Assembly (NCBI GenBank): GCA_002840835.1
Contig: PHCQ01000021.1
Location: forward strand, 1-64,000
Origin: Betaproteobacteria bacterium HGW-Betaproteobacteria-16
GTDB lineage: Bacteria > Pseudomonadota > Gammaproteobacteria > Burkholderiales > Burkholderiaceae_C
Length of the DNA: 64,000 nt
Reading direction: 5' to 3'
A program made the position numbers and the translations under genes. The notes below the pieces were generated by a model, which saw only the letters and a program-made list of their open reading frames with translations, was not told where the DNA came from and searched no databases. This document shows positions 1 to 64,000 of the stretch, in pieces (positions within the stretch are counted from its first letter, which is position 1; every line of letters begins with the position of its first letter).

Positions 1-305
1 CCCGCCGTGACGATGATGCGCTGCGGGTCGATGTCCAGACCAAAACGCGAGGCGTACCAGCCGCTGATGGCCTCCCGCAACGCGGGCAGGCCCGTGGCCT
101 GGGTGTACTGGCTGTGGCCGGCCTGAATGGCGCGCTGGGCGGCGGCCTGCACCAACGGCGGCGCGGTGAAATCCGGCTCACCGATGTTGAGGTACAGCAT
201 GGAGCGGTCACCAGGCCGTGCTTCAGCCGCCTGGGCCGCAGCGGCCTTGGCCAGTTCCATCACATAAAAGGGTTCGACGCGCTGAGCCCGTCGGGATATC
301 TTCAT
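1..305 (-). CDS. Pyridoxal-phosphate aminotransferase class I/II, N-terminal part (runs off the window)
   Basis: Translating from the ATG at 305 on the minus strand gives an N-terminus beginning MKISRRAQRVEPFYVMELAK, followed by a segment reading LNIGEPDFTAPP and then GHSQYTQATGLPALREAI. These are the classic early motifs of fold-type I aspartate/alanine-type aminotransferases: the NIGEPDF turn and the Y-T-x-x-x-G-L-P-x-LR segment. About 101 residues are present; the catalytic lysine and the C-terminus lie beyond the window edge. It is 17 bp downstream of nusB, so it is probably the last gene of the riboflavin-nusB transcript. The substrate cannot be told from this fragment. Confidence 0.85.
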   Translation of the reverse strand, partial: MKISRRAQRVEPFYVMELAKAAAAQAAEARPGDRSMLYLNIGEPDFTAPPLVQAAAQRAIQAGHSQYTQATGLPALREAISGWYASRFGLDIDPQRIIVTA

Positions 306-322
306 GGCGAGGTCCCGAACGC

Positions 323-853
323 TCAGGACGCTTCATCGCCCGAGCGGGCGCCCGCCGGGCCTTTGCGTGCGCCCGTTTTCGCGGGCGCAGCAGCGACCTC
401 CACCGGCCGCAGCTGGGCAGCCAACTGGTGCAGCACGCCATTGACGTACTTGTGGCCGTCGGTGCCGCCAAAAGACTTGGCGAGTTCAATGCACTCGTTG
501 AGCACCACGCGCCAGGGCACGTCCAGGCAGTGCTGAAACTCGTACACACCGATCCACAGCACGGCGTGCTCGATCGGCGAGATTTCGGCCATGGGCCGGT
601 CCAGCAGCGGCGCGATCAGCGCGTCTTGCGCAGAAGCACCGGCAATGCAGCCGTGCAGCAGCGCGTCGTAGTGCACGCTGTCCGCCTTGTGGAAGCCACT
701 GAGATCGCGGGTGAAGGCGTCGATGTCGCCTGCATCATTGCGGCCGACGAGATGCTGGTACAGCGCCTGCAGGGCAAATTCGCGTGCGCGGGTGCGGGCC
801 GACTTGTCGGCCGCCTTGCGGGCCTTGGGTGGCGTGGTGGGGGCGTCGGTCAT
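323..853 (-). CDS. nusB: Transcription antitermination factor NusB
   Basis: NusB binds boxA RNA together with S10 (NusE) and promotes antitermination of rRNA operons. The 176-residue product carries the family's N-terminal stretch ([15 protein letters not shown]) and the conserved C-terminal helix ([15 protein letters not shown], then [12 protein letters not shown]). It is longer than the roughly 140-residue E. coli protein, with a Lys/Thr/Pro-rich N-terminus and an Ala/Gly/Arg-rich tail of about 25 residues that are probably disordered. I chose the ATG at 853, four bases after the ribH stop; the only upstream in-frame alternative is a TTG at 874 that overlaps ribH. The ribH-nusB pairing is common in proteobacteria. 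Confidence 0.95.
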
Positions 854-857
854 GGTG

Positions 858-1322
858 TCAGGCAATCTGTTCAAGCAAGTGCGCCATCTCTACCGCGACG
901 CGGGCCGCGTCACGGCCCTTGTCCACCTGGCGCGCAACAGCCTGTTCGACGTTTTCTGTGGTGAGGATGGCGTTGGCGATCGGGATCTGGTAGTCCAGCG
1001 ACAGGCGCGTCACGCCGGCCCCGGATTCGTTGGCCACCAGCTCGAAGTGGTAGGTTTCGCCGCGGATGATGCAGCCCAGTGCGATCAGCGCATCGAAGTC
1101 GTCGCGCTCTGCCAGGGCTTGCAGGGCCACCGGCACCTCGAGGGCGCCAGGGACCTTCACATGCGTGATGTTCTTTTCCTGCACGCCCATGGCCAGCAGC
1201 TCGGCATGGCAGGCTTCGAACAGGGCGTCGGTGATGGATTCATTGAAGCGGGCCTGCACGATGCCCACGGCGATTTTTTTTCCGTCGAGTGGGTCGGTGG
1301 TGCCCTTGTCTGCGCCAAACAT
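858..1322 (-). CDS. ribH: 6,7-dimethyl-8-ribityllumazine synthase
   Basis: This enzyme condenses 5-amino-6-ribitylamino-uracil with 3,4-dihydroxy-2-butanone 4-phosphate to form the lumazine precursor of riboflavin. The 154-residue length is typical. Family motifs are visible: [19 protein letters not shown] at the N-terminus, VPGALEVP in the middle, and [20 protein letters not shown], which contains the G-x-x-I-x-G-x-T-x-H active-site segment with its conserved His. It follows ribBX after an 82-bp spacer and precedes nusB. Confidence 0.97.
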
Positions 1323-1404
1323 GTGGAATTCCGTTTCTATTATTTATTTGAAGAGATGTTCAGAGGCTGAGCGTTGTTCGGCAAGCGGAACGGCCGGCAA
1401 TTCT

Positions 1405-2535
1405 TCAGTCGTCGTGACCCAGGTAGCCAGTGATTTCCAGCCCGTAGCCAGCCATGCTGGGCATGCGGCGCGGTTTGCCCATGAGCTGCATGCGATGCAC
1501 GCCGGATTCCCGCAGGATCTGCGCACCGACGCCATAGGTGCGCAAGTCCATGCGACCTCGTTCAGGGGCCTGCGCTGGGCGGGCCGTCCCTTCGAACTGG
1601 GCCAGCAACTGGTCAGCGGTTTCGCCGCAGTTGAGCAGCACTGCCACACCCATGCCGGCCTTTTCCAGGTGGCGCAGGCTGGCTTCCAGACTCCAGCTGT
1701 GCATGGAGCGGCCCACCTCCAGCGCGTCGAGCACCGAGAGGGGTTCATGAACCCGAACCGGTACCGATGTGTCAGCGCTCCACTGGCCCTTGACCAGTGC
1801 CAGGTGCAAGGCGCCGCTGGGCTGGTCGCGAAATGCGGTGGCGCTGAACTCGCCGAACGCTGTGTGCAGCGGGCGGGTGCCCAGCTTCTGCACCAGGGTC
1901 TCGGTGCGGCTGCGGTGTTCGATCAGGTCGGCAATGGTGCCGATCTTCAGGCCATGCTCGGCCGCAAACAATTGCAGATCGGGCAGGCGGGCCATGGTGC
2001 CATCGTCCTTCATGATCTCGCAGATCACCGCCGTGGGGCTGCAGCCCGCCATGGCAGCGAGGTCACAGCCGGCTTCTGTGTGACCGGCGCGCATGAGCAC
2101 ACCGCCTTCGACCGCCTGCAAGGGAAAAATGTGGCCCGGCTGCACCAGATCGGCTGCCTGCGCACCCGGCGCCACGGCTACCTGCACGGTGCGCGCGCGG
2201 TCGGCCGCAGAAATGCCCGTGGTCACGCCTTCAGCCGCCTCGATGGACACCGTGAATGCCGTGCTCATCTTGGTGCCGTTGCGCGGCACCATGGGCGGCA
2301 GGTTCAGGCGTTCGCAACGTTCTCGGGTCAGGGTGAGGCAGATCAGCCCGCGGCCGTAGCGCGCCATGAAATTGATGGCTTCGGGTGAAACATGATCGGC
2401 TGCCAGCACCAGATCGCCTTCGTTCTCACGGTCTTCTTCGTCGACCAAGATGACGATTTTTCCGGCCCGCATGTCCGCGACGATGTCTTCCACGGGTGAA
2501 ATCTGGACCGGTGCCAGGGAGTCGGTGGCGCTCAT
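1405..2535 (-). CDS. ribBX: RibBX: 3,4-dihydroxy-2-butanone 4-phosphate synthase fused to a degenerate GTP cyclohydrolase II-like domain
   Basis: The N-terminal ~200 residues are a complete RibB domain, with the acidic [11 protein letters not shown] loop, the [18 protein letters not shown] segment and the C-terminal [13 protein letters not shown] stretch; it converts ribulose 5-phosphate to the four-carbon riboflavin precursor. The C-terminal ~165 residues start like RibA ([11 protein letters not shown], then LALVKGQW). Where RibA has its three zinc-binding cysteines (VRVHSEC...LRCDCG), this protein reads [17 protein letters not shown] with no cysteine, and the later nucleotide-binding and Tyr region is also absent. 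This matches the RibBX variant described in Proteobacteria, in which the second domain lacks cyclohydrolase residues. Its ATG overlaps the ribE stop (ATGA). Many automatic annotations would call it ribBA. Confidence 0.93.
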
Positions 2536-3179
2536 GAATGTTTGTCCTTGGAGGGTAGGGCGCCTGCGCTGAGCATGCGCTCCACATAGCGCGCGACGGT
2601 ATCGATTTCGAGGTTGACGGCGTGGCCCTCGGCCAACTGACCCAGGGCGGTGTTTTCCACCGTATGAGGAATGAGGTTGATGCTGAATTCGCAGCCTTCA
2701 GCGCTGTCAACGATCTGGTTCACCGTGAGGCTCACACCGTTGACCGTGATGGAACCCTTGTAGGCCAGGTACTTGCCGAGCGGGGGCGGGGCCATCACCC
2801 GCAATTCCCAGCTTTCGCCCACCTGGGCAAAGCGCGTCACCCGACCCACGCCATCCACATGCCCTGACACGATATGGCCGCCCAGGCGGTCGTTGGCCCT
2901 GAGCGCTTTTTCCAGGTTGATGCGGTGGCCCGGTTCAGCCAGTCCGGTGGTTCGCGCGAGAGATTCGGCGGAAATGTCGATGGTGAACAGCCGCTGATCG
3001 GGATCGAGGGAGGTGACGGTCATGCAGGCGCCGTTGAGCGCAATGCTGTCGCCCAGACCGACGTCGTCAAGGTAGCCTGGCGGCGCCTCGATGGAGAGTC
3101 GCCTGCCATGATCCAAAGAACTGCCCTGAGCGTGGAGGGCGGCGATGCGCCCCACGCCGGTGATGATGCCGGTAAACAT
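2532..3179 (-). CDS. ribE: Riboflavin synthase, alpha chain
   Basis: Riboflavin synthase dismutates two 6,7-dimethyl-8-ribityllumazine molecules to riboflavin and the pyrimidine. The 215-residue protein begins MFTGIITGVGRI, the invariant N-terminus of the family, so the ATG at 3179 is chosen over longer frames that start further upstream. Two internally homologous lumazine-binding barrels are visible: the first has DSIALNGACMTVT, the second has GSITVNGVSLTVN, with the conserved GHIVSGHVDGVG between them. The stop codon overlaps the ribBX start (ATGA), pointing to translational coupling. Confidence 0.97.
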   Translation of the reverse strand: MFTGIITGVGRIAALHAQGSSLDHGRRLSIEAPPGYLDDVGLGDSIALNGACMTVTSLDPDQRLFTIDISAESLARTTGLAEPGHRINLEKALRANDRLGGHIVSGHVDGVGRVTRFAQVGESWELRVMAPPPLGKYLAYKGSITVNGVSLTVNQIVDSAEGCEFSINLIPHTVENTALGQLAEGHAVNLEIDTVARYVERMLSAGALPSKDKHS

Positions 3180-3270
3180 CGCGCTATTTTCGCAGGGTTT
3201 GTGCGCCTGCTCCGGGCAACGTCCGCCTTGGCCCGCTGCGAGCACCGAATAAATCCGGTGCAAGCTGGAA

Positions 3271-4449
3271 TCAACCCTTGAGAAAAGCGTCTCGATCCAC
3301 CCCACGCGCCAGAATGCGCAGGTCTTTCCCCACGCGTTCTACAGACTGGAACTTCAGCGGCAGACCCTCACTGAGATGCTGCAAGGGGCCAAAGTTGGAC
3401 ATGCCGGCGCCTTGTCCCAGCAGTGTGGGCGCCAGGTAGAGCAGACATTCGTCCACCAGACCGGCACGGAGAAACGATCCGTTGAGCTTGTAGCCGGCTT
3501 CCAGGTGCAGTTCGTTCACTTCCCGCTGGGCGAGATCTTTCAGCATGGCGCTCAGGTCCACCTTGCCGTTGGCGTCGGGCAGACACCTGATCTGCGCACC
3601 CCGTGCCTCCAGCGCAGCCTGTCTGGTGGCATCGGGCTGAGCGCAGTAAATCCAGACCTGGCGGGGCAATCCATGCGCGGCGGGCTGAAACAGCCGGGCA
3701 TCCGGCGGCGTTTCCAGCCGGCTGTCCACAATCACCAGATGCGGTTGGCGTGTGGCTGGAATCAGGCGCACGTCAAGCATGGGATCGTCTTCGAGCACCG
3801 TACCGATGCCGGTGAGCACCGCGCAAGCCCGCGCCCGCCAGCCATGCCCATCGGTGCGCGATTCTTCGGAAGAGATCCACTGGCTGGTGCCATTGGCCAG
3901 CGCCGTGATGCCATCCAGCGAGGCTGCCATTTTCATGCGCACCCATGGGATGCCACGGATCATGCGGCTGAAGAAGCCGATGTTGAGTTCGCGCACAGCA
4001 CGTGTCACCTCATGGTCTGGTGGCAGTACTTCCACTTCAATGCCAGCAGCCCTCAATTTTTCAATTCCGCGCCCGGCGACCAAAGGATTCGGGTCTCTCG
4101 TTGCCACCACCACCTTTTTCACGCCGGCCGCCACCAAGGCATCGCAGCAGGGTGGTGTCCGCCCGTGATGGGAGCAGGGCTCCATCGTTACATAGGCAGT
4201 GGAGCCTTGTATGTCCATGCCCTGCTCGTTTGCGGCGCGCAGAGACATGATTTCGGCGTGCGGACCACCGACCTGTTGGGTGTGGCCAATGGCTTGTCGC
4301 AGATCCTGGGAGATCAGTGCGCATCCGACCGCAGGATTGGGCGCGCAAATGTGTCGTGCCAGTTGACCCGCGTCTGCCGCAGCAAGCATGGGATCGGGCC
4401 TTATCGATGCTTCATCAGATTTGGGGTTATTCAAATCGAAAGTACTCAC
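3271..4449 (-). CDS. ribD: Bifunctional diaminohydroxyphosphoribosylaminopyrimidine deaminase / 5-amino-6-(5-phosphoribosylamino)uracil reductase
   Basis: RibD performs the second and third steps of riboflavin synthesis. The N-terminal half is a zinc cytidine-deaminase-type domain (CAPNPAVGCALI, GGPHAEIMSL with the catalytic HAE, then PCSHHGRTPPCCDAL with the metal-binding cysteines). The C-terminal half is a DHFR-like reductase (VRMKMAASLDGITALANG, later HLEAGYKLNGSFL). I place the start at a GTG (4449) because a GGAG Shine-Dalgarno lies five bases upstream, giving 392 residues; an internal ATG at 4389 is the main alternative. It is the first gene of the rib operon and diverges from the pseudopilin gene at 4555. 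Confidence 0.93.
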   Translation of the reverse strand: MSTFDLNNPKSDEASIRPDPMLAAADAGQLARHICAPNPAVGCALISQDLRQAIGHTQQVGGPHAEIMSLRAANEQGMDIQGSTAYVTMEPCSHHGRTPPCCDALVAAGVKKVVVATRDPNPLVAGRGIEKLRAAGIEVEVLPPDHEVTRAVRELNIGFFSRMIRGIPWVRMKMAASLDGITALANGTSQWISSEESRTDGHGWRARACAVLTGIGTVLEDDPMLDVRLIPATRQPHLVIVDSRLETPPDARLFQPAAHGLPRQVWIYCAQPDATRQAALEARGAQIRCLPDANGKVDLSAMLKDLAQREVNELHLEAGYKLNGSFLRAGLVDECLLYLAPTLLGQGAGMSNFGPLQHLSEGLPLKFQSVERVGKDLRILARGVDRDAFLKG

Positions 4450-4554
4450 ATAGACTCCATCGAATAGAAAAATGGGTTCTAAAGAATCCACTCGTTGGCA
4501 TCTCACTTGCAGTGGCGATGCAGCGAACGATCATGCAGTGTCAGGGAGGTGCGT

Positions 4555-5097
4555 GTGCGAAGAGGGAGTATGGGGAGTGCGGGGAGAGTGAGGAGTGTGA
4601 TGGGTGTTACTGCGGTCGAACTTGCCGTCGTGCTGGCAATAGTGGCCATTCTGGCGTCACTCGCGATACCGAGCTGGAAGGAATTTTCAGCACGGCTGCG
4701 CAGGGAGTCGTTGGCCAGTCAGCTGACTGCACACATGGCATTGGCCCGCAGTGCAGCCATCAGCCGAGGGCGCCCGGTGGCACTGTCCACAGTGGGCATC
4801 GGCTGGCATTCTGGCTGGCGGGTGCACCTGGAATTGCACCGCAACGGGAGATGGGACGCCGATGAACCCATTCTGGCGGAGCACCAAGGCGACCCTCAAG
4901 CGCAGATGGTCGGGAACGGGACCATGAGCCGATACGTGATATTCGACGCAGATGGCCGCCCCACACAGACCAGTGGCGGCTTTCTCGCGGGGAGCATGGA
5001 GGTCTGCATTCCTTCGCAGCAGGGCGTCACCATGCTGGTGATGAGCGCTGCTGGCCGCGTCCGCCAGGAACAGCGTCAGTCAGGCTGCTCTCGCTGA
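4555..5097 (+). CDS. GspH/FimT family pseudopilin (stand-alone minor pilin)
   Basis: The protein has a prepilin-type N-terminus: a short basic leader, then a G|VTAVELAVVLAIVAILASLAIPSW hydrophobic helix with the glutamate at position +5 of the mature form. The residue after the cleavage glycine is Val instead of the usual Phe. A GTG at 4555 preceded by a GGGAGG ribosome site (5-base spacer) gives a basic 17-residue leader and 180 residues in all; an ATG at 4600 would leave almost no leader. The C-terminal region, including RHVIFDADGRPT-like text (YVIFDADGRP), resembles GspH/FimT globular domains. It is divergent from ribD and convergent with the pilE-like gene, outside the main minor pilin operon. 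Confidence 0.85.
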   Translation: MRRGSMGSAGRVRSVMGVTAVELAVVLAIVAILASLAIPSWKEFSARLRRESLASQLTAHMALARSAAISRGRPVALSTVGIGWHSGWRVHLELHRNGRWDADEPILAEHQGDPQAQMVGNGTMSRYVIFDADGRPTQTSGGFLAGSMEVCIPSQQGVTMLVMSAAGRVRQEQRQSGCSR

Positions 5098-5144
5098 GAA
5101 CACCCGCTGCGCCTTCCAGTCAATGTCTCTACTGCTCTGCGCGC

Positions 5145-5636
5145 TCACTGCCAGCAGAGGTTCATGGCGGCCGTGCCACTGCGGCCCTTGGTACCGGCCT
5201 GTGTCAACGTCAGCGTTCCGCAGCCCACATCGGCAGTCGCCTGGCCGCCTTGTGGAACCGCTTGAATCGTATAGGTGGATTGTGTGGGTTGGCCACCGGG
5301 GAAGCTGAAAGTGTAGAAGGCCGCCATATCCGCTCGGCAGGTGGGGTTCGCCAGCGCCACAGCGACTGGGGGGGCCGCCGCCGTCTGGTCGTAACGCATG
5401 TTGGTGGTGTAGAAGCGCTCCATGAATTGCGCCATTTCCACCATGCAGGCCTGAGCGGCAGTGCGGCGGGTCTTGGTCACCGATTGCAGGTAGCTAGGGT
5501 AGGCAACGGCCGCCAGGATGGCAACGATGGCGACCACGACCATCACCTCAATCAGGGTGAAACCTCGATGGCTGGATCTGTTCCTCATTGGTTTGCCCAT
5601 CATGTGACTATCAAGGAGTTTTCCGACGCTGTTCAT
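5145..5636 (-). CDS. pilE: Type IV pilin PilE-like protein
   Basis: The mature N-terminus is a perfect type IVa prepilin motif, HRG|FTLIEVMVVVAIVAILAAVAYPSYLQ, with Glu at +5. The C-terminal domain holds cysteines that could close the disulfide loop (ACMVEMAQF, PTCRADMAA, DVGCGTL, NLCWQ). The total length from the ATG at 5636 is 163 residues. That ATG overlaps the pilY1 stop (ATGA) but gives a 25-residue leader; ATGs at 5603, 5600 and 5588 give more usual leaders, so the exact start is uncertain. It is the last gene of the fimT-pilV-pilW-pilX-pilY1-pilE operon and fits the PilE minor pilin position known from Pseudomonas and other proteobacteria. Confidence 0.92.
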   Translation of the reverse strand: MNSVGKLLDSHMMGKPMRNRSSHRGFTLIEVMVVVAIVAILAAVAYPSYLQSVTKTRRTAAQACMVEMAQFMERFYTTNMRYDQTAAAPPVAVALANPTCRADMAAFYTFSFPGGQPTQSTYTIQAVPQGGQATADVGCGTLTLTQAGTKGRSGTAAMNLCWQ

Positions 5637-8600
5637 CGGACGATCTCGCGCCAGGAGAGGCGGCCGCGGAAGCCCGTGGAACCGCCGGGGTTGAGGGCAA
5701 CATCCTCCACCGGTGGCTCTGAACCACCCACGACAAGACGAGGGTTACCTCCGAGACCCAATATCACGGGCTCACCAGGTTTTCCGACTCCTGGATCGAT
5801 GGATCCCGGGTAGACCCCATTTAGGCTGTCGTCGGCAAAATTGCCATCGTCGTCAATGTCGAATAAGGGACTCGTCAGACGGCCCCCGGTGAACGGGTTC
5901 ACCGCATTCACATAACCGCGACCACCTGGCCTACACACATCCTCCACGGGGATGACGGAGCTCGCCAGCAAAGTGGGGTCTGCCAGCATGTAGAAGCGTG
6001 AAGCCGTCACCATGCGTTCGCCTTCAAGGACGCCGTTGACTGTTAAGTCAATCACCCAACCTCTGCTGGTCTGCATGGCATTGGGTTCAATCTCCCTGAA
6101 GGTGCGCACGGGCCTGCCCGCGATTTCGCCCACGCTGAGCAGACCGGGTGTTTGAAGCAGCTCACTGCGCAATATAGGGGTGCCTGTGTCAACCAGGCCG
6201 TACCACGACTGCAGCTCGGTGTTGGACGGGTCGGACGTCTGGAAGTCGCTGCCAGTGCCGAAATGCACAAACCATCTGCCCACATGTGGATCGCCAGCGT
6301 ACTCCTGTTGGGTTTTCATGGTCAGGGTGATCGGCGCCGTGATGGGTTGTGCCACACCACCACTGCTGGCGGTGAACAAGGGTTGACCACCGTGGGCAAT
6401 CGACCATTCAGAAGGTGTGTTGCTGGAGAGGTCAAACTTCCAGACGTTGCCCATGAGGTCACCGGCATAGGCTGTTGTGACCCTGCCGGCTGTATCCAGA
6501 ATGAGGCCCGGAGTGGCCAGTCCATTGTCGCCCGCCACGGTGGTGTCAATCTTGCGAATCAGGTCGCCGGTGCTCAAGTTGAAAACATAGAGCACGGCTC
6601 GCTGACTGGTGCTGTTGTAGCCGTTGCCGATGATCACAGCCCATGTCCCATCTTGCAGTCGGGCGATGATGGGGCGGCCCAGCATGAAGCCCAGATCCGC
6701 ATCGGTGGGGGAAAAGTACTCCCAAAGCACGTCATCGCCATCGAAGTTGGCCGGGTCTGTCACATCGAGGCCAAACAAGCCTTTGCCGCCGCGGCCCAGG
6801 GCGCCCACCAAGTAGTTGCGGCCAGCCGTCTGGGCCCTGTTGGAGACGGCGATGTCGCCATCCACAAAAAATTCGTGGCTTTGATCAAAGCCCACTTGAG
6901 ACAGGTTCCTTAGGCGGCTGAGGCCGGCGCTGGGAATGTACGCAAACTGTTCGATTCCAGTCACGGAACTGAATGCGTGCAACATGCCATCATTGGCGCC
7001 GATGAATACGGTTTCAGTGTCTCGTAGGAAGAAGGGTGGGGAATGCGAGATGTCTCCCAGCACGGTGTTGGGATTGCGGTCCCGCAGTGTTCCGCCATTT
7101 TCTAGCTCGTTCGTGCGAACTCCCCGTAGGTAGCTCAGGACGCTGCTGGAATTGTCCAACAGCGCTTGTTCGCCCGCAGACAGCAGATCCCATTGAAACT
7201 CCGTGCCATCCAGATTGCCGCTGGCCATGGAGCCAAAGTAGATCCGGCGCGATGCAGGAGCTGGAATGAGCGATGAGGCCCGCCACGCAGGCGCATCCGC
7301 AACACCAGTGGTCGAAACCTGGTAAGCGAGAAGGTCACCCGACCATTTTTCACTGTTGAAGAGGCCCTGGTAGACAAAGGTATCGGTCGACAGGTTGGTG
7401 CTGTTGGCCACCACGTTGCCGCCGCTACCGGCGCGGTCAATGATGTTGTCGAAAGCCCTGCGGAGGGACTCCTTGAGTTCGAGCGGGTTCTGCACAAAGA
7501 AATAGGTGTCCGGCACACCGTCGCCGTCCTGGTCCCACTCAGAGGTCTGATCGAGTGTGCCGCTGTTGTTGCGATCCACGTAGCCGCCATACTTGGCTGC
7601 ATACCAGAGGGGATCCTTGAGCAAGGTGGCCGCGGGGTTGTTGCTCGGCGTGAAGACGTAGGCGACCGGCGCTGGAGAACCCGTTGGGCTGGCGTACGGC
7701 AAGGTGCTGCAGCCGGCCGGCATGGGGCTTTGGTTGCAGTCACCTGGCGCCTGGCCAGGCCTCACATTGAGAAAGTAGGCCGGTGTGTCATTGCGGTCCC
7801 TGGCCACCAGGTAGATGCCGTCGGCAGAGGAGCCGGAAACAATGTACCCCATGGAGTGACCGATGCCGCCGGCCTCATAGGTGGGCGTCACGGTCACTTC
7901 CACCTGGCCCGATGCGTTCTCCTGGATCACGTACCTTGCGATCGCATCCATGTCGTGGTCGGCACCTTGCTCCACGTCTTCAAAGTTGATCTGGAACTCT
8001 GCGTAGTAGCGCCCGTTGTTGACTGATGCGTCTGCATCTCCTGAGCCCGAGTTGGCAATCCGCTCAACGTAGAAGTCCACGATCTGGTTGGTGGGCTGGA
8101 ATTGGCCACTGGCGGCGTTGATGCCACTGCCGCTGACGGATTTGGCAAACGGGACGATGGTGATCAGGCGACCGCTGGACGTACGGACCTCAACCTTTGG
8201 CAAGGGTGAACTGAGCGCAACAATGTAATTGTCGATGGTTTGCCTGCCATCCAGGTCAGACCGAAGGTCGGTTTCCTTGGCGTACTTGGAAACGGATGCA
8301 CTGTAGTAGCTGCCCTGCTTGGTGGGCTCTTCGGGTGCCAGGCCGCGGAGTCGCCCCAATGACGTCACGGTCTTGGGAGTGGGGGCGGTGTCATAGTTGG
8401 CATCGGACTGACCAATGAAGCGCAAGCCCGTGATGTTGGATTCAAGGGTTGTGATGGTGCTGCCGATGGTTTCAACATTCAAGCCCGTCAGGTCGCCGGT
8501 AAAGGATGCAAAGTAAGAGCCTGGCAGTTGGTTTGAATCGAAGGAGGGATTGACATCCGATATGGTCAGAAAATTGGCACGGGCACAAGATGCGCCGCTG

Positions 8601-9937
8601 GCAGCGCTGTTCGGATCAAACGGATCGTCCCAAGCCACCGAACTGAGTCCGACCTGGCCATCCACGGTGGCGTCTCCGTCAAAGGCAGCAGTTGCTGCGG
8701 CCCCGCCCGCAAAGTAGCGTGTCGCCTCGTAAAGCATCTCTCCGATGGGGTTGCCCCAGTCGGGAAACTCTCCTTGATTCATTGCCCTGGTCGTGACCCA
8801 CCCACCCCGGTAAGTATTGTCAGTTCGGGCGTTGTTGAAGTCCCGAATGCGCAGGTTGTTGATGGTGTTGACAATGCGGGCGTTGGCTGTGAATTGCCCT
8901 GTGGTGTTGTTCACCTCATTGCCAAATGAGGAAACCACTTTGCGCAACCGGCCGCCGCTCATGGAGCGGTCGTAGCTTCCGGTCAACAGGCCAAAGTACA
9001 TGCTTTCGTCTTCGCCGTAATCGTGCAACAAGCCGATGGGTTTGTAGACGGGAGAGCCGCCGTTCGGGTACTGCTTGCAGCCCGCGTTGAACGTGGCGGT
9101 GCAGACCTCAACCCTGACACTGTAGTTTCGTTCGGCATCGGTATTGTTGGGAAAACTGCCGGTGGAAAGTGAGCCGGCCAAGACGGGGCGTTCCTTGGAC
9201 GCCCATTCCCAGATCCTGTGGTTGTTGCTGACGTTGGTGCGTACGCGCAGCAAGGGTTGCCGATTGCTGCAGTCGCTCAGCGTTGCACAATTGATGCCGT
9301 TGGTGTCGGTCAGGCTGCCGAAGAAATGCCGCCGATTGTTGCCCGAAGGTTGGCTGAATGGCGTGTAGTCGCTGATCCGGTAGCCGTCGGTGGCTTCACT
9401 GTGGTATTCCTTGCCCCAGCTGTGGGCATCTTGCGGAATATAAGCGCGGCGAAGCACCGTCTGGCTGTTGGTGTCCACCTCTCGATGGCCGCCGTAGAGC
9501 ACTTTGCGCAGTGCGTCGATGCGGGTGGTGGTCACGTAATTCAGCCATTGACCCGACCATTCTGCAGTGCCTGTGCAGCGACCAAGTGCATCGGCAGTTC
9601 CGCCAGGCGAAAAAAGATTGGACGCATAGTTGTAGCAAAGGTCTGCGTCGAACAGGCCGTAGTACTTGATGGACGGTTTGAACCTGACGTCGAGGGTGCC
9701 GTCGCCATCCACATCGCTGGCGTCGTTGTACGCCTCGTAAAACAGCTTGTGGTCTTTGCCCATCACCAGCATGGTCATGGGTGTGGCGTTGGTGGTGGCG
9801 CCCAGCGGCGTGTTGGGCCATGTGACCGCATTGGCACCAAAGTAGACGGCCAGCGCAGATGTGACCACCACCGCCTGTGCAATCCGGTTTGCAATCGTGG
9901 ACAACTTCATGGCATTTCTCTCTGTTCTGTGTTTCAT
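5633..9937 (-). CDS. pilY1: Type IV pilus tip adhesin/assembly protein PilY1 (PilC family)
   Basis: At 1434 residues this is the largest gene of the window. An N-terminal signal segment (AQAVVVTSALAVYFGANA) directs it to the periplasm. The C-terminal third contains the PilY1 beta-propeller signatures: VFIGANDGMLHAF, AYIPSAGLSRLRN, FFVDGDIAVSNR, and GNVWKFDL. Several Asp/Asn-rich loops look like calcium sites, notably DRNNSGTLD followed by DQDGDGVPD, and DIDDDGNFADD near the C-terminus. PilY1 proteins sit at the pilus tip, are needed for pilus extension and can act in surface sensing and adhesion. The ATG at 9937 follows a GAGAGGA ribosome site. A 34-bp gap separates it from pilX and it is translationally coupled to pilE. 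Confidence 0.95.
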   Translation of the reverse strand: MKHRTERNAMKLSTIANRIAQAVVVTSALAVYFGANAVTWPNTPLGATTNATPMTMLVMGKDHKLFYEAYNDASDVDGDGTLDVRFKPSIKYYGLFDADLCYNYASNLFSPGGTADALGRCTGTAEWSGQWLNYVTTTRIDALRKVLYGGHREVDTNSQTVLRRAYIPQDAHSWGKEYHSEATDGYRISDYTPFSQPSGNNRRHFFGSLTDTNGINCATLSDCSNRQPLLRVRTNVSNNHRIWEWASKERPVLAGSLSTGSFPNNTDAERNYSVRVEVCTATFNAGCKQYPNGGSPVYKPIGLLHDYGEDESMYFGLLTGSYDRSMSGGRLRKVVSSFGNEVNNTTGQFTANARIVNTINNLRIRDFNNARTDNTYRGGWVTTRAMNQGEFPDWGNPIGEMLYEATRYFAGGAAATAAFDGDATVDGQVGLSSVAWDDPFDPNSAASGASCARANFLTISDVNPSFDSNQLPGSYFASFTGDLTGLNVETIGSTITTLESNITGLRFIGQSDANYDTAPTPKTVTSLGRLRGLAPEEPTKQGSYYSASVSKYAKETDLRSDLDGRQTIDNYIVALSSPLPKVEVRTSSGRLITIVPFAKSVSGSGINAASGQFQPTNQIVDFYVERIANSGSGDADASVNNGRYYAEFQINFEDVEQGADHDMDAIARYVIQENASGQVEVTVTPTYEAGGIGHSMGYIVSGSSADGIYLVARDRNDTPAYFLNVRPGQAPGDCNQSPMPAGCSTLPYASPTGSPAPVAYVFTPSNNPAATLLKDPLWYAAKYGGYVDRNNSGTLDQTSEWDQDGDGVPDTYFFVQNPLELKESLRRAFDNIIDRAGSGGNVVANSTNLSTDTFVYQGLFNSEKWSGDLLAYQVSTTGVADAPAWRASSLIPAPASRRIYFGSMASGNLDGTEFQWDLLSAGEQALLDNSSSVLSYLRGVRTNELENGGTLRDRNPNTVLGDISHSPPFFLRDTETVFIGANDGMLHAFSSVTGIEQFAYIPSAGLSRLRNLSQVGFDQSHEFFVDGDIAVSNRAQTAGRNYLVGALGRGGKGLFGLDVTDPANFDGDDVLWEYFSPTDADLGFMLGRPIIARLQDGTWAVIIGNGYNSTSQRAVLYVFNLSTGDLIRKIDTTVAGDNGLATPGLILDTAGRVTTAYAGDLMGNVWKFDLSSNTPSEWSIAHGGQPLFTASSGGVAQPITAPITLTMKTQQEYAGDPHVGRWFVHFGTGSDFQTSDPSNTELQSWYGLVDTGTPILRSELLQTPGLLSVGEIAGRPVRTFREIEPNAMQTSRGWVIDLTVNGVLEGERMVTASRFYMLADPTLLASSVIPVEDVCRPGGRGYVNAVNPFTGGRLTSPLFDIDDDGNFADDSLNGVYPGSIDPGVGKPGEPVILGLGGNPRLVVGGSEPPVEDVALNPGGSTGFRGRLSWREIVR

Positions 9938-9971
9938 GACATTCCTCTCCTATCGCCGAATCTCAGGTGGT

Positions 9972-10550
9972 TCATTCCGTTGCGTAAACAGACTGAAGGA
10001 TCACCTCGGCACGGTCAGCGCCGGCCTGGCTGCGGGCCGAGATGCGGTAGCGGGCACAGGTGTTGTTCGCCAGCGGTTGACTGGGATCACAGGGGAAGGT
10101 GTTCCCCAGGAATTCAACAAAGTACTGCGGAGAGGATCCGGCCTGGGTGTTCAGGGTCACGCCGGTCGCATCCGCCCATCCGGCAAAACCTGCAATGTTC
10201 CAGCGTCCTTCGCAGTGGATACCGGGTGGCGAGCATAGGCCGCCAGAGCAGGAAGAGGCGCATTGTGTGTTGTCAGTGGGTATGGCCAGTGCCAGCGCCT
10301 GTGCGTGCCTGGGCGTGGCTGAAGCCTGAGCCACTGCAACACCTTCTCCTGCGCGAAGTCCGGCTTCGGCCGCCTGAAAGGCCAGACTGCGGTCGTAGAA
10401 ATTGGAGGCCATTTTTTCCTCCAGCACCACGTTGCGCAGACTGGCCACTCCAACCAAGGTGATGAGCACCATCAGGATCAACGAAACGATCAGGGCAGCG
10501 CCGCGCTCGCGTTGCAGACTGGCCTGGCGGATAAGGTGCAGTTTTTTCAT
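9972..10550 (-). CDS. pilX: Minor pilus assembly protein PilX
   Basis: The protein begins MKKLHLIRQASLQRERGAALIVSLILMVLITLVG, which is the PilX_N pattern: a basic leader, RG|AALIVSLI and a long hydrophobic helix, without the Glu at +5 that other pilins have. It continues with ASLRNVVLEEKMASNFYDRSLAFQAAEAGLR, the conserved helix of this family. The 192-residue length is normal. The ATG at 10550 overlaps the pilW stop (ATGA). PilX is thought to join PilV, PilW and PilE in a tip complex with PilY1. Confidence 0.93.
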   Translation of the reverse strand: MKKLHLIRQASLQRERGAALIVSLILMVLITLVGVASLRNVVLEEKMASNFYDRSLAFQAAEAGLRAGEGVAVAQASATPRHAQALALAIPTDNTQCASSCSGGLCSPPGIHCEGRWNIAGFAGWADATGVTLNTQAGSSPQYFVEFLGNTFPCDPSQPLANNTCARYRISARSQAGADRAEVILQSVYATE

Positions 10551-11584
10551 GGCAGGCGGTTGCGAAGGGTAACCACGTAGGTCATCTGGCGCTGAAGGGG
10601 TGCGTTGTCGGTACCGACGTTTTGCAGGCTCTGGAGTGTCAATGTGACACGAACCGCAGACACGTCTGACCACGCAGTCACTGCGGTGGCGTCCACATAG
10701 TCCGCCGGCAGTGCGCCCGCAGCGTCCACCTGCAGGTAGCTGAGTTGCAGATCGGTGACGCCTTCTGCAATTTCTTCAGTCAGGGTGGTTGGGGTGCCAG
10801 CCGAGTTGACCAGGCGCGCGCGATAGAGTGATCTTCCTCCGCGGCCATTGGCGCCGACGTACCAGATTTCGCTCGACAAGCGGATCAAGAATCCACTATC
10901 AAATACGTACTCATTTCCGTTCACGCTAGAGCAGTCGGTCGGAAAGCCCAAGCCCTTGCTGCAGTTGCCCGGCGTTCCTGTCCCGGCGTTGTGGACAACA
11001 GTGGAATTGGTGGGCGAAGTGTTGGTCACCTGCAATAGGGCAGACTGCCGATAGTTGCACACCATGACGATCTCGCCGTCACTCATGCCATGGTCGATGG
11101 TGCCGAGTTGAAACTGAGCAGAAACCGGATTGTGACCTTCGATAACTGCCCCGTGGTTTGCGTTAGCAAATACCAGAAATACAGCGTCAGTACCTTGAAT
11201 TCTCTGGGCAGCAGCGGTGCCGAAACCCACGCCGTCTGCAGCAACATCGTTGTCATAACCCCGAATGCCATCCTCCCAGTTGGCCCACCAGTGCGTGCCG
11301 GGATTGTTGATCGTGTTGGCGGTGGGAATGCCGCGACCGCATGGGCTGCCGCCGGCTTCGCGCAATTGCCGGGCCATCAGTTCCACTGCAGTGCGACCAC
11401 TCTCCTGCATGCGCGAGAGTTGTTCGGTGGCGCGGTATGCCTGCTGGTTGTTCAAGAACACACTGATGGCACCGCCCACCAGGAAAAGGCCAAGAGCCAA
11501 GGCGACCATCAACTCGACCAGGCCGAAACCTTTGACTTGCTGGCGCGAAGACAGGGGATTGCGATTGCGTAGATGCCGGTTCAT
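10547..11584 (-). CDS. pilW: Minor pilus assembly protein PilW
   Basis: The prepilin motif VKG|FGLVELMVALALGLFLVGGAISVF is present with Glu at +5, followed by NNQQAYRATEQLSRMQESGRTAVELMARQLREAGG, which is characteristic of PilW. The C-terminal part (VTLTLQSLQNVG, then QMTYVVTLRNRLP) is the usual end of the family. From the ATG at 11584 the product is 345 residues. A GTG at 11599 overlaps the pilV stop (GTGA) and could be used through coupling; neither candidate has a strong ribosome site. Confidence 0.93.
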   Translation of the reverse strand: MNRHLRNRNPLSSRQQVKGFGLVELMVALALGLFLVGGAISVFLNNQQAYRATEQLSRMQESGRTAVELMARQLREAGGSPCGRGIPTANTINNPGTHWWANWEDGIRGYDNDVAADGVGFGTAAAQRIQGTDAVFLVFANANHGAVIEGHNPVSAQFQLGTIDHGMSDGEIVMVCNYRQSALLQVTNTSPTNSTVVHNAGTGTPGNCSKGLGFPTDCSSVNGNEYVFDSGFLIRLSSEIWYVGANGRGGRSLYRARLVNSAGTPTTLTEEIAEGVTDLQLSYLQVDAAGALPADYVDATAVTAWSDVSAVRVTLTLQSLQNVGTDNAPLQRQMTYVVTLRNRLP

Positions 11585-11595
11585 GTTGATTCTTT

Positions 11596-12069
11596 TCACA
11601 GCACGCTGATCGTTTCGACCGTCTGGTTGTCGCTGCCATCTGTGCCCCGGGTGTCATCCCAATAGACGCGGATCGTGCAGCGGTCGCCCACGCAGCTGAT
11701 TTCGCCGCAGGTGGTGTCGCGATCTCCCAGGGTTTGTTTCATGGACTGCATCCACAGACGTTGGTCGTTTGCGATGAGTGTCCCGCCGGCATCGACGTTG
11801 CAGGTTCTGGCCATGTTGTACTGACCCGTGCGGGCTGCATTCACATTGGCGCGCATCGCATCCAGCATGAGGTAGGTAAGTGTCACGGCCTGGCTGCGCT
11901 CAAAGGCGCTCTGGCCATTTTTGAGCGCACGGCTCTGTAGACCGGCAATGCCAAGAAGACCAATGGCCAGCACAAGCACTGCGACCAGAACCTCAATGAG
12001 GCCCACACCTTTTTGAGAAGAGCGCTTTGCGCTAGCTTGCAATGCAGAGGGGTGGAAATTACTCGACAT
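11596..12069 (-). CDS. pilV: Type IV pilus modification/minor pilin protein PilV
   Basis: The prepilin motif is KG|VGLIEVLVAVLVLAIGLLGIAGLQSRALKNGQSA, with Glu +5. The GLLGIAGLQ run and the following S-A-x-E-R-S-x-A segment are typical of PilV. The length is 157 residues from the ATG at 12069. This start lies 11 bases inside the end of the upstream fimT gene, so the two are translated in different frames over a short overlap. Cysteines later in the protein (TTCGEISCVGDRCTI) may form disulfides. Confidence 0.92.
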   Translation of the reverse strand: MSSNFHPSALQASAKRSSQKGVGLIEVLVAVLVLAIGLLGIAGLQSRALKNGQSAFERSQAVTLTYLMLDAMRANVNAARTGQYNMARTCNVDAGGTLIANDQRLWMQSMKQTLGDRDTTCGEISCVGDRCTIRVYWDDTRGTDGSDNQTVETISVL

Positions 12070-12541
12070 GGATTGACCCCGTGCGAATCCTGATTGTGCG
12101 GGTCTGTGCACCCGAAGTGACCGTGATTGTTCCGTTGGTGATCAGCGCGGTGCCTACTGCTGCATTGGCGCAGTCACATGTGTAAGGCAGGCCATCGGAA
12201 CGAAAATCGGCGCAAATATCGGTCGCCGTTGTATTGCCTTGCAGGGTGCCTTCCCGAATCGCAGTCGCCGCAGTGGGTGTGCGAACGATCCAGCCCGCAT
12301 TTGAATTGCAGAAGCGATGCGTGGCATTTTTGCGAATGGCCTCGCTGCGCGCTGCCTGAAGGCCTCCAAGCAGCTCATTGGATTGCGCCGCCACCCGATT
12401 CCTTTCCAGCATGTCCCGGAAGCTGGGCACTGCGATACCCAGCAAAACAGCTGCCACTGCCAGCGTCACCATCAATTCGACCATGGTGAATCCCTTGGAA
12501 AGGGTGACTGGGCTCCGCAGAATATGTGTCGACGTGTTCAA
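12059..12541 (-). CDS. fimT: GspH/FimT family pseudopilin, first gene of the minor pilin operon
   Basis: The protein starts MNTSTHILRSPVTLSKG|FTMVELMVTLAVAAVLLGIAVPSF, a clear prepilin leader and helix. It is followed by RDMLERNRVAAQSNELLGGLQAARSEAIRKN, which is diagnostic for the GspH/FimT family. The start codon is TTG, supported by a GGAG six bases upstream; no ATG would give a plausible leader. The length is 160 residues. As the promoter-proximal gene it begins the fimT-pilV-pilW-pilX-pilY1-pilE transcript. The 146-bp space up to nrdR (12542-12687) should hold the operon promoter, but I could not identify a convincing -35/-10 pair there. Confidence 0.92.
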   Translation of the reverse strand: MNTSTHILRSPVTLSKGFTMVELMVTLAVAAVLLGIAVPSFRDMLERNRVAAQSNELLGGLQAARSEAIRKNATHRFCNSNAGWIVRTPTAATAIREGTLQGNTTATDICADFRSDGLPYTCDCANAAVGTALITNGTITVTSGAQTRTIRIRTGSIHVE

Positions 12542-12687
12542 GCACTCTCCGTACAGGCAGTTACAAAAATCACCAAGGCAGCATTTTTTCCATACTGACT
12601 GATGAGCCTATCAGGGGAATGAAGGCCTTTTGTAAGAAGTGCGACGGACGGAAGAAGTTGCCGGTTGTACGGGTGTGGGGTGCTTTT

Positions 12688-13146
12688 TCAGGTCTTGGAG
12701 CGTGACGTTTCTCTCACGGCATCCATGAACTCGCTCACATCGTCGAAGCTTTTGTACACGCTGGCAAACCGGATGTAGGCCACCTTGTCGAGCTTCTTGA
12801 GTTCGCGCATGACCATTTCACCCAGGCGGGTGGCTGGTACCTCGCGCGCACCAAGATTGAGCAGCTTTTCTTCAATTCGGTCGATCGCTGCGTCGACCTG
12901 TTCCGTACTGACCGGGCGCTTGCGCAACGCCAGGCTGAACGAGGCGCGCAGTTTTTCAGGCACATAGTCCACGCGGCGTCCATCTTTTTTCACCACCGCG
13001 GGGAAACTCACGTCTGGCCGTTCGTAGGTGGTGAATCGTTTTTCGCAATGGCCGCATTGCCGCCTGCGGCGGATGAAGCCCGCGTCTTCAGACACACGGG
13101 TTTCCACGACCTGGGTTTCGAGATGACCGCAGAAGGGGCATTTCAT
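12688..13146 (-). CDS. nrdR: Transcriptional repressor NrdR
   Basis: NrdR is a Zn-finger/ATP-cone repressor of ribonucleotide reductase genes. The four zinc-binding cysteines are visible as MKCPFCGH at the N-terminus and [10 protein letters not shown] near residue 32. The ATP-cone follows ([16 protein letters not shown], then [15 protein letters not shown]). The 152-residue length matches the family. It lies downstream of glyA, an order widely conserved in Betaproteobacteria, separated by a 94-bp spacer that contains a GC-rich repeat element. Confidence 0.97.
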
Positions 13147-13163
13147 CGCGCGAAGCCCTTGTC

Positions 13164-13238
13164 ATGCCGCCGGGCCGCCCCAAGGCGTGACGCGCCCCCC
13201 TGGGGGGCAGTGACCCGCGAAGCGGTGGAGCGTGGGGG
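13164..13238 (-). repeat. GC-rich intergenic repeat element, copy A (reverse orientation)
   Basis: Read on the minus strand, this spacer starts three bases after the glyA stop. It contains CCGCTTCGCGGGTCAC, a CCCCCCAGGGGGG hairpin core, then GGGGCGGCCCGGCGG. The same order of blocks recurs at 19336, 35203 and 39467. This copy lacks the 3' AGCCGGTTCC tail of the others. Confidence 0.7.
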
Positions 13239-13240
13239 CA

Positions 13241-14485
13241 TTATTTGTACACGGGGAAGCGGGCCGTCAGGGCGTTCACCTTGGCACGAACCGCTTCAAT
13301 ATTGGCCGGGTCGCGCGGGTTGTCCAGCACGTCGGCGATCAGGTTGGCGGTCAGGCGAGCTTCTTCGTCCTTGAAACCCCGGGTGGTCATGGCGGGGGTG
13401 CCGATGCGAACGCCGCTGGTGACCATCGGTTTTTCCGGGTCGTTGGGGATGGCGTTCTTGTTGATGGTCATGTGGGCGCTGCCCAGCACCGCTTCGGCTT
13501 CCTTGCCGGTGATGCCCTTGGCGCGCAGATCGACCAGCATGACATGGCTTTCGGTGCGGCCGCTGACGATGCGCAGGCCGCGAGATGTCAGTGTTTCAGC
13601 GACGATGCGCGCATTTGTAAGCACTTGCTGCTGATATGTCTTGAATTCCGGCATCAGCGCTTCCTTGAAGGCCACCGCCTTGGCTGCGATCACGTGCATC
13701 AACGGGCCGCCCTGAAGTCCAGGGAAAATGGCGCTGTTGATGGCCTTCTCATGCTCGGCCTTCATGAGGATGATGCCGCCGCGAGGCCCGCGCAGGCTCT
13801 TGTGCGTGGTGGAGGTGACCACGTCGGCATGGGGCACCGGGTTGGGGTAGACGCCTGCCGCGATCAGGCCGGCGTAGTGCGCCATGTCAACCATGAAGAT
13901 GGCCCCCACGTCCTTGGCCACCTTGGCGAAGCGTTCGAAGTCAATGCGCAGGCTGTAAGCCGATGCGCCGGCGATGATCAGCTTGGGCTTGGTTTCGTGG
14001 GCCTTGCGCTCCATGGCCTCGTAGTCGATGGCTTCGTTGGCGTCCAATCCGTAAGAAACCACGTTGAACCACTTGCCCGACATGTTCAGCGGCATGCCGT
14101 GGGTCAGGTGGCCGCCTTCGGCCAGGCTCATGCCCATGATGGTGTCGCCTGGCTTCAGAAAGGCGAGAAACACGGCTTCGTTGGCAGAGGCGCCGCAGTG
14201 GGCTTGCACGTTGGCGGCATCGGCGCCAAAGATCTGCTTGACGCGGTCAATGGCCAACTGCTCGGCGATGTCCACGTATTCGCAGCCGCCGTAGTAGCGC
14301 TTGCCCGGGTAGCCTTCAGCGTATTTGTTGGTGAGCTGCGTGCCTTGGGCCGCCATGACGGCTGGCGAGGCGTAGTTTTCGCTGGCGATCAGCTCGATGT
14401 GGTGTTCCTGGCGCGCGTTTTCCGCCTGGATGGCAGCAAACAGTTCAGGGTCGGTTTGCTCGATGAGAATGTTGCGGTCGTACAT
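13241..14485 (-). CDS. glyA: Serine hydroxymethyltransferase
   Basis: GlyA is the PLP enzyme interconverting serine plus tetrahydrofolate with glycine plus 5,10-methylene-THF, the main source of one-carbon units. Visible motifs are [40 protein letters not shown], and the PLP-lysine segment [15 protein letters not shown]. The 414-residue length is standard. There is no strong Shine-Dalgarno before the ATG. The long upstream leader holds a ZTP riboswitch (14540-14710), so expression probably responds to the purine/folate intermediate ZMP/ZTP. Confidence 0.98.
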
Positions 14486-14539
14486 GGTGGCAGTCTTGGG
14501 TGACGTGAATCCCTGTGCCTTGCGTGGTGCAATGACAGG

Positions 14540-14710
14540 GGCTGCCCAGGCGAACGGCTGAACGCCAGACCGACATTCAAGGGTCAGGCGGCACGCTTCC
14601 CAGTGGTTGTCCCTTACCTGCGCTTGCCTGGAAGGGGGTCCACGTCAGCACTGCCACGCGGGACATGCCCGCTTCCCGTGGTGTGCCTATCGCCAGTTGC
14701 GTACCCGCAG
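14540..14710 (-). promoter_or_regulatory. ZTP (pfl) riboswitch upstream of glyA
   Basis: On the minus strand the leader contains the ZTP aptamer landmarks in order. GGTACGC at 14705-14699 begins P1, followed by ACTGGCGA (14697-14690). After an inserted hairpin of about 45 nt comes ACGTGG (14645-14640). Then CCACTGGGAAGCG (14606-14594) is followed by TGCC, whose GCGTGCC pairs with GGTACGC to close P1. A linker leads to the hallmark CGCCTGGGCA (14552-14543). ACGTGG/CCAC forms P2. Downstream, CCCTGT (14540-14535) can pair with ACAGGG (14516-14511) as part of the expression platform; there is no U-run, so control may be translational. glyA is a known target of this riboswitch class. Confidence 0.85.
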
Positions 14711-14770
14711 AGTTTAGCCGAGTGTCGTCAATCTGACGTCGACCCTCTTCTGATCTCTACCCGATGGAGA

Positions 14771-15727
14771 TCAGGATTGTGCAACCGTGACGTTGGTGGC
14801 TGGCGTGTCACCAGATGGCTGCGGAACCGCATCCATCGGGGGCGCAATGGCGGGCTCTGACTGCGTGGCGGCTTCCGGGAAGTTTGCCAGGGCAGACTCC
14901 GTGGAAGCGGCTGCCGACTCCAATGGCGCAGGATCGACGGTGATGATGGGGCGAGCGGGGGCAATGTAGCGGGGAACCGGCTTGCCCAGCGCCACATACT
15001 GCAGCCGCTGGTGCTCCGCCATCACCTTGTTGATGTAGCTGCTGCCGTCGGTGGTGACGGCGCCTACGTAGTAGCGAAGGCCGCCTTCGACGGACCCGGC
15101 CCTTCGAATGCAGTCCTTCAGTACCATCACGCCGACACGAAGGTTGGTCAGCGGATCAAAGGCCGCCAGCTTGCCACCGAAGTCTTCGTATTTTTCGGTG
15201 TGAACCCTGGTCAACACCTGCATGAGCCCTTGTGCGCCAACCGGACTCTGTGCAAAGGGATTGAACCGGGACTCGATCGCCATCACCGCCAGGATCAGGG
15301 TCGGGTCAATCTTGACCTTTTCGCCGATCTCAAAAGCCTCGCCCACCAGCACCGTCAATGGCTCAGGCGCTACCCGGTACTTCTTGCTCAGCCAGAAAGC
15401 CACCCTGGCCTGTTGCTCGGGCAGCGATTGGGGATGCGCTGCGGTGACGCGATCAATGGCGGTGGGTTCCGACGCAATGGCCACCTGGGTGGAGGCGTTA
15501 GCCTGCCGCTCCACCAGCCAGCTCAGCAATTGTTGTTCGGCATTGGCGCGCAGGTCGCTCCGCGCGCCCAGCACGATGAGGCTCACGGCGAGGGCGGTAC
15601 CCATGAGCGCCAGCCCGTTGTGCGTGACTTCAAAAAAACCGCGGGCCACATCGCCCGCTGCAACTTTCACTGATGACCCCGCAACATGCAAGCCGCGAAG
15701 GGATGTGGGTTCGTTCGTTCTTTTCAT
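14771..15727 (-). CDS. Lytic transglycosylase, SLT domain, membrane-anchored
   Basis: The central part carries the SLT catalytic pattern: ILAVMAIESRFNPFAQSPVGAQGLMQVL, with the catalytic Glu in AIES and the GAQGLMQV signature. Further on are FDPLTNLRVGVMVLKDCI and GGLRYYVGAV, the usual later motifs. The N-terminus is cytoplasmic and basic, with one hydrophobic segment (LALMGTALAVSLIVLGA) near residues 38-54, so it is probably a signal anchor. The C-terminal ~75 residues are Ala/Pro/Ser-rich and probably disordered. The length is 318. It would cleave peptidoglycan glycan strands with anhydro-muramyl ends. A sigma-70 promoter is visible upstream (15879-15907). Confidence 0.92.
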   Translation of the reverse strand: MKRTNEPTSLRGLHVAGSSVKVAAGDVARGFFEVTHNGLALMGTALAVSLIVLGARSDLRANAEQQLLSWLVERQANASTQVAIASEPTAIDRVTAAHPQSLPEQQARVAFWLSKKYRVAPEPLTVLVGEAFEIGEKVKIDPTLILAVMAIESRFNPFAQSPVGAQGLMQVLTRVHTEKYEDFGGKLAAFDPLTNLRVGVMVLKDCIRRAGSVEGGLRYYVGAVTTDGSSYINKVMAEHQRLQYVALGKPVPRYIAPARPIITVDPAPLESAAASTESALANFPEAATQSEPAIAPPMDAVPQPSGDTPATNVTVAQS

Positions 15728-15878
15728 GGTGTCGCTCCAGACTTCTCCAACCGGCCAGAGTAGGCCGGTGGTTGGGTGGGGTCGCCATCGGTGGCAGCAC
15801 CTTTCAGTGGTTGCCTCGGACTTAGCCTTGGGGGGCAGCGGTTAAGGGTTTACCCGTTGAATTGGGCAAAGCCAGCGG

Positions 15879-15907
15879 ATGTTATGTGGCGCTTAGTGGC
15901 TAGTCAA
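15879..15907 (-). promoter_or_regulatory. Sigma-70 promoter for the lytic transglycosylase gene
   Basis: Reading the minus strand, TTGACT (15907-15902) and TAACAT (15884-15879) are separated by exactly 17 bases. Immediately upstream (about 15908-15950) is an A/T-rich run with several A/T tracts, resembling an UP element and standing out in this GC-rich window. The -10 lies about 150 bp before the start codon at 15727, leaving a long 5' leader. Confidence 0.6.
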
Positions 15908-16186
15908 GTATAAAAACTGAATTTATATACCAAAAAGAAATATCAAATGGAATGAAAAAGTTCCCCTGCAGAGTTCGCTAGCGCGCAAGCGTGTGTGGCT
16001 GCGGCCTCTGAGGGCCTTTCCTGCGGGGCATCGGAAAATTACCGCTTGTCGCCTAAAAGCAACCCTTCATGTCCGATTCCTCCAAAGTGATGAGGATGAT
16101 GGGCGGGCTGGGCGTGATTGAAAATCTCCATCGAGCGGCGTGTCTCGGAGGCTTGATGCGGGTGTCGATACCGGGTAACCTGCAGT
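15908..16186. other. Gene-poor stretch between the transglycosylase promoter and the orphan terminator
   Basis: I find no credible gene here. The first ~45 bp are A/T-rich (promoter upstream region). The remainder has short open frames on both strands with no family resemblance or consistent codon bias. On the minus strand a GGAGG site precedes a five-codon frame (Met-Lys-Gly-Cys-Phe-stop, near 16065-16050), too short to interpret. Further along on the same strand, CCCCGCAG and CTGCAGGGG could form a long imperfect hairpin ending near 15961. Confidence 0.5.
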
Positions 16187-16365
16187 TGCCTGTCGTCATG
16201 ACAGGTGTTGCTGGTGAGTCGATCCAATCGATAGCCGGCCCCAGCGGGAGCAATCTGTTGCTTCCAGGCTGGAGAGACATCCATCTCTCTCCGCCAAATC
16301 CGACGGCAAGAGCATCTAGCCCGCCGTCAACCCCGACGGGTTTGACCCGTCGGGGTTTCTTTTTT
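16187..16365 (+). ncRNA. Candidate small RNA ending at a strong terminator
   Basis: This plus-strand stretch contains successive hairpins: CCTGTC/GACAGG (about 16189-16205), GGAGAGA/TCTCTCC (about 16271-16292), GACGGC/GCCGTC (about 16303-16328), and finally a perfect 10-bp GC stem followed by a T-run. No gene upstream on this strand needs the terminator. A weak promoter-like pair TTGATG-17-TAACCT ends just upstream (around 16153-16181). No known RNA family (6S, SRP, tmRNA, RNase P) was recognised. This is an inference from structure only. Confidence 0.3.
16331..16365 (+). terminator. Strong Rho-independent terminator
   Basis: The stem CCCCGACGGG (16331-16340), loop TTTGA and CCCGTCGGGG (16346-16355) pair perfectly over 10 bp. 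They are followed by TTTCTTTTTT, so the terminator acts on the plus strand. There is no annotated plus-strand gene upstream. Confidence 0.88.
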
Positions 16366-16591
16366 GTGCAACCGGGAAAGACATCTTCGCTATTGCGCGG
16401 CCCCACGTTTGCTTGCCGCAGCGGATGGCCTCCAGCAGCGAACGCCTCTTCATATATGTGCTTTATGAATTCGCTCGTGAGCCTCGGCAGCGCCGAGCGA
16501 GGTGCTTGCGCCAACAGCGGTGACAATACCGGGTTGCGAGCCGTGTTCTGATGGCCACCGCGAATCTTCTGCCCATCATCCATACCCCTCC

Positions 16592-19330
16592 ATGTCGCTG
16601 TTCTCTTTGCGAAAATCCGCGCCCCAGTCCCAAGCCCCTGAATCTGCCGTGAACTCGCCTGCACCGTCCAAATCCGCCTCCGCCCACCCGCTGGACGCTC
16701 TCACCGGTGGTGCCTTTTCTGCACCCACCTCAGGCGAGCGCACGGCAAGAATTCGCGAGTGGCTCGCGACTTCGCCTTCGCTGGAGCAAATGTCTGACGT
16801 GTTCAAGGAGCTGTCGCATCGCGATCGTGGGGCATCCAAGCCACTGAAGGAAAAGCTCGACGAACTCAAACGCCAGAAGAGCCAGGAACAGATCGCTGTG
16901 GAATGGGCAGCCAAGGCGCAGGCCATGCTGGACCAGGCACGGCTCAATCTGGCCGATGCGTTGGCGTGGCAGCGTGATGCGGCCAGAGCGGGGGCACCCC
17001 TGTCGCGTGAGCCCTTGTCTGGCCTGAAGCAAGCGCTTGGTGAGCGCGTCAAGGCCATCGAGGACTTGCAGCACCGTGTGCAGGTCGAGCGGGAAGCGGC
17101 CGTGCTGATTGCCCAGCGCATTGAGGTGCTGTCGACCAAACCCTGGAAAGAGGCCCAGTCAAGCGCCCCCTCCCTGAGTGCCGACGTGAGCCATTGGCAG
17201 CAGCAAGTGGCCGGTTTGACAGAAGACCCCCAGTGGTCCAGCGTCGAGGCCAAGTTCCCCGCTATGCTGGACTCCTCCAGAAACCAGCTGCAACTGGTGT
17301 GGGAAGCGTTTGCAGCTGCGCTTGAACAAACCGCGGCAGCCGATGCAGATCCGCAGGCGCCATTGCCCGCCGTGCCGGTGTGGGCCGATGAACTGCGCCT
17401 TGCCCGCGGGCAGGACGTCTCTGTCGCCGCTGAAAAGAACAACCAGAATACACAGGCTGCACAGGAAAAACGTGCCCGTGCGGGCGCCGAGATCGACAAG
17501 GCGCTGACCGTGCTGGAGCGGGAACTGGCAGAAGGGCATGGCAAGGCCACACCCAAGGCGGCTGCAGATGTGCGTGGCTTGCTCAAGACCCATGGCCGTC
17601 TGGTCAGTCCCGAACTGGAAGCCCGGGCTCATGCGGCGCTGTCTCAGGCCGGCGAACTCGAAGGCTGGCAGCGCTGGCGGGCCGATCAATTGCGCGAAGA
17701 GCTGGTGGCCAAGGCCGAAGGTCTTTTGCAGGCGCCAGAGGGCCAGCGTCTGGGTGGCCGGAAGATGCAGGAAACGCTGCGCAGTCTGCGCGATCAATGG
17801 AAAACGACCGACCAGGGTGGTCAGGCCAACCATGCCCTGTGGAAGCGCTTCGACGAGGCGTGTACCGAAGCGCACAAAGTGGTGGAGACCTGGCTGGCGC
17901 AAGTCCGGCAGCAGGCTGAGGTTCACAAGGCCCAGCGTCTGGCCATCATTGACGAACTCAAGGCCTGGACCGAGTTGCACGCTGCGAGCACCGACTGGAA
18001 GGCCCAGGTTCGGGAATTGCACGGGTTTTCCGAGCGGTGGCGTGAAGCTGGGCATCTCAGTGAAAAAGCGTTTGCCGAATTGCAGCCTGCATGGAAAGAG
18101 GCCATGCACAAGGCGCACGCGCCCCTGGAAGCGGCGCAGGCTGCGAGCACCGCGCGTCGCCGTGCCCTGATCGACGAAGCCGTTGCACTGGGTGCGGCGC
18201 CGCAGTTGCGTATCGACGCTGTCAAGGCGCTGCAGCAGCGGTGGCAGGCCGAAGCGCACGCGGTGCCGCTGGAGCGCAAGCACGAACAAAAACTGTGGGA
18301 GGCCTTCCGGCAGCCCATCGACGACGCGTTTGCCCGCAAGAGCAGCGAACGTGAAAAAGCCGCCACGGCGCTCAATGCGCATGATCAACGCGTGCTCGAC
18401 GCTTCGCGGGCCTTGGAAGCGGCCAGCGCCACTGGAGACGCTCAGCGGATTCGAGAGGCCATGCAGTCCCTTGAGCTGGCGCTTGTAGGGCAAGCCGATG
18501 CGGCAGCCAGCAAGGCTGAACCATTGAGTCAGCCTGCAGCGGTGCAAGCTGACGTGGCCCCTGATTCAGCGACGGATCAGCCTGCCGAAGCCGTGGCTTC
18601 CGGCAAGCCAGCAGCGGACATGGCCGCGCAGGACGCCGAGACCGCTGTGAAGCCGGCGCCCGCCGCTCCGGCATCGCCGCCCAAGAAGGTGGTGGCGGTG
18701 CGAGGCGATGACCGGCCCGGCATGAAAAAGGCCGAGCCTGCCGCTCGCGATGGTCGCCGGGGGGATCGGCCCGATGGGCGCCGCGATGGACCTGGCATGG
18801 GCAGGGCCGACGCACGTGGACGGGGCCCTGGTGCGTCGTCGCCGTGGCGTGAAGAGCGCGAACCGCGTGGACCGCGTCTGGGCGACGCGGCCTTTCGCGC
18901 CCAGCGCCAGGCCATTGAAGCTGCCCAGACGAGCTTGCGCAAGCTCGCCGCGCAAGCTCATGGCGAGGTCCTGACCCAGTTGATGACCGCCTGGGAACAG
19001 CGCGATGCCGAGCAGATCCCGACGGCACATGCTTTGGGGCCCCGCGTGAACGCGTCCAGCCGTAACGCCTGGGTGTCAGCGCTGACCAAAAATGCTGGCC
19101 CGCTCAATGCGGAAGTGCTGCTTCGCCTTGAAATCGCCTCTGAAGTGCCCACACCGGCCGAACATCTCAGCGAGCGCCGCATGCTGCAACTGCAATTGCT
19201 CACGCGCAAGCACGCAGCCGCACCTGCTGAAACCTGGGTCGAAGATGTCGCATCGGTACTGACATCCAGTTTCGATGCTGCGGTCGCGCGGCGCTTGCAG
19301 ACCGTGCTGAAGAGCTTGTTGAAGCGCTGA
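16592..19330 (+). CDS. DUF349 domain-containing protein with an Arg/Gly-rich linker
   Basis: The 912-residue protein is predicted to be almost entirely helical, with repeated Trp-centred DUF349 motifs such as ALWKRFDEACTEAHKVV, LQPAWKEAMHKAHAPLEAA and KLWEAFRQPIDDAFARKSSE. Between roughly residues 650 and 760 it becomes Ala/Pro-rich and then Arg/Gly/Asp-rich (DGRRGDRPDGRRDGPG), a disordered RGG-like linker. A final ~140-residue helical domain follows. No signal peptide or membrane segment is seen, so it is probably cytosolic. The function of DUF349 proteins is not established. The ATG at 16592 was chosen because the homologous region starts soon after it. Its 3' end is followed within six bases by repeat copy B. 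Confidence 0.88.
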   Translation: MSLFSLRKSAPQSQAPESAVNSPAPSKSASAHPLDALTGGAFSAPTSGERTARIREWLATSPSLEQMSDVFKELSHRDRGASKPLKEKLDELKRQKSQEQIAVEWAAKAQAMLDQARLNLADALAWQRDAARAGAPLSREPLSGLKQALGERVKAIEDLQHRVQVEREAAVLIAQRIEVLSTKPWKEAQSSAPSLSADVSHWQQQVAGLTEDPQWSSVEAKFPAMLDSSRNQLQLVWEAFAAALEQTAAADADPQAPLPAVPVWADELRLARGQDVSVAAEKNNQNTQAAQEKRARAGAEIDKALTVLERELAEGHGKATPKAAADVRGLLKTHGRLVSPELEARAHAALSQAGELEGWQRWRADQLREELVAKAEGLLQAPEGQRLGGRKMQETLRSLRDQWKTTDQGGQANHALWKRFDEACTEAHKVVETWLAQVRQQAEVHKAQRLAIIDELKAWTELHAASTDWKAQVRELHGFSERWREAGHLSEKAFAELQPAWKEAMHKAHAPLEAAQAASTARRRALIDEAVALGAAPQLRIDAVKALQQRWQAEAHAVPLERKHEQKLWEAFRQPIDDAFARKSSEREKAATALNAHDQRVLDASRALEAASATGDAQRIREAMQSLELALVGQADAAASKAEPLSQPAAVQADVAPDSATDQPAEAVASGKPAADMAAQDAETAVKPAPAAPASPPKKVVAVRGDDRPGMKKAEPAARDGRRGDRPDGRRDGPGMGRADARGRGPGASSPWREEREPRGPRLGDAAFRAQRQAIEAAQTSLRKLAAQAHGEVLTQLMTAWEQRDAEQIPTAHALGPRVNASSRNAWVSALTKNAGPLNAEVLLRLEIASEVPTPAEHLSERRMLQLQLLTRKHAAAPAETWVEDVASVLTSSFDAAVARRLQTVLKSLLKR

Positions 19331-19335
19331 CTTGA

Positions 19336-19440
19336 CCCACCCCCGCGCCGCTTCGCGTCACCCCCTCAAGGGGGCGATACCTGTGGCCCGGCGGAGCCGG
19401 TTCCACGGTATCTCTGGATTGAGACATCGCGCTCCGGAGG
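19336..19440 (+). repeat. GC-rich intergenic repeat element, copy B
   Basis: It starts a few bases after the stop of the DUF349 gene. It reads CCCCCGCGCCGCTTCGCGTC, then a CCCCCTCAAGGGGG hairpin core, then TGGCCCGGCGGAGCCGGTTCC and a tail with TCTCTGGATTGAGACATCGCGCTCCG. The tail is also present, diverged, in copy C at 35203-35312. The two genes here converge, so it may also help terminate transcription. Confidence 0.8.
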
Positions 19441-19474
19441 GGTTGCACATCCCGCAGCGTTGCGCGCTACGCAT

Positions 19475-20341
19475 TCAGGAGAGCGCACCATGTGCTTGGC
19501 TGGGCCTGAAAAACCCGTCGTACAAGGGCAGGAGCGTCGGAAACTCTTCGCCAAACCGGTCGCGGCTCACGAAGTACGCCTCACAAGTGACGGCAAAGAA
19601 CTCTGCCGGATTCGTGGCCGCGTAGGCGTCCAGCCAAGGGGGCTCGGCGCCAAAGCGTTCCGTCAGTGACACGGCTTCGCGAAAGTCGTCAAACGCTTTT
19701 TGCATGGTCTGGCGCCAGAGGCGCTGGCCGGCCGTCAGCGAACCCGTGCCCAGAAAGCCGGATGGCAGCGGTGGGGCGCCACCGGGGGCGTCGCCAAGCC
19801 TGATGTCTCGCATGTCCATCTTGTGGACAAACTCGTGAATCACCAGATTGCTGCCGCTTGCGGCCGCCTCGCCCGCCATCGCCACCGCATCCCAGGTGAG
19901 CATGACGGGCCCGCGGTCCATGGCCTCGCCGGCGAGCACCTCGTTGTAGTGATGCACCACACCTGCGCCATCAACGATCTTTCTCCGGGCCACGACGGCG
20001 CCGGGCTGCACAACGATGCCGACGAAGTCGTCATACCAGTCCAGCAACTGCAGCGGAGCTGAAGCGGGCCGCCCCGACGGTCCGTGCATGTGCAGCAAAG
20101 GGAGACAGGCTTGCGCAGCAATCGCCAATGCCATGGCATCGGTCAGATGCAGGCCGTTGGCGGGGTGAAATTCCTTTTCGTTCAGAAAATGGGCGCTCAG
20201 CAGACGCAGACGCTGCTGCTCTATCGAACCCAGCTGGCCCAGAAAGGCATAAGCGGACACCACCTTGTTCCAGAGCTTATCGGGCACTGGCGGGGGGCGG
20301 CGCCATCGACGGGGCAGCCACCTCTGGATCAGGTCGAACAT
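19475..20341 (-). CDS. mtfA: MtfA-like zinc peptidase (M90 family)
   Basis: The protein contains the zinc-binding HEFVHKMD motif (HExxH) near residue 171, and the downstream conserved AATNPAEFFAVTCEAYFV segment that contributes the third ligand glutamate. The N-terminal region (LSAHFLNEKEFHPANGLHLTDAMALAIAAQACLPLL) also matches MtfA. E. coli MtfA interacts with the Mlc repressor and has aminopeptidase activity; whether that role holds in a betaproteobacterium is not known. The length of 288 residues is close to E. coli MtfA. It is the last gene of the envelope operon, 28 bp after lpxH. Confidence 0.9.
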   Translation of the reverse strand: MFDLIQRWLPRRWRRPPPVPDKLWNKVVSAYAFLGQLGSIEQQRLRLLSAHFLNEKEFHPANGLHLTDAMALAIAAQACLPLLHMHGPSGRPASAPLQLLDWYDDFVGIVVQPGAVVARRKIVDGAGVVHHYNEVLAGEAMDRGPVMLTWDAVAMAGEAAASGSNLVIHEFVHKMDMRDIRLGDAPGGAPPLPSGFLGTGSLTAGQRLWRQTMQKAFDDFREAVSLTERFGAEPPWLDAYAATNPAEFFAVTCEAYFVSRDRFGEEFPTLLPLYDGFFRPSQAHGALS

Positions 20342-20369
20342 CGGCCGGTGCGGGTGGGGTGGCGGTTGT

Positions 20370-21185
20370 TCAGGGCGGCGTCATCGTGAGACGCTGCATG
20401 CCTTGCGCACCGATGCGCAACACCTCGGCCCGTGGGTGCTGGCCGCCAACTTCCCAGTCGCTGAGCACCACCCGCTGCAGTCCTCCGCCAAGCGGATGCT
20501 CGGCAGGACGGTGTGTGTGCCCGTGTATGAGTGTCTGCGCCTGAGCGTGCAGCAACCACGCTTGTGCAGCAAAGTGATCCACATCCGCCCAGGTATGCGG
20601 GTCGCCTGCGGCGCTTTGCTTGCGCGCTTCGCTTTGTTGCCGCAAGTCGCGTGCGATGGCTTCGCGTTCTTCCAGCGGGCGCTCCAGAAACGTGCGCTGC
20701 CATTGTGGATGGCGGACCTGTTCCCGAAACCGCATGTAGTCGGTGTCGGCCAGGCAGAGTGCGTCACCATGGCTCAACAACCAGCGATGGCCCAGAAAAT
20801 CCAGTGCGGTCGGGTCACTCAGCAATTGCATGCCGCAGGCCTGTGCCGCCACTGAACCCAAAAGAAAGTCCCGATTGCCCACCATGAAATACACCGGAGT
20901 CCGTTCGGCATGGGTGCGAATGACCTGAACGCATGTGCGCCAGAAATCGTGTTCAATCGTGCCGGTTTGAGCCAGCACATCGTCGCCCACCCAGACTTCA
21001 AAAAGGTCACCCAGAATGAACAGCGCGTCGGCCCGTTCGATGGGCGGGCGTTCAAGGTAGTGCCGCCAGGCTTCGAAGGTGGCCGGTTCGCTCGCCTGCA
21101 AGTGCAGGTCGGAAATGAAATCGACCGTTTGCCAGTGCGCGGGAGCGCGCAACTCAGCAAAACGGTCGGTGGCAAGCAATGGCAT
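20370..21185 (-). CDS. lpxH: UDP-2,3-diacylglucosamine diphosphatase
   Basis: LpxH hydrolyses UDP-2,3-diacylglucosamine to lipid X and UMP, the fourth step of lipid A synthesis, at the inner membrane. The calcineurin-type metal motifs are all present in order: FISDLHLQAS, LGDLFEVWVGDD, MVGNRDFLLG, LLSHGDALC, and IHGHTHRP. The length is 271 residues with a Thr/Met-rich C-terminus. It is 34 bp downstream of ppiB, an association seen in other proteobacteria. Confidence 0.95.
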   Translation of the reverse strand: MPLLATDRFAELRAPAHWQTVDFISDLHLQASEPATFEAWRHYLERPPIERADALFILGDLFEVWVGDDVLAQTGTIEHDFWRTCVQVIRTHAERTPVYFMVGNRDFLLGSVAAQACGMQLLSDPTALDFLGHRWLLSHGDALCLADTDYMRFREQVRHPQWQRTFLERPLEEREAIARDLRQQSEARKQSAAGDPHTWADVDHFAAQAWLLHAQAQTLIHGHTHRPAEHPLGGGLQRVVLSDWEVGGQHPRAEVLRIGAQGMQRLTMTPP

Positions 21186-21219
21186 ATGAAGCGGGGTCAG
21201 AAACCCCTGAACTCACCCC

Positions 21220-21726
21220 TCAGAGTGCCACAGCCTTTTCAATCACCACGTCGTCCTTGGGTACGTCGTCATGGAAGCCTTTGCGTCCAGTAGGCACGCC
21301 TTCGATCTTCTTGACGATGTCGGCACCGCCGACCACCTTGCCGAACACGGCGTAGCCCCATCCCTGGGCGCTGGGCGCAGTGTGGTTCAGGAAGCCGTTG
21401 TTGGAAACGTTGATGAAGAACTGGGCGGTGGCGGAATGGGGGTCGCTGGTGCGGGCCATGGCCAGCGTGTAGGTGTCGTTCTTCAGGCCGTTGTTGGCCT
21501 CGTTGGTGATCGGGGCATCGGTGGGCTTCTGCGTCATGCCGGGTTCGAAGCCGCCGCCTTGCACCATGAAGCCCGGGATCACGCGGTGAAACACCGTGTT
21601 GTCGTAGTGGCCCTTGTTCACATAGGCCAGGAAGTTGGCCGCAGACAGAGGGGCTTTTTCGGCATCGAGCTCGATGGTGATGACGCCGTGGTTGGCGATG
21701 TGCAGTTCGACTTGGGGGTTGGCCAT
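21220..21726 (-). CDS. ppiB: Cyclophilin-type peptidyl-prolyl cis-trans isomerase, cytoplasmic
   Basis: This is a 168-residue single-domain cyclophilin without a signal peptide. Conserved active-site elements are visible: [17 protein letters not shown] with the catalytic Arg/Phe/Gln, then [23 protein letters not shown] and [14 protein letters not shown]. It catalyses proline isomerisation during folding. The start is two bases after the stop of the exported paralogue, so the pair is co-translated. Confidence 0.95.
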
Positions 21727-21728
21727 GG

Positions 21729-22328
21729 TTATTTCTCCAGAGTGGCTTGGGTGATGGTGATGGGGGTCTTGGGCACGTTCTGGTGCCCGCTCTGGTTGCC
21801 GACGGGTGCGTTGCGGATCTTGTCAACGGTGTCCATGCCCTGGATCACTTTGCCAAAAACCGTGTAGCCGTAGCCGTCGGGGGCGGGGGCGTTCAGGCCG
21901 GTGTTGTCGACCACGTTGATGAAGAACTGTGCCGTGGCGGAATTCGGGTTCGCGGTGCGCGCCATGGCCACCGTACCTCGGTCGTTCTTCAGCCCGTTGC
22001 TGGCTTCCAGCGGAACGGGCCCACGCGTGGGCTTTTGCTGCATATCGGGCGTGAAGCCGCCGCCCTGGATCATGAAGTTGCCGATCACGCGGTGGAACAC
22101 GGTGCCGTCGTAGTGCTTGTCTCGCACATACTGCAGGAAATTCTCGACCGTCTTGGGAGCTTTGTCGGGGTACAGCTCAAGCACCACGTCGCCCATCGAG
22201 GTGCTCAGCTTGACCTTGGGTGCGACGGACGGCGATTGGGCCAATGCGGGCAACAAGGTGAAAGAGAGCAGGGCAGTGACGACCAGAGTGCCCAGGCGCC
22301 TGCGTGCAGGCTGCGATGCGTGTTTCAT
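21729..22328 (-). CDS. ppiA: Cyclophilin-type peptidyl-prolyl cis-trans isomerase, exported
   Basis: The N-terminal ~30 residues ([23 protein letters not shown]) form a signal peptide, so this paralogue acts in the periplasm. The cyclophilin core follows with [41 protein letters not shown] and [14 protein letters not shown]. It is 199 residues long. The ATG overlaps the stop of the upstream L,D-transpeptidase gene (ATGA). Tandem exported and cytosolic cyclophilins arose by duplication; their cores are clearly alignable. Confidence 0.94.
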
Positions 22329-23833
22329 ACTTGTCCTTCAAAAAAAATCTTCCACTGGCCATTTTCCAGGCCCCAGTACTGGCGCTTGGTCACACCGCGA
22401 GATTGACCCTCCACCACCTCGCCGAAAGTGACCACCATGGTGTCTTCACTGTCGCGCCAGCGCAGCACGGACAGATCCTTGAGCTCAACGGTGCGGTCGC
22501 CCTTGTTGCGAAGTTCGCTGTCCACGCGCGCCCACCATTGATCCGGCCGGCGCCCCGCACTGCGAAACTGGTCAGAGTAATAGGGCTTCAAGCCCTCCAT
22601 CATTCCCAGGCTTTTGGCGTTGCGCCACGCTTCCAGAGTGGCGTGGAAGGCTTTGCGGTCCGGGGCCAGCGCATCTGGTTTCACCCATTGCAGCTCCTGG
22701 GCAATGATCACCGGCGTCGAGCGTATGGCGACCGTGGCCAGCAAGCGCTTGAGGTCCGGGTTGGACAACACCACGCAGCCGTCAGACGCCTGAGGGGCAC
22801 GCACAAACTGGGCACGCGGCGTCCCATGAAGCCAGATGCCGTGCCCCGTTTTGCCCCGGCGCAGATCGAGCGCATTCGGGTAGTTGATGGGCAGAGCCCC
22901 CGCGCCGTAGAGGTCGGGCAGGTTGGCAGGGTTGAGGTTGCTGGTGATGTAGTAGACCCCGAGCGGCGTGCGCTGGTCACCTTCCACCACTTTCTCTATG
23001 CCTGAAAGCCCTACTGAAATATAGAAGTCGCCAATCAGGCGCAGTTGCGGCGTGGGTGGCTCACCCGTTGCTGCCTCGCTGGAGGCCAGATTCTCAAACA
23101 GGTAAAGGCGCGATCTGGACGCGTCAACCGCAATGACATGCCGGCTCCTGGGGCTCAGCGCCAGAATCTGGTCGGGCACATTGCCTGCGGGGGGGCGCTC
23201 CGTGAGCGCGCGCAGCCTGCGGCTGGACTCTTCGCGCAAGGCCGTCAGCTGCGCTTGGGCAGCGAGGGCCGTGGTGTCCGGCACGTTGCCCAACTGACGA
23301 ACCGGGTGCGACTGCAGCGTGAGCAGGTCACCCAGTACCAACTGGGCCAACTGAAAATTCGGGTGGGCCGCTACCAGGTCTTCGGTCATGCGCAGGGCTT
23401 CCCTGTGCCGGCCCTGTCCAATGTGCTGGTAGATTTCGATCAGTCTGGCCTCGGCTTCACCCAGCAGCGGCAGCACGTGCTGGAAGCTCTCGTCGGTCAG
23501 GCTGATGGAGGCCAGTCCATTGCCTGAAATTGAGGTCGCACTGAGGGGCGTGCTGGCAACCTTGGCCTGCGCGCTTTCGATGAACGAGGGGAGGGCATCC
23601 AGACCACCCCGTGTGGTGGCGCCATCATCTTCCGAGCCCGCGCGTGTGAAGAACGACCCGGCTTCAGTCCACCAGGAACTGTTGCCCAGCATGATCATGA
23701 GGCCCAGCAGAGCGGCCGCGCCAACGGCCAGCCGCATTGAACCGCGTCCTTTGAGCCCGGTGACCGGTGTGACTGCCGGCACAGGCAGCTGCAGACTGGC
23801 ATGGCCGGTCTGCGAAGCGCGCGAACTGGCCAT
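22325..23833 (-). CDS. L,D-transpeptidase (YkuD) with C-terminal NTF2-like domain
   Basis: The YkuD catalytic domain spans about residues 215-350. It contains GIWLHGTPRAQFVRAPQASDGCVVLSN, i.e. the conserved HG...S-D-G-C motif with the nucleophilic cysteine. One N-terminal hydrophobic segment (LAVGAAALLGLMIMLG) would anchor it in the inner membrane. The C-terminal ~110 residues (YYSDQFRSAGR to [17 protein letters not shown]) look like an NTF2-type fold. Such enzymes form 3-3 peptidoglycan cross-links or attach proteins to peptidoglycan. The ATG at 23833 overlaps the stop of the upstream TPR gene (ATGA), favouring it over an ATG at 23866. The length is 502. Confidence 0.9.
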   Translation of the reverse strand: MASSRASQTGHASLQLPVPAVTPVTGLKGRGSMRLAVGAAALLGLMIMLGNSSWWTEAGSFFTRAGSEDDGATTRGGLDALPSFIESAQAKVASTPLSATSISGNGLASISLTDESFQHVLPLLGEAEARLIEIYQHIGQGRHREALRMTEDLVAAHPNFQLAQLVLGDLLTLQSHPVRQLGNVPDTTALAAQAQLTALREESSRRLRALTERPPAGNVPDQILALSPRSRHVIAVDASRSRLYLFENLASSEAATGEPPTPQLRLIGDFYISVGLSGIEKVVEGDQRTPLGVYYITSNLNPANLPDLYGAGALPINYPNALDLRRGKTGHGIWLHGTPRAQFVRAPQASDGCVVLSNPDLKRLLATVAIRSTPVIIAQELQWVKPDALAPDRKAFHATLEAWRNAKSLGMMEGLKPYYSDQFRSAGRRPDQWWARVDSELRNKGDRTVELKDLSVLRWRDSEDTMVVTFGEVVEGQSRGVTKRQYWGLENGQWKIFFEGQV

Positions 23834-24876
23834 CAGGATCCTGTGGATTCCTTGACGATCAGCCATCGGTTTCCGCTCCTGACCATGTCAAGGGTCTTCA
23901 GGCTGGTGACGTTGAGGGTGTCTGACGTGTAGACCTGCCGAAAACGGGCGGTTGCCCGATCACCGTTGACGGCCACATCCAGATCGTTCACTTCAACGTT
24001 GATGCGCTGCCGGGGCACGATGCGTGCGCGCCGCTCGGCTTCCCAGGCGCTGCGAGCCTGACCACCGGCCGGCGTGAAGCTGGGTGCATAGGCCCCGAGG
24101 TAGTCCGGCATGCTCTTGCTCGACCATGCCTGTGCCCATTTCTGCACAGCGCTTTCGACGTCGGCTTGCCCGGCAACGCCGGTAGCGGCAGGCGCAGTCG
24201 GCGTGGCCGGCGTGACAGGGGAAGCGGGGGAGGCAGCAGTCGCGGGGGTTGCAGGTGCAGCGGCCACTTTGTCGGCCTGGGCGGAACGGCTATCTGCAGA
24301 AAAGAGACTGCGGATCAGGCTGAGCTTGGGCGCTGCGCCTGTGTTGCCGGCATCCAGCTGAAGCGCCTTGCTGTAGGCCTGGCTGGCCAGCTTGGCGTAC
24401 ACGTCACCCAGGTTCTCGTGGGCGGTGGCGTAGCTGGGGTTGGTCCTGATGGCCATCTCGAGCGCGGCGCGCGCCTTGTCGAACTGGCTCTGGCCCGCGT
24501 ACAGCACGGCGAGGTTGTTGTAGGGCTCTGGCAGCTCCGGGTAGTCCTGGGTCAGGCTGAGAAATGCGGAAATGGCATCGCTGGTCTTGCCGGTTTCCGT
24601 CAGGATCACGCCCTTGAGGAAACGCATCTGCGGGTCGGTAGGCTTGGTGGCCAGGTACTGGTCGGTCTTGGCAAGGGCTTCGTTCAGTTGGCCAGCACGC
24701 ACAAGCCGATTGACGTCGGCGTACGGGTCTGCCTGGGCCATCGCAGCCGTGCTGCCGAGGGCCGCTGAAACGGCCAGCGACAGGGCCAACCGGCGCAGGC
24801 TTGAGCGCATGCCACCGGGGGTGGCCGGGCCTGCCTCATGGTTCTGGGAAAACGGAGATTTCGTCGAATGGAACAT
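23833..24876 (-). CDS. Exported TPR-repeat protein with C-terminal NTF2-like domain
   Basis: A signal peptide (RRLALSLAVSAALGSTAAMAQA, residues ~28-49) is followed by three to four TPR-like helices containing LPEPYNNLAVLYAGQSQFDKAR and ATAHENLGDVYAKLASQAYSKAL. Next comes an Ala/Pro/Thr-rich linker (residues ~195-235), then an NTF2-like domain (VQKWAQAWSSKSMPDYLGAYAPSF to KTLDMVRSGNRWLIV). The terminal domain resembles the one at the end of the co-transcribed L,D-transpeptidase, so the two may act together at the cell wall. It is the first gene of the six-gene minus-strand operon and diverges from cysS. The 257-bp intergenic region shows no clear promoter pair. Confidence 0.85.
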   Translation of the reverse strand: MFHSTKSPFSQNHEAGPATPGGMRSSLRRLALSLAVSAALGSTAAMAQADPYADVNRLVRAGQLNEALAKTDQYLATKPTDPQMRFLKGVILTETGKTSDAISAFLSLTQDYPELPEPYNNLAVLYAGQSQFDKARAALEMAIRTNPSYATAHENLGDVYAKLASQAYSKALQLDAGNTGAAPKLSLIRSLFSADSRSAQADKVAAAPATPATAASPASPVTPATPTAPAATGVAGQADVESAVQKWAQAWSSKSMPDYLGAYAPSFTPAGGQARSAWEAERRARIVPRQRINVEVNDLDVAVNGDRATARFRQVYTSDTLNVTSLKTLDMVRSGNRWLIVKESTGS

Positions 24877-25133
24877 GAGACCTCAGAGGCTGACTGGAGA
24901 TGAACTGGCCATGCCACGGGACCCTGGATCAACGATCATCGGGCCCGATGGGCACACTGGCACAGCGCCGGGCTGGCTATACTGGCGCATTGTATCTGAG
25001 GGGTGTCGGTGTTCGACCCTTGGCCGCCCGGTGACTCCGGGGGAGGGCAAGCGGTAATGCAACACTCAGGCTGAAGCAATGACCATGCGGGTCGTTTGCC
25101 AGGCGCAACAGATGCTCCCCCTCTTTTCCCTCC

Positions 25134-26531
25134 ATGACTTTAAGAATCTACAACTCGCTATCGCGACGGCTGGAAGATTTCCAGCCCATCGAACCCGGGC
25201 ACGTGCGCATGTACGTTTGCGGAATGACCATCTACGACCTGTGCCACGTGGGGCATGCGCGGATGATGATGGCGTTTGACGTGGTTCAGCGCTGGCTCAA
25301 GGTGAGCGGTTACAGGGTCACCTACGTACGCAACATCACCGACATTGATGACAAGATCATCCGGCGTGCCCTGGAGCGGGGCATCAGCTTGCGCGCGCTG
25401 ACGGACGAGATGACGGCGGCCATGCACGAGGACATCGGTGCGCTGGGTATCGAGCCCCCGACGCTGGAGCCACGCGCCACCGAGTACGTGCCTCAGATGC
25501 TGAGCCTCATCTCCAGGTTGGAGGAGAAGGGCCTGGCCTATCAGGCCGACAACGGGGATGTGAATTTTTCGGTGCGCAAGTTTGAAGGCTACGGCAAGCT
25601 CTCAGGCAAGTCGCTGGACGATTTGCGTGCGGGCGAGCGGGTGGCGGTTGCACAGGACAAGGAAGATCCACTGGATTTCGTGCTGTGGAAGGCGACCAAG
25701 CCGGACGAGCCCGCAGAAGCCAGGTGGGATGGCCCTTTCGGGCAGGGGCGCCCCGGCTGGCACATCGAATGCTCCGCAATGTGCAGTGCCACACTTGGCG
25801 AGACATTCGATATCCATGGTGGAGGTGCCGATCTGCAGTTTCCGCACCATGAGAACGAAATTGCACAGAGCGAGGGCGCGAGCGGCAAGCCGCTGGCCAG
25901 GTTCTGGGTGCACAACGGTTTTGTTCGGGTGGACAACGAGAAGATGTCCAAGAGCCTGGGCAATTTCTTCACCATTCGCGAAGTGCTGGCCAAGTACGAC
26001 CCGGAAACGGTGCGCTTCTTCATGTTGCGGGCCCACTACCGCAGTGCGCTGAACTACAGCGATGTGCACCTGGACGATGCGCGTGCGTCGCTCAAGCGTT
26101 TGTACACGGCGCTCAGTCTGGTCCCTTTCAACAAGCTCTCGGTGGACGCCATCGACTGGCAGCAACCGCATGCGCAGCGCTTCAAGGCGGCCATGGACGA
26201 AGATTTCGGGACGCCGGAGGCGGTGTCGGTGTTGTTTGATCTGGCCAGCGAAGTCAATCGCCACAAGGATGCTGACAGTGCGGCGCTGTTGTGTGCGCTG
26301 GGTGGCACATTGGGCCTCTTGCAGGCCGATCCGGCGAGCTATCTGCAGTCTGGTGGTGTCCGTGCCGAAGGAGGTCCGTCTGACGATGAGGTTCAGTCCC
26401 TTATCCAGCAACGGGCCGCCGCCAAGCAGGCCAGGGACTTCGCAGAGGCCGATCGCATCCGTCAGGAACTGGCCACACGTGGCATTGTGCTCAAGGATGG
26501 CCCTGGCGGCACCACCTGGGAGCGGTCCTGA
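25134..26531 (+). CDS. cysS: Cysteinyl-tRNA synthetase
   Basis: This class I synthetase charges tRNA-Cys. The 465-residue protein shows the zinc-ligand cysteine in YVCGMTIYD and the HIGH-type motif HVGHARMM near residue 38. A further zinc site lies in WHIECSAMC...[15 protein letters not shown], and the KMSKSLGN loop near residue 273. The C-terminal DALR and tail are present ([39 protein letters not shown]). The stop overlaps the next start (TGATG). Confidence 0.97.
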
Positions 26532-27181
26532 TGGCGCCGGTGGCCATGCCGGTGCCGCTTCTCGACGCACCTGACTACTGGGCTGACGCCTGTCGCCACC
26601 TGATCAAGCGCGACCGGGTGATGAAAAAACTCATTCCCCAGCATGGCGGTGTGTGCCTGCAGTCGCGTGGCGACGCGTTCGTCACGCTGGCGCGCAGCAT
26701 CGTGGGCCAGCAAATCTCCGTCAAGGCCGCTCAGGCAGTCTGGGACCGTTTTGAGGCCCTGCCCAAAAAAATGGTGCCGGCGCAGGTGCTCAAGCTCAAG
26801 GTGGACGACATGCGCGCAGCCGGTCTGTCTGCCCGCAAGGTGGAGTACCTGGTTGATCTGGCACTTCACTTCGCCAACAACCAGGTCCACGTTGGCGCCT
26901 GGGCCGACATGGATGACGACGCCATCATCGCCGAGCTGGTGGCGATTCGCGGCATTGGTCGCTGGACGGCGGAGATGTTCCTGATCTTTCACCTGATGCG
27001 CCCCAATGTGTTGCCTCTGGACGATGTCGGGCTTCAAACGGGCATCAGCCGATGCTACTTTTCAGGTGAGCCTGTCAGCCGCAGCGAGATACGTGAAGTG
27101 GCGGCCAACTGGGCGCCTTACTGCAGCGTGGCGACTTGGTATATTTGGCGCTCGCTGGACCCGGCCCCGGTCGCGTATTGA
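26531..27181 (+). CDS. DNA-3-methyladenine glycosylase II-type (HhH-GPD) base-excision enzyme
   Basis: The 216-residue protein carries the helix-hairpin-helix and GPD element LVAIRGIGRWTAEMFLIFHL followed by LPLDDVGLQTG, in which the aspartate is the catalytic residue of AlkA-type glycosylases. The upstream FVTLARSIVGQQISVKAAQAVW is the usual first conserved helix. It removes alkylated bases such as 3-methyladenine. It lacks the extra N-terminal domain of E. coli AlkA, like other short bacterial forms. The start overlaps the cysS stop. Confidence 0.92.
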   Translation: MAPVAMPVPLLDAPDYWADACRHLIKRDRVMKKLIPQHGGVCLQSRGDAFVTLARSIVGQQISVKAAQAVWDRFEALPKKMVPAQVLKLKVDDMRAAGLSARKVEYLVDLALHFANNQVHVGAWADMDDDAIIAELVAIRGIGRWTAEMFLIFHLMRPNVLPLDDVGLQTGISRCYFSGEPVSRSEIREVAANWAPYCSVATWYIWRSLDPAPVAY

Positions 27182-27276
27182 ACAAAAGACGTCGTTGTCG
27201 CAGACTCCCGCCCCACAGGATGCCCAATTCCTTCGCAAGTGGGCTGCGGACCATCACAAGACCACAGGAGTGAACC

Positions 27277-28266
27277 TTGGCCAAAAAGAACTTTCTCGAT
27301 TTTGAGCAACCCATTGCCGAACTCGAAGGAAAAATTGAAGAACTCCGGTATGTGCAGACCGAATCGGCCGTGGACATCTCTGCGGAGATCGAGCAGCTGT
27401 CCAACAAAAGCCTTCAGCTCACCAAGGACATCTACAGCACGCTGTCGCCCTGGCAGATCACGAAGATCGCCCGCCACGCGGACCGCCCCTACACGCTGGA
27501 CTATGTGCGCGACATCTTCACGCACTTCGTCGAACTGCACGGTGACCGCCACTTCTCAGACGACCTGAGCATCGTGGGCGGCCTGGCCCGCTTCAACGGG
27601 CAGCCCTGCATGGTGCTGGGCCACCAGAAGGGTCGCGACACCAAGGAGCGCGGGCTGCGCAACTTCGGCATGACCAAGCCCGAGGGGTACCGCAAGGCCC
27701 TGCGCCTCATGAAGCTGGCTGAGAAGTTCAAACTGCCTGTCTTCACCTTCGTGGACACCCCCGGCGCCTATCCGGGCATTGATGCCGAAGAGCGAGGTCA
27801 GTCCGAGGCGATCGGCCGCAACATCTTCGAAATGGCCCAGCTGGAAGTGCCCATCATCTCCACCATCATTGGTGAAGGTGGTTCCGGCGGTGCACTGGCC
27901 ATCTCGGTGGCCGATCAGGTGCTCATGCTGCAGTATTCGGTGTACTCCGTGATCAGCCCTGAAGGCTGTGCGTCCATCCTCTGGAAAACCAGCGACCGCG
28001 CCAGTGACGCCGCCGATGCGCTGGGCATCACGGCGCACCGCCTCAAGGCATTGGGGCTGGTCGACAAGATCGTCAACGAACCCGTGGGTGGCGCGCATCG
28101 CGATCACAAGCAGATGGCCGCCTTCCTCAAGCGCGCACTGGGCGATGCCTGGCGCCAGCTGGCCGATCTCAAGGTGAAAGAGCTGGTGGATCGACGCTAT
28201 GCGCGCCTCAACAGCTACGGCCGCTACACCGACACCAAGGTCGACAGCAAAAACGACAAGCGCTGA
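27277..28266 (+). CDS. accA: Acetyl-CoA carboxylase carboxyltransferase, alpha subunit
   Basis: AccA with AccD transfers CO2 from carboxybiotin to acetyl-CoA, the committed step of fatty acid synthesis. The 329-residue length and motifs are typical: the N-terminal coiled-coil [19 protein letters not shown], then [54 protein letters not shown] and the C-terminal [10 protein letters not shown]. The start is a TTG with an AGGAG ribosome site six bases upstream; this codon choice matches the conserved N-terminus. Confidence 0.97.
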
Positions 28267-28267
28267 G

Positions 28268-29263
28268 GTGAGCGCCCGGCCTGCGCCCCTCGACGCCTGC
28301 GAAAAGGCGGTGGGCGAATGGTGCGGGCAGTTCCTCAAAACCGTCAGCCGCGCTGGCGAAGAAGCCCCTTGCATGGCTGTGGCCTACAGCGCCGGGGCCG
28401 ATTCCACCGCCCTGCTGTTGGCCGTGCGGCGCCAATGGCGGGGCAGGGTGGTGGCCTTGCATGTGCACCATGGCCTGCAGGCCGCAGCCGACGATTTCGA
28501 GGCGTGTGCCCAAGCCCTTTGCGCGTCGCTTGGCATCGAACTGCATACGGCCCGGCTGGATGCCTCGCCTTCGTCCGGACAGAGCCCGGAAGACGCTGCG
28601 CGGATCGCACGCTACGGCGCGTTGGCCCAGCTCGCACAAGAGGCGGGGGCTGCCTGTGTCCTGCTGGGTCAACACGCAGACGATCAGGTTGAAACCTTGC
28701 TGCTCGCGCTGAGCCGGGGAGCCGGGCTACCAGGGCTGGCGGCCATGCCTGGCCGCTTCATGAGACATGGCATGTGCTTCGGCAGACCTTTTCTGGATTT
28801 GTCAGGCGCCACCCTGCGCGCCTATGTGACGTCGCAGTCCGTTGCCTATGTGACCGATCCCACCAACGCCGACGAGCGGTACACGCGCAACCGGATTCGG
28901 GCGGTGCTGTCGCCCGCCTGGGAGCGGTGTTTCCCCGGGTACCGGCCGATGCTGCTGCGCAGTGCCCGGCATGCCGCCCAGGCACAGCATTTGCTGGACG
29001 ATCTTGCACGGCTGGATCTGGAGCGGGTGGGGTCGCCACCGGCGATTGCCGAGCTGCAGACTCTGGACCGGGAACGGCAGGCCAATGTGGTGCGCTACTG
29101 GCTGCGAACCAGCGCCCAGGTGGCGCCAAGCGCGGCCCAACTGGACGAGCTCCTCGACCAGGTGGACAACTGCACCACGCGCGGCCATTCCATCCGGTTG
29201 AAGGTAGCCAACGCTTTCGTGTGCCGATCAGGCGATCGGCTGGTTTACGGGCCGTCGATATAA
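28268..29263 (+). CDS. tilS: tRNA(Ile)-lysidine synthase
   Basis: TilS ligates lysine onto C34 of tRNA-Ile(CAU), converting it to an AUA reader. The ATP-binding P-loop reads AYSAGADSTALLLA, so the usual SGGxDS has an Ala in the second position. The conserved VVALHVHHGLQ and LGQHADDQVETLLLALSRGAGLPGL follow, then PFLD and RIRAVLSP. The start is a GTG one base after the accA stop, giving 331 residues. Short C-terminal regions like this are normal in Betaproteobacteria. A TATAAT hexamer overlaps its stop codon and may begin the lysC promoter. Confidence 0.94.
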   Translation: MSARPAPLDACEKAVGEWCGQFLKTVSRAGEEAPCMAVAYSAGADSTALLLAVRRQWRGRVVALHVHHGLQAAADDFEACAQALCASLGIELHTARLDASPSSGQSPEDAARIARYGALAQLAQEAGAACVLLGQHADDQVETLLLALSRGAGLPGLAAMPGRFMRHGMCFGRPFLDLSGATLRAYVTSQSVAYVTDPTNADERYTRNRIRAVLSPAWERCFPGYRPMLLRSARHAAQAQHLLDDLARLDLERVGSPPAIAELQTLDRERQANVVRYWLRTSAQVAPSAAQLDELLDQVDNCTTRGHSIRLKVANAFVCRSGDRLVYGPSI

Positions 29264-29264
29264 T
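29259..29264 (+). promoter_or_regulatory. Candidate -10 element for lysC
   Basis: A perfect TATAAT overlaps the tilS stop codon about 100 bp before lysC. No good -35 hexamer lies at 16-18 bp spacing, so this is a weak call. Confidence 0.3.
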
Positions 29265-29360
29265 CAAAGGCTTTGTCCGACCGCGCGCCAGGCGCGGCCC
29301 GAGCCGTCTGGGTCCCAGGCGCAGCGGGTTGCACCTCCGCGCATCATCCCGACACATTCA

Positions 29361-30641
29361 ATGGCATTGATCGTTCACAAGTACGGCGGCACCTCCATGG
29401 GGTCGACCGAACGCATTCGCAATGTGGCCCGCCGCGTGGCCAAATGGCACCGCGCCGGCCACCAGATGGTGGTGGTGCCCAGCGCCATGAGCGGTGAGAC
29501 CAACCGCCTGTTGGGGCTGGCCAAGGAACTCACGCCCGCCCAGACCAACGCCGCCTACGATCGCGAGCTGGACATGCTGGCGGCCACAGGTGAGCAGGCT
29601 TCGTCGGCCTTGCTGGCGATAGCACTGCAGGCCGAGGGTCTGGAAGCCGTGAGCTACGCCGGATGGCAGGTGCCCATCAAAACCAACAGTGCCTTCACCA
29701 AGGCCCGCATCGAATCCATTGACGACCAGCGCGTGCGCGGCGATCTGGATGCAGGCAAGGTGGTGATCGTCACTGGCTTTCAGGGCATTGACCCGGACGG
29801 CCACATCACCACGCTGGGCCGTGGCGGCAGCGACACCTCGGCCGTGGCTGTGGCCGCAGCCCTCAAGGCCGCCGAGTGTCTGATCTACACCGACGTGGAC
29901 GGTGTCTACACCACCGACCCGCGTGTGGTGCCCCAGGCGCGCCGCCTGGAGCGGGTGAGCTTCGAGGAAATGCTGGAGATGGCCAGCATGGGCTCCAAGG
30001 TGCTGCAGATCCGCTCGGTAGAGTTTGCGGGCAAATACAAGGTGCCCTTGCGCGTGCTCTCCAGCTTCACGCCCTGGGACATCAACCTGACCGAAGAGGC
30101 CGCCTCTGGCACCCTGATCACTTTTGAGGAAGACGAAGACATGGAACAAGCCGTCGTATCCGGCATCGCATTCAACCGCGACGAAGCCAAGATCTCGGTG
30201 CTGGGCGTGCCCGACACCCCGGGCATCGCGTACCAGATTCTTGGTGCGGTGGCAGAGGCCAACATCGAGGTTGATGTGATCATCCAGAACCTGAGCAAGG
30301 GAGGGCTGACCGACTTCAGTTTCACCGTGCACCGCAACGACTACCAGAAGGCGCTCGACCTGCTCAAGGCCAAAGTGGTGCCGACGCTGGGTGCGGCCGA
30401 AGTCGTGGGCGACACGCGCATCTGCAAGGTGAGCATTGTCGGCATCGGCATGCGCAGCCACGTGGGCGTGGCCAGCCGCATGTTCAAGTGCCTGAGCGAA
30501 GAACGCATCAACATCCAGATGATCTCCACCTCCGAGATCAAGACCTCAGTGGTGATCGACGAGAAGTACATGGAGCTGGCGGTTCGCGCTCTGCATCGCG
30601 AGTTCGATCTGGACCAGACCGCCGACACGATTTCGGGCTGA
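29361..30641 (+). CDS. lysC: Aspartate kinase
   Basis: This enzyme phosphorylates aspartate, the first step toward lysine, threonine, methionine and diaminopimelate. The kinase domain begins LIVHKYGGTSMGSTERI (KxGG motif) and has TLGRGGSDTSAVAVAAAL and YTDVDGVYTTDPR. Two C-terminal ACT domains bind effectors (ISVLGVPDTPGIAYQILG and VSIVGIGMRSHVGVASRMF). The 426-residue length fits the single-gene betaproteobacterial form, probably feedback-inhibited by lysine and threonine. Confidence 0.97.
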   Translation: MALIVHKYGGTSMGSTERIRNVARRVAKWHRAGHQMVVVPSAMSGETNRLLGLAKELTPAQTNAAYDRELDMLAATGEQASSALLAIALQAEGLEAVSYAGWQVPIKTNSAFTKARIESIDDQRVRGDLDAGKVVIVTGFQGIDPDGHITTLGRGGSDTSAVAVAAALKAAECLIYTDVDGVYTTDPRVVPQARRLERVSFEEMLEMASMGSKVLQIRSVEFAGKYKVPLRVLSSFTPWDINLTEEAASGTLITFEEDEDMEQAVVSGIAFNRDEAKISVLGVPDTPGIAYQILGAVAEANIEVDVIIQNLSKGGLTDFSFTVHRNDYQKALDLLKAKVVPTLGAAEVVGDTRICKVSIVGIGMRSHVGVASRMFKCLSEERINIQMISTSEIKTSVVIDEKYMELAVRALHREFDLDQTADTISG

Positions 30642-30689
30642 TACCTGCTGCGTGGTGGCCTCGGTAGATGAGGCATAATACGCAGCTTC

Positions 30690-30782
30690 GGAGCGATGAC
30701 CGAGTGGCCGAAGGTGCTCCCCTGCTAAGGGAGTATGGGGTGTAGAGCCTCATCGAGGGTTCGAATCCCTCTCGCTCCGCCA
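30690..30782 (+). tRNA. tRNA-Ser (anticodon GCT)
   Basis: The acceptor stem GGAGCG...CGCTCC closes the molecule, followed by discriminator G and an encoded CCA (30780-30782). The anticodon stem is CTCCC/GGGAG with loop CTGCTAA, giving anticodon GCT at 30724-30726. The long variable arm (TATGGGGTGTAGAGCCTCATC) and the GGTTCGAATCC T-arm are as expected for a class II serine tRNA reading AGC/AGU. A CATAAT hexamer at 30674-30679 is a plausible -10. Confidence 0.98.
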
Positions 30783-30789
30783 GATAGAA

Positions 30790-30820
30790 GCCTAAGTGAC
30801 CTGTTCACTTAGGCTTTTTT
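30790..30820 (+). terminator. Rho-independent terminator after tRNA-Ser
   Basis: A perfect 10-bp stem GCCTAAGTGA/TCACTTAGGC with a five-base loop is followed by six T residues. It ends the tRNA transcript (and lysC read-through). Confidence 0.93.
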
Positions 30821-30892
30821 CTTGGCTGTTCACCGGACAATCCGCATTGTCGATCGTTGCCTTCTCTGCAGGCATCCAGAAACTCAGAGCCC

Positions 30893-31804
30893 ATGCGCAC
30901 CACACCACCACTGCTCGCCTTGTCGGGTACTGCCTTTGCCACTCTGCTGCTCATCGCCTTCATGATGGGGGCGAACCACGTGGCTGCGCGGATCGCTTTC
31001 GACCATGGTGTCGACGTGGCCACGGCGGTGACCTTTCGCAGTGCCGTCACTGCGTTGGTGGTGGTGGCACTGTTGCGCATCTACAAGGTCCCGGTCGGAC
31101 TGACGGCGCGCCATCGGCGCGCCTTGCCCGCCATCGGGTTGCTGGTGGGCGTGCAAAGCCTTTGTCTGTATTCGGCCGTGGCCCGCTTGCCGGTGGCCAT
31201 TGCGCTGTTGGCTTTCAACACCTACCCGCTGTGGACCGCCTTGTGGGCGCGTGTGGTGTATGGCCAGAGGCCACCGCCAAGTCTGGTGCGCGCCATGCCC
31301 GTGATGTTGTTCGGTCTGGCGCTCGCACTGGATGTGCTGGGCGCGTCTTCTGGCTTGGGTGCCTCCGGGCAGTGGCGGCAGATCGGCGCGGGCGTGGCGT
31401 TCGCATTGACTGCAGCGGCCACCTTTGGCCTGGCGCTGGTGCTCACCCAGCATGAGACCGGTGACCTGGACGGGCGCTTGCGCACGGCGAGCACCATGGG
31501 CATCGTGGCAGTGCTGGCCCTGGCCGGAGTGGCCTCCCAGGGTGGCTTTCAGCTGCCGCAGGCCCTGGCAGGGTGGTGGGGGCTGGTGGGTCTGACGGTG
31601 TTGTACGGAACGGCGTTCACCATCATGTTTACCGTGCTCCCGCGCCTGGGGGTGGTGGGCAATTCGGCCATCATGAACATCGAGCCGATCTTTGCGCTGG
31701 TATTGGCCTGGGCCATCCTGGGGCAGGCCATTGCGCCGGTGCAGGTGCTGGGTGGGCTGGTGGTGGTGGCCACCGTGATGTGGCTGGGGCTGCGCAAGAA
31801 TTGA
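30893..31804 (+). CDS. EamA/DMT-family membrane transporter
   Basis: The 303-residue protein is very hydrophobic, with about ten predicted membrane helices in two EamA repeats. The first repeat contains MMGANHVAARIAFDHGVDVATAVTFRS, the second IMFTVLPRLGVVGNSAIMNIEPIFALVLAWAILGQ, with the typical ending VLGGLVVVATVMWLGLRK. Drug/metabolite transporters of this type usually export amino acids or other small metabolites; the substrate is unknown. The ATG at 30893 was chosen because the first helix follows it directly. Confidence 0.9.
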   Translation: MRTTPPLLALSGTAFATLLLIAFMMGANHVAARIAFDHGVDVATAVTFRSAVTALVVVALLRIYKVPVGLTARHRRALPAIGLLVGVQSLCLYSAVARLPVAIALLAFNTYPLWTALWARVVYGQRPPPSLVRAMPVMLFGLALALDVLGASSGLGASGQWRQIGAGVAFALTAAATFGLALVLTQHETGDLDGRLRTASTMGIVAVLALAGVASQGGFQLPQALAGWWGLVGLTVLYGTAFTIMFTVLPRLGVVGNSAIMNIEPIFALVLAWAILGQAIAPVQVLGGLVVVATVMWLGLRKN

Positions 31805-31832
31805 CGCCATTCGTGGTGGCGATCGTGCCTGC

Positions 31833-32291
31833 TCAATCGTCCACGGAGGCGCTCCACCGGTCGTTCCAGGGCGCAGCGCCGGGTCGGCCACGCAGCTGGT
31901 CAATGTCGCGTCGGTCGCGTTTGGTGGGGCGCCCGATCGGCTGAGAGTGTGCCGGCTCTGGCGCCAGCCGACGCCGCTCGGCGGCCTCGACGCGGAGTGC
32001 GATGGACGCTTCGGTTTCTTCAAACAGCATCGCTGCCACGGGTGCGGGGCCCCGCACGCCACTGATGCCGCGAACCACGATGGTCCTCGTTCCGTCTGAG
32101 CTGCGAAGCTCGATCGTGTCACCCGTGCGCACTTCGCGCGACGGTTTGGCCGCCTGGCCATTGACGTGAACCCGGCCTTTGTCGATTTCATCGGCGCTGA
32201 GGGCGCGGGTCTTGTAAAAGCGGGCCGCCCAGAGCCATTTGTCGAGGCGGACGCGAACGGACGGGGTGGCGGAGCCGGGGGGAACAGGCAT
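31833..32291 (-). CDS. hslR: S4-domain RNA-binding heat-shock protein Hsp15-like
   Basis: A canonical S4 domain covers residues ~12-60 (VRLDKWLWAARFYKTRALSADEIDKGRVHVNGQAAKPSREVRTGDTIEL by its parts: RLDKWLWAARFYKTR and GRVHVNGQ). The C-terminal half is Arg-rich (RPTKRDRRDIDQLRGR), as in E. coli Hsp15, which binds free 50S subunits carrying a stalled peptidyl-tRNA. The length is 152 residues from the ATG at 32291. It is divergent from the sigma-54 regulator, 40 bp away. Confidence 0.9.
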   Translation of the reverse strand: MPVPPGSATPSVRVRLDKWLWAARFYKTRALSADEIDKGRVHVNGQAAKPSREVRTGDTIELRSSDGTRTIVVRGISGVRGPAPVAAMLFEETEASIALRVEAAERRRLAPEPAHSQPIGRPTKRDRRDIDQLRGRPGAAPWNDRWSASVDD

Positions 32292-32331
32292 CGTGCTTGA
32301 GTTCAGCTGGTGGACACGACCGAAAGGTAAC

Positions 32332-33798
32332 ATGACAAGCATGACCCAAGACGACCGTCTGCCGCGAGACGCGCAAAGCATTCTGGAACTGGCCGCCCGG
32401 TCCATGTTCGACCTGTTTGCCAACGCCAGCGAGGGCATGATGCTGGTGGACCGCAACGCACGGGTGGTGTGGATCAACGACCAGTACCGCCGCTTTTTGC
32501 CGGCCCTGGGGTTTGAGCGCGAAGAGGATTTCGTCGGGCATCAGGTCTCCAGCGTGGTGCAGAACACCCAGATGCACCAGGTGCTGGCCACAGGAAAGCC
32601 CATCCTGATCGACCTGTTGAGCAACAAGGCCGGCACCTTTGTGGTGAGCCGGATTCCCCTGCGCGACGAAGCGGGAGAAGTGATCGGCGTGCTGGGCATC
32701 GTGCTGTTTGACCACCCCGAGACCACGCTGCAACCTCTGATCACCAAGTTCGCCCGTCTGGAGCAGGACCTGAACGACGCTCGGCGTGAACTGGCCAATC
32801 AGCGCCGCACCAAGTACACCTTCGCCAGTTTCGTGGGAAGCAGCCCGGGTGCACTGGAGGTCAAGCGCCAGGCCAGGCGGGCGGCGCAGTCGGCCAGCCC
32901 GGTGCTGCTATTGGGTGAGACCGGCACGGGCAAGGAGTTGCTGGCACATGCCATTCATGCCGCCTCGCCCCGGGCCGGTCGACCGTTTGTGAGCGTGAAC
33001 ATGGCGGCTGTGCCCGACACTTTGCTGGAGGCCGAGTTTTTTGGTGTGGCACCCGGCGCGTTCACCGGGGCCGACAAGAAGGGGCGGGACGGCAAGTTCA
33101 AGCTGGCCGATGGAGGCACCCTGTTTCTGGACGAGCTGGGTGACATGCCGCCTTCGGTGCAGGTGAAGCTGCTGCGTGCCTTGCAAGAGGGTGAAATCGA
33201 GCCACTGGGCTCGAACAAGATCGTGCGTTTTGACGTGCGCGTGGTCGCCGCCACTTCGCGTGACCTGCAGCAGATGGTGCGCGATGGCGATTTCCGGGAA
33301 GACCTTTATTACCGCCTCAATGTCCTGCCCATTCGCGTGCCGCCCTTGCGTGAGCGCCAGGGCGACATCCATCTGCTGATCGAAGCCTTGTGCGAGGACA
33401 TCGCCGCCCGGGGCGGCGGGCCTCAGCTCGAGCTGACTTGTGACGCGCAGGCCTTGCTGGCGGCGCAGGTCTGGCGCGGCAACATCCGTGAACTGCGCAA
33501 CGTGCTCGAACAACTGGCCCTGCGCAGCGACACCCATCACATCGAGGCCGCGCAGGTGGGCGCGGTGCTGGCCGAAGCCGGGCTGACACTCCTGGAGCCG
33601 TTGGCGGTGTCGTCTGCTGCGCCTGCGTTACCGGAGCAGGGTTCCGCGTTCAGGCCACTGCCCGACCAGATCGCCGAGCTGGAGCGCAGGGCCATTCGTG
33701 AAGCACTCGCGCGCACCGACGGCAATCGCGCCGCGGCTGCAAGGCTGCTGGGCATCTCCCGAGCCAGTTTGTATGACCGGTTGCAAGCGATGCTTTGA
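32332..33798 (+). CDS. Sigma-54-dependent enhancer-binding regulator (PAS-AAA+-Fis)
   Basis: The 488-residue protein has three parts. An N-terminal PAS-type sensor covers residues ~25-130 (FANASEGMMLVDRNARVVWINDQY). A sigma-54 interaction AAA+ domain has Walker A GETGTGKE (~residue 195), GAFTGA (~241), Walker B GGTLFLDELGD and the R-finger region REDLYYRLNVLPI. A C-terminal Fis-type helix-turn-helix contains NRAAAARLLGISRASLYDRL. No receiver domain is present, so it senses a ligand or partner directly. It immediately precedes a sigma-54 promoter and operator-like inverted repeats driving the transporter/depolymerase genes, so it is very probably their activator. Its architecture is shared with the 3-hydroxybutyrate regulator PA2005 (HbcR) of Pseudomonas aeruginosa; orthology is untested. 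Confidence 0.93.
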   Translation: MTSMTQDDRLPRDAQSILELAARSMFDLFANASEGMMLVDRNARVVWINDQYRRFLPALGFEREEDFVGHQVSSVVQNTQMHQVLATGKPILIDLLSNKAGTFVVSRIPLRDEAGEVIGVLGIVLFDHPETTLQPLITKFARLEQDLNDARRELANQRRTKYTFASFVGSSPGALEVKRQARRAAQSASPVLLLGETGTGKELLAHAIHAASPRAGRPFVSVNMAAVPDTLLEAEFFGVAPGAFTGADKKGRDGKFKLADGGTLFLDELGDMPPSVQVKLLRALQEGEIEPLGSNKIVRFDVRVVAATSRDLQQMVRDGDFREDLYYRLNVLPIRVPPLRERQGDIHLLIEALCEDIAARGGGPQLELTCDAQALLAAQVWRGNIRELRNVLEQLALRSDTHHIEAAQVGAVLAEAGLTLLEPLAVSSAAPALPEQGSAFRPLPDQIAELERRAIREALARTDGNRAAAARLLGISRASLYDRLQAML

Positions 33799-33800
33799 GT

Positions 33801-33815
33801 GTCTGGAATTCAGTC
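33801..33815. promoter_or_regulatory. Operator-like inverted repeat, copy 1 (candidate UAS)
   Basis: GTCTGGAATTCAGTC is a near-palindrome and matches 12 of 15 bases of the perfect repeat at 33854. Their centres are 53 bp apart, about five helical turns. Such spaced sites are typical for enhancer-binding regulators. Confidence 0.6.
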
Positions 33816-33838
33816 ATATGTCTTTTTTATAGACATAT
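33816..33838. promoter_or_regulatory. Inverted repeat between the two candidate activator sites
   Basis: ATATGTCT and AGACATAT pair perfectly around a seven-base TTTTTAT centre. It shares the GTCT/AGAC half with the flanking operators. It could be a further regulator site or a weak terminator for the regulator gene, although it lacks GC and a proper T-tail. Confidence 0.4.
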
Positions 33839-33853
33839 TTGCTTGAGCAAATT

Positions 33854-33868
33854 GTCTGAATTTCAGAC
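33854..33868. promoter_or_regulatory. Operator-like perfect inverted repeat, copy 2 (candidate UAS)
   Basis: GTCTGAATTTCAGAC has perfect 7-bp arms around one central base. It lies about 55 bp upstream of the sigma-54 -24 element, with a second copy at 33801, as expected for upstream activating sequences. Confidence 0.65.
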
Positions 33869-33920
33869 GACATGCTCGACTGCTCGGCGAAAACATGAAC
33901 AAAATCAAATGACTTGTCTG

Positions 33921-33938
33921 TTGGCACGAAGCCTGCAA
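33921..33938 (+). promoter_or_regulatory. Sigma-54 (-24/-12) promoter
   Basis: TTGGCACGAAGCCTGCAA matches the consensus TGGCACG-N4-TTGCA with a single difference (CTGCA). The GG (33923-33924) and GC (33935-33936) have the required spacing. It lies 53 bp before the substrate-binding protein gene and just downstream of an enhancer-binding regulator gene. Confidence 0.88.
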
Positions 33939-33990
33939 TGAAAGGGTACGGCGCATCGCGCTGTGCTTCCATTCCAACAGGAGACAAGAC

Positions 33991-35193
33991 ATGACAAACC
34001 CCACCCGCCGCCTGGCGGTCATCGCGCTCGCCTGCGCCGCTTCCCTTGCCGCTTCCGTTGCCACGGCCCAGGCCAGCAAGGGCGAAATCCGCATTGCCCA
34101 CGTGTATGACAAGACCGGCCCGCTGGAGGCGTATGCCAAGCAGACGCACACCGGCCTGATGATGGGGTTGAACTACGCCACCCAGGGCACCATGATGGTC
34201 AATGGCAAGAAGCTGGTGGTGATCGAGAAAGACAGCCAGTTCAAGCCCGACGTGGGCAAGGCGCAGCTCGCCGCAGCCTATGCTGACGACAAGGCCGACA
34301 TCGCCATTGGCCCGACCGGCTCCGGCGTGGCTCTTGCCATGCTGCCGGTGGCCGAGGAATACAAGAAGATCCTGCTGGTGGAGCCGGCCGTGGCCGATTC
34401 GATCACCGGCGACAAGTGGAACAAGTACATCTTCCGCACCGGTCGCAACAGCTCGCAAGATGCGATCTCCAATGCCGTGGCACTGGACAAGGCGGGCACC
34501 ACGATCGCCACCCTCGCGCAGGACTACGCGTTTGGCCGCGACGGCGTGAAGGCGTTCAAGGACGCCATCAAGAACGCGAAGCTGGTGCACGAGGAATACC
34601 TGCCCACCAACACCACCGACTTCACCGCCGGTGCCCAGCGCCTCATCGACAAGCTCAAGGACCAGCCCGGTCGCAAGGTGATCTTCATCATCTGGGCTGG
34701 AGCGGGCAACCCGTTCAAGATCGCTGATCTGGATCTCAAGCGCTACAACATCGAGATCGCCACCGGCGGCAACATCCTGCCTGCCATGACGGCGTACAAG
34801 CAGTTCCCGGGCATGGAGGGCGCGAGCTACTACTACTTCGGCCTGCCCAAGAACGCGGTCAACGATGCCATGGTGGCCGAGCACTACAAGCAGTTCAAGG
34901 CACCGCCTGACTTCTTCACCGCAGGCGGTTTCTCTGCTGCCATGGCGGTGGTCACGGCACTGAAGAAGACCGGTGGCGACACCAACACCAACAAGCTCAT
35001 CCAGACCATGGAAGGCATGAGCTTCGACACGCCCAAGGGCACCATGACCTTCCGCAAGGAAGACCACCAGGCCATGCAGAGCATGTACCACTTCAAGATC
35101 AAGGTCGACCCGGCGTTCGCCTGGGGCGTGCCGGAACTGGTGCGCGAGATCAAGCCTGAAGACATGGACGTTCCGATCCGGAACAAGCGCTGA
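33991..35193 (+). CDS. ABC transporter periplasmic substrate-binding protein (Peripla_BP_6/branched-chain amino acid type)
   Basis: A signal peptide (LAVIALACAASLAASVATAQA) precedes a type I periplasmic binding protein of 400 residues in all. The start of the mature domain reads GEIRIAHVYDKTGPLEAYAKQTHTGL. Later motifs include IEKDSQFKPDVGKAQLAAAY, IAIGPTGSGVALAMLPVAEEY and YAFGRDGVKAFKDAIKNA, as in LivJ/AmiC/UrtA-like proteins. It has a good AGGAG ribosome site and is the first gene after the sigma-54 promoter. Its permeases and ATPases lie downstream, beyond a PHB depolymerase gene. The ligand is not recognisable from sequence; 3-hydroxybutyrate or an oligomer is the context-based guess. 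Confidence 0.92.
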   Translation: MTNPTRRLAVIALACAASLAASVATAQASKGEIRIAHVYDKTGPLEAYAKQTHTGLMMGLNYATQGTMMVNGKKLVVIEKDSQFKPDVGKAQLAAAYADDKADIAIGPTGSGVALAMLPVAEEYKKILLVEPAVADSITGDKWNKYIFRTGRNSSQDAISNAVALDKAGTTIATLAQDYAFGRDGVKAFKDAIKNAKLVHEEYLPTNTTDFTAGAQRLIDKLKDQPGRKVIFIIWAGAGNPFKIADLDLKRYNIEIATGGNILPAMTAYKQFPGMEGASYYYFGLPKNAVNDAMVAEHYKQFKAPPDFFTAGGFSAAMAVVTALKKTGGDTNTNKLIQTMEGMSFDTPKGTMTFRKEDHQAMQSMYHFKIKVDPAFAWGVPELVREIKPEDMDVPIRNKR

Positions 35194-35202
35194 AAGCGCT
35201 TG

Positions 35203-35312
35203 ACCCCCTGCGCCGCTGACGCGGCTTCCCCCTGAAAGGGGGACAACACGTGCGGCCCGGCAGAGCCGGTTCCGCCGTGTTCCTGGTTGGGTGCATTGCG
35301 CTCCGACCAGCT
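35203..35312 (+). repeat. GC-rich intergenic repeat element, copy C
   Basis: It starts about ten bases after the binding-protein stop. It reads CCCCCTGCGCCGCTGACGCGG, a CCCCCTGAAAGGGGG hairpin core, GCGGCCCGGCAGAGCCGGTTCC, and a tail containing GTGTTCCTGGTTGGGTGCATTGCGCTCCG that matches copy B. It lies inside the presumed operon between the binding protein and the depolymerase, so it may lower read-through or protect the upstream mRNA. Confidence 0.8.
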
Positions 35313-35391
35313 CGTTTCTGCTCGCCAAGGAACCCCTGGAAACACAGGGGCCGGAGATGTTTCGTCCGAAAACACCCCAGGAGACAAACCC

Positions 35392-36906
35392 ATGAGCTTC
35401 CAGCCGCTTCGTTCGCTTGCCGCTTTCGCTACGCTCACTGCGATTTCCGCCAGCACGGCATTCGCTGCCATCAACCTTCCCGCCTACAACGTGGACACCA
35501 GCCAGACCACGGTATCCGGCCTGTCTTCTGGTGGCTTCATGGCCAACCAGCTGGGTATTGCGTATTCCTCGCTGTTCAAGGGTGTGGGCGTTTTTGCCGC
35601 CGGGCCATACATGTGTGCGGGCCTGAGCAACTACACCTCGTGCATGTACAACGCCAGCATTTCCAGCACGGCATTGGCGAACATGCAGAACCGCATCGAC
35701 ACCTGGAGCGCCAGCGGGGCCATCGACAACAAAGCCAACATCGCGGGGCAGAAGGTGTACCTGTTCATCGGCACCAGCGACTACACCGTGGGTCAGAACC
35801 CCACCACCGCGCTCAAGACGCAGTACACCAACAACGGCGTTCCTGCGGCCAACCTGGAGCACGTGGTGCGCAGCGGTGCGGCCCACACCTTCCCCACGGA
35901 CTTCGACAGCACCGGCAACAACGGCTGCGGCAGTGCCGCATCGCCCTACATCAGCAACTGCAGTTACGACGGCGCCAAGGCAGTTCTGCAGAAGTTCTAC
36001 GGCACGCTGAACCCGCGCAACAACGCGCCAGCGGCGGGCAACTACATCGAGTTCAACCAAACGCAGTTCACCACCAACCCCGGCATGGCTTCGACTGGCT
36101 GGGCTTACGTGCCGGCGAACTGTGCCAGCGGCAGCCAGTGCAAGGTGCACGTGGCGTTGCACGGCTGCCAGCAGAGCACCGACAAGATCGGTGACAAGTT
36201 CGTCAAGAACACGGGCTACAGCCGCTGGGCCGACACCAACAGCATCATCGTGCTGTTCCCCCAGACCAAAACCGACAACACCAGCCGCCAGACCGCTGCC
36301 AGCGGCTCGCTGGCCAACCCCAACGCCTGCTGGGACTGGATCGGCTGGTACGGCGGCAACTTCGCGCAGAAGGCCGGCACGCAGATGGCCGCCATCAAGG
36401 CGATGGTGGAACGCGTGTCTTCCGGCGCAGGCTCCGGCGGCGGTGGCACACCGGCCTTGCCTGCCCCCACCGGCGTGACCACCTCCAACCCCACCAACAC
36501 CAGCATGACGGTGACCTGGAACGCAGTGAGCGGTGCCGACAGCTACAACGTCTACCGCAACGCCAACAAGACCAATGCATTGCCGGTCATGGGCACCAGC
36601 TTCACCGACACCGGCCTTGCCGCTGCCACGCAGTACAGCTGGACGGTGCGCGCGGCCGATGAAAACGGCATCGAGGGTGCCGTGTCGGTGGCCGCCACCG
36701 GCACCACCACCGGCAGTGCGCCACCGCCTGCCACCTGCTACACGGCCAGCAACTATGCCCACACCACGGCGGGCCGTGCCTACCAGTCCGGTGGCTACAC
36801 CTACGCCAACGGGTCCAACCAGAACATGGGCCTGTGGAACATCTTCATCACCCGAACCTTGAAGATGACCGGCACCAATCACTACGTCATCGGCACCTGC
36901 CCTTGA
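35392..36906 (+). CDS. phaZ: Extracellular poly(3-hydroxybutyrate) depolymerase, type 2 catalytic domain with fibronectin III linker
   Basis: A signal peptide (residues 1-25, ending ...STAFA) precedes the catalytic domain. The lipase box GLSSG (43-47, nucleophile Ser45) lies near the N-terminus, ahead of the oxyanion segment VALHGCQQ (254-261); this order defines type 2 catalytic domains. Asp130 (FIGTSDYT) and His165 (SGAAHTFPTD) complete the likely triad. A Gly-rich hinge near 345-353 leads to a fibronectin type III domain (~355-440). A C-terminal ~60-residue domain with two cysteines resembles a polymer-binding module. The length is 504. The ATG at 35392 has a GGAGAC ribosome site. It sits between a binding protein and ABC genes, which is unusual for a depolymerase. 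Confidence 0.92.
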   Translation: MSFQPLRSLAAFATLTAISASTAFAAINLPAYNVDTSQTTVSGLSSGGFMANQLGIAYSSLFKGVGVFAAGPYMCAGLSNYTSCMYNASISSTALANMQNRIDTWSASGAIDNKANIAGQKVYLFIGTSDYTVGQNPTTALKTQYTNNGVPAANLEHVVRSGAAHTFPTDFDSTGNNGCGSAASPYISNCSYDGAKAVLQKFYGTLNPRNNAPAAGNYIEFNQTQFTTNPGMASTGWAYVPANCASGSQCKVHVALHGCQQSTDKIGDKFVKNTGYSRWADTNSIIVLFPQTKTDNTSRQTAASGSLANPNACWDWIGWYGGNFAQKAGTQMAAIKAMVERVSSGAGSGGGGTPALPAPTGVTTSNPTNTSMTVTWNAVSGADSYNVYRNANKTNALPVMGTSFTDTGLAAATQYSWTVRAADENGIEGAVSVAATGTTTGSAPPPATCYTASNYAHTTAGRAYQSGGYTYANGSNQNMGLWNIFITRTLKMTGTNHYVIGTCP

Positions 36907-36940
36907 TGAAAGCCCGAGACACCGAACCCGCCAGGAGACC

Positions 36941-37708
36941 ATGAGCTTGTTATCCACCCAGAACCTGACCGTGCGCTTCGGCGGACACGTGGCGGTCAAC
37001 AACGTGACCTGTGCTTTCGAGCCCGGCACGCTGACCGCCATCGTGGGCCCCAATGGTGCCGGCAAGACCACGTATTTCAACTTGATCTCCGGGCAGATCA
37101 AGGCCAGTGCCGGCAGCGTGAAGCTGGGTGGCAGGGACATCTCCGCTTTGGGCGCGCCTGCGCGTGCGCAGGCCGGTCTGGGTCGGGCGTTTCAGCTCAC
37201 CAACCTGTTTCCCAACCTCACGGTACGCGAGAACGTGCGGCTGGCGGTGCAGGCGAGGGCGGGTGCGGGTCTGAACCTGTGGCGCATCTGGAGCGACCGG
37301 CGCGATCTGACCGAGAAAGCAGACGCCGTGCTGGAGGCGGTGGCTTTGTCGGACCGGCGCGATGCCCTCGCATCCAGCCTGCCGCACGGCGACCAGCGCA
37401 AGCTGGAGGTGGGCATCCTTATGGCGCTGGAGCCTCAGGTGTTCATGTTCGACGAACCCACTGCCGGCATGAGCGTGGACGAAGCGCCGGTGATCCTGAA
37501 CCTGATCCGGCAACTCAAAGCCGACAGGACCAAGACCATCCTGCTGGTGGAACACAAGATGGACGTGGTGCGCGAACTCTCGGACCGCATCATCGTGTTG
37601 CACAACGGCGAACTGGTGGCCGACGGCGAGCCGGCCGCGGTGATTGCCTCGCCTGTGGTGCAGCAGGCCTACCTGGGCATCAACCCTGAAGAAGAGGTGA
37701 CCGCATGA
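36941..37708 (+). CDS. livG: ABC transporter ATP-binding protein (LivG-like)
   Basis: This is a 255-residue HAAT-family ATPase with Walker A GPNGAGKTTYF, Q-loop region GRAFQLTNLFPNLTVRENV, a variant signature LPHGDQRKLEVGILMAL, and Walker B VFMFDEPTAGMS. The C-terminal LGINPEEE ending is usual for LivG. It energises uptake together with LivF. An AGGAG ribosome site precedes the ATG, 34 bp after the depolymerase. The gene symbol reflects the family; the substrate need not be leucine-type amino acids. Confidence 0.93.
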   Translation: MSLLSTQNLTVRFGGHVAVNNVTCAFEPGTLTAIVGPNGAGKTTYFNLISGQIKASAGSVKLGGRDISALGAPARAQAGLGRAFQLTNLFPNLTVRENVRLAVQARAGAGLNLWRIWSDRRDLTEKADAVLEAVALSDRRDALASSLPHGDQRKLEVGILMALEPQVFMFDEPTAGMSVDEAPVILNLIRQLKADRTKTILLVEHKMDVVRELSDRIIVLHNGELVADGEPAAVIASPVVQQAYLGINPEEEVTA

Positions 37709-38439
37709 GCGATCTGCTGACGCTGAAGGATGTGCACACGCACATTGCCGCGTACCACATCCTCCACGGCGTGGACCTTGTGGTGCCGGCCAACCAGCTC
37801 ACCATGCTGCTCGGCCGCAACGGCGCCGGCAAGACCACCACGCTGCGCACCATCATGGGCCTGTGGCATGCCAGCCAGGGCAGCGTCACGCTGGACGGGC
37901 AAGACATCACGCAGAAGCCCACGCCGGACATTGCGCAGTCGGGCGTGGCCTATGTGCCGGAAAGCATGGGCATCTTCTCTGACCTTTCTGTGCGCGAGAA
38001 CATGCTGCTGGCCGCCCGTGGCGCACGCAAGCTCGACGACATCGACACCGATCGGCTGGAGTGGATCTTCGGCCTGTTCCCCGCCATGAAAAAATTCTGG
38101 CTGCACCCGGCGGGCAAGCTCAGCGGCGGACAGAAGCAGATGCTGGCGGTGTCGCGCGCCATCATCGAGCCGCGCAAGCTGCTGCTGATCGACGAGCCCA
38201 GCAAGGGTCTGGCGCCGGCCATCATCCAGAACATGATCGAGGCGTTCCGCCAGCTCAAGGCGGCGAACACCACCATTCTGCTGGTGGAGCAGAACTTCAA
38301 CTTCGCCCGTCAGCTCGGCGATTCGGTGGCCGTGATGGACGACGGCCGCGTGGTGCACAGCGGCTCCATGGCCGAGCTGGCCGCCGACGAAGCGCTGCAA
38401 GCCAGGCTGCTGGGCCTGAGCCTGGGAGCGCACCAATGA
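37705..38439 (+). CDS. livF: ABC transporter ATP-binding protein (LivF-like)
   Basis: The 244-residue ATPase contains Walker A GRNGAGKTTTLRTIMG, signature LSGGQKQMLAVSRAI, Walker B LLLIDEPSKGLAP and the H-loop region ILLVEQNFNFA. The VPESMGIFSDLSVRENMLL segment is typical of LivF. Its ATG overlaps the livG stop (ATGA), which implies coupled translation of the heterodimeric ATPase pair. Confidence 0.93.
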   Translation: MSDLLTLKDVHTHIAAYHILHGVDLVVPANQLTMLLGRNGAGKTTTLRTIMGLWHASQGSVTLDGQDITQKPTPDIAQSGVAYVPESMGIFSDLSVRENMLLAARGARKLDDIDTDRLEWIFGLFPAMKKFWLHPAGKLSGGQKQMLAVSRAIIEPRKLLLIDEPSKGLAPAIIQNMIEAFRQLKAANTTILLVEQNFNFARQLGDSVAVMDDGRVVHSGSMAELAADEALQARLLGLSLGAHQ

Positions 38440-38479
38440 ACCCACACACCATGCACGCCCAGGAATCAGGAGACACCGC

Positions 38480-39466
38480 GTGATCGCACTCAAGGAACTC
38501 GACTGGAAGCCCATGGCACTGGTGCCGGCGCTGGCACTCATTGCGCTTCCGCTGACCGGCAGCCCGTCCACCTGGCTCACGCTCACAGTGGCGGGGCTGG
38601 CCATGGGCATGATCGTCTTCATCATCGCTTCCGGCCTCACGCTGGTGTTTGGCTTGATGGACGTGCTGAACTTCGGCCACGGCGTGTTCATTGCGCTGGG
38701 CGCCTTTGTGGCCACCACGGTACTGGGCACCATGGGCGGCTTCACCACCAGCGACAGCCTCTGGCTCAACCTCATGGCGCTGTTCCCTGCCATGCTGGTG
38801 GCCATGGCGGTGGCGGGTGCCATCGGGCTGGTGTTCGAGCGCTTCATCATCCGCCCGGTGTACGGCATGCACCTCAAGCAGATCCTGATCACCATGGGCG
38901 GCATGATCATTGGCGAAGAACTCATCAAGGTGTTCTGGGGGCCTGAGCAGATTCCGCTGCCTTTGCCCGAAGCGCTGCGCGGCTCCATCCTGCTGGGCGA
39001 CGCGGCCGTGGCCAAGTACCGGCTGCTGGCCGTGATCGTGGGCGCTGCGGTGTTTGCCGCCATGGTGTGGACGCTCAACAGCACCAAGGTGGGTTTGCTG
39101 ATCCGTGCCGGCGTGCAGGATCGCGAAATGGTCGAGTCCCTGGGCTACCGCATCAAGCGCCTGTTCGTGGGCGTGTTTGTGGTGGGATCGGCGCTGGCCG
39201 GCCTGGGCGGCGTGATGTGGGGGCTGTACCAGGAGTCGGTGATTCCGCAGATGGGCCACCAGGTCAACGTGCTGATCTTCATCGTGATCATCATCGGTGG
39301 CCTGGGCTCCACGCTGGGTGCGCTCATTGGTGCGCTGCTGGTGGGGCTGATGGCCAACTACACCGGTTTCCTGGTGCCCAAGGTGGCGCTGTTCTCCAAC
39401 ATCGCGCTGATGGTCGCCATTCTGTTGTGGCGGCCGCAGGGTGTTTACCCCGTCACGAGTCGATGA
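38480..39466 (+). CDS. livH: ABC transporter permease (LivH-like)
   Basis: This 328-residue hydrophobic protein has about eight membrane helices. Family motifs include IASGLTLVFGLMDVLNFGHGVFIALGAF near the N-terminus and RAGVQDREMVESLGYRIKRLFVGVF, the cytoplasmic EAA-like coupling loop. It ends with GGLGSTLGALIGALLVGL and LLWRPQGVYP. The start is GTG with AGGAG upstream. Repeat copy D follows the stop directly. Confidence 0.92.
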   Translation: MIALKELDWKPMALVPALALIALPLTGSPSTWLTLTVAGLAMGMIVFIIASGLTLVFGLMDVLNFGHGVFIALGAFVATTVLGTMGGFTTSDSLWLNLMALFPAMLVAMAVAGAIGLVFERFIIRPVYGMHLKQILITMGGMIIGEELIKVFWGPEQIPLPLPEALRGSILLGDAAVAKYRLLAVIVGAAVFAAMVWTLNSTKVGLLIRAGVQDREMVESLGYRIKRLFVGVFVVGSALAGLGGVMWGLYQESVIPQMGHQVNVLIFIVIIIGGLGSTLGALIGALLVGLMANYTGFLVPKVALFSNIALMVAILLWRPQGVYPVTSR

Positions 39467-39533
39467 CACCCCCCCGCGCCGCCTTCGGCGTCACCCCCCA
39501 GGGGGCGCAGCCCTTGGACCGGCGGAGCCGGAT
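39467..39533 (+). repeat. GC-rich intergenic repeat element, copy D
   Basis: It begins immediately after the livH stop: CCCCCCCGCGCCGCCTTCGGCGTC, hairpin core CCCCCCAGGGGG, then GGACCGGCGGAGCCGG. The 3' tail found in copies B and C is not conserved here. It lies within the transport operon, between the two permease genes. Confidence 0.78.
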
Positions 39534-39601
39534 CTTCGGCTGCTGCTGGATGGCGGGTTCGCGTTCGACGCGGGTTGGCATCCATATCCAAGAGGTTTTT
39601 C

Positions 39602-40753
39602 ATGTTGAGTAGATTGCTTTCCAACGACCTTCCGCGCAGCCGCTGGCTGGTCGCGCTGCTGGTGGTGCTGTTCCTGGGGCTGGCGTTCGCGCCGTTCCTT
39701 TTTCCGGGTGTGAAGGCGCTGAATGTGGCGGCCAAGGTGCTGATCTTCATTGCGCTGGTGGCGAGCTTCGACCTGCTGCTGGGCTACACCGGCATCGTGA
39801 GTTTTGCGCACACCATGTTCTTCGGCATTGGCGCTTATGGCGTGGCCATTTCGCTCAGTGCGGCCGACTCGCCTACCTGGACCGCGCTCATCACCGGTGT
39901 GCTCGCCGCACTGGTGGTGTCCTTGGTGCTGTCGCTGGTGATCGGGCTGTTCTCTCTTCGGGTCAAGGCCATCTTTTTCGCCATGATCACGCTGGCAGTG
40001 GCCACGGCCTTTCTCACGCTGGCTTCGCAGCTCTCTGAGTTCACCGGTGGCGAAGACGGGCTCACATTCCGGGTGCCCGAGTTGCTGCAGCCCGGCTTCT
40101 CACTGCGCGAGGAACCCCTGATCACCCCGCTGGGCGAGGTGGATCTGAACGGGCGCTTCATCAGCTACTACCTGATCTTTGTTTCCGTGATCGCCATCTT
40201 CCTCACGTTGCTGCGCATCGTGAACTCGCCGTTCGGACGCGTGCTGCAGGCCATTCGCGAAAACGATTTCCGCGCCGAGGCACTGGGCTACCGCACGGTG
40301 ATCTACCGCACGCTGTCCAACGTGCTGTCGGCCAGCTTTGCCACGCTGGCGGGGTGCCTGCTGGCGATCTGGCTGCGCTACAACGGCCCAGACACCTCGC
40401 TGTCGTTCGAGATCATGCTGGACATCCTGCTCATCGTCGTGATCGGTGGCATGGGCACGATGTACGGCGCGGTGATTGGCAGCGTGCTGTTTGTGCTCGC
40501 GCAAAGCTACTTGCAGGATCTGTTGCGCGCAGCTGGCAACGCGACCGAGGGCATCCCGCTGCTGCCCGCATTGCTCACCCCGGACCGGTGGCTCCTGTGG
40601 ATGGGCGTGCTGTTCGTGCTGTCGGTGTACCACTTTCCCACGGGCATCGTGGGTCGGTTGAGGGAGCGAACCGCCAGAGCGCTGCGTTCCTTGCAAGCCC
40701 CTGGTAGCGGAAATGCCGGCAACACCCACCCGAGGCAGCCAGCCGCACGGTGA
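39602..40753 (+). CDS. livM: ABC transporter permease (LivM-like)
   Basis: This 383-residue permease has about ten membrane helices. It includes SFDLLLGYTGIVSFAHTMFFGIGAYG (the LivM GYxGxxSxxH segment), FGRVLQAIRENDFRAEALGY (coupling loop) and IGGMGTMYGAVIGSVLFV. The ATG at 39602 has an AGAGG ribosome site. It would form the membrane channel with LivH. The C-terminal ~20 residues are hydrophilic. Confidence 0.93.
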   Translation: MLSRLLSNDLPRSRWLVALLVVLFLGLAFAPFLFPGVKALNVAAKVLIFIALVASFDLLLGYTGIVSFAHTMFFGIGAYGVAISLSAADSPTWTALITGVLAALVVSLVLSLVIGLFSLRVKAIFFAMITLAVATAFLTLASQLSEFTGGEDGLTFRVPELLQPGFSLREEPLITPLGEVDLNGRFISYYLIFVSVIAIFLTLLRIVNSPFGRVLQAIRENDFRAEALGYRTVIYRTLSNVLSASFATLAGCLLAIWLRYNGPDTSLSFEIMLDILLIVVIGGMGTMYGAVIGSVLFVLAQSYLQDLLRAAGNATEGIPLLPALLTPDRWLLWMGVLFVLSVYHFPTGIVGRLRERTARALRSLQAPGSGNAGNTHPRQPAAR

Positions 40754-40803
40754 TCTTGAACGGCCCCAGTTTGCCAGGCACCATAAAACCTCAGCAGGTC
40801 CCT

Positions 40804-41742
40804 ATGAACACTTCAGCCATAGTCCAATCGCGCTACCTTGCTTGCGAAGGTCGCGAAATCCACTTCATGGACTGGGCGCCCGCCACCCCCAACGGATCGA
40901 CCGTGGTGGCCTGGCACGGCCTGGCACGCACCGGGCGCGACATGGATCCTTTGGCTGCCCATCTTGCAGCGCTCGGCTACCGGGTGATTTGTCCCGACAC
41001 CATCGGGCGCGGGTTGAGCCAGTGGAGCCCGGACCCGCAAGCCGAATACTGTCTGGACTTCTACGCCCGCATTGCCACGGCCCTGGTGGACCAGTTGAAG
41101 CTGGACCGATTTTTATGGGTGGGCACATCGATGGGTGGCGCCATCGGCATGGTGTGCGCTGCCGGTCCATTGCATGGTCGCATCCAGCGGCTGGTGCTCA
41201 ACGACATTGGCCCCAAACTGGCCGACGCGGCGGTTGAGCGCATCCGCAGCTATGCCGGGCATCCGGCCGCGTTTGCCACGGTCGGTGAGCTGGAGCAGTA
41301 CTTTCGCACCGTGTACAAGCCCTACGGATTTCTCACCGATGCGCAGTGGACCCTGCTCACCGAAAGTTCCGCCCGCCGCCTGCCCGACGGCCGTGTGACA
41401 CCTCACTACGACCCGGCCATGGTGCAGCAGTTCGTGCATCACCCGGCCGATTACGACCTGTGGGACACCTACGACCGCATCGATGTGCCGGTACTGTGCC
41501 TGCGCGGTGCCGAATCCGATCTGCTGTTGTCAGACACCGCCGAGGCCATGCGCGACAGGGGTCCGCGTGCGCTGGTGGTGACCATTGCAGGTTGTGGGCA
41601 CGCGCCAGCGCTCAATGTGCCCGAACAGCTGGATCTGGTGCAGCGCTTCCTGGCGGACGGGCAGGTCCAGCCTGCCGAGTTGCATGCCTTGCTGGCACAG
41701 GGCGCTTCGCCCGGCGAGCGTCCTTCATCGATCGGTCACTGA
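40804..41742 (+). CDS. Alpha/beta hydrolase
   Basis: The 312-residue protein has the alpha/beta-hydrolase nucleophile elbow GTSMGG (Ser at about residue 109), the oxyanion HGLARTGRD segment, a catalytic Asp in LRGAESD and His in GCGHAP. No signal peptide is visible, so it is probably cytoplasmic. It follows livM by 50 bp as the last gene of the sigma-54-headed run. By position it could cleave imported hydroxyalkanoate oligomers or another ester, but its sequence only supports a general hydrolase. Confidence 0.88.
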   Translation: MNTSAIVQSRYLACEGREIHFMDWAPATPNGSTVVAWHGLARTGRDMDPLAAHLAALGYRVICPDTIGRGLSQWSPDPQAEYCLDFYARIATALVDQLKLDRFLWVGTSMGGAIGMVCAAGPLHGRIQRLVLNDIGPKLADAAVERIRSYAGHPAAFATVGELEQYFRTVYKPYGFLTDAQWTLLTESSARRLPDGRVTPHYDPAMVQQFVHHPADYDLWDTYDRIDVPVLCLRGAESDLLLSDTAEAMRDRGPRALVVTIAGCGHAPALNVPEQLDLVQRFLADGQVQPAELHALLAQGASPGERPSSIGH

Positions 41743-41774
41743 ACAGCAACTGAGTGGAATGGGATGAGCTGGTT

Positions 41775-41799
41775 GGACTGAGCGAAACACGCTCAGTCC
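41775..41799. terminator. Bidirectional hairpin between the hydrolase gene and hemH
   Basis: GGACTGAGCG and CGCTCAGTCC form a perfect 10-bp stem with an AAACA loop. The hemH stop codon lies inside the stem. There is no long T-run, so efficiency is uncertain, but the position between convergent genes fits a shared terminator. Confidence 0.6.
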
Positions 41800-42884
41800 T
41801 TGGCGCCCAACGCCAGCGCTCGCTCGCGGCTGTCCTTGAGTGCCATCGGATCGTCGGCCTGTTTCGTTGGCCAACCCTGCAAGTGCCGCTCGGTCAGATC
41901 GGCCAGCGCGCGGATCCAGTCGGGGCTGTCGTTGAGGCAGTCGATGTAGTGGAACTGTTCACCACCCGCGTGCAGAAAGGCTTCGCGGGCTTCCATGCGG
42001 ATCTCTTCCAGCGTTTCCAGGCAGTCGCTGGTGAAACCCGGGCAGATCACATCCACCGTTTTGACGCCTTGTTTGCCCATGGCGATCAGTGTGGGCTCGG
42101 TGTAGGGCTCCAGCCACTTGGCTTTGCCAAAGCGCGACTGGAACGTGAGTTTGTAGCGGTCCTTGGGCAGGCCCAGCCGTTCGGCCAGCAGGCGCGCCGT
42201 CTTGTGGCACTCACAGTGGTAGGGGTCGCCCAGTGTCAGGGTGCGCTCGGGCACGCCATGAAAGCTCATGACGAGCTGCTCGGCCTGGCCGTGGTGCATC
42301 CAGTGCGCCCGCACCCGCTTGGCCAGCGCGTCGATGTAGCCGGGGTCGTCGTGATAACGGTTGACGAAGCGGAATTCGGGCAAGTGGCGGCGCTTCATGC
42401 CCCACTGGGCGGCCGCGTCGAACACGCTGGCGGTGGTGGTGCCGCTGTACTGCGGGTAGGCCGACAGGATGAGCACGCGCGTCATGCCCTCTGCCTTGAG
42501 TTCGTCCAGCACCGCCGGGATGGACGGGTTGCCGTAGCGCATGGCGTAGCGCACGCTGACCTGGTGGCCGCGTTCGCCCAGGTAGCCGCGCAGCAGGGTG
42601 GCCTGTTTTTCGGTCCACACCTTCAATGGCGAGCCTTCGGGCGTCCAGATGCTGGCGTATTTTGCTGCCGATTTTTTCGGGCGCAGGCGCAGGATGATGC
42701 CGTGCAGGATCAGCCACCAGATTGCTTTGGGGATCTCGACCACACGGTGGTCGCCCAGGAATTCGCTGAGGTACCGGCGCAGGGCAGGGGCGGTGGGTTC
42801 GTCGGGGGTGCCCAGGTTGCACAGCACGATGGCCGTTCGGGCGGCCTGGCCATGCGAGTAGGTGGGTTCGGGCTTGAATGGCAT
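41793..42884 (-). CDS. hemH: Ferrochelatase
   Basis: HemH inserts Fe2+ into protoporphyrin IX, the last step of protoheme synthesis, at the inner membrane. The 363-residue protein shows IVLCNLGTPDEPTAPALRRYLSEFLGD, LILSAYPQYSGTTTASVFDA, MSFHGVPERTLTLGDPYHCECHKTA with the conserved active-site His, and FQSRFGKAKWLEPYTEPTL. It ends with CPGFTSDCLETLEEI and a C-terminal tail. It is divergent from the HAD hydrolase, 19 bp away. Confidence 0.97.
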   Translation of the reverse strand: MPFKPEPTYSHGQAARTAIVLCNLGTPDEPTAPALRRYLSEFLGDHRVVEIPKAIWWLILHGIILRLRPKKSAAKYASIWTPEGSPLKVWTEKQATLLRGYLGERGHQVSVRYAMRYGNPSIPAVLDELKAEGMTRVLILSAYPQYSGTTTASVFDAAAQWGMKRRHLPEFRFVNRYHDDPGYIDALAKRVRAHWMHHGQAEQLVMSFHGVPERTLTLGDPYHCECHKTARLLAERLGLPKDRYKLTFQSRFGKAKWLEPYTEPTLIAMGKQGVKTVDVICPGFTSDCLETLEEIRMEAREAFLHAGGEQFHYIDCLNDSPDWIRALADLTERHLQGWPTKQADDPMALKDSRERALALGAKD

Positions 42885-42903
42885 GCGCTATTCTCGCTGA
42901 GCC

Positions 42904-43647
42904 ATGAAAACCCCTTTGTTTGCTTCCCGTCGCGCCGCCAAAGACGCCGGTCTGGACCTTGACCGCATCCGTGCGATCACGCTCGATCTGGACGACACGC
43001 TGTGGCCGATCTGGCCCACGATCGAACGCGCGGAAGCGGCCTTGCATGCCTGGCTGACCGAACATGCCCCCGCCACCGCCGCCTGGAGCGCCACGCCAGG
43101 CGTGATCCGCTCGGTGCGCAACCACATGGGAACCACCCGCCCGGATCTGGCGCACGACATGAGCGCGCTGCGGCTGGAGTCCATTCGCCTGATGTTGCAG
43201 TGCGCAGGAGATGACACGGCGCTGGCGGAAGCCGCGTTCGAAGTCTTTTTTGCCGAGCGCCAGCGGGTGGAGCTGTATGAAGATGCCTTGCCGGCGCTGG
43301 AGTGGCTCGCCAGCCGTTTTCCGGTGGTGGCGGTGTCCAACGGCAATGCCGATGTGCACCGCGTCGGGCTGGGGGCACATTTCCGGGCGGCTTTCAGTGC
43401 GCGTGAGTTTGGGGTGGGCAAGCCGGATGCGCGGATCTTTCTTGCAGCCGCTGAGGCCGCCGGTGTTGACGCTTCAGAAGTGCTGCATGTGGGCGACGAT
43501 CCGCACCTCGACGGCGTGGGTGCCTTGCAGGCGGGCATGCAGATGGCCTGGCTCAATCGCGAAGGGCAGCCCTGGAGCCATGCGCCGCTGCAACCGCACC
43601 TGACGGTGGAGGATCTGGCGACGTTGTGCCTTGCGCTGGGCAAGTAA
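42904..43647 (+). CDS. HAD-superfamily hydrolase
   Basis: The catalytic DxD motif is in ITLDLDDTLW (Asp28 and Asp30). Motif II is VVAVSNGNAD and the last acidic motif is EVLHVGDDPHLDGVGALQAGM. Motif III lies in VGKPDARIF. The 247-residue length and cap insertion resemble the small-phosphatase HAD-IA branch (YjjG/GPH-like). The substrate is unknown. Confidence 0.92.
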   Translation: MKTPLFASRRAAKDAGLDLDRIRAITLDLDDTLWPIWPTIERAEAALHAWLTEHAPATAAWSATPGVIRSVRNHMGTTRPDLAHDMSALRLESIRLMLQCAGDDTALAEAAFEVFFAERQRVELYEDALPALEWLASRFPVVAVSNGNADVHRVGLGAHFRAAFSAREFGVGKPDARIFLAAAEAAGVDASEVLHVGDDPHLDGVGALQAGMQMAWLNREGQPWSHAPLQPHLTVEDLATLCLALGK

Positions 43648-43678
43648 AGCGGCAGCCTGCCCGGTCTTCACCTGAACC

Positions 43679-44344
43679 ATGAGCCTGACGATCTACGGCA
43701 TCGCCGCCTCTCGCGCCAGCCGGCCCCTCTGGGCTGCCACCGAACTCGGATTGCGTTTCAAGCACGTGACCACGCCCTACGCCGGTGGCGCAACGCGCAC
43801 GCCCGCGTTCCTGGCGATCAATGCCAACGGCCACATTCCGGTGGTGGTGGACCAGCGCTCACCCGAAGAGGGCGGAGAAACCGTGGTGTGGGAAAGCATG
43901 GCCTGCACGCTCTACCTGGCCCGTCACCATGGACAGCCCGACGGGGTGAGCATCACCCCAGCCAGCGCCAGGGAAGACGCCGAAGCGCTGCGCTGGAGCT
44001 TCTGGGCCGTGACCGAGGCAGAAGCCGATGCGCTGACGGTGTTGATGCACCGGATGGCCATGCCCGCCGAGCGCCGCAAGCCCGAACTGGCCGCAGCGGC
44101 CGAACGCCGGCTCGCCGTGCCGTTCAAGGTCATCGAGCAGCACCTGCAGCGTCAGCATGATCAAGGGCAAGGCTACCTGGCAGCGCCACGCTTCACGGTG
44201 GCTGACGTGTGCGTGGCCAGCGTGCTGAACTGGGCGCGTCCAGCACGCTGCCTGTTGGCGGCCCATCCGTTCACCCGCGCGTGGCTGATGCGGTGCGTGC
44301 ACCGACCGGCCTACCGGGTGACCCATGCGCTGGGCGAAGCGTGA
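43679..44344 (+). CDS. Glutathione S-transferase family protein
   Basis: The N-terminal thioredoxin-like domain begins MSLTIYGIAASRASRPLWAATELGL and carries NANGHIPVVVD and VWESMACTLYLARH, the last being the typical glutathione-contacting ES motif. The C-terminal helical domain contains YLAAPRFTVADVCVASVLNWAR, the conserved N-capping box region. The length is 221 residues. The ATG lies 31 bp after the HAD gene on the same strand. Confidence 0.9.
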   Translation: MSLTIYGIAASRASRPLWAATELGLRFKHVTTPYAGGATRTPAFLAINANGHIPVVVDQRSPEEGGETVVWESMACTLYLARHHGQPDGVSITPASAREDAEALRWSFWAVTEAEADALTVLMHRMAMPAERRKPELAAAAERRLAVPFKVIEQHLQRQHDQGQGYLAAPRFTVADVCVASVLNWARPARCLLAAHPFTRAWLMRCVHRPAYRVTHALGEA

Positions 44345-44578
44345 CCCTGTGTGCGGCGAGGGCAGTAGGGGCGCCAGTGGTGCCTGCCCGGCCCTGCGCC
44401 AGGCGGGTCCATTTGCGCTCTGCGTGGATCAAAACGTATAGTCAGTGAGTTCAACCCGGCTACTGGTGGTTGAGCGGCTGGTCATCAGGTTTGCAGCAGC
44501 GTTCGGTCTTTTCAGGTTTGTCGGGTTCTCAAGGACCGCACGCGGCCGCATTCACCCCAACCTGGAGGACAGACACCC

Positions 44579-45628
44579 ATGCACAACCCGATTCACCTGA
44601 CCTTGTCCGCGATCACGGCGCTGCTGATGCTGGCCGCCTGTGGCAAGACCGAGGACAAGGCGCAGCCCGCACCTGCGGCCGAGGTGGCGGCCGAGCAAGC
44701 CTGCGGCAAGGTGACGGTGGCGAACATGGGCTGGGAGTCTGCTGAAGTGCTGGCCCACGTGGACCGGTTCGTGCTGACGCATGCCTATGGATGCGAAGTG
44801 GAACTGGTGCCGGGCGACACCATGCCCACGTTCAACAGCATGATGGAAACCGGCGAGCCCGACGTGGCGCCCGAAGGCTGGATCAATGCCGCCCGGCAAC
44901 CCCTGACGGCGGCCATGGAGGATGGGCGGCTGTATTTTGGCGCCAGGGCTTTGCTGGACGGTGGTGTGGAAGGTTGGTGGATACCGAAGTACGTGGCTGA
45001 CGCGTACCCCGAGATCAAGACGATTGATGATGCGCTGAAGCACCCCGACCTGTTCCCCTTTGCCACAGACCCCAAGCGAGGGGCTGTTCACAACTGTCCC
45101 GCGGGCTGGCACTGCCGCGTTCCCACGGAGCAGGCGTTCAAGGCCTGGGGAGCTGCCGACAGGGGTTTTGAGTTGGTCGATGTGGCCTCGGCCAGCGATC
45201 TTGACGATTCAATTGCCAGGGCCTTTGAGAGCAAGACCGGCTGGCTGGGCTACTACTGGGCACCCACGTCGGTGCTTGGCCGTTACGAGATGGTCAAGCT
45301 CGAAGCCGGCGTGCCGCACGATCAGGATGCCTGGGAGACGTGCAATGCCGTTGCAGAGTGTGAGAACCCGGTGAAAAACGACTGGGCGCAAGCAGAGGTG
45401 TTCACCGTGATGGCGGACCGCTTCTACAAGGAAGACGGTCCTGCGGTGCGGTACCTGGAAGTGCGCGGCTGGGACAACCGCACGGTGAATGCTTTGCTGG
45501 CCTGGAAGCGGGAGCACGATGCCTCAGGTGAAGAGGCTGCGATTCACTTCCTGAAAACCCGGCCGGACGTGTGGAATGCGTGGGTCACCCACGCGGTGGC
45601 CGAGAAGCTGAAGGCCGCACTAGGATGA
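44579..45628 (+). CDS. Glycine betaine/choline-type substrate-binding lipoprotein (OpuAC family), orphan
   Basis: A lipobox (LLMLAACGK) marks this 349-residue protein as a lipoprotein. The mature domain is OpuAC/ProX-like: KVTVANMGWESAEVLAHVDRFVL, the VELVPGDTMPTFNSMMETGEPDVAPEGW segment, and WLGYYWAPTSVLGRYEMVKLE with aromatic residues suited to binding quaternary amines. No partner permease or ATPase gene is adjacent: the next gene is on the other strand. It may serve a transporter elsewhere. The 234-bp region upstream holds no recognised gene. Confidence 0.88.
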   Translation: MHNPIHLTLSAITALLMLAACGKTEDKAQPAPAAEVAAEQACGKVTVANMGWESAEVLAHVDRFVLTHAYGCEVELVPGDTMPTFNSMMETGEPDVAPEGWINAARQPLTAAMEDGRLYFGARALLDGGVEGWWIPKYVADAYPEIKTIDDALKHPDLFPFATDPKRGAVHNCPAGWHCRVPTEQAFKAWGAADRGFELVDVASASDLDDSIARAFESKTGWLGYYWAPTSVLGRYEMVKLEAGVPHDQDAWETCNAVAECENPVKNDWAQAEVFTVMADRFYKEDGPAVRYLEVRGWDNRTVNALLAWKREHDASGEEAAIHFLKTRPDVWNAWVTHAVAEKLKAALG

Positions 45629-45664
45629 GTGCGCGGCATGAGGCCGCGCCTCAATGCCGGCGCC

Positions 45665-46120
45665 TTACCAGCCCCAGAGCAGGCCCTTGGCGATCCAGCC
45701 GTTCGGTGCGCCTGCGCGTTCGACGCGAACCCAACGGCCACGCTTCTCACGCGTGCGAACGACCTCGCCATAGACGGCCTTGCCAACAATGCGGTAGTTG
45801 GTGCCAGGGCCGCTGCGCACATTGGCGGTGGGCCGCTTCACGATATGGTGGGGGGCGCTGCTGGTGAGCGAGCCGGCCACCCAGCCGGAGTCGCCTTCAA
45901 AGTCCTTCACTTGCAGCCATTTGTTCTGCCGTTTGACGACTTGCAGTGGGTAGCCCTTCTTGAGCTCCCACAAAATATCGTTGTGGGTTCCGGGCCCCGA
46001 GCGCATGTTCAGCGTGCTGCCCCTGACGCTCACCATGTTCTGTGCCATGGCGCTGGAAAGGGTGGCCAGGCAAAGGCTGGCGGCGATCACGAAATGGCGT
46101 GCGGTGGGTGCTCCAAGCAT
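45665..46120 (-). CDS. Exported bacterial SH3-domain protein
   Basis: A signal peptide (FVIAASLCLATLSSAMAQ) is followed by two bacterial SH3-type repeats. Repeat one is VSVRGSTLNMRSGPGTHNDILWELKKGYPLQVV; repeat two is KRPTANVRSGPGTNYRIVGKAVYGEVV. Each carries the N-M/V-R-S-G-P-G-T core. Such proteins usually act at the cell wall. The ATG at 46120 is preceded by a GAGGAG ribosome site. The length is 151 residues. Confidence 0.9.
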   Translation of the reverse strand: MLGAPTARHFVIAASLCLATLSSAMAQNMVSVRGSTLNMRSGPGTHNDILWELKKGYPLQVVKRQNKWLQVKDFEGDSGWVAGSLTSSAPHHIVKRPTANVRSGPGTNYRIVGKAVYGEVVRTREKRGRWVRVERAGAPNGWIAKGLLWGW

Positions 46121-46298
46121 GCGTAAAAACTCCTCGTTCCAAGTTAAAAGTTGTGACTCGGGTCAGAAGGCTTGCGCGTCTGGAGGTTCCCGAGTCAGTG
46201 ACATTTTGGCAGGTGATTCGTTTCAAGCCCCATTCAGCCTGCCTCGATGGGCGCCAGAAGGTGCAAAAAACGTTTCGGGAGCCCGCCGTTGGCCGGTG

Positions 46299-47678
46299 TC
46301 AAAGCGCTTGTGCCGCAGCCATGCCGCTGCGCACAGCACCTTCCAGCGTGGCGGGGTAGGGGCCTTCAACGTAATCACCCGCTGCCCAGAGGCCGGGTGC
46401 GATGGACAGCGGTGGCCTTTGCAGTTCGGGTGTGCAGGCGAAGGTCGCCCGTTTTTCGACCACCGTTTGAATCGGCTGCAGCGAATCCAGGCCCAGTTGG
46501 CGGGCGGCTTGCTGCAAGACCCGCGACTGCAAGTTGGATCGATCGCCAACGCTGGCACTCACCACGAAGGCCAGCACGCCCTGGTGGTCGGGCTCGTTGG
46601 GCTGGAGCTGACCACGGTCGAACACAAACTGGGCCGGGGCGGTGTGTGCATCTGGCTCGGCCGGCAAAGCCAGCATGGGGCTAGACAGGCGCACACCTTC
46701 GGCCCAGGCATAGACAGTGGTGATGGCGGTGAAGTTCAGTGCCTGCGTGATGGAGGTCCATGATTCCAGTCGCCGCGCGACATCGCCGTGCATGGCACGG
46801 GCCTGGGCCTCGTCAGCGGTCCTGCGCATGGTCTGCGCCGCCGGTGTGGCCGCCGTCGCCCAGATGACCTGATCAAATCGCTCTTCGCTCAGCGCCCCTT
46901 GGTGCTCCATCTGCAGATCCCAGCCGTCAGACCCAGGGTGCAGCGCGATCACCCGGGTGCCTGCGTGCACACGCGCCGTTTGTGGGTGGTGCAGGCCGAG
47001 CCACCGCTGCGCTGTTTGCGGAAAAGCCATGGACAGGTCCACCCTTGGCAGCAGCAGGTTCGAGGCGGCCATGGAGCCATGGCCCTTGCTGAACAAGGCG
47101 TCACGCATGACACGCAGAAACACCTGTGCGCTGGACTGCGAGGCTGGCGTGTTCAGCGCCGAAACGCACAGGGGCTCGATCAGTTCGGCCATCACCCGAC
47201 GGGGCAGAGGTGCGCAGAGGTCACTGACCGTTTGTGAGGGCGGGCACTGGAAACCGGCCGCTCGCCAGGCCAGTGAGGTGCGCACCAGCGCCAGGCGATC
47301 TGACCAACTCCAGCCCCTGGCTGTGGCAATGGCGGCCAGGGCGTCCAGCGGGGCGGGCCAGCCCGCTGCCCAGCGCGGCGTCTGCAGACCTCGGCCGTCG
47401 GGGTAGGGCAAGGCCAGCGGCATCGCCCACAAGGCCTCAGCCAGGTTCATTCCCACACGTTCCATCAAGGCCAGGCTGTCGGTGTAGGCGCCGATCAGGA
47501 TGTGCTGGCCATTGTCCAGCGTCAGCGGCACGCCATCTGGCCGTTGTGCCGCCAGCGAACGCGCCCGCCCGCCCAGTGTGCGCGAAGCCTCGAACACGGT
47601 GACATCACTTTGACGCTCCGCAGCAGTGACGGCCGCAGCCATGCCGGCCCATCCTGCGCCCACGATGGCGACTTTCAA
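46299..47678 (-). CDS. hpnE: Hydroxysqualene dehydroxylase / squalene-associated FAD-dependent desaturase
   Basis: The protein begins with an FAD-binding Rossmann motif, VAIVGAGWAGMAAAVTAAERQSDVTVFEAS, followed by GGRARS. The C-terminal FAD motif reads LWAAGDYVEGPYPATLEGAVRSGMAAA. The 459-residue length fits HpnE, which converts hydroxysqualene to squalene. The start overlaps the stop of hpnD (ATGA), which supports the assignment. No shc (squalene-hopene cyclase) gene is in this window. Confidence 0.92.
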   Translation of the reverse strand: MKVAIVGAGWAGMAAAVTAAERQSDVTVFEASRTLGGRARSLAAQRPDGVPLTLDNGQHILIGAYTDSLALMERVGMNLAEALWAMPLALPYPDGRGLQTPRWAAGWPAPLDALAAIATARGWSWSDRLALVRTSLAWRAAGFQCPPSQTVSDLCAPLPRRVMAELIEPLCVSALNTPASQSSAQVFLRVMRDALFSKGHGSMAASNLLLPRVDLSMAFPQTAQRWLGLHHPQTARVHAGTRVIALHPGSDGWDLQMEHQGALSEERFDQVIWATAATPAAQTMRRTADEAQARAMHGDVARRLESWTSITQALNFTAITTVYAWAEGVRLSSPMLALPAEPDAHTAPAQFVFDRGQLQPNEPDHQGVLAFVVSASVGDRSNLQSRVLQQAARQLGLDSLQPIQTVVEKRATFACTPELQRPPLSIAPGLWAAGDYVEGPYPATLEGAVRSGMAAAQAL

Positions 47679-48541
47679 AGCCGACCCAGCGCCTGCACCC
47701 GCCAGGCCAGCCAGAACTTGCGCAGGGGCGTGAGGCTGACCCGCTGCGTCAGCACCAGCAGCGGCTCGCTGGCAATTTCCTTGAGCAGGGTGCGGTAAAT
47801 GCTGGCCATCATCAGGCCAGGTTTCTGCGGGCGGCGATCGGCTTCAGGCAGCAGGGCCAGGGCCTCGTCGTAGGTCTGTAGCGCACGCTCGCACTGGAAC
47901 TGCATGAGGGCGGTGAAGCGGCGCTCGAAATCGGCCGGGTCGGTGCCGGGTCCGGCGCTGCGTTTGAGCAGTTCGTGCGCCTTCACATCAAACCGCTGGA
48001 GTTCGTTGACCGGCAGGTAGATGCGCCCGCGTGCGGCGTCTTCGCCCACGTCGCGGATGATGTTGGTCAGCTGGAATGCCAGGCCCAGGCGGTGGGCGTA
48101 GGTCGTGGTCTGCTCCTGCGTCTGGCCAAAAATGCGGGCCGCCACCTCACCCACCACGCCGGCCACCAGATGGCAGTACTGCTGGAGATTGGCGAAATCC
48201 AGGTAGCGGTTTTGCTCCAGGTCCATCTGGCAGCCGTCGATCACGGCCAGCAAGTGCCTGGCCTCGATGCCGAACGTGGCGGTATGGGGCATCAGCGCCT
48301 GCATCACCGGGTGGTTGCGTTCGCCAGCGTAGGCCTGCGCCACCTCGCGGCGCCACCAGGCCAGTTTGGTCTGGGCCACGTCGGGGTCTCTGACCTCATC
48401 AACGACATCGTCCACCTCCCTGCAAAACGCGTAGAAGGCGGTGATGGCCGCACGCCGCTCCGGCGGGAGAAACAGGAACGCGTAATAGAAGCTGCTGCCC
48501 GAGGCGGCGGCTTTTTGCTGGACGTAGTCTTGTGGAGTCAT
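47675..48541 (-). CDS. hpnD: Presqualene diphosphate synthase
   Basis: HpnD joins two farnesyl diphosphates to presqualene diphosphate. The trans-isoprenyl synthase signatures are present: AFYAFCREVDDVVDE (first Asp-rich motif) and LTNIIRDVGEDAARGRIYLP (second). The N-terminus MTPQDYVQQKAAASGSSFYYAFLFLP is typical of HpnD. The length is 288 residues from the ATG at 48541. A short inverted repeat (GCCGGAA/TTCCGGC, about 48543-48559) lies directly in front of the start and could affect translation. No hpnC is present nearby. Confidence 0.93.
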   Translation of the reverse strand: MTPQDYVQQKAAASGSSFYYAFLFLPPERRAAITAFYAFCREVDDVVDEVRDPDVAQTKLAWWRREVAQAYAGERNHPVMQALMPHTATFGIEARHLLAVIDGCQMDLEQNRYLDFANLQQYCHLVAGVVGEVAARIFGQTQEQTTTYAHRLGLAFQLTNIIRDVGEDAARGRIYLPVNELQRFDVKAHELLKRSAGPGTDPADFERRFTALMQFQCERALQTYDEALALLPEADRRPQKPGLMMASIYRTLLKEIASEPLLVLTQRVSLTPLRKFWLAWRVQALGRL

Positions 48542-48713
48542 GAAGCCGGAATTTTTCCGGCAAGTGTACGCACCGGCGGCATGTGCCGGGCAGGCACGCC
48601 TTTGCCCTGAATGGTTGACCGTGGCGCGCAGGTGCTTGATGGTTGTCAAGCTCCGGGCAGGACCGCGGGCGTAGCATGGCCATGCAATCTTGCAATTTCC
48701 CACGAGACTCCCC

Positions 48714-49028
48714 ATGAACGATTCAAATCGTCGTATTTTTCTGATGCAGGTCGCCGCCGGCGGCTCGGTGCTGATGGCGGGCGCTGCCCACGCGCAAGCG
48801 GCCCCTCTGGTCGATGAAAAAAATGCCCAGGCCATGGCGCTGGGCTATGCCGCCGACAGCGCCAAGGTTGACGGCAAGAAGTACCCCAAGCATGCCGCCA
48901 CCCAGTTGTGCTCCAACTGCACGCTCTACACCGGCAAGGCTGGTGAAGCCAGCGGACCCTGCGGCATCTTCCCCGGCAAGCACGTGACCGCCAAGGGTTG
49001 GTGCAGTGCGTATGTGAAGAAGGCTTGA
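48714..49028 (+). CDS. High-potential iron-sulfur protein (HiPIP)
   Basis: The N-terminus has a twin-arginine signal (NRRIFLMQVAAGGSVLMAGAAHA) for export of the folded, cofactor-loaded protein. The mature ~80 residues hold the four cluster cysteines of HiPIPs: LCSNCTLYTG, GPCGIFPGK and GWCSAYV, in the C-x2-C-x(n)-C-x(n)-C order. HiPIPs are soluble periplasmic electron carriers. The length is 104. It is divergent from hpnD. Confidence 0.94.
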   Translation: MNDSNRRIFLMQVAAGGSVLMAGAAHAQAAPLVDEKNAQAMALGYAADSAKVDGKKYPKHAATQLCSNCTLYTGKAGEASGPCGIFPGKHVTAKGWCSAYVKKA

Positions 49029-49150
49029 TCTTCGTGCTTTGAAAATGCAAGCCCTACCAGTGGGCTGGCGCTGCGTTGCTTTCCCAATTCGGCGAGGGAG
49101 CGATCACCGACGGATGGCAGGTGGCGCAGCAGCAGTCCCCCGTGTGGGCC

Positions 49151-49579
49151 TTAGACAAGAGGCGAGTTGATCGCAACAAAGCCTGCGACGTTCAACGCTA
49201 CGGTGGCCCAGAACACCAGACGAAACGAAGCCTTGCTCGACTTGTGCCGCAACGACTGCTGGGCAACGATCGCTCCTGGCCAACCGCCTGCCAGGCCCAG
49301 CAAGAGCAGATTTCGCTCTGAAATTCGCCAGCCACCCGACACGGACGCCGACTTGTCGGCAGCGTATGCGCCAAAGCAGACGATGCTGGCAATGATGTAA
49401 GCCATCGCCATCCAGCCAGGAACGCCCCATGCGAAGGCAACAGCCAGGTACACGATGGCGAACGCAGGGATCGCGAACACGTTCGCGGTTCCCCATCGCG
49501 CAGAAGATTGGGGCTGCCTGGCCTTTGTGAGCCGGGCTGGCTTGGGAACTTTGGAAGGTCGTGGCCTTTCGGGTTTCAT
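49151..49579 (-). CDS. DUF1294 membrane protein
   Basis: Three to four hydrophobic segments are visible. They surround the DUF1294 signature YAADKSASVSGGWRISERNLLLLGLAGGWPGAIVAQQSLRHKSSKASFR (parts: AADKSASV, WRISERNLL, GGWPGAIVAQQ, RHKSSK). In many bacteria this domain is fused behind a cold-shock domain; here the N-terminal ~28 residues are only a basic Pro/Lys-rich tail. The function is unknown. The length is 142. Its start is only 29 bp after the end of the DUF2254 gene on the same strand. Confidence 0.85.
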   Translation of the reverse strand: MKPERPRPSKVPKPARLTKARQPQSSARWGTANVFAIPAFAIVYLAVAFAWGVPGWMAMAYIIASIVCFGAYAADKSASVSGGWRISERNLLLLGLAGGWPGAIVAQQSLRHKSSKASFRLVFWATVALNVAGFVAINSPLV

Positions 49580-49607
49580 TCGTGCTCACATCCTCCAACG
49601 CCAAAAC

Positions 49608-50912
49608 TCATGGATGAGCGCCTTCATTGCTTTTTGCCACCAGCCGTGCCAGGCGCTCAGCCTCCTCCCGCCACCGCGCCAGATCCACCGCATCCACGTC
49701 AGCCCGCTCCGCGCGCTCCACCGCGCGCTGCACCACCGCCAGGGCTTCGTTGGCCACCTCAGGTGGGGCGTTTTGTACCAGGGCCTCCAGGTGACGCACC
49801 AGCTGGTAGAGCACATCAAAGTGCTCCATGCAAAAGCGGGCAACGGGCTCAAAAGCAATCGCCACCAGCGGTGACAGCGGGGCCGGCAGGGCCGTGACGC
49901 GGTCGCAGACAGGCGCGTGCGGGTCGGGCGCGGTGGCCAGCGTGCGGATGAGCAGGCGTGTCTGGCTGCCGAGCACGGCGATGGCAGTACCGGGGTCGTT
50001 CACGGCAGGAGACAGCGCACGCTGGGCAATTTCGGCAAGCACGATGAGGCCGTAGCCGGCGTCCTGCTCGATCGTGCGTTCGGGGCCCACCAGGAAGGCA
50101 TCTCGCACTGCGTTGATCAGTGCCGTGTCCATGGTCACTTCCGCTTTGGCGGCGTCAAGCTTCAACCAGGCCACTGCGGCGCTGGGATGCACCAGATCGC
50201 CGGAGCGGGCGGCCACGTGCACCTGCATGCCGTGTTCTTCAGCCAGGCTCTGCAGCTTTTCCACGTCCACAAACTGCACGTGGCCGGTCTTTGTGGCGTG
50301 GACTGGTGTGGCGCCTTCGGGGGGGCCTTGCACGGCACGGGCACCGGACAGGGGGTAGCGCGCATGGTCGTGCAGGGCTTTCCATGCAGCGCCTTCCACG
50401 ATGGCGATGGTGTGTGCCACCTGGCCGATGCGGGAGAGCACGTCGATGTAGAGCATGAACGACACCACGACCCAGGCCAGAACGGCCAGTGAGCTGGCAA
50501 ACAGCACCATGTAGCCTGCCGGACCGTAGTCGCTCACACCCAGGGCCACCACGCCCACGATCGAAAAGATGAAGGCCGCCAGGAAGACCGCCACCGACTT
50601 CTGCGATTGCGGTTCGGCCACCACCAGACGGCGCGCTCGCGGTGTGCCGGCGCTGGCGGCCGACGCGTAGGCGCTGGCCAGCACAGACAGCGCGAAGGTG
50701 CTCACCACCAGCATGCTCGATGCCATGAGGTTGAGCAGGTCTTCCACGACCTCGTTGCGCACTTTGGGTAGCCAGTCGAGGGGAATCCACTGGTCGGCCA
50801 GCGCGGAAACAAAGGCCACTGCCACGGCGCCCGCGCTCCAGATGGCAGGGCGCCACCAGAGCGTCTGGTGCAGGCGATTCCACAGCAACTGTAGGCGGTC
50901 GAGGTCGGGCAT
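49608..50912 (-). CDS. DUF2254 membrane protein
   Basis: The 434-residue protein has four predicted membrane helices in its N-terminal half (AIWSAGAVAVAFVSALA, LLNLMASSMLVVSTFALSVLA, VAVFLAAFIFSIVGVVALG, MVLFASSLAVLAWVVVSFMLYI). A long soluble C-terminal half contains FLVGPERTIEQDAGYGLIVLAEIAQRALSPAVNDPGTA, the DUF2254 core signature. The family has no firm function. The next downstream gene is the DUF1294 gene. Confidence 0.88.
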   Translation of the reverse strand: MPDLDRLQLLWNRLHQTLWWRPAIWSAGAVAVAFVSALADQWIPLDWLPKVRNEVVEDLLNLMASSMLVVSTFALSVLASAYASAASAGTPRARRLVVAEPQSQKSVAVFLAAFIFSIVGVVALGVSDYGPAGYMVLFASSLAVLAWVVVSFMLYIDVLSRIGQVAHTIAIVEGAAWKALHDHARYPLSGARAVQGPPEGATPVHATKTGHVQFVDVEKLQSLAEEHGMQVHVAARSGDLVHPSAAVAWLKLDAAKAEVTMDTALINAVRDAFLVGPERTIEQDAGYGLIVLAEIAQRALSPAVNDPGTAIAVLGSQTRLLIRTLATAPDPHAPVCDRVTALPAPLSPLVAIAFEPVARFCMEHFDVLYQLVRHLEALVQNAPPEVANEALAVVQRAVERAERADVDAVDLARWREEAERLARLVAKSNEGAHP

Positions 50913-51026
50913 GAGCGGTGGGTCAGGGTGTCAGACTGGAAGCAGTCAGCCCCAGCCTACCTGAATTCGCCCAGCGGGCACTTACTCGCCGGCCAGAGGC
51001 GCGGGCGGCAGCGAAGCCCAGAGGTC

Positions 51027-51410
51027 TCAGCCCGTTTTCAGCGCGGTCACTTCCACTTCGATCTTCATGCGCGGATCGAGCAGGCTGGCCGAGATCATCA
51101 TGGCCGCAGGGCGGACTTCGCCCAGGTACTTGCGCAGCACCGGCCAGCAGGCTTCGAACTCGCTGGCGTTCGGTAGCACGTAGGTCACGCGCACCACGTC
51201 GGCCCAGCGGGCGCCGGCCTGGGTGAGGGCGGTTTCGATGTTCTTCATGCACTGCTCGGCCTGCTCGACGACGTTGTCCGAGATGGTCATGGCGGCGTAG
51301 TCGAACCCGGTGGTGCCGGAGACAAACACCCAGGGGCCGGCGACCATGGCGCGGCTGTAGCCGATCTGGGTTTCGAAGGGGGAGCCGGAGCTGATGAGTT
51401 GGCGGTTCAT
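51027..51410 (-). CDS. RidA-family protein
   Basis: The 127-residue protein matches the Rid/YjgF fold: SSGSPFETQIGYSRAMVAGPWVFVSGTTGFD, then EQAEQCMKNIETALTQAGARWADVVRVTYVL and IEVEVTALK. The conserved Arg of imine deaminases (usually R105 in RidA, in an xxxRMxxE context) appears as DPRMKIEVE. RidA proteins hydrolyse reactive enamine/imine intermediates; the exact substrate for this subfamily is unclear. It diverges from pirin. Confidence 0.9.
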   Translation of the reverse strand: MNRQLISSGSPFETQIGYSRAMVAGPWVFVSGTTGFDYAAMTISDNVVEQAEQCMKNIETALTQAGARWADVVRVTYVLPNASEFEACWPVLRKYLGEVRPAAMMISASLLDPRMKIEVEVTALKTG

Positions 51411-51644
51411 GGGATGACGTGGGTGGGAGTGCATGGGCGAGACAAGGACTGCTGCCACTGTACAACTCGCAGGGCATTGAGGCAGGGCCAGTCTGGCGGC
51501 CGGGAGGCGGTTGGGACATTGATCGTTCTGAAAATGGAACGCTGAGTGTGATCTATGCCCACTACCGGTTTTTTCACCATCCCCATATGCTCTATCTACG
51601 GGCCACGATGCGTGTCTGGTGTCTGGCCGTTTCAAGGAGTTCCC

Positions 51645-52511
51645 ATGAAAAAAGTGCTTGCTGTTCACAATGCGCCGCCCCGCCACTGGGTGGGCGACGG
51701 CTTTCCCGTGCGTTCGCTGTTCAGCTACAACGGCCTGGGCCTGCAGCTCAGCCCGTTCCTGATGCTCGACCACGCCGCACCCACCCACTTTGAACCGGCG
51801 GCTCGCCCTCGCGGCGTGGGGCAGCACCCGCACCGCGGGTTCGAGACCGTGACCATCGTCTACCAGGGCGAGCTGGAACACCGCGACTCCACGGGTGCCG
51901 GCGGCAAGATTGGCGCAGGCGATGTGCAATGGATGACCGCAGCCGGCGGCATCGTGCACGAAGAATTCCATTCGAGTGCGTTTACTGAAAGCGGCGGCAC
52001 CATGGAAATGGTTCAACTGTGGGTGAACCTGCCCGCCAAAGACAAGCTGGCGCCAGCGGGCTACCAGACGCTGCTGGACGCCCAGATTCCTTCGGTGGAC
52101 CTGGCCGACGGGGCAGGCCGTGTGCGCGTGATTGCGGGGTCGTTTGACGGACACAAGGGGCCGGCGCGCACCTTCACGCCCATCGATGTTTGGGACATCC
52201 GCCTGGAGAAAGACGGCATTGCGCAGATGAAGGCGCAAGAGGGCCACACGCTGGCGCTGGTGGTGCTCAAGGGCACGGTGATGGTGAATTCGGAGCATGT
52301 GGTGCGCGAAGGCCAACTGGTGCATCTGGACCGCGCGGGCAGCGATGTGCGCATCGAAGCCAACGGCGAGGCCACGGTGCTCTGGCTTTCTGGCGAGCCG
52401 ATTGATGAACCGGTGGTGGGTTATGGGCCCTTCGTGATGAACAGCGAGGCCGAGATTCACCAGGCGATTGCGGACTTCAACAGCGGCAAGTTCGGGCAGG
52501 TGCCTGCTTGA
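51645..52511 (+). CDS. Pirin-family protein
   Basis: This is a bicupin of 288 residues. The N-terminal cupin carries GVGQHPHRGFETVTIVYQGELEHRDSTG and MTAAGGIVHEE, in which the His/His/His/Glu metal ligands of pirin are recognisable (HPH, H, E). A VQLWVNLPAKDK segment follows. Pirins bind Fe and can act as quercetinases or co-regulators. The ATG at 51645 is preceded by AAGGAG. Confidence 0.93.
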   Translation: MKKVLAVHNAPPRHWVGDGFPVRSLFSYNGLGLQLSPFLMLDHAAPTHFEPAARPRGVGQHPHRGFETVTIVYQGELEHRDSTGAGGKIGAGDVQWMTAAGGIVHEEFHSSAFTESGGTMEMVQLWVNLPAKDKLAPAGYQTLLDAQIPSVDLADGAGRVRVIAGSFDGHKGPARTFTPIDVWDIRLEKDGIAQMKAQEGHTLALVVLKGTVMVNSEHVVREGQLVHLDRAGSDVRIEANGEATVLWLSGEPIDEPVVGYGPFVMNSEAEIHQAIADFNSGKFGQVPA

Positions 52512-52583
52512 GCCTTGGCGCCTGCAGGGACCCTTTGTCTCAACGGGGAAGGGGGGCCTGCGGCGAGGCGGGCTTCGGGCACA

Positions 52584-53066
52584 TCACGGCCGGTGGGACT
52601 CAGTGCGATGGGGCGGCTGCTGTTCGAGCAACGTCTTCAGCCGTTTTGCGGCGACGTGCGCCCGCTTCTGCATCACGGCCCTGGCCATCGGCAGAATCAG
52701 CAGCCGAACGGCCCAGTGCCTGCTGCGGCTGTACATGGCCCAGTGGACGCTTATTTGATGCTGTGTTGTCTCCGAGATGCTGATTTCCATGCGGGGCAGC
52801 AAGGGTCGGAAGTCGCCTTCCGTGACGAACCGCAGGTTCTCCACAGCGTCAACGACCGTGAGCGTGACCTTGCGTTTGCCCATCAGGGGAACGACCACGG
52901 TTTCCAGGTATTTTTTCCCAGGCTCGCCATGACGAAGGCCGTTTCCGGATTCGATCGAAACGACGCCTGGAAACCACTCCTGAAAGCGCTCCATGTTGCT
53001 CAGAACGAGAAAAGCCTGCGCAGCCGTGGCCCTGACGGGGGTTTCGGTTTGTGCCAGAAGGATCAT
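52584..53066 (-). CDS. SRPBCC-family protein
   Basis: The 160-residue product has the START-like pattern: VRATAAQAFLVLSNMERFQEWFPGVVSIESG at the start, mixed beta strands in the middle (YLETVVVPLMGKRKVTLTVV), and a long C-terminal helix with basic residues (MQKRAHVAAKRLKTLLEQ). Members bind hydrophobic ligands such as polyketides or quinones; nothing here fixes the ligand. It is convergent with the pirin gene. Confidence 0.8.
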   Translation of the reverse strand: MILLAQTETPVRATAAQAFLVLSNMERFQEWFPGVVSIESGNGLRHGEPGKKYLETVVVPLMGKRKVTLTVVDAVENLRFVTEGDFRPLLPRMEISISETTQHQISVHWAMYSRSRHWAVRLLILPMARAVMQKRAHVAAKRLKTLLEQQPPHRTESHRP

Positions 53067-53232
53067 TGAGGGGTTTCCGTGCGTGAATGCGGGTTGACTT
53101 GCCGATGGGCGCATTTGGCTCGGCGTGACCGAAGGGCCCGGGACTTTGCGGTCGGGGAGGGCGAAGCGGCTCGCCCTTGCGGCGCGAGACCGTCCGCACA
53201 TCGCAGTGACCCAGGAAGAGCCGGACTGTGGA

Positions 53233-54258
53233 TCAGTGCGGTGTGGCGTCCGAAGCGGCCAGCACCGCCTTGCCCTTGGCCACCGGCGTCGGCTTGTCCA
53301 GTCGCACGCCGTTTTTCACCGCCACCACCTCGGCCATGATGGACAGTGCAATTTCGGCCGGGGTCTTGCTGCCGATGTAGAGGCCAGCCGGGCCGTGCAG
53401 CGCTTGCAGAGCTTCGTCAGAAAGGCCGAAGTGTTCGCGCAGGCGGGCGCGGCGCTGTTCGCTGTTGCGCCTGGAGCCGATGGCGCCCACGTAGAAGGCC
53501 TGGGACTGCAGGGCGTCGATCAGCGCCAGGTCGTCGAGCTTGGGGTCGTGCGTGAGCGCAACCACCGCGGTGCGGGCGTCGGGTTTCAGGCGCAGCACCA
53601 GGTCGTCGGGCATTTCGTGGCTCAGCTCTACGCCGGGCAGCGCCCAGGTGGCGCGCTGCTCGGAACGCGGGTCGCACACGATCACCTCGAAGCCCATGCT
53701 CAGCGCCATTTCGCACAGGTAGCGCGAGAGGTCGCCGGCGCCGATGACGATCAGCCTTGCCTGCGGACCCAGAAAGGTGTGCAGCTGGGTGTCGTCGAGC
53801 CGGGGCACGCCATCGCGCTGGCCGGGTCGCAGGGTCACTTCTCCACTGTTCAGGTCCAGCACGCGTTCGGTGCTCTGGCGTTGCTGGCAGGCCTGCAACA
53901 GTTCAGGCAGCCTGCTGTGGGTGGCCACCGGCTCCAGCACCAGTTCCACCGTGCCCCCGCAGGGCAGGCCAAACCGGTGCGCCTCATCGGCAGAGATGCC
54001 GTAGCGCAGCACGGTGGGCGTGCCGCTGGCGCACACGGTAGACACGCCGCCTTCGTGAATGCGGTGGATCAGGTCGTCTTCAATGCAGCCACCTGAAACC
54101 GAACCCACCGTTTCGCCCCTGGCGTTGATGGCCATGAGCGAACCTGGCGGACGCGGGGAAGAGCCCCAGGTGCGCGCCACGGTCACCAGCACCACCGGCT
54201 CGCCAGCGGCGTGCCATTCGGTGGCAGTGCGCAATACGCGGGTGTCGAGGTCTTCCAT
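53233..54258 (-). CDS. xdhC: XdhC/CoxI-family molybdenum-hydroxylase maturation protein
   Basis: XdhC proteins bind molybdenum cofactor, promote its sulfuration and insert it into xanthine-dehydrogenase-type enzymes. The N-terminal XdhC_CoxI domain (VVLVTVARTWGSSPRPPGSLM, GSVSGGCIEDD) is followed by a C-terminal Rossmann-like XdhC_C domain (RLIVIGAGDLSRYLCEMA, VVALTHDPKLDDLAL, GAIGSRRNSEQRRARL). The length is 341. It lies 21 bp downstream of the large molybdenum subunit, consistent with a dedicated chaperone. Confidence 0.94.
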   Translation of the reverse strand: MEDLDTRVLRTATEWHAAGEPVVLVTVARTWGSSPRPPGSLMAINARGETVGSVSGGCIEDDLIHRIHEGGVSTVCASGTPTVLRYGISADEAHRFGLPCGGTVELVLEPVATHSRLPELLQACQQRQSTERVLDLNSGEVTLRPGQRDGVPRLDDTQLHTFLGPQARLIVIGAGDLSRYLCEMALSMGFEVIVCDPRSEQRATWALPGVELSHEMPDDLVLRLKPDARTAVVALTHDPKLDDLALIDALQSQAFYVGAIGSRRNSEQRRARLREHFGLSDEALQALHGPAGLYIGSKTPAEIALSIMAEVVAVKNGVRLDKPTPVAKGKAVLAASDATPH

Positions 54259-54279
54259 GGCGGCTCCTGTGGGTGGCGA

Positions 54280-56559
54280 TCATGCCATCTTGAAGGGCAG
54301 TTCGCGCAGCGGTTTGCCAGTCAATTGCGCAATGGCGTTGGCAAAGGCCGGCGCCAGCGGTGGCACGCCCGGCTCGCCCATGCCGGTGGGGGCGTCGGCG
54401 CTGGGCACGATGTGCACCGCGATGGCCGGCATGTCGGTGATGCGCGGCACCACGAAGTCGCCAAAGTTGCTTTGTTCCACCACGCCGTCTTTCAGGGTGA
54501 TGGCCGCACCTGGCAGGCACATGGACAGGCCCATGAGCGCGCCACCCTGGATCTGCGCTTCCACACTCTTCGGGTTCACCGCCAGGTTGCAGTGCACCCC
54601 GGCGGTGACCTGGTGCAGCTTGGGCGCACCGTCGACCACCGAAGCTTCCACCACATAGGCCACCACAGAGCTGAACGATTCGTGCACCGCTACGCCCCAG
54701 GCGCGCCCGGTTGCCAGCTTCTTCTTGCCGTAGCCGCTCTTGTCGACCGCCAGTTGCAGCGCGGCGCGGTGGCGTGTGGCCTTGGCGTCCATGAGCTTCA
54801 TGCGGTAGGCCACCGGGTCTTGCTTGGTGGCGCGGGCGATGTCGTCGATCAGCGTTTCCATCACGTAGCCGGTGTGGGTGGAGCCCACGCTGCGCCACCA
54901 CAGCACCGGCACATTCAGCTTGGGGTGGTGGGCGGAAAGCCGCATGGGTACGTGGTAGGGCTCCTTCATGCCTTCCACCATGGTCGTGTCCACGCCGCCC
55001 TGGACCATCATGGGTTCAAAGAACGTGCCGGCCATGATGGACTGGCCAACGATCACATGGTCCCAGGCCAGCACCTTGCCTTCGGCGTCAAATCCGATCT
55101 CTGCGCGGTGCACATGCATGGGTCGGTAGTAGCCGCCGCGCACGTCGTCTTCGCGGCTCCAGAGTGTGCGCACCGGCGCGCTGTGACCGGCGGCCTGGGC
55201 GGCCTTGGCGATGCTGCAGGCCTCCACCACATAATCGCTGGCGATGATGGCGCGCCGGCCAAAACCGCCACCCGCCATCTGCACTTCCAGGGCCACGTTC
55301 TCGGGTTTCACACCCAGCACGCGCGCAGCGGCGGCAGCGTCGGTGCCGGGCATCTGGGTGCCCACCCACAGCTTGGCCTTGGCGTCGGCCCCCGTGCCAG
55401 TGAGCTGCACGGTGCAGTTCAGCGGCTCCATGGGCGCGTGGGCCAGGTAGGGGAACACGAATTCGGCGCTGATCTTGAGCGGTGCGCTGGCCAGCGGGGC
55501 CATGTCGGCATCGTGTTTGATGTGGCCGGTCTTGGACGCGAGTTCGCGGTAGCTGGCGAGCTGACGGGTGCTGTCCACCTTTTCGCGACCAGCGTCGTTC
55601 CACTGCACCTTCAGCGCCTCGCGGCCTTGTTTGGCGGCCCAGTAGCCGGTGGCCAGCACGGCCACGCCTTCACCGCCATCGTGCAGGGGCACGCGCAGCA
55701 CCGCCTTCACGCCGGGCACGGCGCGGGCAGCGGCGTCGTCCACCGCGGCCACCTTGCTGCCGAACACCGGCGGGCGGGCCAGAACAGCGGTGAGCATGCC
55801 GGGCAGGTTCACATCGATGCCGAAATCCTGCTGGCCGCTGGATTTGTCCTTGGCGTCGAGCCGGGTGGTGGGCTGGCCAATGATCTTGAAGCGGGCAGGG
55901 TCCTTGAGCGTCACCTGGGCCGGCACAGGCTGCTGCATGGCGGCCTCCGCCAGTTCGCCGTAGGTGAGGCGCTTGCCACCGGGGCCAATGACCACACTGC
56001 GTTCTGCAGCCAGCGATGAGACCGGCACGTTCCACTGTTTGGCCGCCGCAGCCAGCAGCATGGTGCGGGTGCGTGCGCCCAGTTCGCGGTACTGGGTGTA
56101 GGAGTGTTTCATCGACGTGGAGCCGCCCGTGATGTGCAAGCCGAAGGCAGGGTCGGCGTAGGCCATGTCGGCGCTGCCGTGTACGGCCTGCACCCGGGTC
56201 CAGTCGGCGTCCAGCTCTTCTGCCAGCACCATGGCCAGGCCGGTGTGCACGCCCTGACCGAATTCCAGGCGGTTGATGGTCACGGTGATGGCGCCGTCGC
56301 TGGCGATGCGCACGAAGGCGGCCGGTTGCTGGGAAGGCTTGAGGCCTTCGGCTGCGGCGGGTGCGGCAGCATCTTGCTGGGCATTGGCCAGCAGGGGGAA
56401 GGCGCCGAGCGCGAACCCGGACGCGGTGGCCACCTTGAGGAAGCTGCGGCGGGCAATGCCTGCGGCGCCATCGGTTTCGGGCGCGTCGTGCAGGCGGTGG
56501 GCCAGCGCGGGCGGCAGCATCGACCGGATCTGGTCAGCGGAGAGGGAATGGATGTGCAT
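54280..56559 (-). CDS. Molybdopterin-dependent oxidoreductase large subunit (xanthine dehydrogenase/isoquinoline 1-oxidoreductase type), Tat-exported
   Basis: A twin-arginine motif (ARRSFLKVATASGFALGAFPLLANA) near residues 35-60 directs the folded enzyme to the periplasm. The molybdenum domain shows INRLEFGQGVHTGLAMVLAEEL, QMAGGGFGRR, VLWWRSVGSTHTGYVMETLIDDIA and, near the C-terminus, PTGMGEPGVPPLAPAF, which contains the active-site glutamate. The 759-residue length and lack of FAD match IorB-like or membrane-linked aldehyde dehydrogenase large subunits. The substrate is unknown; an aldehyde or N-heterocycle is likely. It follows the 2Fe-2S subunit after 13 bp. Confidence 0.93.
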   Translation of the reverse strand: MHIHSLSADQIRSMLPPALAHRLHDAPETDGAAGIARRSFLKVATASGFALGAFPLLANAQQDAAAPAAAEGLKPSQQPAAFVRIASDGAITVTINRLEFGQGVHTGLAMVLAEELDADWTRVQAVHGSADMAYADPAFGLHITGGSTSMKHSYTQYRELGARTRTMLLAAAAKQWNVPVSSLAAERSVVIGPGGKRLTYGELAEAAMQQPVPAQVTLKDPARFKIIGQPTTRLDAKDKSSGQQDFGIDVNLPGMLTAVLARPPVFGSKVAAVDDAAARAVPGVKAVLRVPLHDGGEGVAVLATGYWAAKQGREALKVQWNDAGREKVDSTRQLASYRELASKTGHIKHDADMAPLASAPLKISAEFVFPYLAHAPMEPLNCTVQLTGTGADAKAKLWVGTQMPGTDAAAAARVLGVKPENVALEVQMAGGGFGRRAIIASDYVVEACSIAKAAQAAGHSAPVRTLWSREDDVRGGYYRPMHVHRAEIGFDAEGKVLAWDHVIVGQSIMAGTFFEPMMVQGGVDTTMVEGMKEPYHVPMRLSAHHPKLNVPVLWWRSVGSTHTGYVMETLIDDIARATKQDPVAYRMKLMDAKATRHRAALQLAVDKSGYGKKKLATGRAWGVAVHESFSSVVAYVVEASVVDGAPKLHQVTAGVHCNLAVNPKSVEAQIQGGALMGLSMCLPGAAITLKDGVVEQSNFGDFVVPRITDMPAIAVHIVPSADAPTGMGEPGVPPLAPAFANAIAQLTGKPLRELPFKMA

Positions 56560-56572
56560 GATGGGTCTCCTG

Positions 56573-57037
56573 TCAGGCCAGCGAACGGGCCGCGTCCTGG
56601 ATGGCAAGCCGAATGCGTGCATAGGTGCCGCAGCGGCAGATGTTGCCGGCCATGGCGGCGTCGATGTCGGCGTCAGAGGGCTTCTTGTTGGTCTTGAGCA
56701 GGGCAGTGGCACTCATGATCTGGCCGCTCTGGCAGTAGCCGCACTGGGCCACGTCGTGCTTGACCCATGCGGTCTGCAAGGCGGTGCCCACTCGGTCCTT
56801 GCCGCCAGTGGTGGCCTCGATGGTTGTGATGGGTTTGCCGGCGGCCGCTGAAATGGGCGTGACGCAGGAACGGATGGCCTGGCCGTCGAGGTGCACGGTG
56901 CAGGCGCCACAGAGCGAGGCGCCGCAACCGAACTTGGTGCCGGTGAGGCCCAGTGTGTCACGCAGTGCCCAGAGAATGGGGGTGCCGGGGTCCACATCGA
57001 CCGTGTGCGGTCGGCCGTTGACGTTCAAGGTGGTCAT
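56573..57037 (-). CDS. 2Fe-2S subunit of the molybdenum hydroxylase
   Basis: This 154-residue protein carries both iron-sulfur domains of the family. The plant-ferredoxin type is [17 protein letters not shown]...SCVTP; the helical type is [11 protein letters not shown]...GNICRCGTY. It transfers electrons from the molybdenum subunit. The N-terminus [25 protein letters not shown] lacks a signal peptide, so it is probably exported as a complex with the Tat-signal-bearing large subunit. It is the first gene of the operon and divergent from an AraC regulator. Confidence 0.96.
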
Positions 57038-57254
57038 GGGGTGCTCCTGTTCTGAGGCGTCGTTGAAGCGGCAGAGTTTGCCGGGCGATGGGGGCGCAAA
57101 TTTGCCGGTTTTGACGTATGTTTTGCCATTTCTGATGATTCACCGTTGAAAGCCAGACCGATCTGGCGAACGGCGGTACAGTCGCCTTCGACTGCTCCTG
57201 GTGGTGCTGCCCATTGCTGGTGGCCCCTGCACCTTTTGCACGAATCAAAACGCC

Positions 57255-58175
57255 ATGCCCATCCAAGCGCTCGCCCACCAGATTGCCCGGATTGCCGGAA
57301 TCGACGGCAACCACAGCACTGCCTTTGCGCCTCTTTCATTGCATCGCCGCAGCGCGCGCACCGATCCCATGCCCTGTATCTACGGGCTTGGGCTGGCGGT
57401 GGTGGCGCAGGGGCACAAGCAGGTGATCGCGGGCGAGCAGGTGCTGAACTACGGACCGGGCCAGTCGCTGCTGGTTTCGGCGGACCTCCCGGTCATCGGT
57501 CAGATCGACCAGGCCGACCTGGCCCACCCGTTCCTGTGCATTTACCTCGCGCTGGACGCTCGCGCGTTGTTGCAGATGGCTGCTGAAATGGACCTGCCCC
57601 CGGTGGGGCGCGAGCAGGTGCCGCGCGCCTTGTCGCTGAATGTGATCGACACCCCATTGCTCGAAGCGGTGATCAGGCTGGTGCAGGTGCTGGAAGAGCC
57701 AGAGCTGGTGACCACCGTGGCGCCCTTGGTCCAGCAGGAAATCATGGCGCGCCTGCTGGTGGGCCCACATGGGCCGAACCTGCGCCAAATTGTGGCTGGC
57801 GGCACACCCAGCCATCAGGTGGCCCAGGCCATGGCCTGGCTTCGGCTCAACTACAAGAGCGATTTCCTGATCGACGAACTCGCGGCCCGCGCGCACATGA
57901 GCCCGTCTACCTTCCGTCTGCATTTTCGTGGCCTCACCGGCATGAGCCCCTTGCAGTACCAGAAGCAGCTGCGGCTGCAGGAAGCGAGGCAGTTGATGAT
58001 CAACGAGGCGTTGGACGCCGGCACCACGGCGGCGCGGGTGGGCTACGAAAGCGCCTCGCAGTTCAGCCGGGACTACAGCCGACTGTTCGGTGAACCGCCG
58101 CAGCGCGACATCCGGCGCATGCTCAGTCCCGCTGCGGCGGCGGACTGCCCGCCGGCACAGCACCTGGCCATGTGA
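57255..58175 (+). CDS. AraC-family transcriptional regulator
   Basis: The C-terminal ~100 residues form the paired AraC helix-turn-helix: DFLIDELAARAHMSPSTFRLHFRGLTGMSPLQYQKQLRLQEARQLM, and a second GYESASQFSRDYSRLFGEPPQRDIRRM. The N-terminal cupin-like sensor includes PCIYGLGLAVVAQGHKQVIAGE and LVSADLPVIGQ, typical of the AraC_N group. The length is 306 residues from the ATG at 57255. It is divergent from the molybdenum hydroxylase operon and is probably its regulator, sensing the substrate; this is inference from gene order. Confidence 0.9.
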   Translation: MPIQALAHQIARIAGIDGNHSTAFAPLSLHRRSARTDPMPCIYGLGLAVVAQGHKQVIAGEQVLNYGPGQSLLVSADLPVIGQIDQADLAHPFLCIYLALDARALLQMAAEMDLPPVGREQVPRALSLNVIDTPLLEAVIRLVQVLEEPELVTTVAPLVQQEIMARLLVGPHGPNLRQIVAGGTPSHQVAQAMAWLRLNYKSDFLIDELAARAHMSPSTFRLHFRGLTGMSPLQYQKQLRLQEARQLMINEALDAGTTAARVGYESASQFSRDYSRLFGEPPQRDIRRMLSPAAAADCPPAQHLAM

Positions 58176-58251
58176 AGCTTTTGCTGGCCATGGTTTGGCC
58201 AAGCGAAGGGCCCGGCTGCAAAATCCCGGTGGCCGTCGGTCACAATCGCAC

Positions 58252-59031
58252 ATGCTCCCCAAAGTCACCCCTCTGCCGTCCACGCGTGAGCCAGAAGTCA
58301 CGCTTTCGTGCGCCCAGTGCCACTTGCGGCCAATGGCACTGTTCCAGGCGCACGAGCCCGCCGAGCTGGAGCTGGTGCAGTCGCTCAAGCGGCGCGACAT
58401 GCTGCTGTCTGCAGGGCAAGCGTTGATCCAGGAGGGTCAGGTCGACGCACCGCTCTACACGCTGCACAGGGGCTGGGCATTCCGCTTCAAGACGCTGAGC
58501 GACGGGCGCCGGCAGATCCTGAACTTCCTGCTCGCGGGAGACTTCATCGGGGTGCAGCAGAAGATGGGCGACGCCGCCGCGCACGGAGTGGAAACGCTGA
58601 CCGAGGCCGTGTTCTGCGTGTTCCAGCGCGACTCGCTGTGGGAGATTCACCGGCGTTCGCCCACCATGGGCTTCAACGTGACCTGGCTCACCGCGCACGA
58701 AGAATCGCTGGTGGACGACACGCTGCTTTCGGTGGGGCGACGCAGTGCCGAAGAGCGCATTGCCATGCTGCTGATCCTGCTGTTCAAGCGGGCGGCTGCA
58801 TTGCAGGAAGACGCTGGTGCCAAGGGCGTGCCGTTTCCTTTGACGCAGCAGCACGTGGCCGACGCCCTGGGCCTGTCGCTCGTGCACACCAACAAGACGC
58901 TGCGCAAGCTGGAAAAGCGCGGCCTGCACCAGATCATCGAGGGCCGCTTGTTCATGCGCGATGTGAAGGCGCTCGGTCGGCTGGCCGATTTGTACGGAGA
59001 CGGCCGCCCGCCGGTGCGCCCGCTGGTGTGA
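58252..59031 (+). CDS. Crp/Fnr-family regulator with two N-terminal cysteines
   Basis: A cyclic-nucleotide-binding-like sensor (residues ~45-155, LYTLHRGWAFRFKTLSDGRRQILNFLLAGDFIG) is joined to a Crp-type HTH (LTQQHVADALGLSLVHTNKTLRKLEKRGL). The N-terminus reads CAQCHLRPMALF, giving Cys-x2-Cys. A further cysteine in AVFCVF sits where Fnr has its fourth ligand, but the third N-terminal cysteine is missing. So it may bind a cluster in an unusual way or sense another signal. The length is 259 residues. Confidence 0.88.
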   Translation: MLPKVTPLPSTREPEVTLSCAQCHLRPMALFQAHEPAELELVQSLKRRDMLLSAGQALIQEGQVDAPLYTLHRGWAFRFKTLSDGRRQILNFLLAGDFIGVQQKMGDAAAHGVETLTEAVFCVFQRDSLWEIHRRSPTMGFNVTWLTAHEESLVDDTLLSVGRRSAEERIAMLLILLFKRAAALQEDAGAKGVPFPLTQQHVADALGLSLVHTNKTLRKLEKRGLHQIIEGRLFMRDVKALGRLADLYGDGRPPVRPLV

Positions 59032-59213
59032 ACGAGTCCGGGGATGAAAACCCGTATTGACAACCCGTAACACCTTTGTTGGGGTTCATGTCTTTGTACA
59101 CAGTGAACGGTTGACCTGCGGCCTACATTGAGTCCAACCCTGCTACCCGCCGCAAAGGCCGGCAGGGATGTTGCAGCCTCCACCTTGAACGGCGGGGGCT
59201 GCGGCAAGACGCA

Positions 59214-60041
59214 ATGCCCACAAAGGCCAACATGATCCCTACCGTCTCACGGTTTGAAACGAACCAGTTGCTGGGCCACCTCTCTCCAGCCGAATCGCTT
59301 TGGCTGGAGCACGACCTGGAGCGTGTGGAGCTGGTCGTTGGCACGGTGCTGCATGCCAGTGGCTCAGCGTTGCGCCACGTGTACTTTCCAGGCACCGCCA
59401 CCGTGTCGCTGGTGTCCCTGATGGCGGATGGCGCATCGGCCGAAGTGGCGGTGGTGGGCCGTGAAGGCATGGTGGGCGTGTGTGCCTTCATGGGCAACGC
59501 CGGTGCGCTGAGCGATGCCGTGGTCCAGCGCCCGGGCCACGCCTGGCGCATGAGCACCGCAGCCGTGTTGCACCACACCCGCCGCTCGCCGGATTTCATG
59601 CAGCAGTTGCTGGGCTACACCCAGGCGCTGTTCACACACATGGCACAGGCCAGCGCCTGCAACCGTCATCACGCGCTCGACGAGCAGGTGTGCCGCTGGA
59701 TGCTGCAGCACCTGGACCGCCAGGATGGCAACGAATTGCAGGTCACGCAGGAGCGCATGGCCCGCCTGTTGGGTGTGCGGCGTGAGGGCGTCACCTGGGC
59801 TGCGCTCAAATTGCAGAAGGCCGGCCTGATCGAATACCGGCGCGGCCGCATTTCCATCCTGGACCGAACCGGGCTGGAGGCGCGCAGCTGTGAGTGCTAC
59901 GGCGTGGTGCGCAGGGCCTTCGACCGGTTGTCGTGTTCGCACAGCCCCGCGCGGCGCGCTCCTTCGATGGCAGACATGGGTCTGGCCACACTGGTGGTTC
60001 ACCGCCAGCCCGTGGCCGTCAATTCCATGGCCGTCAACTGA
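59214..60041 (+). CDS. Crp/Fnr-family regulator (paralogue without cluster cysteines)
   Basis: The N-terminal half resembles a degenerate cNMP-binding domain: LSPAESLWLEHDLERVELVVGTVLHASG and VYFPGTATVSLVSLMADGASAEVAVVGREGMVGVCAFMG. The C-terminal HTH is VTQERMARLLGVRREGVTWAALKLQKAGLIEYRRGRISILDR. No N-terminal cysteine motif is present. This is the Crp/Fnr subgroup common in soil and water bacteria with unknown signal. The length is 275. The ~180-bp spacer to the upstream Crp/Fnr gene suggests a separate promoter. Confidence 0.88.
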   Translation: MPTKANMIPTVSRFETNQLLGHLSPAESLWLEHDLERVELVVGTVLHASGSALRHVYFPGTATVSLVSLMADGASAEVAVVGREGMVGVCAFMGNAGALSDAVVQRPGHAWRMSTAAVLHHTRRSPDFMQQLLGYTQALFTHMAQASACNRHHALDEQVCRWMLQHLDRQDGNELQVTQERMARLLGVRREGVTWAALKLQKAGLIEYRRGRISILDRTGLEARSCECYGVVRRAFDRLSCSHSPARRAPSMADMGLATLVVHRQPVAVNSMAVN

Positions 60042-60183
60042 ATTTCGCGTGGTGGTGCCTGCAGTGCCCAGTGGCCTGCCGCACCACCCGCATCCCTCCT
60101 GCAGTCGCCAGTTGTCTACCAGACAAGCTGCCGCACGCAGATTTCGCCCCGCCATTCAATCCTCACTATCTGGGAGCTACCAC

Positions 60184-60633
60184 ATGAACTACGAAGAACG
60201 CGACTCGTTCGGCATTTACGCCGCCACCCCCACTGCCATGGACGACACCGTCCCGGAGCGCAACCGTGGCCCGGGCCCCCATCTGATGGGCGCAGACACC
60301 CTGCTGGGCAATGACGTGGTGAACACCATGGACGAAAACCTGGGCGACATCAAGGAAATCATGCTCGACATGCGCACCGGCCGCGTGAGCTACGCCGTGC
60401 TGTCGTTTGGTGGCTTTCTGGGCATGGGCGAAAAGCTGTTCGCGGTGCCATGGGACGCATTGAAGCTGGATACGGTCAACAAATGCTTCGTGCTCGATGC
60501 GAGCAAGGATCGCCTGGAAAACGCGCCCGGCTTCGACAAGAACGACTGGCCTGACATGGCCGACACGGCCTGGGAAAAAGGTGTGCATGACTTTTACGGC
60601 ACGCAGCCGTACGTGGACCCGCGCGCCATCTGA
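60184..60633 (+). CDS. PRC-barrel domain protein
   Basis: The 149-residue soluble protein contains one PRC-barrel: GADTLLGNDVVNTMDENLGDIKEIMLDMRTGRVSYAVLSFGGFLGMGEKLFAVPWDALKL. The flanking acidic stretches and the C-terminal WEKGVHDFYGTQPYVDPR are typical of stress-induced free-standing PRC-barrel proteins. It is downstream of a Crp/Fnr gene and followed by a clear terminator. Confidence 0.9.
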   Translation: MNYEERDSFGIYAATPTAMDDTVPERNRGPGPHLMGADTLLGNDVVNTMDENLGDIKEIMLDMRTGRVSYAVLSFGGFLGMGEKLFAVPWDALKLDTVNKCFVLDASKDRLENAPGFDKNDWPDMADTAWEKGVHDFYGTQPYVDPRAI

Positions 60634-60684
60634 TTCCCTGCGCTGTCCACCTGGTGGTCGGCGCGTTGGGTGTCAAACGCCATC

Positions 60685-60717
60685 AAACCGCGCCGGCATT
60701 CGCCGCGCGGTTTTTTT
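60685..60717 (+). terminator. Rho-independent terminator after the PRC-barrel gene
   Basis: AAACCGCGC (60685-60693) and GCGCGGTTT (60705-60713) form a perfect 9-bp stem with an 11-base loop, followed by T residues to 60717. It also lies nine bases before the end of the convergent L,D-transpeptidase gene. Confidence 0.88.
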
Positions 60718-60725
60718 CTGGATCG

Positions 60726-61502
60726 TCAAGGCGCTGCGCTGAACACGTCGTCCAATGTCAGTTGGTCCGGCAGCACATAAATGGCGGCCGACATGCTGGA
60801 GAACACGGGCAGGATGTGGGTCTCGAAGAAATCGACCGGCACGTTGATGCAACCGTAGGAAATGCGGTTGTCTTCGGCCGTCTCGGAAGCCAGCCGCTCC
60901 AGTCGCCGTTCACTGGCGACGTTGGGGCGCACACGGTGCATGGACACGGCTGCGTCGTAGTCGACCCACACCACGTCTTCGCCGTTGAGGTTTCGGCCTA
61001 TCCGGCCGTTGAAGCGGCCAGCCGGCGTGGTGCGTTCTTCGGGCAGTACGTCGGCAATGGCCTTCTCGCCAATGCCAGGGACGGTGTGATCGCCAATGGC
61101 CGAACCCAGCAATACGGCCGTGTGGGCCTGCAGGCGGGCATGGGCGTCGAACACATAGAGGCGCGCTGCCCGCTTGTCGATGATGACAAACGGCATGGCG
61201 GCATGGTCTTGCGTGACGACAGTCCAGAGTGCCATGTTCTTCACCGGGTCTGAGACCGGGGCGTCACCCCAGTCGGCCAGGCGTGCATGCGCGGGAAATG
61301 CCGCTGAGTCGTTTGCAGGGGGAATGGCATTTGCATGCGGTGGCGATCCGCTGGGCAACATCAGCGCCAACACGCTCAGACCCACCACGAGTCCCATGCG
61401 CAATTCGCCGATCAAGCGCGGAATGGGTTTTTCCGACGCGGGGAAAGGGGGCGCTGCACCTGCGCAGCGAGGGTTCTTCGCCAGGCTGGAAGGGAGTCGC
61501 AT
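60726..61502 (-). CDS. L,D-transpeptidase (YkuD family)
   Basis: The catalytic domain spans roughly residues 95-250. It includes FVIIDKRAARLYVFDAHARLQA, TTPAGRFNGRIGRN, SMHRVRPN and the nucleophile motif RISYGCINVPVDFF (YGCIN in place of the more common HGC). A hydrophobic segment (GLVVGLSVLALMLPSG) near residue 40 anchors or exports it. The length is 258 residues from the ATG at 61502. This is a second, distinct L,D-transpeptidase in the window and lacks the NTF2-like domain of the first. Confidence 0.85.
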   Translation of the reverse strand: MRLPSSLAKNPRCAGAAPPFPASEKPIPRLIGELRMGLVVGLSVLALMLPSGSPPHANAIPPANDSAAFPAHARLADWGDAPVSDPVKNMALWTVVTQDHAAMPFVIIDKRAARLYVFDAHARLQAHTAVLLGSAIGDHTVPGIGEKAIADVLPEERTTPAGRFNGRIGRNLNGEDVVWVDYDAAVSMHRVRPNVASERRLERLASETAEDNRISYGCINVPVDFFETHILPVFSSMSAAIYVLPDQLTLDDVFSAAP

Positions 61503-61599
61503 GGTGAGTGCAGCGGGTGGAAAACAAAAGACAAAACGGCCCGGCAACTGGCTCTCGTTTGCACGATGGCGCAGGTGTCGGGCCGCGAGGGCGTACCGA

Positions 61600-61959
61600 T
61601 CAATTCCGGTCGGCGCGTGCGGCCAGGCGCTCATCCATGGATCGGTCCTGGTTCATGTCACCAGTGCCTTGAGTCATGGTGCTGCGGTCCTGGTTCAGGG
61701 TGCCGGTACCCTGGTTTGTGGTGTCGGTGCCCTGGCCCATGGTGGTGCCGGAGCCTGGGGTGGTCGCGCCCTGGTTCAGGGTGCCAGTGGCCGGGGGCGT
61801 GGCGCCTTGGTTCAGCGTGCCGGTGGCAGGGTTCTGGCTGCTGATGTCGCCAGGGCCTGGGCTGGGCGTGCTGGGGGCAGTTTGTGCAAAGACGAGGCTG
61901 GCGGAGCCAACGACGGCCAGAGCTGCCAATGAAGCGGTGAGGTATTTGGTTGCGAGCAT
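61600..61959 (-). CDS. Small exported protein with Gly-Thr-Leu-Asn-Gln repeats
   Basis: A signal peptide (YLTASLAALAVVGSASLVFAQ) is followed by a low-complexity region of imperfect GTLNQ(G/D) repeats: GTLNQGATPPATGTLNQGATT, then TTMGQGTDTTNQGTGTLNQD. It ends basic (DERLAARADRN). The length is 119. I recognise no family. The repeats suggest an intrinsically disordered periplasmic or secreted protein. Confidence 0.7.
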   Translation of the reverse strand: MLATKYLTASLAALAVVGSASLVFAQTAPSTPSPGPGDISSQNPATGTLNQGATPPATGTLNQGATTPGSGTTMGQGTDTTNQGTGTLNQDRSTMTQGTGDMNQDRSMDERLAARADRN

Positions 61960-62183
61960 GGAAGTTTCCTTTCGGCTGCGAACAGCGTGGGTTCAAATCC
62001 AGTCGGAAATCCCGACTGAGGTTCAGAGTACGCCGCAGGTATGCACAGGGTCTGTGCGCCTGCGAACCTATGCTGCTGCTGCAGGTGTAAGAGATTGCGT
62101 ATGAACCGGGTGTTTGTGTGCGCTGTCGAACCGACCGGCGCATACTGGTGCGTACCCTTCATGCTTCATTGAAAAGGATTCAG

Positions 62184-62414
62184 ATGGCTCAAACCGCACG
62201 CATCGTTGGCAAGGTCGAATACCGGGGGGGCGATGGCCCTCCTGTGGAAATTCGGGAAGGCCCTGTCGAGGTGTCGATCTCGGAAACCGACGCCACCTTG
62301 AGCTGGGTGGACGAGGAAGTGCATGGCTCTGCGGCCATGCCCATTGGCGACTTCCAGCGCTACGTGAAGGAAGGTCAGATCAAGCTGGATGGGCCGGTCA
62401 AGGCCGAGGCCTGA
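62184..62414 (+). CDS. Small conserved hypothetical protein (76 residues)
   Basis: The ATG at 62184 is preceded by AAAGGA. The product reads as a small beta-rich domain: VGKVEYRGGDGPPVEIREGPVEVSISETDATLSWVDEEVHGSAAMPIGDFQRYVKEGQIKL (by parts: VGKVEYRGG, VEVSISETDATLSW, AAMPIGDFQRYV). The codon use is like its neighbours. I do not recognise a named family. A hairpin follows the stop codon. Confidence 0.75.
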   Translation: MAQTARIVGKVEYRGGDGPPVEIREGPVEVSISETDATLSWVDEEVHGSAAMPIGDFQRYVKEGQIKLDGPVKAEA

Positions 62415-62416
62415 AG

Positions 62417-62436
62417 GGCGCACCGCCGTGCGCCCT
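62417..62436. terminator. Hairpin between convergent genes
   Basis: GGGCGCAC (62417-62424) and GTGCGCCC (62429-62436) pair perfectly with a CGCC loop. There is no T-run. It is located between the small hypothetical gene and the convergent autotransporter gene. Confidence 0.5.
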
Positions 62437-62450
62437 CGCGCGCTTGAGCT

Positions 62451-64000
62451 TCAGAACGCCCAGTTCAATCGCACCGAAGCGGTCTGATCGCGCAGGCCCT
62501 TGCGCAGGCGCAGGTCGTAGCGGGCGACCAGTTCCATGCTGTCGCTGGCCTGATGGTGAATGCCCACGCCCAGTTCGCCCAGCGTGCGCGAAGCCGGCAG
62601 GCCTTCGGTGGTGAAGGCCACGCCGCCACCGGTGAAGCGCGCGGTCACGGCGTTGCGCTGGTCGCGCAGGTCGTAGCCCAGCGCGGCACTGGCCAGCCAC
62701 TGCGTTTGCGGCGTGATTTGCTGCTGCACCTGCGCGCCCACCTTCAGGATGGCCTCCTGCGCGGTCTGTTCGTTCACCTGCAGGTTCAGCGCACCCGCAC
62801 CCGTTTCGGTGTAGCCCTCGGCCTTGAAGCTGCGCCAGTCCAGCGCCACCATGGGCTGCAGAGTGGTTTGCGGGTTCAGCGTGTATGCCTTGCTGAAGCC
62901 CACGCCCAGGTGCCAGGCGTCGCCGTTGTACTTGGCCTGCGCGGTGCGGCCCATGAAGCTGATGTTGCGTTCGGACTCCACGCGGCTGCGGGTGAAGTCG
63001 CCCTGCCAGTTCAGCTGCCAGCCGGCGTTGCCCACCGCGTACTGGCCGTAGCCCACCAGCTGCACGCTTTCGATGTCGCTGTTCTGGCCGGCGGCGAAGT
63101 CCTGGCCGGCCACCTCGCTGCCCAGGTAGCCCAGGCCAAAGCCCAGCGTGGTGGTGGCGCTGAACTCGGACTGCACGCCGCCGATCAGGCCGTAGGTGTT
63201 GAGCTTGTAGCCACTGGCGCCGTCCACCGTGTCCTGGTTGAGACGGTTGCCCAGGGCCTTGACCCAAAGGCCCTTGCCACTGGTGCTCACACCACCCGCA
63301 CCACCGCCGCCGCCACCGTTGGGTTCCTGCAGGCTGGCCACGGGGCTGCCCTGCAGCTGCTGCTGGATCACCGCACGGGTGCCACTGCCGAGGTTCATGA
63401 GCGTGGCCGGTACGTTGCCGTGCATCGAAGGCATGGTCTGGCCCACCGCCTGCGCCACGGTTCGACCATTGGGCAGCCGGCCGAGGCCGGTGACCACGGC
63501 GTCGAAGTCGGTGCCGGTGGCGCCGCCGCGAACGAAGCCGTCGAGCACACCGGCGGCGGGTGCTCCGCCTGATAGGCTGTTTTGTTGCACGGCGGGGACG
63601 ATACCGATGGGGGCTGGAGCCGGTACCGGTGTCTGGGCGGGAGCAGGGGACGGAGCTGGGGAGGGCGCAGGCGACGGAGCTGGTGACGGTGCAGGGGCAG
63701 GGGCCGAGGACGATCCTGCCGCCACGATCTGCAGGTCCACCGCGTTGCCTCTGGTGGCGGACTCGAAGTCGAACAGGTAACTGTTGTCGGTGACGTTGTT
63801 CGCGGGCGCATTGTTGGTCAAGGTGCCAGTGGCGCTGACCACATTCGCCAAGGTCTGGCCCACGGCCAGGCTGGTGCCGCTCACGTCCACTTCAATTTGC
63901 GCAGCGCTGGTCAGGACTGCGTTGCCTGTCACCCTCAGGCGGCCGTAGCCACTGACGGTGTTGTTGCTGGTAGCGCCGATGCGCAGTGTGCCGCTCTGGG
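62451..64000 (-). CDS. Autotransporter (type Va) C-terminal portion, N-terminus beyond the window
   Basis: The frame stays open to the window edge and encodes about 516 residues. The last ~270 residues form an autotransporter beta-barrel (KGLWVKALGNRLNQD, GFGLGYLGSEVAG, AKYNGDAWHLGVGFSKAY, LGELGVGIHHQASDSMELVARYDL) ending in Phe (LNWAF), as needed for outer-membrane insertion. Before it is a Pro/Ala/Ser-rich linker (P-A-P-S repeats, about 63595-63720), then Gly-rich spacer text. The passenger start is off the window. Such proteins display or release a surface passenger; its function is unknown. Confidence 0.88.
   Translation of the reverse strand, partial: QSGTLRIGATSNNTVSGYGRLRVTGNAVLTSAAQIEVDVSGTSLAVGQTLANVVSATGTLTNNAPANNVTDNSYLFDFESATRGNAVDLQIVAAGSSSAPAPAPSPAPSPAPSPAPSPAPAQTPVPAPAPIGIVPAVQQNSLSGGAPAAGVLDGFVRGGATGTDFDAVVTGLGRLPNGRTVAQAVGQTMPSMHGNVPATLMNLGSGTRAVIQQQLQGSPVASLQEPNGGGGGGAGGVSTSGKGLWVKALGNRLNQDTVDGASGYKLNTYGLIGGVQSEFSATTTLGFGLGYLGSEVAGQDFAAGQNSDIESVQLVGYGQYAVGNAGWQLNWQGDFTRSRVESERNISFMGRTAQAKYNGDAWHLGVGFSKAYTLNPQTTLQPMVALDWRSFKAEGYTETGAGALNLQVNEQTAQEAILKVGAQVQQQITPQTQWLASAALGYDLRDQRNAVTARFTGGGVAFTTEGLPASRTLGELGVGIHHQASDSMELVARYDLRLRKGLRDQTASVRLNWAF

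Follow-up and report, generated by a model that had tools for sequence, protein, structure and literature searches.

A sigma-54-linked locus combining a PHB depolymerase with a candidate ABC importer for 3-hydroxybutyrate oligomers

We identified in Betaproteobacteria bacterium HGW-Betaproteobacteria-16 a locus that we read, with a probability of roughly 55%, as a sigma-54-controlled PHB-utilisation unit whose HAAT-type ABC importer would take up oligomers of 3-hydroxybutyrate (3HB), perhaps together with the monomer. In the window (the whole stretch of 64,000 nucleotides that was analysed), the ORF list and profile searches gave eight open reading frames at 32332-41742, all on the + strand: a regulator (REG), a binding protein (SBP), a depolymerase (PhaZ), LivG-, LivF-, LivH- and LivM-like transporter genes and an alpha/beta hydrolase (ABH). 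The gene set, coordinates, strand, palindromes and -24/-12 site given in a preliminary description of this DNA were all recovered:

32332..33798, + strand: REG, PAS / sigma-54 AAA+ / Fis-HTH activator, 488 aa (Pfam PAS_4, Sigma54_activat 225.6 bits, HTH_8)
33800..33816, unstranded: palindrome copy 1, probable activator site, 2 mismatches to TGTCTGAAnTTCAGACA
33819..33835, unstranded: palindrome copy 2, TGTCT-N7-AGACA, 5 mismatches to the consensus
33853..33869, unstranded: palindrome copy 3, 1 mismatch to the consensus, the best site of its own assembly
33922..33936, + strand: predicted -24/-12 (sigma-54) promoter, TGGCACGAAGCCTGC, TGGCACG-N4-CTGC, 10 of 11 consensus positions
33991..35193, + strand: SBP, HAAT-type periplasmic binding protein, 400 aa (Peripla_BP_6, 177.4 bits)
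35392..36906, + strand: PhaZ, type 2 PHB depolymerase with fn3 and C-terminal domain, 504 aa (NF050059)
36941..37708, + strand: LivG-like ATPase (ABC_tran)
37705..38439, + strand: LivF-like ATPase (ABC_tran)
38480..39466, + strand: LivH-like permease (BPD_transp_2)
39602..40753, + strand: LivM-like permease (BPD_transp_2)
40804..41742, + strand: ABH, alpha/beta hydrolase, probably cytoplasmic, 312 aa (Abhydrolase_1)

By profile and alignment, PhaZ is a member of the extracellular type 2 PHB depolymerases: it scored 380.9 bits against NF050059 (type 2 scl-PHA depolymerase; cut-off 280) and could be aligned with PDB 2d80/2d81, which belong to the same class. Ser45, Asp130 and His165, which we take to be the catalytic triad, are intact and invariant in 22 aligned sequences, and the N-terminus, hydrophobic by eye, suggests export.

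The REG-SBP-LivGFHM-ABH core is found again in related genomes. Of the 112 distinct loci whose sequence extends more than 2.6 kb ahead of SBP, 101 have REG there; conserved gene order and co-occurrence of depolymerase and transporter, the test set by the preliminary description, held across relatives. PhaZ was present in 48 of 125 distinct loci, a PhaZ-enriched collection (PhaZ-bearing genomes were taken first and the rest are nearest relatives), for which reason proportions are given from a sample of 150 family genomes instead; in all 48 it lay between SBP and livG. Mapped on the transporter tree, the PhaZ label changed at least 23 times, yet kept one slot throughout. Among the 150 family genomes, PhaZ directly followed SBP in 21 of the 24 holding both, and a PF10605 3HB-oligomer hydrolase lay inside the unit in 25 of 32. 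By presence and absence the genes show a modest association in this sample (Fisher p = 0.026 for PhaZ, 0.003 for PF10605, disregarding relatedness); the strong signal comes from adjacency. Judged by gene content, the unit is modular, with REG, transporter and ABH as its core and the depolymerase among its add-ons, which in other genomes include a PF10605 oligomer hydrolase, a second binding protein and a chemoreceptor. In the alphaproteobacterial unit of Mariluticola, a 3HB dehydrogenase sits between REG and SBP.

ABH was never missing where there was room for it (115 of 115 distinct loci), with or without PhaZ or PF10605. Its Ser109 and His266 are invariant and its Asp239 nearly invariant in 39 sequences. 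Of 28 loci outside the family, 15 also have a hydrolase gene after LivM, which in 10 is an ABH orthologue and in 5 a different type. A paralogue of ABH is encoded divergently from a 3HB dehydrogenase at 24 of 30 loci. PhaZc of C. necator is an intracellular 3HB-oligomer hydrolase, a small cytoplasmic alpha/beta hydrolase whose function is the one proposed here for ABH, the two being likened by function alone. The PF10605 3HB-oligomer hydrolases occur in sister units (1043.8 bits for one member confirmed), whereas ABH matched Abhydrolase_1 and related models and not PF10605, for which the organism's own genome gave no match at E up to 1e-20. This genome holds two 3HB dehydrogenase genes above the cut-off, both outside the locus.

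The region between REG and SBP carries conserved control elements. The promoter match is conserved upstream of SBP orthologues and more frequent than chance, at least 9 of 11 positions being matched in 128 of 137 such regions (duplicates and the window's own copy counted in) and in 5.3% of shuffled regions. The palindrome TGTCTGAAnTTCAGACA, at up to 3 mismatches, was found in 91 of 124 distinct upstream regions and in 0.13% of shuffles, a figure that measures conservation and is no independent test, since the motif was built from the same regions. It occurs twice in the window (0.11 expected), and the TGTCT-N7-AGACA dyad was found in 21 of 117 regions; across 20 shuffled sets no dyad exceeded a count of 4. 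When the organism's own genome was scanned, the two best palindrome sites both fell in the REG-SBP intergenic region. The third-best (C120, 2 mismatches) falls, by eye, within the coding sequence of an fba-like gene. Downstream lies a gene of the type 1 PHA-depolymerase family, separated from this site by what looks, by eye, like a hairpin and a T-rich stretch; given this position and hairpin, a wider REG regulon in this genome is not claimed. Ten terminator-like sites were found within 32200-42000 (6.6, sd 2.4, in shuffles), none of them in the wide SBP-depolymerase and livH-livM gaps. The locus is probably an operon with conserved order and one switch.

HbcR, the Pseudomonas regulator of 3HB use, combines a PAS domain, a sigma-54 AAA+ domain and a Fis-type HTH, and Pfam models recover the same make-up in REG. 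In C. taiwanensis, a REG homologue occurs with a GntP permease and a 3HB dehydrogenase, an arrangement that presumably resembles the hbcR locus. HbcR (PA2005 / PFLU2630) is described as a sigma-54 regulator responding to (R)-3HB (PMC10482368); REG is likewise a sigma-54 activator, likened to HbcR by make-up and gene context, but by its position would control an ABC importer with a depolymerase. Outside the family sample, a 3HB dehydrogenase was recognised in three of eight readable neighbourhoods of REG homologues: L179, with TRAP genes; L225, with a GntP permease; and L223. None was recognised in L178, L180, L181, L182 (L181 and L182 by eye only) or L226, an Azospirillum locus in which the homologue stands beside a mannonate dehydratase and TRAP genes. 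Neither of the distant units L223 and L225 has the palindrome. L223 has a -24/-12-like site (one mismatch) 69 bases ahead of its 3HB dehydrogenase, yet the locus overall has fewer such matches (5) than its shuffles (9.6).

On these grounds we infer that SBP binds the ligand, that ABH cleaves esters and that REG acts as the sensor, and the three would work together as follows. REG would bind at the palindromes and activate the operon when it senses 3HB or a related compound. The exported depolymerase would convert extracellular PHB into soluble 3HB oligomers and monomer; SBP would capture the oligomers, and perhaps the monomer, for transport by LivHM/LivGF. Cytoplasmic ABH would then cut the oligomer ester bonds, and 3HB dehydrogenase, encoded elsewhere in the genome, would oxidise 3HB to acetoacetate. 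This reading is supported by the single PhaZ slot, PF10605 within units, the constancy of ABH, the Mariluticola dehydrogenase and the link between the ABH paralogue and 3HB dehydrogenase, and also by the REG homologues near 3HB dehydrogenase in L179 and L225, the organism's own two dehydrogenases and the hydrolase after LivM outside the family. The PF10605 hydrolases of sister units and the 3HB dehydrogenase links likewise point to 3HB, in support of the preliminary proposal that 3HB or its oligomers are imported. Counted against this reading are the low share of REG homologues near 3HB dehydrogenase and the mannonate dehydratase beside that of L226.

The transporter could instead carry the 3HB monomer only, oligomers being cut before uptake and ABH acting on internal oligomers or other esters. 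The PF10605 hydrolases of some sister units have an apparent lipoprotein start and might release monomer before uptake, which makes monomer import possible and weighs against the oligomer reading, and the Mariluticola unit itself contains a 3HB dehydrogenase. ABH, however, keeps its place beside the transporter in units with and without PhaZ or PF10605, and we consider exclusive monomer transport rather unlikely. Somewhat more doubtful still is an importer for other or broader (hydroxy)acids or esters, to which the depolymerase would be an opportunistic addition in some lineages. Consistently with such a range, many R. palustris HAAT proteins are reported to bind fatty, dicarboxylic or aromatic acids (PMC3223731). 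Of 85 family units, 51 lack both extracellular enzymes, and 12 of the 28 non-family loci carry an acyl-CoA ligase, in several cases along with genes for MaoC and enoyl-CoA hydratase; these counts, together with the absence of PhaZ and PF10605 from the non-family loci (0/28 each), also tell against the main reading. Against a broader range stand the single recurrent PhaZ slot, the presence in units of PF10605 as a second dedicated PHB enzyme, and the relatives of REG and ABH linked to 3HB dehydrogenase.

The importer set is complete, with a Peripla_BP_6 protein, two BPD_transp_2 permeases and two ABC ATPases, and matches LivJK-FGHM, UrtABCDE and the R. palustris aromatic-acid systems in having a single type I binding protein and a pair each of permeases and ATPases. 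Unlike LivJK-FGHM and UrtABCDE, it is linked to PHB enzymes and reached no Liv cut-off (bits/cut-off: SBP 52.0/477, LivG 188.4/362, LivF 179.9/441, LivH 72.2/379, LivM 78.0/366) and no Urt cut-off (UrtA 60.8/492.75, UrtB 158.4/250.3, UrtC 119.8/296.2, UrtD 211.3/304.1, UrtE 217.2/285.8). That the transporter is simply one for branched-chain amino acids or urea, into whose genes a depolymerase landed by chance, as the automatic annotation of homologous permeases as branched-chain amino acid type might suggest, is therefore rejected as highly improbable, since all five subunits score far below these cut-offs and the recurrent slot and 3HB links exclude a single chance insertion. The closest fold to SBP is PDB 3n0x (= RPA4397; 70% identity), for which no ligand was found in the accessible open-access literature; RPA4397 is absent from the main text of PMC3223731.

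For 3HB uptake itself, hbtABC of Ruegeria pomeroyi (SPO2571-2573) is reported from mutants (PMC10130141, 2023); it shares the role proposed here but is a three-gene system, for which the accessible part of that report mentions no depolymerase link. Titles and abstract openings of the open-access literature yielded neither a 3HB- or PHB-linked HAAT importer of such arrangement nor a depolymerase embedded in an importer operon; consistently with the earlier suggestion that the importer may be new, the unit looks undescribed.

How PHB fragments enter bacteria that digest the polymer outside the cell is little documented, and in many named Burkholderiales this locus offers a specific candidate system; units with PhaZ are present in, among others, Acidovorax delafieldii DSM 64, Hydrogenophaga taeniospiralis and Variovorax boronicumulans. 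We give about even odds to the joint proposal of a widespread modular locus in which a HAAT importer would take up intact 3HB oligomers, a dedicated cytoplasmic hydrolase would cleave them and a 3HB-responsive sigma-54 switch would govern exchangeable modules. By analogy, such a locus would do for a polyester what the uptake of oligosaccharides and oligopeptides does for their polymers. If this is true, many annotations as branched-chain amino acid transporter would need correcting, the unit would serve as a marker for degraders of PHB bioplastic, and the solved homologue 3n0x would be a place to look for the ligand.

The preliminary description had read this region as a one-strand set of regulator, binding protein, depolymerase, transporter and hydrolase genes, and this gene content proved real, with both the domains and the depolymerase cut-off in agreement.

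Features of the unit, in order
32332-41742, +, whole unit, all genes on the same strand
First gene of the unit, +, REG, regulator with PAS, sigma-54 AAA+ and Fis-HTH domains
After REG, intergenic region holding palindromes and the -24/-12 site
33922-33936, the -24/-12 site, TGGCACG-N4-CTGC
After the intergenic region, +, SBP, Peripla_BP_6 binding protein
After SBP, +, PhaZ, short-chain PHA depolymerase of type 2, carrying an fn3 domain plus another C-terminal part
After PhaZ, +, LivG-like and LivF-like ATPases
After the ATPases, +, LivH-like and LivM-like permeases
Last gene of the unit, +, ABH, alpha/beta hydrolase

The window is contig 15 of a 5.79 Mb assembly (completeness 100, contamination 6.26), and its SBP is 97% identical to that of a Hydrogenophaga MAG, the nearest named relative. 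PhaZ passed its curated cut-off (380.9 bits against 280), aligned with the PHB depolymerase structures 2d80/2d81 along 317 residues, kept Ser45, Asp130 and His165 across 22 aligned sequences, and was the sole match to its own sequence in the assembly (E up to 0.001). None of the window's transporter subunits reached the curated Liv or Urt cut-offs.

Among 150 family genomes, 85 carried an orthologue of SBP (E up to 1e-50; single copy in 82), 32 had PhaZ, at 33 places (E up to 1e-20), and 42 had PF10605, the 3-hydroxybutyrate (3HB)-oligomer hydrolase 3HBOH, for which the own genome gave no hit (E up to 1e-20). Depolymerase and transporter did co-occur, a check proposed at the outset: PhaZ and SBP were adjacent in 21 of the 24 genomes holding both, and by coordinates 21 of the 33 PhaZ places followed SBP, in the same orientation, at a distance under 250 bp. 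3HBOH was inside the unit in 25 of the 32 genomes holding SBP and 3HBOH. Gene order was also conserved in relatives. In 125 distinct fetched loci, a set enriched for PhaZ, the depolymerase was present in 48, in every case (48/48) in the gap between SBP and livG; 3HBOH was present in 42, of which 41 had it between livM and ABH (the contig of the remaining locus, L092, stops short of ABH). ABH was found in all 115 loci with room for it, and of the 112 with room for REG, 101 had it upstream. Explaining PhaZ presence on a 116-row transporter tree required at least 23 changes (28–42 in 30 shuffles) and 3HBOH presence at least 18 (27–37 in 30 shuffles), while PhaZ versions, with identities to the window's copy down to 36%, were spread over distant clades in a quick tree with some long branches. 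These changes and divergent versions argue that the unit repeatedly keeps, loses or replaces its depolymerase at one fixed slot.

Sister loci showed further variation. A second HAAT binding protein occupied the livM-ABH slot in 21 of the 125 loci (e.g. L006:12910-14061), and others had a tandem pair of SBP copies (e.g. L003, L005, L118). In 16 loci (e.g. L076) a gene resembling, by eye, a TctA tripartite-tricarboxylate permease stood ahead of REG in the same orientation. Four distinct loci (L031/L098, L034/L086, L044, L106) had a chemoreceptor between REG and SBP, the one domain-checked (L034:1789-3330) carrying sCache_2 and MCPsignal domains; chemotaxis to PHB products is possible there.

The promoter and inverted repeats described earlier are present and kept in relatives. 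At least 9 of 11 -24/-12 consensus positions were found in 128 of 137 regions lying upstream of an SBP orthologue (a tally that includes duplicates and the copy in the window), against 5.3% of shuffled regions. An open dyad count over 117 regions found CTGAA-N-TTCAG in 32 and TGTCT-N7-AGACA in 21, with a maximum of 4 for any dyad in 20 shuffled sets. The palindrome TGTCTGAAnTTCAGACA, at up to 3 mismatches, occurred in 91 of 124 distinct regions versus 0.13% of shuffles, a count that measures conservation rather than providing an independent test, since the palindrome was derived from the same related sequences; 12 of the 124 had no site at up to 5 mismatches, and none was found in the distant loci of Mariluticola (L223) and Cupriavidus taiwanensis (L225). 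Because the two best sites of the own assembly both lie between REG and SBP, REG appears to be a local switch. The third-best site (L217:1501-1517; G000:C120:25018-25034) falls within a coding sequence resembling fba; a gene of the type 1 PHA-depolymerase family (263.3 bits, cut-off 150) follows about 0.4 kb later, and the site may be due to chance.

Evidence on the substrate came from outside the window. The gene between livM and ABH scored 1043.8 bits for PF10605 in the one sister unit scanned, the others being assigned to 3HBOH by similarity. On the Mariluticola halotolerans plasmid NZ_CP090961.1, one strand carries a REG homologue (48%), a 3HB dehydrogenase (369.8 bits, cut-off 307.05), SBP, two ATPases, two permeases and ABH (53%). 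Across 185 genomes of the class, REG homologues turned up at five places outside the genus: one (52%) with TRAP genes and an over-cut-off 3HB dehydrogenase nearby, one (54%) adjoining TRAP genes and a FadX-like CoA-transferase, one (53%) adjoining TRAP genes, an acyl-CoA synthetase lying several kb off, and two (49% and 38%) where no 3HB dehydrogenase was seen by eye. C. taiwanensis has a 48.6% homologue oriented divergently from a GntP permease and 3HB dehydrogenase; in Azospirillum oryzae a 49.9% homologue adjoins mannonate dehydratase, histidine kinase and TRAP genes, with no 3HB dehydrogenase in the neighbourhood. The dehydrogenase was thus recognised in three of eight REG-homologue neighbourhoods, Mariluticola included.

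An ABH paralogue in the own genome (40% identity) belongs to a family with at least one match in 78 of 80 family genomes, divergent to 3HB dehydrogenase in 24 of its 30 top-scoring loci and in the own genome itself (L184:4641-5576 (-) and 5656-6423 (+), on G000:C154); it is a candidate second cytoplasmic 3HB-oligomer hydrolase. Elsewhere, an ABH-family gene comes after a PF10605 gene in a genome lacking any SBP match (G018:C1:4499725-4502831), and another PF10605 gene adjoins PhaZ outside any transporter unit (L020); the enzymes also pair without the importer.

The PHB reading has evidence against it: of the 85 family units, 34 carry PhaZ and/or 3HBOH (12 both) and 51 carry neither extracellular enzyme. 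Outside the family we compared 28 loci (10 from one search, 6 plasmids, 12 from another; some are mutual close relatives), all with the complete SBP-LivGFHM set and all lacking both PhaZ and 3HBOH. REG preceded the set in the same orientation in 8, LivM was followed by an ABH orthologue in 10 and by another hydrolase in 5 (that of Hoeflea is 26% identical to ABH), and 3HB dehydrogenase was inside the unit only in Mariluticola. Twelve, L224 counted, had an acyl-CoA ligase at least 50% identical to that of L224. In these lineages the transporter may import something else. Four alphaproteobacterial plasmid units (L224, L229, L230, L231) pair this transporter with another kind of hydrolase and with an AMP-ligase/enoyl-CoA hydratase set, three adding MaoC and a short gene labelled phosphate acetyltransferase; their substrate is possibly another hydroxy-acid ester.

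The linkage to PhaZ and 3HBOH and the 3HB dehydrogenase contexts support, and widen, the proposal of an importer for 3HB or its oligomers; taking oligomer and monomer import together, we put the probability that a PHB product is the main substrate at roughly three in four. REG would sense 3HB or a relative and switch on the operon; (R)-3HB elicits a response of HbcR, the Pseudomonas sigma-54 regulator of 3HB use (PMC10482368). Judging from family knowledge and its intact residues, PhaZ would break down PHB outside the cell. Going by gene linkage, SBP with LivHMGF would import the products. ABH, with conserved catalytic residues and no signal peptide evident by eye, would split imported oligomers, and 3HB dehydrogenase, with two genes over cut-off in the own genome, would finish the pathway. 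Uptake of the monomer instead is best argued from the 3HBOH present in some units; the best argument for oligomer import is the constant hydrolase adjoining the permeases.

All the parts come from known families; the assembly and its likely substrate appear undescribed, as initially suspected. Among the titles and opening lines of abstracts listed in open-access searches, none described an ABC importer of 3HB or 3HB oligomers, or a depolymerase embedded in one; much PHB work is published in subscription journals, so this novelty is provisional. Taken as a whole, the genomic comparison supports reading the unit as a modular, widely conserved PHB-utilisation locus.
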